27,085 bases of DNA from Geosiphon pyriformis (lineage: Eukaryota; Glomeromycota; Glomeromycetes; Archaeosporales; Geosiphonaceae): positions 1,299,381 through 1,326,465 of the forward strand of contig JAAOMT010000226.1 of the NCBI GenBank assembly GCA_016748015.1, written 5' to 3'. Below the pieces are notes generated by a model. The model had not been told where the DNA came from. It worked only from the letters and a program-made list of their open reading frames with translations, and ran no database searches. Below are positions 1-27,085 of the stretch, piece after piece (position 1 is the stretch's first letter; every line of letters begins with the position of its first letter). The translations under genes and the position numbers were made by a program.

Positions 1-2027
1 TTTTTTTGTGCGAGCGAATCAGCAAATCTCACTTGCAAAGGTAAGCTGGCTCCTGGGAGTTGATATCCGTTGAATTTTTGGATTATTGCAAGGGCCGAAT
101 CACGGTCCTCCATTCTAAAATATAGAGACACGAGAAAATACTAATTTAATCTTAAATTTTGCAATACAAACTCGTTTTTGATATTAAATTTCATGCAGTA
201 AAACTAGAAACTATCTGGTAGCGAATGTCCGTCATCGAGGTTTCTTATATGCGCATAAGGATGATTGGACATTTACATTGTCGATTGTAATTAGTGAATT
301 TATAATAAATACCTTGCAAACCCAACTCCGCGACTTGTGCCATTCGAATCTCTAAGAATTCGATTAGACACAACTTTGTATGGTTTAAACAATTCTTCCA
401 ATTGCTATAGAAAATTTAAGGTCAAACAACGAGATTAATAACCGATGGGGATCAAGAGATTTTTTGGTGAAATTAAGATAATACCTGTTCATTCATTTCT
501 AATGGGAGATTAGAAAGATATATATTGGTTGAAGCCATATCCTGCAAATTCTTCAATCGAGTACTGAAGGATTCCTGTAGTTGAGCCCAAGATATCATAG
601 GATTAATATAGGGAACAAGGCAAAGAAAATAATGCAACCAAAAGATGAATTTTCACAAACATGCGTTTTACACTCACATAACCGACCTTGGCGAAGGATA
701 CTTGCAAACCCAAATGTGTTAATTGTTCAATGGCATGTTTAGCTTGATCCTCACTTTCGTACATCACGAAGCCATAGCCTTTGCAATCCCCTTGCTTTTG
801 ATCTATAATAGCCTTTGAAGAAGTAATTGCGCCATAACTGTATATTGTTTAAGTCGAAAATCAAGTAATGATTATTAAAAGTGTTTAATAGCTTTCCCAG
901 GAATTGGAAGAATATTCTCTTTCACAGATGTTCATGAATTTGTTGATATTCATTATGATAAATTGATATATCGTTACGTAAAAATATTCTTGAAGAAAAT
1001 GAATTAAATTTTCAGCACAATTCATTTTAGCTGTCACATCAGCGTGAAAATATGGGAAGTCAATTCCTTATCTTCTGCTCCATGGATTTTAGTAGTACAT
1101 TAAAAGCCTTCCCTTTATTTCTTTTTATACTCACATAGAGCACATAGCGTGCAATGTTTCGTCTGTAGTGGTAGGTGGGAGTCCCCGAATATATATATTT
1201 GTAGTTTTGGTAGGATTATGATAATTAGGCGGATTGCCAGCTTGCTGTGATCCAGAATTTCTTCGACCATATGTATATTGAGGTGAACGACTACCGCTGA
1301 TCCCACGACTACTATGAAGCGGACCGACTTTAGGAGAGGGAACACCAGGGCCAGGTAAATATTGAGGTGGAGGAGAGTTAGGTGCGGAGGAAGAAGTGTG
1401 AGATAATGTGGGAGACAGGGTGTGCAGAGCATGTATACTGTAAGGCGATTGAGGAGAATATAAGTAGGGTAGCATTTGGGGTGAATGTATGAGGCCAGTT
1501 GGTCCAACTTGTGGTGAAGTCGGATAATAAGCGATTGTTGGACTAGTTGCAGTAAAGTAAGGGCTCAGAGGCTGAGGGGGAAGGGATGGAGAGGAGGCTT
1601 GGGCGTTAAGTGGAGGTGTTCCAGGATAGCCAGCACCATAATCTCCTGGATAGTATTGTGAATACTGAGGGTGCATCCCGTATTGACCATAGGCGGTGTA
1701 ATTTGGATCGTTTGGATCATAGCTTACTGCCATTGTTGCCTGATATGCTTCGACAGCGGTTTGTTCTACATAAGCTGGTGTACCTCCGCCATTAGTATAA
1801 TAAAAGTTTGGGATCGGGGATAAAGGTAAGGGAGACGCGCTGGTATTGTTGGGGTTAGGAGTGTAATCTATAGGACCAGCTGTTTTAACATGTTCTTTTT
1901 CTTTAAGTTTATCAGGAGAGTGATTGTCCTTTTGTTCATTTCCAGATGAAACCACCATTACAGATGTTTCATTTTTTTTTATTTGGGAGTCAACTATTTC
2001 GACAGGGATATCTTTCACTGTAGTCAT
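1..2027 (-). CDS. Two-RRM RNA-binding protein, RBMS/MSSP-like (3' end outside window)
   Basis: Spliced host gene, exons in transcription order 2027-1135, 837-678, 574-485, 404-313 and 114-1. All four introns have GT-AG ends and the joined frame stays open, giving about 449 residues. Residues 1-275 are low-complexity, rich in Pro, Ser, Tyr and Gln, and probably disordered. RRM1 starts near residue 276: RNP2 IYIRGL, RNP1 KGYGFVMY. A linker ([12 protein letters not shown]) follows, then RRM2 from about residue 366: RNP2 IYLSNL, RNP1 RGVGFARM across the exon 4/5 junction. Paired RRMs of this layout occur in RBMS/MSSP single-strand nucleic-acid binding proteins and fungal relatives; a role in mRNA fate is inferred. 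I chose the ATG at 2027 because the frame upstream offers only TTG. The donor of exon 2 could instead lie at 686 (GTCGGT), removing three residues; GTGAGT at 677 is the better site. The stop codon is not in the window. Composition is normal, with CpG present, unlike the repeats beside it. Confidence 0.9.
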
Positions 2028-2844
2028 TTCAAAAGTCTTAAAATTCAAAACATTAGCAAGACAAGAACGGTGTTCTTTATTTTATTTCCGTTGAACTGAC
2101 TGTTTGTTTAGTGTATGGTTTAGGGTTTTGGCTGTTTGATGACATACGTAACTTGTGATACGAGTCATGTTTCAAAGGTTTAGTGTAGCTCTTATTATAT
2201 TTTCGTCACTTCGGTGTCACTCTGTAGAAGTTGTGATAAATTCGGCTTTTGAAAAACTTATTACCTATAATTAGATTTTTTTTTTTTTAAGTCTTCCCGA
2301 AATAAGTTATACATTTGAACAACACCCGTGTTGAAAATTATAAATTGGCTAATCTTTGAGTTTCTTTGCTTCTTTGCTGGGCTATAATCTTGCATAATTA
2401 AAAATTTTTAAGCGGAAGACGCCATCGAGATAGAAAACTTTTTCCGAAAGCTCTTTATGCAAAAATCCAAAATTGTTAGGCGACGAGCGGAAACGCCAGA
2501 GTAATGAAAATTAATTTTTTGTAACTCACCATTCAAGAAAGGAAATTTATAAGTTAATTAAAAACTTCATTATTAGCTTTAGGCATTGTTTAATTAAGTA
2601 AGGTTTGCACATAAGTATTTTCAATCTCACCATCCGAAATTCATGTCTCACAGATCAAAGTATTGATAAAAAACAAACAATAAAAAGGTAAGTCTTGCAT
2701 CATTCGTGCAACCAAATAATTTTACTTGTGGGAAAAAATAAAAATGAATTTGGACGAATGGCATTGAGTTTTTGCCATTAGTTTACTACTTACAGATAAT
2801 AAAATTTTTGTTGATTTTGCATAGTGTTATCATTTGTTTTCAGT

Positions 2845-2845
<1 letters not shown>
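2028..2845. other. Upstream flank of the RRM gene
   Basis: Non-coding flank that should hold the 5' UTR and promoter of the minus-strand RRM gene. It has ordinary composition for this genome and contains CpG (for example around 2418-2500), in contrast to the AT desert that follows. I see no further ORF, RNA gene or convincing core promoter motif. A 5'-UTR intron is possible but cannot be shown. Confidence 0.6.

Positions 2846-2890
<45 letters not shown>
2846..2890. repeat. (TAA)n microsatellite
   Basis: About 15 uninterrupted units of a TAA/ATA trinucleotide. It lies exactly at the border between normal-composition sequence and the extreme AT-rich block to its right. This could be a decayed LINE or retroelement tail, or simple slippage. 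Confidence 0.9.
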
Positions 2891-3858
2891 TAAATTTTGT
2901 TTTTTTACAAATTTCAACATCTTAAATTCTTATTTATTATTTTACAACATTAAAATTAACATTAATAAAAACCTAATATTAAAACTTTAAATTTTAAAAT
3001 TATATTTTTATTATTATTATTTTATTATGTTTTAATAAAATATAGTCTAATTATTAATTATAACATAAAATTCAAAATTTTTACAATTTACATATTTTTT
3101 ATATGTAATTAGTTACTTAAATTGGTTTAAATTAAATCTACAAAAGCAAACTTATTTAATACAGTTATCTTTTTACATAATTATAACCAAATTATTATTA
3201 TTATTAAGAATTAATTTAGCTAATTATATAGTAGTTTTATTTTATATGATTTGGTGCTATTATTGATTATTTTATATTATTATATATTAATTATATTTTT
3301 TTTATGATTAAACCAGTTTTTTAACTTAAATAACAATATAATTTTAAAAACAATAATAATAATTAATTTATAAGTTTTAATTTAAATTTAAAATACAAAT
3401 ATTTCCAAAATTTTGGCAAGTTTTTTATTATAATTTAATTATTTATTTAAATTGAATTAACTTTTAAAAATATAAAAATACAATAAAATAATTAAAAAAA
3501 AAATTTAAAACTTTTTTATAATTTGTTATATATTTTAATTATTGTTTTTTCTAATTTATATAAACAATTTTTTTATAATAATTTTTTTATATAAATAATA
3601 ATTTTTTTGTTAAAATTTTTTAATAATAAATAAAAAATAAACTTAAAATTTTTAATAAAATGTTGTTTTAATTTTTTAATCTTAATTGTTTTTTTTAAGT
3701 AATAGTTAATTTTAAATTATATAATAAAAAAAATTAGTTTTTGCTTTAAATGTTTTTAAATTTTTATAAAAATATTAATATAAAGTTTTTTTAAAAAAAA
3801 TTATCTATTTGACCAAGCTTTAAGTAATAGTTTTGATTTTAAAATGGTTTTTTTATGG

Positions 3859-4456
3859 TTATATAGTAATAATTAATTTGAATAATTAAGTTGTTTTAAA
3901 TATTTATATTGTAAAAATGAATTTGATAGTACTTAACTTTTATAATTATTATTAGATTAAGCATTATTATATTAAAAATATTATTTATAAAAAAAGTTTA
4001 AAGATTATTTAATTAAAAGTTAAAAGTATTCAGATTTATTTAAAAATAAGTGTGTTAATAATTTGGCAGATAAAATAATATTATCTGGTTTTGTATTATT
4101 AATTAAAATTAATAAACATTTTATTATAGTAAATAATAAAATAGTATTTAATAATATCTAATATATTTAAAATTATAAATTAAACTTATTAAAAAGTTGG
4201 TTCTAATACTTAAATTATAAAAAAATAATTGTTTAATAAAATAAAATAAAATAAATTTTTATTAATATAATATTTTAACTTATATATAACTGTTGGTTTT
4301 ATAAATAAATTTTTAATAAATTTGTATATTTACATAAAAACTATATATAAAAAGCTTTTAATAATTATTTATAAAAAATTGTAATTTAAATCTTATTTTA
4401 TTATTATATATATATATTATAAAAAAATTAAGTTTTTAAATCATGTATTTTTATGT
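3859..4456 (+). pseudogene. Fossil LINE: RNase H to C-terminal CCHC region, hypermutated
   Basis: Hidden inside the AT desert. At 3859-3876 the text reads LYSNN*, matching the LYSDSQ-type RNase H strand with Asp to Asn and Gln to stop. From 3935 to 4029 one frame reads NFYNYY*IKHYYIKNII and then YKKSLKII*LKVKS, which matches in order the DFCN-CW-HIVNLI-KDL-VKVKGHSG stretch of the better LINE copies at 8.7-8.8 kb and 13.1-13.2 kb; both stops stand where Trp is expected. After a one-base slip, 4051-4074 reads CVNNLADK (RNase H N-x-x-A-D end). It then continues with INKHFIIVNNKIVFNNI to a stop at 4159. At 4409-4456 the CX2CX7HX3C finger is still visible with both first cysteines now Tyr (codons TAT) and NHVFLC intact. 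It is a different LINE family member from the two better copies, and non-functional. Confidence 0.72.
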
Positions 4457-5386
4457 ATTATTAATTTTAATACTTACAAAAATTTGCTTAATTTACAGAC
4501 TACTATGTAAAAAAAAAATTAATCAATATTAATATATTGTTTTTTTTAATTTTAATATTTTTTTTCTGTTAATATAGTTAATAATATATTATATATAATA
4601 TTATAGTTCAAGAATTTAATAAAAAATTATAAATTATTCAATCATATAATATAATTATAATTTTAAAAAAATAATAATTAATATAATAACAAATATTATT
4701 TTATAATAATAGTAAATACTAAGTTGAAATATCAAAAAAAGAGTATTATAATATGTTTTTTCATAAAATTACAAACATATATATATATATAATAGTTTTA
4801 ATATTAAGAAAAATTATTTTTTTAACTTTTAATTTTTCATTTTAATTATTTTTTAACTTTTATTTTTAATAAATATTTAAAGAAATTTTTAAATTAAAAA
4901 AATAAGAAATAATATTAAAAACTAAATTATTATAATCAACAATATTAAAAAACTTATTTATATTATTTATTAAATAAAAATATTATTTATAGTTAAATTT
5001 CTTAAATAAATAATCTCTAATTAAGATTATTTATATTATTATTATTTATTAATAAAAACTTATTATAAAATTAAAAAAGCACTAAAAACTATTAATATTT
5101 TATGTTTTTAAATTAAAAAAACACTTTAAGCAATTGCAAAATTAGTTTTAAAAAAGATCTCAAAACAATAAATAGATTTTAATTTAGTTTTTAGAAAAAA
5201 ATATATAATTATATAATTAAAAATTAAAAAATAATTTATATTATAATATTAAAAAAAAGTTTTTAATATAAAATTAGCATTATTATGCAAATAAAATTAA
5301 AAAAATAAGAAATAATATTAAAAACTAAATTATTATATTAACAATTAATATATTAAAAAAACTACTATATAATAATAGTTTTATAT

Positions 5387-5430
5387 AAAAACTTGGTTTT
5401 TAAAAAATAATTATAAAAAACCAAGTTTTT
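5387..5430. repeat. 15-bp perfect inverted repeat
   Basis: Arms 5387-5401 (AAAAACTTGGTTTTT) and 5416-5430 are exact reverse complements with a 14-base spacer. It could form a hairpin. In sequence this AT-rich some inverted repeats are expected, but the CTTGG/CCAAG cores carry most of the local G and C. It may be a relic of an element end. Confidence 0.6.
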
Positions 5431-6341
5431 TTTAATAATAATAAATTAACTATTTTTAAAGTAGTTATTTATTATCATATTAATATTTAGTTAATAAAAA
5501 ATAATTACAAAATATTATTAGAAAAATATAACTTATTAATAAATAATAATTATGAAAAAAAAAATATGTTTTATTAAATAAAATTATATATTTATTTAAT
5601 ATTAATAAAACTTTAAAAGTTTTTTTGGTATTTATGTTTTATGTTTATTTTATGCTAATATTATCAGTTAAAAATTTAATAAACTAAATTAAATTAAACT
5701 TTAAATATTATTCAATTTGGTTTAAATTATAACCAAATTTTTAAAATAAATTCAATTTGAGTTTAAAATTAAATCTTTTTAACAAGTTTAAATTCAGTTT
5801 AAATCTGGTTTAAAGTTTACAAACTTGTTTAAGTATGATAATTAATATATAAAACTATATATATAACAATTTTATTTTTTAATTTACCAAAATAAAAATA
5901 TTGTATAATATTATTAAAGATTTAAAATCTAAAATAACAAAATTTAATAATCTAAATAGTCCAAATATTAATTTTTTTAGTAAATATAGTTTTTAAAATA
6001 AAATATAAAACTATTTTAATAAGTTTAAATAAACAAAAAAAAAGCTAAATATATAGTTTCAAAATATATATATAAATTATTTTTTTATAAAACTATAAAT
6101 ATTATTAAATTTTTATAATACTATTTAAAAATTTTTTATTAAATAGTATTTAAATTATTATTTTTATTAAAAATTTAATATTTAAGCATATTAAACTCAA
6201 TTTTTTTATCTTATATATATGATTCATAATTACTTAAAAATTTAAAAATTATTTGTTATTTTTAAACATGTTTTTTTATAAATAAAAATATAATTGTTGA
6301 TATAAATTTTGTTTGAAATTTAGCCAAAATTTTTGTTTAAG

Positions 6342-6390
6342 TTTGATTTAATTTAATAATTTGATTAAACTTAGATTAAATTAAATCAAA
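6342..6390. repeat. 15-bp perfect inverted repeat
   Basis: Arms 6342-6356 (TTTGATTTAATTTAA) and 6376-6390 are exact reverse complements around a 19-base spacer. The neighbourhood, and 5690-5840, is made of loosely repeated TTTAAAyTy-like words. Function unknown. Confidence 0.55.
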
Positions 6391-8412
6391 TATTAAAACT
6401 TTATTGTCAATAATATATTTGTTTCTATAATTTTATAGTATTATCTTAATTAATTTAAGTAATTAATTATATATAGAAAAAACATAAACTATATTTAGTT
6501 TAAATATTTGTTGTTATATTATACTATATAGTAATTAGGTTTTACTTATTAAATATTAATAATAAATAAATAGATAAATAAATTTTTTTGATATTTTTAA
6601 TAATTATTATTTTGTTTATTAATAAAATGCTTTATTTTTATAAATTTTATATTTTATAGAAAACATTAAATATTTATATATAATTTATTTAAATAATATA
6701 ATATAATTTTAGTGTTTAATTATAAAATATTAATTGAAAATTTTGTTAATTTTAAAGATTTTTAATATATATAAAAATTTTTGATAGTTTTTTTAAGTAA
6801 TTTATTTATAAAAAGTTTTTTTTATAAAAAACAAAAATATTAAAATTTTTAAAATATTAATATTTATAATTATAATAATATTTATTATTTTTTAATTGTA
6901 TTATATAAGCTGTTTTTAATTGTAATTAATCTAATTATAATATTTAAATATAATCAATAAAATTTAGTATTGTTTTTTTAAATTTTTAATAAGCTAATAA
7001 TTTTTAATAAAATTAATTTTAAAATATATTTCTTTTTTATTAAATTATTATAATATCAAATTATTTGTTATAATAGTTAAATTACTAAATTGTTTTTTAC
7101 TATTTTTAATTATGTTTAAATTAATTACAAATTTTTAAAAAAATAAAAAATTTAATATTTTTTAATTATTATGATTAAAAGTAATTAATTTAAGTTATTA
7201 AAATTTCAAAAATATTTATGTTAATTATATTAAAACATAAATAAAAAAAAATAAGTAATTTTAATAGAATTTTAATTTATATATATTAAAATTTTAATAA
7301 TATTTTTTTTAAATCAAAATTACTTATATATATATATATTTTTAGTTTTATAAAATAATTTTAAAAATGTTAATATTTTCTTAATTGTAAATATTTTAAT
7401 ATTTAAAAAAAATTAATCTTATAATAAATTTTATTAATAAAAGTTTAATCAATTTAGATTTCAAAAAAACCAATTTAATATTTATTATAACAATAGTAGT
7501 TTTTATATATAATTTTGTACTAATATTATAATTTATAAAAATTTTGAAATTAATTACAAATTTTATTGATATTTTAAAAATATATATAAAAATATTTTAT
7601 AATTTAAAGCTAAATAATTTAAATCTTAATATTTAAAACAATATTAACAATTAAAAATTTTTTATTAATTTATAATTTCTTTTTTAAAGTATTAATTTTA
7701 ATAATAATAATATCTAAATTTTTATAAAAACCAATTTAATAATAACATATTTTAATTATTAAACAGAATTAAAAGATTAAAAATAAAACAAATATAATTA
7801 TATATTTAAAAACCAGTTTAATAAACTTAAAAACAATATAATTAAATAAAAATTTATTAATTTGGTTTTAAAATAAAAAAAACTAATATTATTTTTCTTA
7901 ATAAAAATTAACCAATAAACCAAAATAATATTTAAAAAAAAATTTTTATAATTAGAAATAAATATACTGTACTGTTATTAGCCAAAAAATTTTAATTTTA
8001 ATTTTTTATTATTGTTTTACAAATTTAATTTAACATTAAAAATTTTGTTAAAAATATTATAAAAAACAACAACAAAAACAAAATTAAATATAAAAAACTT
8101 AACAATTTTAAAAATAAAAAAGTAATTTAACAAGTTTAATTTATATAACAATATTTAAAAAAGTTTAAATATAAACTTTATACAAAAAAAATTAATATTG
8201 TATTTAATAATTAATTTTAAACCAAAAAAACTAAAAAACAATTTTAATATAAACAAATTTAATTTTTATGGTTTTATTAAATATTAAAATAAAAACTTAC
8301 TAAAAAACTTTTATTAATTTACATATATTTTTTAAATATTATTAAAAAAAAAATTTTTAGTTTTTATCTAATTTAAATTAATTATTTAAAATTATATATA
8401 AAAACTATTAAG

Positions 8413-8421
8413 ATGTTAAAA
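8413..8421. repeat. Left target-site duplication of truncated LINE
   Basis: ATGTTAAAA, repeated exactly at 9887-9895 after the poly(A) of the LINE tail. A direct repeat bracketing a 5'-truncated, poly(A)-ended LINE is the expected mark of target-primed reverse transcription. Confidence 0.75.
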
Positions 8422-8430
8422 TTGTTTCTG

Positions 8431-9755
8431 TCTGTGATCATCTCTCACAAATTGGTGCTAATAGTTTGTTAGTGTATATAAATGGGTCTCTTAATGGTCT
8501 GGACACAGCTGGTTATAGAGCTGGTGCTGCTGCTTTTTTCAAGGACATTGATTTGAATTTAAGTATTAGTGTATTGAGTTTGATATTATCTACTTTGGCA
8601 GAGTTGCAGGTTATTGTACTGGCTCTGAAGTGTATCCCTTCAATGAGCTCTGTTAAATTGTTTTTAGATAGCCAATCTGCTCTGGATGTCTATAGATCAG
8701 AATTGGGTCTGACATATCCCAACTTTTGTAATCAGTATTGGGTAGAGCATCATTATATTGTCAATGTTATTTACAATAAGAATCTGAAGGTCAGCTGGCA
8801 TAAAGTTAAAGATTATTCTGGTGTTTTAGGGAATGAGCACGCTAACATAATTGCTGGTGACACTTTTCTTTCTAGTTGGCATCTTCCTTCTTGCTTGGGT
8901 CAATGCTTTATAATGGCTGATAGTGGTGTTGTTTCAAGCAATTTCAGATATTTTGTTCATAATATTTATTATTTGGTTTGTTGTACACACTGAAAGGTTG
9001 GTTTTGGTTCCAGGTTTTTGGCAGACAGTTTGCTTTCTGAAGTTGATTGGCTCCATTTATCTTTGGTTTGGCACCCTGACTTGCATATGGCTGCCAATTT
9101 TACCAGCAAACTCTTGGCTAATGCATGTACTTATTTCATGAAAACTCTACACCACTGGCTGCCAGTTGCCATTCAGAAGCATCTTTATAATAGACTCTAT
9201 TCAAGTGTTTTGTGCTTATATTGTAGTAATGTGGAGACATCAAATCATGTGTTCTCTTGTAAGATTGATGATTCTACTTAATGTCAGTTATTGGAATCTC
9301 ATGTGAACTTCTGGAAGGCAACTTCTAGTCTTTCTCATTCTTCTTCAGGTGTATTACAACTGTTATCATTCTGTGTTTCTGACTCCTCTTTGTCCATGGC
9401 TCTTTATAAGGGTTTTGTTTTTGGTGGTTGGTTTCGCAAAGCAGTTACTGTCTTTCAAAATCCCAAAGTTGCTTGTTTGGAAATTGTCAAATTTGTGCAC
9501 TCTCTTAGTCTTGCTTTTAGGAGTGATGTCTGGTCAGTTTGTGCTAAACATTGTGCTTATATGGAGAAAAAAGGATTAATTCCTCTTGATGGCTTGGTTC
9601 TCATCTTGGTTTCTGGTTTGGCCTTAAGATTGTCAGTTATGATGGTCAAATTGCTTGATATTGCCAATGCTTTTGGTGTTTATTTTGGCTTTCACAAATT
9701 TTGTTTGTTTTTTTCAGGCATAAGTAACTTAGTTTCAGTTCACATAGCTGTATAG
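8431..9755 (+). pseudogene. LINE ORF2 C-terminal part: RNase H plus CCHC tail, broken
   Basis: A single frame, opening with SVCDHLSQIGANSL at about 8431. The RNase H core is INGSL (8481-8495), where families have TDGS, so the first catalytic Asp is Asn. It continues with LAELQ (catalytic Glu kept), FLDSQSAL (Asp kept), and KVKDYSGVLGNEHAN where KGHSGVLGNEHAD is usual, so His is Tyr and the last Asp is Asn. A stop TGA at 8992 stands where Trp is expected (TH*KVG), and TAA at about 9279 is a second. Downstream are a W-H-P-D-L-H-M segment and a CLYCSNVETSNHVFSC finger (CX2CX7HX3C, about 9209-9260), then the family's C-terminal domain ending at 9755. The finger is of the kind found at the end of LINE ORF2 proteins. 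It belongs to a different subfamily from the 12-19 kb LINE. No active product is expected. Confidence 0.85.
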
Positions 9756-9886
9756 TGTTGTTTTGATCAGTCTAAATAACTGGTCATATATGGAAAATAC
9801 ATGATTCATGCCTAGTATAGATTATTTCTTTGATGTATAGCACTAGGTAGTGTTTGGACCTTACTTGTAAAGCTAATAAAAAAAAA

Positions 9887-9895
9887 ATGTTAAAA
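9887..9895. repeat. Right target-site duplication of truncated LINE
   Basis: ATGTTAAAA, identical to 8413-8421. Removing the insertion and one repeat copy rejoins continuous AT-desert sequence. Confidence 0.75.
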
Positions 9896-10138
9896 AAACA
9901 AAATTTTTTAACATTACAAAAAAATTTAAATATAAACTTGAAAAAATATTTACTTATTTATTGTTTAACTTTTTTTGTTATTTAAGTAATTAAAAAAAAC
10001 AACAAAAAAAACAGTTAATTTTTTTATAATTAAAAACTTTAAAACTCTTTAAAATAAAACTTAAATAATTTTAAAAATTCAAAATAATTATATTAAATCT
10101 ATTTTTATATGTTGTTTTAATAAAATTTTAAAAAACTC
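9896..10138. other. AT-rich desert, continuation of the left block
   Basis: Almost only A and T, no ORF. By the target-site duplication logic it is the right half of the block that was split by the LINE at 8413-9895. Confidence 0.6.
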
Positions 10139-11765
10139 TCTTATTTTATTTTTATTTTTATTTTTTATAAGTAAAATTCAATTACTATTTAGTATATAAA
10201 ACCAGACTAAATAACTTAGACTAAATATAACTTATGTATTTACTACATATAACTAGTCATTTAAATCAGATAAAACAATACTATACACTTATATAAATAT
10301 TAACAGTATTACTTAACTCATAAAAAAAAGAATACAACATATACCTGCCAAAACTAACAGCAAAAAATTTAATATATCAAACAAACAGATCATTTATCTA
10401 ACAAATATCTTATAAAATTACAAAATAATCCAGATATTATACTACTATCATCAATCAAACCAGCTTTTTTTATATTTATTTATGTTTAAATCTTACAAAC
10501 TAAATCTTTAAATAATGCTTCTTTATCAAATGTTTTACCAATTTAATTACTGCTATAATAGTTTTTTTTTTGAATATCACAATAGTCTCTTTATACTAAT
10601 TTCTTAACACAAAGTCTTTGCAAATCACAGTATACAATCTTATGTCTAATAAACACTTGGAAATAGTCTTTAGAATAATAATAATAAAATTATAAACACT
10701 TACCAAAGAGACCTAAACAGCTAAAGCTCCTATCAAAATTTTTTCACAAATATTAGCATTATTAACACAAGTAAAAATATAATCTGAAATTTAATCTTAT
10801 TACAAAATAAACACAAAATTCCAGAATACAATTTGTCATATAATTTTTTCTTAACCATTATTAACAGCTGTTTATGCATGATTTTCATTAAATAAATACA
10901 CAAATTGGCCAATTCTTTGTTAGTAAACTCAGACAGCATATGTGAATTAGGATACTAAATCTGTATAATAAACACTTAGTTTATTTTTTTAATTAAAGTA
11001 CAAAAGACTACATTATAATCAGAACTAGCTTTCTAATAAGCATAACTAATAAACTTATAAATATTATAAACAAAATAACAAATACAACTGTGTTTTTAGC
11101 CACTACATAATATTTACTTATATCAATAAATAATAAAAAGAAAAAAACAACAGCCACTTTTGCCATCAAGTCAGTTTTAATATTGCCTAAAACATCTAAA
11201 TGATTCTTGACTTTTACTTACTCAACTAAGAAATCTTTATTTTTTATTAAATTAACAATATGTCTTTTTTTTAATTAGCACTAATTGTAAAAATTAAGTG
11301 TAGTAATTTCAGTCTTAAAAATACAAACATTAATAGCAGTTTAATTGTCTAAATACATAATAACTATACAAGAAAAAGAAACACATTCTAAAAACAAAGT
11401 AACAGCCTATAATTTAGTTATTGTAGAAGACAAAAGCCTATAAACAATAGCATTAATGCCTATATTTATAGCTGGAAAATATGTTATAGTCTTATAAGTA
11501 ATTTTAGCTAAACTCATATTTTTTAAAGACTTATCCATGTATATATTAATAGCTTCTAACTAAATCTTAAACAAATTTTTATATACTTCTAAAAACTTAC
11601 TAAAATTTAGAATGTTTGTATTAAAAAAATCATTAACTTCAACAAAACTTGTTTTTAAAGTATTTTTATTATGCAAAAATTATAAAGTTAAAACAAACTA
11701 ATAAAACACAAAATCCCTAAGATCTATTTTATTTAAAACTACAAAAATTGTTTTAAACTAATAAA
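10139..11765 (-). pseudogene. Heavily AT-shifted LINE tail (RNase H to 3' UTR)
   Basis: A decayed copy of the C-terminal third and 3' UTR of the same LINE family as 12017-18923, same strand. Its 3' end is a T-rich run (10139-10168, a decayed poly(A)). The 3' UTR text at 10190-10310 aligns with 12063-12180: 10262-10281 differs from 12136-12155 at seven of 20 positions, all C to T or G to A. At 10930-10750 the minus strand reads LANLCIYLMKIMHKQLLIM, then VKKKLYDKLYSGILCLFC, matching THLI-type text of the 12.65-12.84 kb copy; the CxxC survives but the following His and Cys are lost. The RNase H TDGS site is near 11520-11540 and homology is traceable to about 11765. No CpG was seen in it. Not translatable. 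Confidence 0.82.
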
Positions 11766-12005
11766 AAATTGACTTATTATAATATTATGTTTGATTTTTT
11801 TATTGTTTTTATTATTGTTATTTAATAAATATATTTTAATTATTATTTATTATAATACAATTATAAAAAAATTTAAAATAAATATAGTTTATATTTTTTA
11901 TATATAATTAATATATTAAAATCAGTTTTTTTTATAAATAATAAAGCTTTAATTTTTTTGTTGGTTTTATAATATTGATATTTAATATTACAGATAATTA
12001 AAAAA
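11766..12005. other. AT-rich desert left of the full-length LINE
   Basis: Almost only A and T, no ORF. The 11-bp target-site duplication implies it was joined to the 18935-22570 block before the full-length LINE inserted. Confidence 0.55.
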
Positions 12006-12016
12006 AATATTGGTTT
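12006..12016. repeat. Left target-site duplication of full-length LINE
   Basis: AATATTGGTTT, repeated exactly at 18924-18934. It directly abuts the poly(T) run (12014-12028) that is the complement of the LINE poly(A) tail, so the exact inner edge is ambiguous by a few T. Confidence 0.85.
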
Positions 12017-12154
12017 TTTTTTTTTTTTATTATGCTTTTAATGAGTGAAGCCCAACCACTATCTAGTACATAGAACCAAACTAAGAGGCTCAAACTAAAT
12101 GCAGCTCACACATTTTCTACATGTGACTAGCCACTCAGGCCAGACAAGGCAATA

Positions 12155-15100
12155 CTACACACTAATACTAACACACAGACTACTATCCAAACCAGAGAAA
12201 AAAAAACAAGACCTGCGATGGCCAAAACTAACAACAAAAGAGTCAGCAACACTGAGCATTCTTACTACCTTATCAGATAACAAAGAACCCAAGTAGTAAG
12301 ACAAACCTGAAAACAAACTATTATCTCCAACCAAACCAGCTTTCTCTATTCTCACCCTAAATGCCGACCTCACCAATTAGGCCTTAGAGCGATGCAGTTC
12401 AACTAAACACTCAACAAAGCCAACCACAGCACCAACAGTCTCCTTTCTATCATTAAAAATTCCCACAGCTTCAGCATACCATTCCCTTAGCACAAACCCT
12501 TTACACAAGACTGAATACAATTCAACATTCACAGAACACCAACCAAGAGATCGCAAAACAACAAAAGGCAACAAGCCATAAAGACTGACTATGAAAAGCC
12601 AATCTGTGGATGCTGCAGCCAAAACTTCCTCATGAATCTCCACATCATGAGAACATATGAAAACATGATTTGGTAACTCCACCTTACAACACAGTAAGCA
12701 AAGCACATTAGAGTAAGACCTATCATATAACTATTTTCTAACCATCACAGGAAGCTGTCGATGTACAGTCTTTATCAGGTACGTGTGAAGACAGGAAGAC
12801 CTCTGACTAGTAAAACCAGCAAGTATATGCAAATCAGGATGCCATACTCTAGTGGTAGCACCCCAATCTACAGCCTTAATTAGCACCTCAGGAAGCACAT
12901 CATGGCTAGATCTCACTTTCTATTGTGCACGACAAATAGATCTATACAAATCCCAAACAAAATGACGAGCATTGCCAGACACTGATGTGTTCTCAGCTAC
13001 CAAAAATTGCTCCCAGATACTGACAGGCAAAGACAGATGAGAAAAAGCAGTGTCACCAGTAGCAGCTTCAGCCTTAACATTGCCAAGAATCCCAGAATGT
13101 CCCTTAACCTTAATCCATCATACAGAAAAATTCTTCTCATAAATTAAATTAAAAATCTGGCATCTTTCCAACCAACAAGAGGAGCAAAAATCAGGCGCAA
13201 ACAATAACATCTCAGAAACACACACATTAATAGCTGCCTGGCTGTCAGTATGCACGACCACTATACAAGAAGATAGAACACACTCCAAAGACAAAGCAAT
13301 GGCTTGCAGTTTGGCCATAGTAGAAGACAGCAGATCATGAACCCTAACACTAATACTCAAATCAATAGTAAGAAAATAAGCAGCCACACTACCAGCAACA
13401 TTAGCATGACCAAAATTTTTTAATGAGCCATCTGTAAAGACCTCAAACAAGTCAGACCAGATCTCATGCAGCCCACCAAGAATCACAGAAAAATTCTTGG
13501 AATCCAGAACATTCAAACCAGAAACACAAGTAGACTCCGCAAAACTGGCCAATGAGATGCCAGCATCACAAAAAAAATCAGACACAACCCTAAACCAGTG
13601 AGAAACAAGACCCCTTGAATCCAATCTCTTTCAGGATCTAAAAGTCATCTAATTTATAATGTATCCCTTTCTATTAAACAATCTATCACCAAAAGCCACA
13701 CCAAAATGCATTAATGAATGAACAGAATTGAAGTGCAGAGAACTCCCCAGAATAGAAGACACAGGAAAACTACCAGGACTGCAAAATGCATTGGGCAAGC
13801 CATTTGACAAAAACAACTCATTGCACAAAAGAATCTTAACCACACCAGCCAGAAAATTGTTCACAGGACTAACACGCAACTTAACAGAAAACTGCAAAGG
13901 ATTCAAAGGAGACTACCCCAGAACCTGCAAATCGAGACATCTGTGCTCAAACAATTGGCCAAGCACTCTGGAAGAATTGGAAAATGAAATCAAGACAGCC
14001 AACTTCCCTTCAGACTGCACCTGCTCAAAAGACTTCAGACTATATAAAGATGGATGACATAGAGTCTTACTAGGGAAGTCACAAAATAAACCAGCCTTAG
14101 ACTTAAGCCTCTTCTTCAATATTACATTCTATTTGCAGCAAATATTTGACAAAACAAAACTGAACTGAGTGTGATAGCTGACAATAGACTACAAGACAGC
14201 TGACATCAAATACAAAAACTGTTTATCAATAATAGCTTTCCTGAAAACCACATAGCAAAGAAATGAACATCAAAATGAGCCTTGGCCATGCTCAGCTTTA
14301 AAAGTCTCTTAGTAAACAAAAAAATTCCCAGATAACAATGAGCTTCACCCTTTTTGGCTATCAAAATAAGCAGACCACTAACACTCAAAGAAGCAACTCT
14401 AACATCCAAATTAATTGGAATGGCCATGGTTTTCTTATTGTTAATGGAAATGTTATTGACAACAAAAAACTCACTTGCAATGTCCAAAATATTCTGAGTA
14501 GCAGCTTGACAGTTCCCAACTCAAATTGTATCATCAATGAAAGCACCAGCCACAAAATAAGAAAACAACCCACCATTGCTCTCAATCCAACCTGATTTCG
14601 AAACAAACTTAGAACATATCCAGTACCCAAAAAACTGTTTATGTCTCTTGACTTCACATAGAAGTAGATCGTAAAAAATCCTCCACAAAAGTGGTGAGAA
14701 GATTTTACCTTGATCTAAACCATCGCAAACACAATATCTATCAGAGAAACCAAAATCAGTCATCACCTTGTTGAATTTACTCTTGTGTATATTACCAAAA
14801 AATTTGATGAACTTGTTACACATCTTAATTCTCTGTAAGCTAGCCCTCAAATGATGTCACCCAACAGAATCATATGCTTTTTGCATGTCTTGCAGGACCA
14901 GCCAAAGTTCCCTATTCTTCTCGAGAGCGTTCTTTACAACTGTCCCAATAGCAAACACCAGAGACTGTGTGGATGTGCCATTCAATACCAAAAAATTGTT
15001 ACCATAGAGAACACTAAACTTACTATACATGAATAAAATCTGATTAGACAAAACCTTAGAAAGAATCTTCTTGGCAGTTTCGATTAGAGTAATAGAATGT

Positions 15101-16845
15101 GTGTTTGTAAGAACACCATCCCAATTATATGGCTTAAGAATCATTAACACCCAGGCCTTTTGCCAAAAAACAAGCACCCTGCCAGCAGACAAGCAAGCAT
15201 TCAGCAAAGTCAACAGACAACTCAAAGCCACCTTACCACCATGCTTCCACAGTTCATTAGGAATACCAGACAGACCAGCAGCTTTGCCATTAGGCAGACC
15301 ACCCACCACCAAAAGCAACTCCTCTATACCAATCTCTTTCATGACACCAGAAAAAGTCTTGTCTTTTACATAATCCAATGGCATGTACTGGTGGACCCAG
15401 CAATCAGGCAACAATAGAGGTATAGTGTACACTCTTGTCCACCCCACCATAATTTCATCCACCTTAGATTTCATCTCCTTGGGCTCCAAAACCAAGTTAA
15501 CATCAACCACCAAATGGTCAAGGACCACCTTGCAAAAAGGCCAGTCCAAAACACTTCTGATTATGCTATCTTTATTAGAAGCAAAACTCTCTATGCACTT
15601 GTCTATAGCATTCCAAATAGACACCTCTTCAGCCAATCTTGACTCAAACATTTTTGATTTCCTATACTCTTTGCAAACTAATGACAAGTGTTTAAAAAGA
15701 ACCACACTATTCCTACCCAAGATAACCAAGTCAGAAAAAACGCAAGCTTTGGCTTCATCCAAAGTGAACCATTTTCTTACAAAACAATCAACTCCAAGCA
15801 TGTCACCAGAACAAATCTTACTAACAATCTTGGCAATAAGCAATTCAAGCCCAAAGAACTTTGAAGAATGCCTATTTCTAGAGCACTAAAATTTACTAAA
15901 CCAATGTTTCGAAAAAACCTCATCAGCTGAATCAACTATTTCTCTTTTCAAAATTGCCCATATAGTATCCAAATCACCACCAGCTTTGGCATCAGAGAAG
16001 AGGTCTCTGACCAACTGAAGCCTAGCTGAAACACAATCCTTAAACTTAGTCCACTTGGCAACATCCGTATCTTTAATCCTGAACTTTCAACAATCTTTGT
16101 TAGCCTGCTTGCACAAACTATTCAACTGAACATCCAAGAGCCTACTCAAACCAACCAACACCATAACAGCACTGTAATCTATATCAAAAAATTCAGAAAC
16201 AAACCCAATACAATGCTTAGCAACAGCAAAAGACAGATTTTCACCAACTAAAATGTAATCAATAGTCTTTTCAACTTCCCTCAAATTGCACCATATAGGC
16301 ACCCCAGCCAAATGATGGCCAGTAAAAAAATTAATCAGACTCAAACCCAAGCAAAACCTGTAACTTGTGCTCCTCCCAGACCCGTTTTTATTGAAATTTC
16401 CACCCAATATAATGAAAGTGCTGGTATTAACAGTCTTGGCAATGATAGAATTAACCTCAGATGCCTGACCAAAATGAACACCAAAAGAAGCACCAGCATA
16501 CAAACTGAGCACAGTCACTGAGAGCTTGTCTTTAAACAATAGTCACACAAAAACAATCCGACCAGGAATCTCATCAATCTTAGAAACATGGTGAGCCAAA
16601 GAATTATTCATGATCACAGCAACACTGGCACCAAAATAACCAACATCCAAACCAGAAGTAAAAATCTGAACTCCATCAAACTTATTCTTGATCCATGGTC
16701 CAGCAGAAAACCTCAACTTTGTTTCAGTAACAAAAGAAACCATATTCCCAGAACTTACATGCCAACAAACAATGTCTGTTTGCTTAGCAGGAACATTGAT
16801 ACCTCAAACATTGCACATTGCAAATTTCCAAACCAAATTGCTCAT
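12155..16845 (-). pseudogene. LINE ORF2: endonuclease, reverse transcriptase, RNase H, CCHC (broken)
   Basis: It starts at ATG 16845-16843 (MSNLVWKFAMCNV), which overlaps the ORF1 stop as ATGA. Endonuclease: TETK (Glu kept), GGNFN at about 16390-16404 where GGDFN is usual (Asp to Asn, codon 16398-16396), FDIDY at about 16170-16190 where TDH is usual (His to Tyr, codon 16176-16174). Reverse transcriptase: GKAAGLSGIPNELWK, QDMQKAYDSVG (motif A), DQGKIFSPLLWRIFYD (motif B), FIDDT at 14524-14543 (motif C), YLGIF. RNase H: TDGSL (about 13425-13440), AKLQA (Glu to Lys), TDSQAA, KVKGHSG, NVKAEA (Asp to Glu). C-terminal finger CLLCCKVELPNHVFIC (CX2CX7HX3C). In-frame stops include 16806, 16545, 16089, 15888, 14859, 14523, 13915, 13651, 13120 and 12922; most replace Trp or Arg. 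A one-base deletion lies near 14262. The frame is otherwise continuous to 12155. Confidence 0.92.
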
Positions 16846-18887
16846 TGGGATGGAAAATGAACAGAAGAGTCCGAATTAGAACACAAGAGATCCAATCTCA
16901 CCAGAACTGAACTGATAGAAGTCTCCAAAGCAGACATCTTAGATTCTAAACCACCTACTTTAGAGGTAAGAACCTTTGAGCTGCTAGAACTAAGAACAAT
17001 AGCAGATTCATTAGCACCAGAAAAAGAAGGAACAAACAAAGTCAATCCACTATTTAGAGCCATATCTGAATTCTCAACCAAACCTACATATGCAAAAACA
17101 GCTGGAGGAGAAATACAAGAAAGAGGCACCAATGGCACCAATTTAACAAAGCTCAGTTTTTTCATAATACTGGAAATCTGATTGGCTAAGAGCTCTAAAA
17201 AGTGTTCCAAAGATGCCAAACAATCACCCAAATCAGAGATATCAAGAGACCCAGAGACCATTAAAAGAGGTTTTACACCCAGAATTAAACCAACACCAGA
17301 AGTGACTGAAGAAGCCACACAAGAGGAAGAGTTGCCAGTGATCTGGGCCCATGTTTTACCACCAAAGGAAACTGAATGGGTAATGAGAGCATGCTTCTTC
17401 CTATATATATTAGCCAGACAAACCCAATCTTGAGAGGTAATCACATGCTTGCCATGACCACCAGAATTCTCACCCACAGAACAGACACCAGAAACATGAC
17501 CAAACTGTTTACATGTCACACAACAGGCCAGAAAAAGACCAGCCCAATGCAAACCCACACCCTTGAAGATCAGAGCCGAACCAATAGCAGCCAATTTGGA
17601 TGCTTCATTAACAAAACAAATGACAGCACACCTATCACAAACATACATAACCAGATTATGGCTAATAACACAGATCTTCTCACCATATGAATCCAACAGA
17701 CCAGAAAGATCATGAACAGTAGTGCCAACTGGAAGAGTATAAAGCAATGCCTGATGCTGATCTCTGGATACCCACGCTTGTTTATCACTGATTGTCTTTG
17801 CCATACAAACAGAATCTTTTTCCACAAGCACAGACTATCTAGCTACAACCAAATCAGCCATCTCAGATGATTCATATTCCACCAGGGCCTTTTGCCAAAG
17901 ACCAACAAGCTGCAACTTAACAGAAATAATCTTACCAAACTTGGAAAACACTGCCTCAATCGCTGATCTGAGAAGATCCACTAAGATCTCCCTGACAATT
18001 ACTTCCCGATCTGAACAACTGTTTACCTTCCTGATATTATCATTAACAAGAATCTTTTCATTAATTGCCATTTCCTTAACCTTTTTTAAACTCAACTCTG
18101 AAGTAAAAAACAATTTTATTATGCCTGGAAATTTTGAGAAAGTTGACACCTCCCCAAAACCATCAATCTGATAAAAAATTTTTTTTATTGCCATCAACTT
18201 ATTAACATTTGTTTTGCCAGTAACAGCTGACACTTCAATATCCAATGTGAATGATTTTGTTGAATTAAAACTCCGTTTTATCATGGCACGTAATTTGAGC
18301 AGCAGCAACTGATTGGACTCACCACTCACACGAAAAGGAAGTTCCAACACACCATCATCATCACTCATATGTTTAAACACAGACTGCTTTGGCAGGTTGT
18401 CTAGTGCACATGTTCGTGTGCAAGTCCTCTTTGGTGTTGCTTCATCTATGTCATCATTCTCACCTGATCCAGCATAACAGGCTTCTTCGGCTACTGTGGT
18501 CTCCACATACTCAGCATCCGAAAGATCACTCACACTGCTAGAAACACTACCAACCTCACTTCCCCAGAACACCACAGACTTGGCACCAGTACCTCCAACA
18601 TTCTCCAGGCTCAGAGAGCCAGCAGACAAGTTGACCACATTACTGGCTGCAAACTTTTTCAGCTTCTTGAATAATGGACCACGAGAATAAATACTATCTA
18701 TACAAGCTTTCTTCTTACCACCAGACTGAATTCTCAACCTAGCTGAACCAGCACCAGAACCACTGGCAGAAGAGTCTTCCAGTTTTATAACAACAAATAA
18801 AGGCGTAGGAAGAAAAATAACTACAAAAACAAAGGGTAAAAGGTAAAAAAAAAAGCTATTTCTGTGACAAACTTTCTTTGCTCCCAT
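16842..18887 (-). pseudogene. LINE ORF1: two RRM-like segments plus CCHC zinc knuckle, one stop
   Basis: It starts at ATG 18887-18885 (MGAKKVCH). Residues about 11-33 are strongly hydrophobic, which is odd for an RNA-binding ORF1 protein. Then come a Ser/Gly/acidic region, a first RRM-like fold (REVIVREILVDLL...KFGKIISVKL...ALVEYESSE), and a TAG at 17837-17835 where Trp fits. The same frame continues: a second RRM-like segment (LYTLPVGTT...RCAVICFVNEAS), and a CX2CX4HX4C knuckle at 17522-17481 (C-VT-C-KQFG-H-VSGV-C). A Ser-rich linker follows, then a short heptad-like segment near the end (KVGGLESKMSALETSISSVL). It should coat LINE RNA and form the particle with ORF2. The stop TGA at 16844-16842 overlaps the ORF2 ATG. 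Only the TAG interrupts it, so ORF1 is far less damaged than ORF2. Confidence 0.85.
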
Positions 18888-18923
18888 TGTAGTCAGAGGA
18901 TTGACGAGAGAAAAAAGTTTTTT

Positions 18924-18934
18924 AATATTGGTTT
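18924..18934. repeat. Right target-site duplication of full-length LINE
   Basis: AATATTGGTTT, identical to 12006-12016, directly outside the LINE 5' end. Confidence 0.85.
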
Positions 18935-21900
18935 ATAAATTAATATTTTTATATTGTTAATTAATCTAAAAGTTTTAAATAATTTAAAAGTTTTAATAAG
19001 TTAAATTTTTTATATAATGAACAAAAATTTATTAATAATAATTAACAATATTTAATATTTAACCTTTTTAATATAATAACTAATTTATTTTAGTATTTGT
19101 TTTTTTTAATAAGTAATTTAATAAATTAATTTTATATTTATTAAACAATATAATTTAATACTTTTTTTAATTAATTAATAATACAAAATATTATATATAT
19201 AAAAAAGAAATAATAAATAAAAATTAATATTTTATTAATAATTATAATTAAAAGTTATTGTTTTAATATTGTTAAAAATATTTAAATTAATATTAATATT
19301 TATTAATAATAAATAAATTTCAATAAAATAAATAGTAATTATAGAATTTAAATATTAAATAATCTAAATAATAATTTTATTTAAAAAAACATTTATTTTA
19401 AGTATTAAATTTCTAACTATTAAAGTTATTTAATAAATTAAATTGTATTTAATTGTATTTTTTTGTTTTTAATAATAATATTATATATATAAATTTTTCG
19501 AATTTTTAATAATTTTTACACTTTTTTTAAAATTTTTAAAATTTTTAAAATTCTTTATATTATATGATTTAATAATTTTTTACTATATTATTGACTAATT
19601 TTATGTTATATTAACTGTTATTTAATTTTCAAATTATTTTATAAATAATATTATGTTTTTTTTTAATATTAAATTTTAATAAAATTTACTTTTTTAAATA
19701 AACTTAATAATTTTTTTTTATAAAGTTAAAAATTTTTATTTTCAGTTTTTTAAATTGCAAATTGGTTATTTTTTCTAGTTAATTTATTTTAATATTTTTA
19801 TAACTGAATATAATGGTATTATATTATATTTTTAAAACATTAAGTATAATTGATATATGATTTTTAAGTAGATAATTAACTGCTTTTTTTAATAAAATAT
19901 TTTATTTATTGTATTATTGTTTTGTCAAATACTCTTTTGAATTTTGTTAATATATAAAATTTAAATATTTAGTTATTGTTTTAAGTAATAATAACAATAT
20001 ATTATTAGAAATTGTTTTTTTTTTTAATTTTTTTAATTGTTTTTTATTAATTTTTTAATTTAAATTATTATTAGTAAGTTTTTAAAAGTTTTTTTTACTT
20101 TTAACAATTTTTTACATAATTATTAGATTATATTATTTGTTTTTTTTTAAGTATTTTTATAACAATTTTTTTGGCTATTAATTATTATTTTTATGTCTAA
20201 TTTTTTATTTTTTAATATTTAAAACAGTTATTAAGCATTTAAATAAATATTGTTTGTAATTTTTATTTTTATTGATTATTTTATTATATTTTAATAATAT
20301 TTATATACTTTTTTAATTTTATAATATATTAGTTTTACTAATAATAATTGGTTCTAAATCTTATAAAATTTTATCTAATTTTATTAATATTTTTTATATT
20401 TTTAATTATAATATATATAATGTTTTAATATAATATAGTTTTAGTTAATTATTATGTATTGCTTTAATTAATTATAATTTATATGTTTTATTTCTAAGTA
20501 TTTCTTTAATATAAATTTTCTATTTTTATTTTGGTATGATATAATAATACTTTGTTAATTTTAATTTTAATTGGTTTATTTAGTAATTAATTATTATGTT
20601 TTTTTTATGTTTTAATATTGTTAACTGTTTATTTTTTTTTGTTTTAATGTTTTTATTAAGTTAAATTTTTGTTTTAATAGTGTTTTTTTATAACTTTAGT
20701 TATTAATTTAATTAAATATATTATTTTTATTTTAACTAATAATATTGTTATTTTATTATATATTAATTAAATCAATTTTAATTTAATTAAATAATTGTTT
20801 TATTTTAATTGGTTTTAGTAGTTTATTTAATCTTATTTCTTTTTTTTTGCCAAATATTACAATTTTGTATTTATTAGATTATATTTAAATATTTAGTTAA
20901 TTAATAATATAATTTTTTGGTTTTTTTAATTATTACTTTGCAATTAAAATATTTTGTTGTTAAGTTTAAATATATATTGAACAAAATTGTTTTTTTTGTT
21001 TTATTATTATTTTCAATAAATTGTTTAACTCTTATTAATTTTTTTAATATAATATATTTTAATAAATAAAATAGTATCTAAATTAATATATTTTATTTTG
21101 TTTATTTTAAGACAATTTTTTTAAATTACTAAATATTAATATAATATAATTATTAATAAATTTACTTATTTATTTTGTGTTTTTGTAATATATAATTAGT
21201 GTTTTTTATTCTTATTTTATTTATAATAAGTTATTAATATTTTTGTTTTTGTTTTTTTTTATAATAAAATTTATATTTAAATAACAAAAATACTGTTTTT
21301 TATTTAATATTTTTATTATTTACCAATTTTTTTTGTAATAATATTAAACTTTTGTAATTAATATAAATATTAAATTATTTTTTAAAATATTTATTTTATT
21401 TTATAATTGTTTAATAAATTGTTAAATATTCTAATACTAAAATTTTATAGTTTTATTTAGCTAAACTTAAGTTTTTGTTAACATATATTATTAAAATGCT
21501 CTTATTTATCTGGTTTTTATTGTAATATTATTATTTTTAATACTGTTTTAAATATATTAATTACAATTATGAACAATTTATTATAGTCAGATTAAAACTA
21601 AAGCTTTAATTAGCTTTTGTTTTAACTTTTTAAAAGCTTTTTGTGTATATTTATTTATTTATAATTGGTATTTTTGTTTACAATTAATAAAACAGCTAAG
21701 TAATTATTAAAAAGTTTAGATAAATTGTTAATAATATTCAGTTAGTTTCAGAAATTTTTTTAGTTCTATTAAATTTTTAAATTTTATAAAATTTTTTATT
21801 TTTTTGAATTAGTTTTAATATTATTTTTTCTATAATATATTTTAAAAACTTAAATTTTGTTTTTTTAAAAGAATATTTGTTGGTATTAAGTTTTAATTTA

Positions 21901-22570
21901 ACTTTTTAAAACTGTTTAAATATTTATTGTACATATACTTAATAAAAAAAAGTTATAAAACACTTAATAATATTATTATTTTGTGTTTTATAAATAATAA
22001 AAATATTTATAAAAATTTATTTATAATTATATTAGCTATTTATAAATAACAAAAATGTATTAAAATAATAATTATTAATTAAAACAAAGATATAATTAAC
22101 AATATTTAATTCATGTTTTTTTATTAACTTAAACTTTTTTGAAATTTTTTTTTAATAAACATAAATATTTAAAAATCTAAAATTTAATATTAAAATTTGA
22201 ATGATTTAAAACCATTTTAATTTACTTTTTAAATAACCAATACAATTATCCAATTTGAATCTAATAAAGTATTTATAAGATTATTTACAAAAACAACTCA
22301 AAAAATAAAATTTATATTTCAAAATTTATTTCTTATATTACAAGAAAAATAACAAGTAATTTCATATAAATTTAATTAATAGTGTATTTAAACATATTAA
22401 AAAATGTATTAAAAAAAAGAATAAATTAATTAGTTATTAAGTATTAAATAAAATAAAAAGTTAAAAAAACAATAAAATATTTTATGATTTTTTTCTGTAA
22501 AGTATAGTAAAAATATTTATTAAAATCTTTTAAAACATGTTAATATTATTAAATAATTAATTATTAATTA
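18935..22570. other. Second extreme AT-rich desert, decayed Ty3/gypsy element
   Basis: About 3.6 kb of nearly pure A/T with T and G favoured on the plus strand. I saw a single CpG (near 19498). No open gene exists, but on the minus strand 20550-21905 can be read as a degraded pol gene (separate entry). 18935-20540 should then hold the 3' part of that element and 21906-22570 the upstream reverse transcriptase; I could not read either with confidence. Confidence 0.75.
20550..21905 (-). pseudogene. Fossil Ty3/gypsy pol: reverse transcriptase, RNase H, integrase, hypermutated
   Basis: Read on the minus strand through the AT desert. 21901-21831: KLKLNTNKYSFKKTKFK then FLKYII, matching the Ty3 pattern L-x-K-C-x-F-x-x-x-x-x-x-F-L-G-H-I-I with Cys to Tyr, Gly to Lys, His to Tyr. 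After a one-base slip: KKIKNFIKFKNLIELKKFL then KLTEYY*QFI (to about 21720), matching ELKKFLGLTGYYRxFI. The same frame goes on to YTQKAFKKLKQKLIKALVLI (about 21655-21590), the KAF-x-x-LK connection to RNase H. 21501 onward reads EHF in an RNase H-like context (EHPIxYASR). At 20875-20830 the text IQNCNIWQKKKRNKIK fits the CDICQ half of the integrase zinc finger, preceded by YY*LTKY (YYWP). A weaker match to the H-P-Q-x-D-G-Q-T-E region lies near 20550-20610. Order agrees with Ty3/gypsy. Confidence 0.72.
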
Positions 22571-22684
22571 TTGAAAAATTGCCAGTATTACCTGAGTAGA
22601 AAAACCAAAAAGCTATGAGAAAATGTAACAAAAAAACATGACAAGAAAAACACAGTATAACTCGAGGTAATATAGAATAAACAC

Positions 22685-22744
22685 AAGCAATAGCTAGTAA
22701 TAATAAGCAATAGCTAGCAATAATGAGCAATAGCTAGCAATAGT
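22685..22744 (+). repeat. Three tandem 20-bp repeats
   Basis: Three copies of AAGCAATAGCTAGCAATAAT with one or two changes each, at 22685, 22705 and 22725. They lie about 40 bases upstream of the TATA box, as enhancer-like repeats in LTR U3 regions often do. The GCTAGC core is palindromic. Confidence 0.85.
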
Positions 22745-22782
22745 AAAACAATTGAAAACAATCCTATAAAACCAAAAGAATG

Positions 22783-22790
22783 TATAAAAG
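22783..22790 (+). promoter_or_regulatory. TATA box (TATAAAAG)
   Basis: Good TATA consensus directly downstream of the 20-bp repeats and followed about 95 bases later by AATAAA. It is a plausible retroelement promoter; activity is not shown. Confidence 0.4.
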
Positions 22791-23021
22791 CAAGTAGTTG
22801 TAGAAGTTGAAAAGACAGTTAGTTAGCAATCAATTTTACTTGGTATTATACTTATCATATATCCATAGTCCAAAATACAATAAATATCAAAACCAAAAAA
22901 AAAAGAAATCTAATTTACCAATTTATGTTCTCCAATATTACAGATTTCAATTAAAAAAATCAAAATCAGTATTTTTTACCTTTGTTTCAGAACAGATGTC
23001 ATTAGCATAAACACCTCAAAC

Positions 23022-23538
23022 TGTAACAATTTGGACCAATCACTCTTGATCACAGTGATTGATGGGAACTAATTCTTTTTCTTTCTTTTCTTTTTCTTTT
23101 CTTTTTCTTTTCTTTTCTTTTTCTTTTTTTATTTTTCTTTTCTTTCTTCTTTTGTTTGGAGTGGCAACATAAGAAAATCAACTGTCTTGGAATAGATTTT
23201 ATGATAGCCTGGTAAAAAAAGGAAGCTCCTCCTAAGTTTTGGATATTAACATTATCTTAGTAGCTTACTAGAAGGGCGAAAAGACAACACTGGACCCTAA
23301 TGACTGTGCTTATTAGCACAAAAAAGAAAGCCCACATTTGCGAAAAACATTGCAATTGACAAAAAACAAACTCTGTGCCTTATAACCAAAAAACTCAATG
23401 GGTAAATTTACATCCAAAAATAGATTTTTAGAGACTGATAACACTGATACAGTGGAAAAAGCAGACAATCTTGAAAGATAACCCTAAAAATAAAGCACCA
23501 AACATTATCATCATACTCTATCCAATTTATTTGTAACA
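23022..23538 (+). mobile_element. Candidate 5' LTR of the Gag-Pol element
   Basis: Boundaries are proposed from TGT...ACA ends: TGTAACAATTTGG at 23022 and TTTGTAACA ending at 23538, followed within two bases by a tRNA-CCA-like primer site. About 517 bp, ordinary LTR size. It contains an 8-bp inverted repeat (CAATCACT, 23037-23044/23054-23061) and a polypyrimidine tract. No second LTR is in the window to confirm it. Confidence 0.45.
23073..23155 (+). repeat. Polypyrimidine tract, CTTTT-type
   Basis: Over 80 bases of nearly pure C and T built from CTTTT/CTTTTT units, broken by a single A at about 23131 and a G near the end. It lies inside the candidate LTR. Confidence 0.9.
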
Positions 23539-23540
23539 TT

Positions 23541-23557
23541 TGGTGCTTTTTGTGAGG
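23541..23557 (+). other. Candidate primer-binding site
   Basis: TGGTGCTTTTTGTGAGG starts with TGG, complementary to a tRNA CCA end, two bases after the proposed LTR end. LTR retrotransposons prime minus-strand synthesis at this place. The matching tRNA was not identified. Confidence 0.45.
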
Positions 23558-25135
23558 TTATAAATTCACAGAAACAGAGCACCTCAGAGATACACAAAAG
23601 TGACAACTATTAGAACAATAGGAAAGGACCACTCCTTATACGGAAGAGCACTATTTCAATACTTTCGAAAAGATCTAAGAATACCAGCAGAAACCATCAT
23701 CACAGAAAGTGATTTTTGCAACTATATCAACACAAAAATCAACTGCTTGTTAGGCTGCACAACTAATATAGGAAAACTTGGAGAACAAATCTATTAAAGC
23801 TTACTAGGGTACTCAACAACTACTACTACTTGAACAATTACTGAAACTCTATGCATAGTCAATATAGACATTAAACACTATGTGACACAATGGTTCCCTT
23901 AAGTACAACAACCAATAGAATCTGATCTGGAGAAATACAAGTACAAATTCAATAATTCTACAACTGCCCAAGACAAGTCCATGGTCAACAAAAAACCAAG
24001 ATTCCTCTTCTCAACAATCTTTTCATATCATCAGACATTCCAAAGTAGAATTGTATTTAACCCATCTCTGGAAACCCAGTCGGAAACACCACAAACTCCT
24101 AGAAATTCACACTCTTGGGGTCAACACAGTTGGACCAAATCACTAAGAGAATACAGATCACTGTTTGGAAATCTTATCCCAACAGCCAGTCAAACAGAAA
24201 GAAACATGTCAACTCGGGAACAACTACCAGCATAAAACCCAACAGAATCAGCATCTTTTTTGATAGAAGAAACAGCTATTTTACAACCTATTGGTTTAAG
24301 CAACAAAGAAAAACAACCAGTATTAGCACCCAGAAAACACTTAAATATGCAGACACCAATTCCCTTAAATGCAACCAGTAACATTCTACCCATCAACCAG
24401 ATTATGACTTACCAAGATATTGCTAAGTTAGAAAAATTCTCAGGGGAAAAAAACAATGCATATTTGTGAATTGTGGAAGCTGAAAAAGCAATCACCACTA
24501 ACAACTAAGATGATGATAGAGTTATTCAAGCACTGCCATTCTTTCTAACTAGAACTGTAAACTCGTGGTATCAAAGCCTTGCAAAAAAACCAACCAACTT
24601 TAACACCTTTAAGCTTGCCTTTCTATAATACTTTTGCAACCCCAATACTTTAATTCAATTGCAGAATCAATTCAGCATAATTAAACAAAAAGATTATGAA
24701 GCAGTAACTACTTATCTTGAATAATTCAATCAAATTTTTTATCAAATATTAGCTATCAAAAAGGACTACTATATCACAGTACAAGTTCTTAATCAATTCA
24801 TTAAAGAATTGTAGAGCAGTATTCTAAGATCTATAAGATCTCGTCATCTGACCAATTTACAAGACGCCATTGTTCTCACTTGTAATTTTGAGTTTGCAGA
24901 ACAAGAAGCAAATCATATCCAAGCTGTTAATTTGGCCATTAATAGAACCTCTAACATTGACACAAAGATAATCCAATTAAGTGAAAAATTAACTCAGAAG
25001 ATTAAGAAATTCTTAGCCAGAACTGTAGGAACTTACCAACTATTACAATGGAAAGAAAATAACAACAACAGCAGATACTTACAGCAACAGAACCATTAGC
25101 AACAACAACAACCTTAGAGATCTGATCCCCACAAC

Positions 25136-25177
25136 TGTTACTACTGCCAGAAACCTGGACATATTGCCTGTAACTGC
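25136..25177 (+). other. Gag CCHC zinc knuckle
   Basis: CYYCQKPGHIACNC fits CX2CX4HX4C exactly; all four ligands are intact in this otherwise damaged copy. In retroelement Gag proteins it binds genomic RNA. Confidence 0.85.
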
Positions 25178-25545
25178 AGAAAGAAAATAATGAACCAAAA
25201 TCAAGAAACCAATACCAGCAACCAAGATATTAGCAAAACTTGGTATCCCAATATTTCATCTTTTAAAATCAACCACTCCAGTATGCACAACAAGTCCCAT
25301 ATACTCAATCATCACCCCAGAATTATTATTAACTACTACTAATAATACAAGCAATCCTTCACTATCAAACTTCTCCTTTTAGCCAGTCCAGACCTTGAGC
25401 CATAGACTATAATCAGGGATGAAGAAATTCCAACAACAATTAGGCACAAACCAACAGTAGACTGTCCTGACCAATCTTTTGCAGTCCTGCCCAATTTTGA
25501 CTAGTACCAACTGGATACCCGAATCAAGCTTCCTATCTTGGTCTT

Positions 25546-25965
25546 ATGAAAGACCAGAATTTTGATAAATCTACATCTATGGAAGAGAGGAATGTAAAAC
25601 AAATCTCCCAATCTTCTAAACAAACAAAAAGCAATATTTCACCAGCCACTATTATTGAGGACACCACCCTAGCCACCATATTTTTTTTTGACATTAATAA
25701 TTTGAACACCCATAGTCTTTTTAGTGGAGCAGCCATCAATCAGGATAAACTAATAATGACCCTATATACCAATGCCAAAGTTGGAAAAATAGACATTAAA
25801 TTAATTCTGAATAGTAGATCAGCCAGTAACATAAAGCAGCTCATGGACCAATTAAGTTACCAAGTAGACCATACTGCTACTGCTCGGATTATTACAACAG
25901 ATAGAAACACAAAAACTCCAATAGAAGAAATTGACAACTTCTTCTTCAAAATTAATGGAATCTAA
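25546..25965 (+). pseudogene. Retropepsin-like protease segment of Pol
   Basis: A frame of 139 residues with the aspartic-protease core LILNSRSASNI, then QLMDQLSYQVDH, ARIITTDRN, PIEEIDNF, and past the stop at 25963 the text IPTKVLVMEAT, YQALVENNWL. This is the usual strand order of retrotransposon proteases. The catalytic Asp codon (25810-25812) is AAT, one G-to-A step from GAT. The Gly codon (25816-25818) is AGA, one step from GGA. Catalytically dead as read. Confidence 0.8.
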
Positions 25966-26361
25966 ATCCCTACCAAAGTACTTGTTATGGAAGCTACTTA
26001 ATATCAAGCTCTGGTAGAAAATAATTGGTTGTTGAAAGCCAATGCTACTCTCAACTGGAATACCCAAAAACTTCAACTCATGTTTAACAGACAGTATGCC
26101 TGAGTTCTAGCTACATGCAGATACTTTAAAACTCAACATATTAAGGAACCCCTTATTAAATTTAAAGACACATCACTACCACTGACCATCAAGATCTATC
26201 AGGTTTTATGGGCAGATGATTATCAAACTAAACTATCTCCACTACCAATCTGGGAAGAAAAAAGAAAAGGCAGAGCCAAAGAAAAATCCCAATTGTCATC
26301 ACTAAGATATGTAACCTCAAACCAAAGAAATCTATTTTACCAACCTTTAAGACTAATATAT

Positions 26362-26963
26362 GTCAATTGTGGAAAGAAGCTATCCATTATGGGTGCATGT
26401 ATTAGAGACAACAAAGAATGGCTCACCACTACCAAATACTACTGCAGACCTTGTTTACTGGAAAGATTTGGATAACCAAAACGATAAAGCAAGTGGGACA
26501 ACATGCCGTGCTTTGCATGTGGCAAGATTCTGCCCAATAAAAGACTTTGGAATGATATGCCTGGCAGAGGAAAAACATGTGATGAAACTTGTCAGTACAC
26601 CATATTAATCAACAATTGGGTACAAAAAGGAATCCCTATTAAGAATGCTTAGAAACAAGCACTCAATAAGCTGGACAGTTATCCACACAATGATCATGAA
26701 ATCTGAAGAATGACAAGTGCCAAAGCCAAAGATGCCATGTCCAAAAAAATACGAGAAATCAAGGACAACCCTTGAACACCCGAATATAATGGATCTGACT
26801 ATTTTATGGATGATTTTATCATAGATGACTCTGATGTATTTTAGAACTGATATTAAGAATTGGCCCCAATCCAAAAAGAGAAAAAACAGTGGTTAGTTGA
26901 TCTAAATACCAAACTATGCAATTACTGCTTAATTCCTTGCCACTTTTAATACTGTAACAAGTG
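26362..26963 (+). other. Three-cluster cysteine-rich (zinc-ribbon-like) region of Pol
   Basis: Same frame as the protease, downstream of it. Cluster 1 (26362-26475): Y-VN-C (26368-26370), GAC (26398-26400), then YCRPC (26442-26453) and LERFG; the Tyr codon TAT would give CxxC if it were TGT. Cluster 2 (about 26506-26598): CFAC, then WNDMPGRGKTCDETCQY. Cluster 3 (26917-26963): CNYCLIPC, then YCNKC. Paired CxxC motifs suggest zinc ribbons. I know no standard Ty1/copia or Ty3/gypsy domain of this layout between protease and reverse transcriptase, though I associate similar text with Rhizophagus predicted proteins. Function unknown. An acidic Asp-rich stretch (about 26790-26850) separates clusters 2 and 3. 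Confidence 0.7.
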
Positions 26964-27085
26964 TGATCTCATGTTCAATTTATCTCCCAGAATCCTATAT
27001 CTAATCACCAAATTACTTGAGCCTGAGGAAGAAGAGAAATTACTTGCCAGGAACATGTTATTTCAAAAGCTGAATCAGACTACCA

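Follow-up and report, generated by a model that had tools for sequence, protein, structure and literature searches.

Cytosine decay in all sequence contexts in transposon copies of Geosiphon pyriformis, with two kinds of duplicated gene spared

Do side-by-side copies of a LINE-like element in the glomeromycete Geosiphon pyriformis record repeat-induced point mutation (RIP), or some other way of losing cytosines? The copies lie in a window of 27,085 nucleotides, by which we mean the whole stretch of DNA analysed (contig JAAOMT010000226.1, positions 1,299,381 to 1,326,465). Copy A (10139-11765; GC 0.207, or 21%) is a LINE-like 3' tail, truncated at its 5' end, which is placed on the minus strand by its T-rich 3' end and by the minus-strand frames of copy B. 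The tail of copy B (12014-13640, minus strand, 40% GC) belongs to a younger clade, B1 (L001-L007), and is carried by a minus-strand element that probably extends from 12014 to 18932 and whose identification as LINE-like was made mostly by eye. Five open frames lie within this element (13118-13630, 14857-15885, 16087-16542, 16842-17834 and 17835-18932); the first has a Pfam RNase_H score of 23.1 bits, below the cut-off of 25.8, and the other four gave no Pfam match. A second RNase H fragment, of the retroelement type, occurs at 8412-8993 on the plus strand (Pfam RNase_H, 26.2 bits, just over the cut-off). The window also contains two AT deserts defined by base composition, at 3001-8000 (8.8% GC) and 19500-22000 (9.9% GC), with desert GC ranging over 7-10%.

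The first-pass annotation had aligned the two tails and described the pair as showing RIP-like hypermutation, and part of this description stands. The tails pair along their full length, and in the 20-base sample that it used (10262-10281 against 12136-12155) all seven differences are indeed C to T (three) or G to A (four), with nothing else. The sample is, however, atypical of the full tail. Over 10139-11765, 923 of 1625 aligned bases are identical (57%), and the differences comprise 219 C to T, 134 G to A, 52 T to C, 44 A to G and 253 transversions, the last making up 253 of 702. Transversions are thus less common than transitions (253 against 449), and the equality that would have counted against the annotation is not seen, but the divergence is far too great for a direct RIP reading of the pair. 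Copy B was also considered as the parent of copy A and rejected, since it is missing among the matches listed for A and the two are so dissimilar. The search with copy A returned at least 44 matches (40 of 1368 first-look candidates were scored), the best of which, A itself aside, are AT-rich and 77-79% identical; in our alignment its nearest relatives are four AT-rich copies (L032-L035, 78-80% identity). In copy B, T or A now stands at 17.5% of the C and 17.4% of the G positions inferred for the ancestor, with five other changes. Copy A is thus an old representative of its own subfamily (L031-L035), and B falls in a different clade; the pair is unable to carry the argument, but the family can.

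We aligned 42 copies, consisting of 30 of the 41 matches from one family search and 12 of the 44 listed for copy A, and used EM to estimate one ancestor-to-copy matrix for each roughly star-like clade (L027, L030 and L040-L042 are in no star model, and L036-L039 enter only the terminal-change and context models). Among the terminal changes of B1, B2 and B3, respectively, 95.0%, 88.2% and 88.6% are transitions from GC to AT, that is, C to T or G to A, and 3.7%, 6.7% and 4.5% are transversions. The corresponding values for the A subfamily are 82-88% and 4-5% (39-43% of ancestral C having become T and 37-41% of ancestral G having become A), and those for the old set L036-L039 are 74.7% and 13.8%. 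Model-free counts of singletons give 75-92% GC to AT in four B clades, clade D1 and a second repeat family, and 26% in the kinase genes described below. Within the A subfamily polarity by majority fails, and yields 34.7% GC to AT. Of its 653 segregating columns, 600 are purely C/T or A/G. Among the 398 C/T columns the majority base of the B copies is C in 276 and T in 48, and among the 202 A/G columns it is G in 120 and A in 60. Under our strictest outgroup polarity, which requires agreement between at least 90% of the B copies and the remaining members of the A subfamily, 83 singletons remain (48 GC to AT, 23 AT to GC and 12 transversions), a weaker signal.

The second family shows the same signature. 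It is represented in the window by a 1.6-kb piece at 24600-26200 (coordinates read on the plus strand), which has at least 40 matches including itself; two of its frames gave no match in Pfam. A star model of nine copies, the window copy and eight that were fetched, gives 90.7% GC to AT, 4.7% reverse transitions and 4.6% transversions.

The changes occur on both strands and at CpA, CpC, CpT and CpG alike, so that what had been proposed from a few bases of one pair, changes beyond CpG on both strands, is borne out with many copies. In B1 the C to T rate, taken on either strand, is 0.11-0.13 at CpA, 0.16-0.18 at CpC, 0.09-0.10 at CpT and 0.44-0.47 at CpG. Change is fastest at CpG, with rates of 0.39-0.47 across the B clades and the second family (in the latter, 0.39-0.41 at CpG versus 0.10-0.19 elsewhere), and the ratio of the CpG rate to that of the other contexts is 3.6-4.6 in seven of eight sets and 1.7 in A, where few CpGs remain and the non-CpG rates are 0.31-0.41. 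Plain decay of methylated CpG would explain the fastest context, but CpG contributes just 41%, 38% and 31% of the C to T and G to A changes in B1, B2 and B3 (4% in the A subfamily, with few CpGs left), and 59-69% of those in the B clades fall elsewhere. Simple CpG decay is insufficient, as the annotation had held; it is refuted as the sole cause and is the least credible of the readings considered here.

A spectrum of this kind, with C to T and G to A changes in repeats, on both strands and with few others (88-95% in B1-B3, 90.7% in the second family), is also what classical RIP would leave. In Neurospora crassa RIP involves RID and DIM-2 and acts in the sexual cycle before meiosis. Under this explanation homology would be recognised before meiosis and C to T changes would arrive in bursts, with uneven loads. 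The fastest context here is CpG, not CpA, and the loads look clock-like. The non-CpG load (K) divided by transversions per site comes to 71 for the young second-family set, 61 for A, 36-55 for the B clades, and 11 and 13 for D1 and D2, among copies that were picked by similarity or, in the D clades, by a CpG-requiring pattern (30 of 40 pattern-derived copies plus seven earlier ones). A burst would place the highest ratio in the youngest copies; D1 and D2, the youngest, show the lowest, without excess load, so gradual decay fits better, although some transversions in the D clades may be inherited. These ratios, and the singleton counts above, leave out three of the nine second-family copies (the window copy, L078 and L079) and two of the eight kinases (L110 and L112). 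The variance-to-mean ratio of per-copy load is 0.31-1.36, which is near-Poisson, although many mild rounds would look alike. Per-copy runs had given slight clustering of changes by strand against a simple null, and this candidate was dropped when the clustering vanished once each column's mutability was kept; under that null no strand-coordinated tracts are detected (z of 0.09, -0.04, -1.31 and 0.27 for B1, B2, B3 and A).

Duplicated genes provide a further comparison. About 32 kb from a methyltransferase gene at C318:788280-789372 lies its degenerate duplicate (C318:820713-821336); the alignment of the two spans about 1.1 kb, with an identity of about 90%. With the less broken copy taken as the starting state, their 72 changes comprise 31 GC to AT transitions, 19 AT to GC transitions and 22 transversions, and this spectrum differs from that of B1 with p about 2e-29 (1.7e-29). 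A kinase domain with at least 146 matches supplied eight paralogs of 1 kb with 78-87% identity, in which GC to AT transitions make up 28.3% of changes, reverse transitions 16.5% and transversions 55.3%, and CpG observed/expected values are 0.62-0.91. RIP is triggered by duplication and would include genes, but the spectra of the gene duplicate and of the eight kinase paralogs are ordinary; the pressure therefore spares these genes, and duplication as such is no trigger. The C to T decay hits transposons and is absent from the two kinds of duplicated gene examined, both of them coding.

The same controls bear on a genome-wide AT-biased mutation under which all non-coding bases would decay alike and transposons would be nothing special. 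The stationary GC of the decay matrices is 2-8%, which the deserts of the window, at 7-10%, approach, and GC drops to 6-13% in the intergenic stretch behind a DNMT1-like gene. Against this, the gene duplicates have ordinary spectra (both controls are coding), and the genic loci that were fetched are mostly 25-47% GC; we regard such a bias as very unlikely to be the explanation.

Some short copies keep their CpGs. L073 (254 bp) has nine (observed/expected 0.79) and L091 (252 bp) has seven (0.69); each of eight long copies near L073 (L086-L090, L092, L094 and L099) has one at most, and the three long copies compared beside L073 differ mostly by C to T and G to A. A search for a pattern in which three CpGs are intact, with as many as two mismatches allowed, gave 52 places (none for the reversed control), of which 46 were examined and six not fetched. 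The TTACTA variant is present at nine of the 46; eight of these are short, at about 118-254 bp, and have lost none of the three CpGs, and the ninth, L143, has lost two. The TTTCTA variant occupies the other 37, two of them short, so that short copies are 8 of 8 among the TTACTA type with three CpGs versus 2 of 37 (p 2e-7), the escapers having been picked by CpG retention. In a length-neutral sample based on a 98-bp core (41 places), none of 37 long copies (at least about 250 bp) retains all three CpGs, and of the four short ones L113 and L114 do and L171 and L182 are mutated (p 0.007 versus long). In a similarity-ranked list one of 40 copies is short (17 and 23 from two length sources), as is one of the 20 fetched from a further listing of at least 41 matches, the other 19 reaching at least 422 bp.

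Short copies thus frequently, though not invariably, escape. Plain decay does not predict this unless the copies are young or unmethylated, and the escapers could simply be young. Their escape suits a mark that senses length, whether methylation induced premeiotically (MIP), RNA-guided methylation or RIP, whose efficiency is stated in the RIP survey, as far as its text was available, to depend on repeat length (PMC12543289), and the possible length effect keeps a RIP- or MIP-like process in play; against RIP, two of the four short length-neutral copies are mutated. A MIP-like or RNA-guided marking, in which long repeats but not short fragments or genes are methylated in all contexts and then slowly deaminated, is a narrower form of the account we prefer below with a length-sensing step added. 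It draws on identical spectrum evidence and on the concentration of CpG retention in short copies, and small RNAs from LINE and Gypsy loci are reported for Rhizophagus irregularis in an excerpt of PMC8647823. The short escapers are few, were picked by CpG retention and may be young, the four short copies of the length-neutral sample divide evenly between kept and mutated, and the kinase paralogs are long and repeated, yet spared. We consider this version possible but doubtful.

The methyltransferase complement was also examined. A PF00145 search of the genome gave ten matches at seven loci, which by eye are one DNMT1-like gene (C96), two DIM-2-like genes (C355 and C327), two DNMT2-like genes (C307 and C346), and the C318 gene with its duplicate. 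The C318 gene's first piece has near-equal scores against DNMT1 chains and against a PDB chain (3g7u) that bears the name Cytosine-specific methyltransferase. Of the two enzyme types sought after the first-pass annotation, the DIM-2 type thus has two candidate loci, while the RID/Masc1 type was not seen. The mark of the RID/Masc1 group is given in a portion of PMC6709928 as EQT or EET in motif VI; all six readable methyltransferases carry ENV, and none of these six motifs is of the RID type, a count subject to the genes that a PF00145 search can miss. According to a passage of PMC8298701, RID is present in the AMF clade. The ENV motifs, together with the clock-like load, the lack of strand tracts and the spared gene duplicates, leave RIP not established as the mechanism, and we judge it unlikely.

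Loss of uracil repair was considered as a cause and rejected. A Pfam search for UDG yielded one weak piece, MUG/TDG-like by eye, and missed the ung gene, for which an ung model then found three consecutive pieces (C271:277695-278345), one with HPSPLS. As UNG and a MUG/TDG-like gene are both present, there is no need to invoke lost uracil repair.

The best account, in our view, is probably a cytosine methylation targeted to transposons in all contexts and followed by slow deamination. Methylation would be laid over the chromatin of silenced transposons, densely at CpG and more thinly elsewhere, and 5-methylcytosine would turn spontaneously into thymine that repair misses, leading to gradual loss of cytosines on both strands and in every context, about four times faster at CpG. 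Copy A would then be an old copy far along in decay, copy B a younger one part-way, and the AT deserts a plausible end state. Methylation as the cause, including its non-CpG part, is predicted here from base changes, and two features expected of 5-methylcytosine deamination, a CpG rate above that of other contexts and a gradual build-up, are observed. Four observations cut against the account, namely the 13.8% transversions in L036-L039, the weak singleton signal in A, the low D ratios and the short copies that keep CpGs. A bolder version, which we put forward tentatively and with considerable doubt, is that in a Glomeromycotina-like fungus a defence distinguishes long copies of transposons from short fragments and from genes, ENV-type methyltransferases, in place of classical RID, mark cytosines in all contexts, and steady mutation, with no need of sex, carries the copies to AT deserts.

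Strong decay in all contexts, confined to transposons, would account for intergenic DNA so rich in AT, offer a clock by which transposon bursts could be dated and lead one to expect cytosine methylation outside CpG. The Neurospora-type composite RIP index is positive for old copy A (0.28) and for the two deserts (0.30 and 0.38) but leaves the younger copies unflagged (-0.56 for B and -0.39 for the second family), and scans based on such indices could therefore overlook the process in young elements. An excerpt of PMC8647823, citing others, states that no RIP signatures had been detected in Gigaspora margarita or Mucoromycotina, and no mention of RIP in AM fungi was found in the available parts of a survey of 1,239 genomes (PMC12543289).

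Compared with known systems, the decay resembles N. crassa RIP in its C to T and G to A changes in repeats, both strands, AT-rich product and possible dependence on repeat length. It differs in affecting all contexts with CpG fastest, whereas RIP prefers CpA (PMC12543289, in part), and in its spared gene duplicates, clock-like load and lack of any EQT/EET methyltransferase among those seen. Transposon methylation in R. irregularis is akin to what we propose: excerpts report that most TE loci are highly CG-methylated (PMC8647823) and that 32.5-49.5% of cytosines are methylated (PMC8298701). Where it differs is that these excerpts do not mention a mutational outcome outside CpG, and in the literature, as represented by such extracts, we found no statement of non-CpG methylation in transposons. 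MIP in Ascobolus, which the abstract of PMC4352252 describes as methylating C in transposons with no direct mutation, would supply an all-context substrate for slow deamination; unlike MIP, the process here spares gene duplicates, and its methylation is predicted from sequence. The body of that paper ties a CpG-type C to T bias in fungal transposons (Microbotryum and Tuber) to methylation and deamination, and our case shares with these both the preference for CpG and deamination as the proposed mechanism (PMC4352252), but differs from them in that the majority of C to T and G to A changes in the B clades, 59-69%, lie outside CpG.

The piece of a second repeat family with the C>T/G>A signature at 24600-26200 is 100% identical, over its 1601 bases, to C269:1036802-1038402 on another contig of the assembly. 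Both lie close to contig ends, the former near that of C318 (the contig of the window, with which the window shares its end point) and the latter near that of C269 (1,038,692 bases), and the identity probably reflects an assembly overlap that was left unjoined, not a recent transposition event.

L073:647-901 and L091 (C81:240832-241083), both short 3' copies of LINE-like elements, belong to different subfamilies, have a common end point, after GACCACACC, and adjoin DNA of 7-8% GC. The shared end may mark a hot spot of truncation, or the two copies may stem from a relative that is short and non-autonomous. At locus L022, two LINE-like 3' ends occur in opposite orientation, at C401:1024758-1024849 (minus) and C401:1024859-1024953 (plus), with approximately 10 bases between them.

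The transposons of the window are flanked by AT deserts at 3001-8000 (8.8% GC) and 19500-22000 (9.9% GC), which may be unique DNA or decayed transposons. GC falls similarly, to 6-13%, after the DNMT1-like gene at locus L046. C318 itself carries a C5 methyltransferase gene (L043, C318:788280-789372) and its degenerate duplicate (L049, C318:820713-821336); the gene is of the ENV type, named for its motif VI residues, which are EQT or EET in the RID/Masc1 type.
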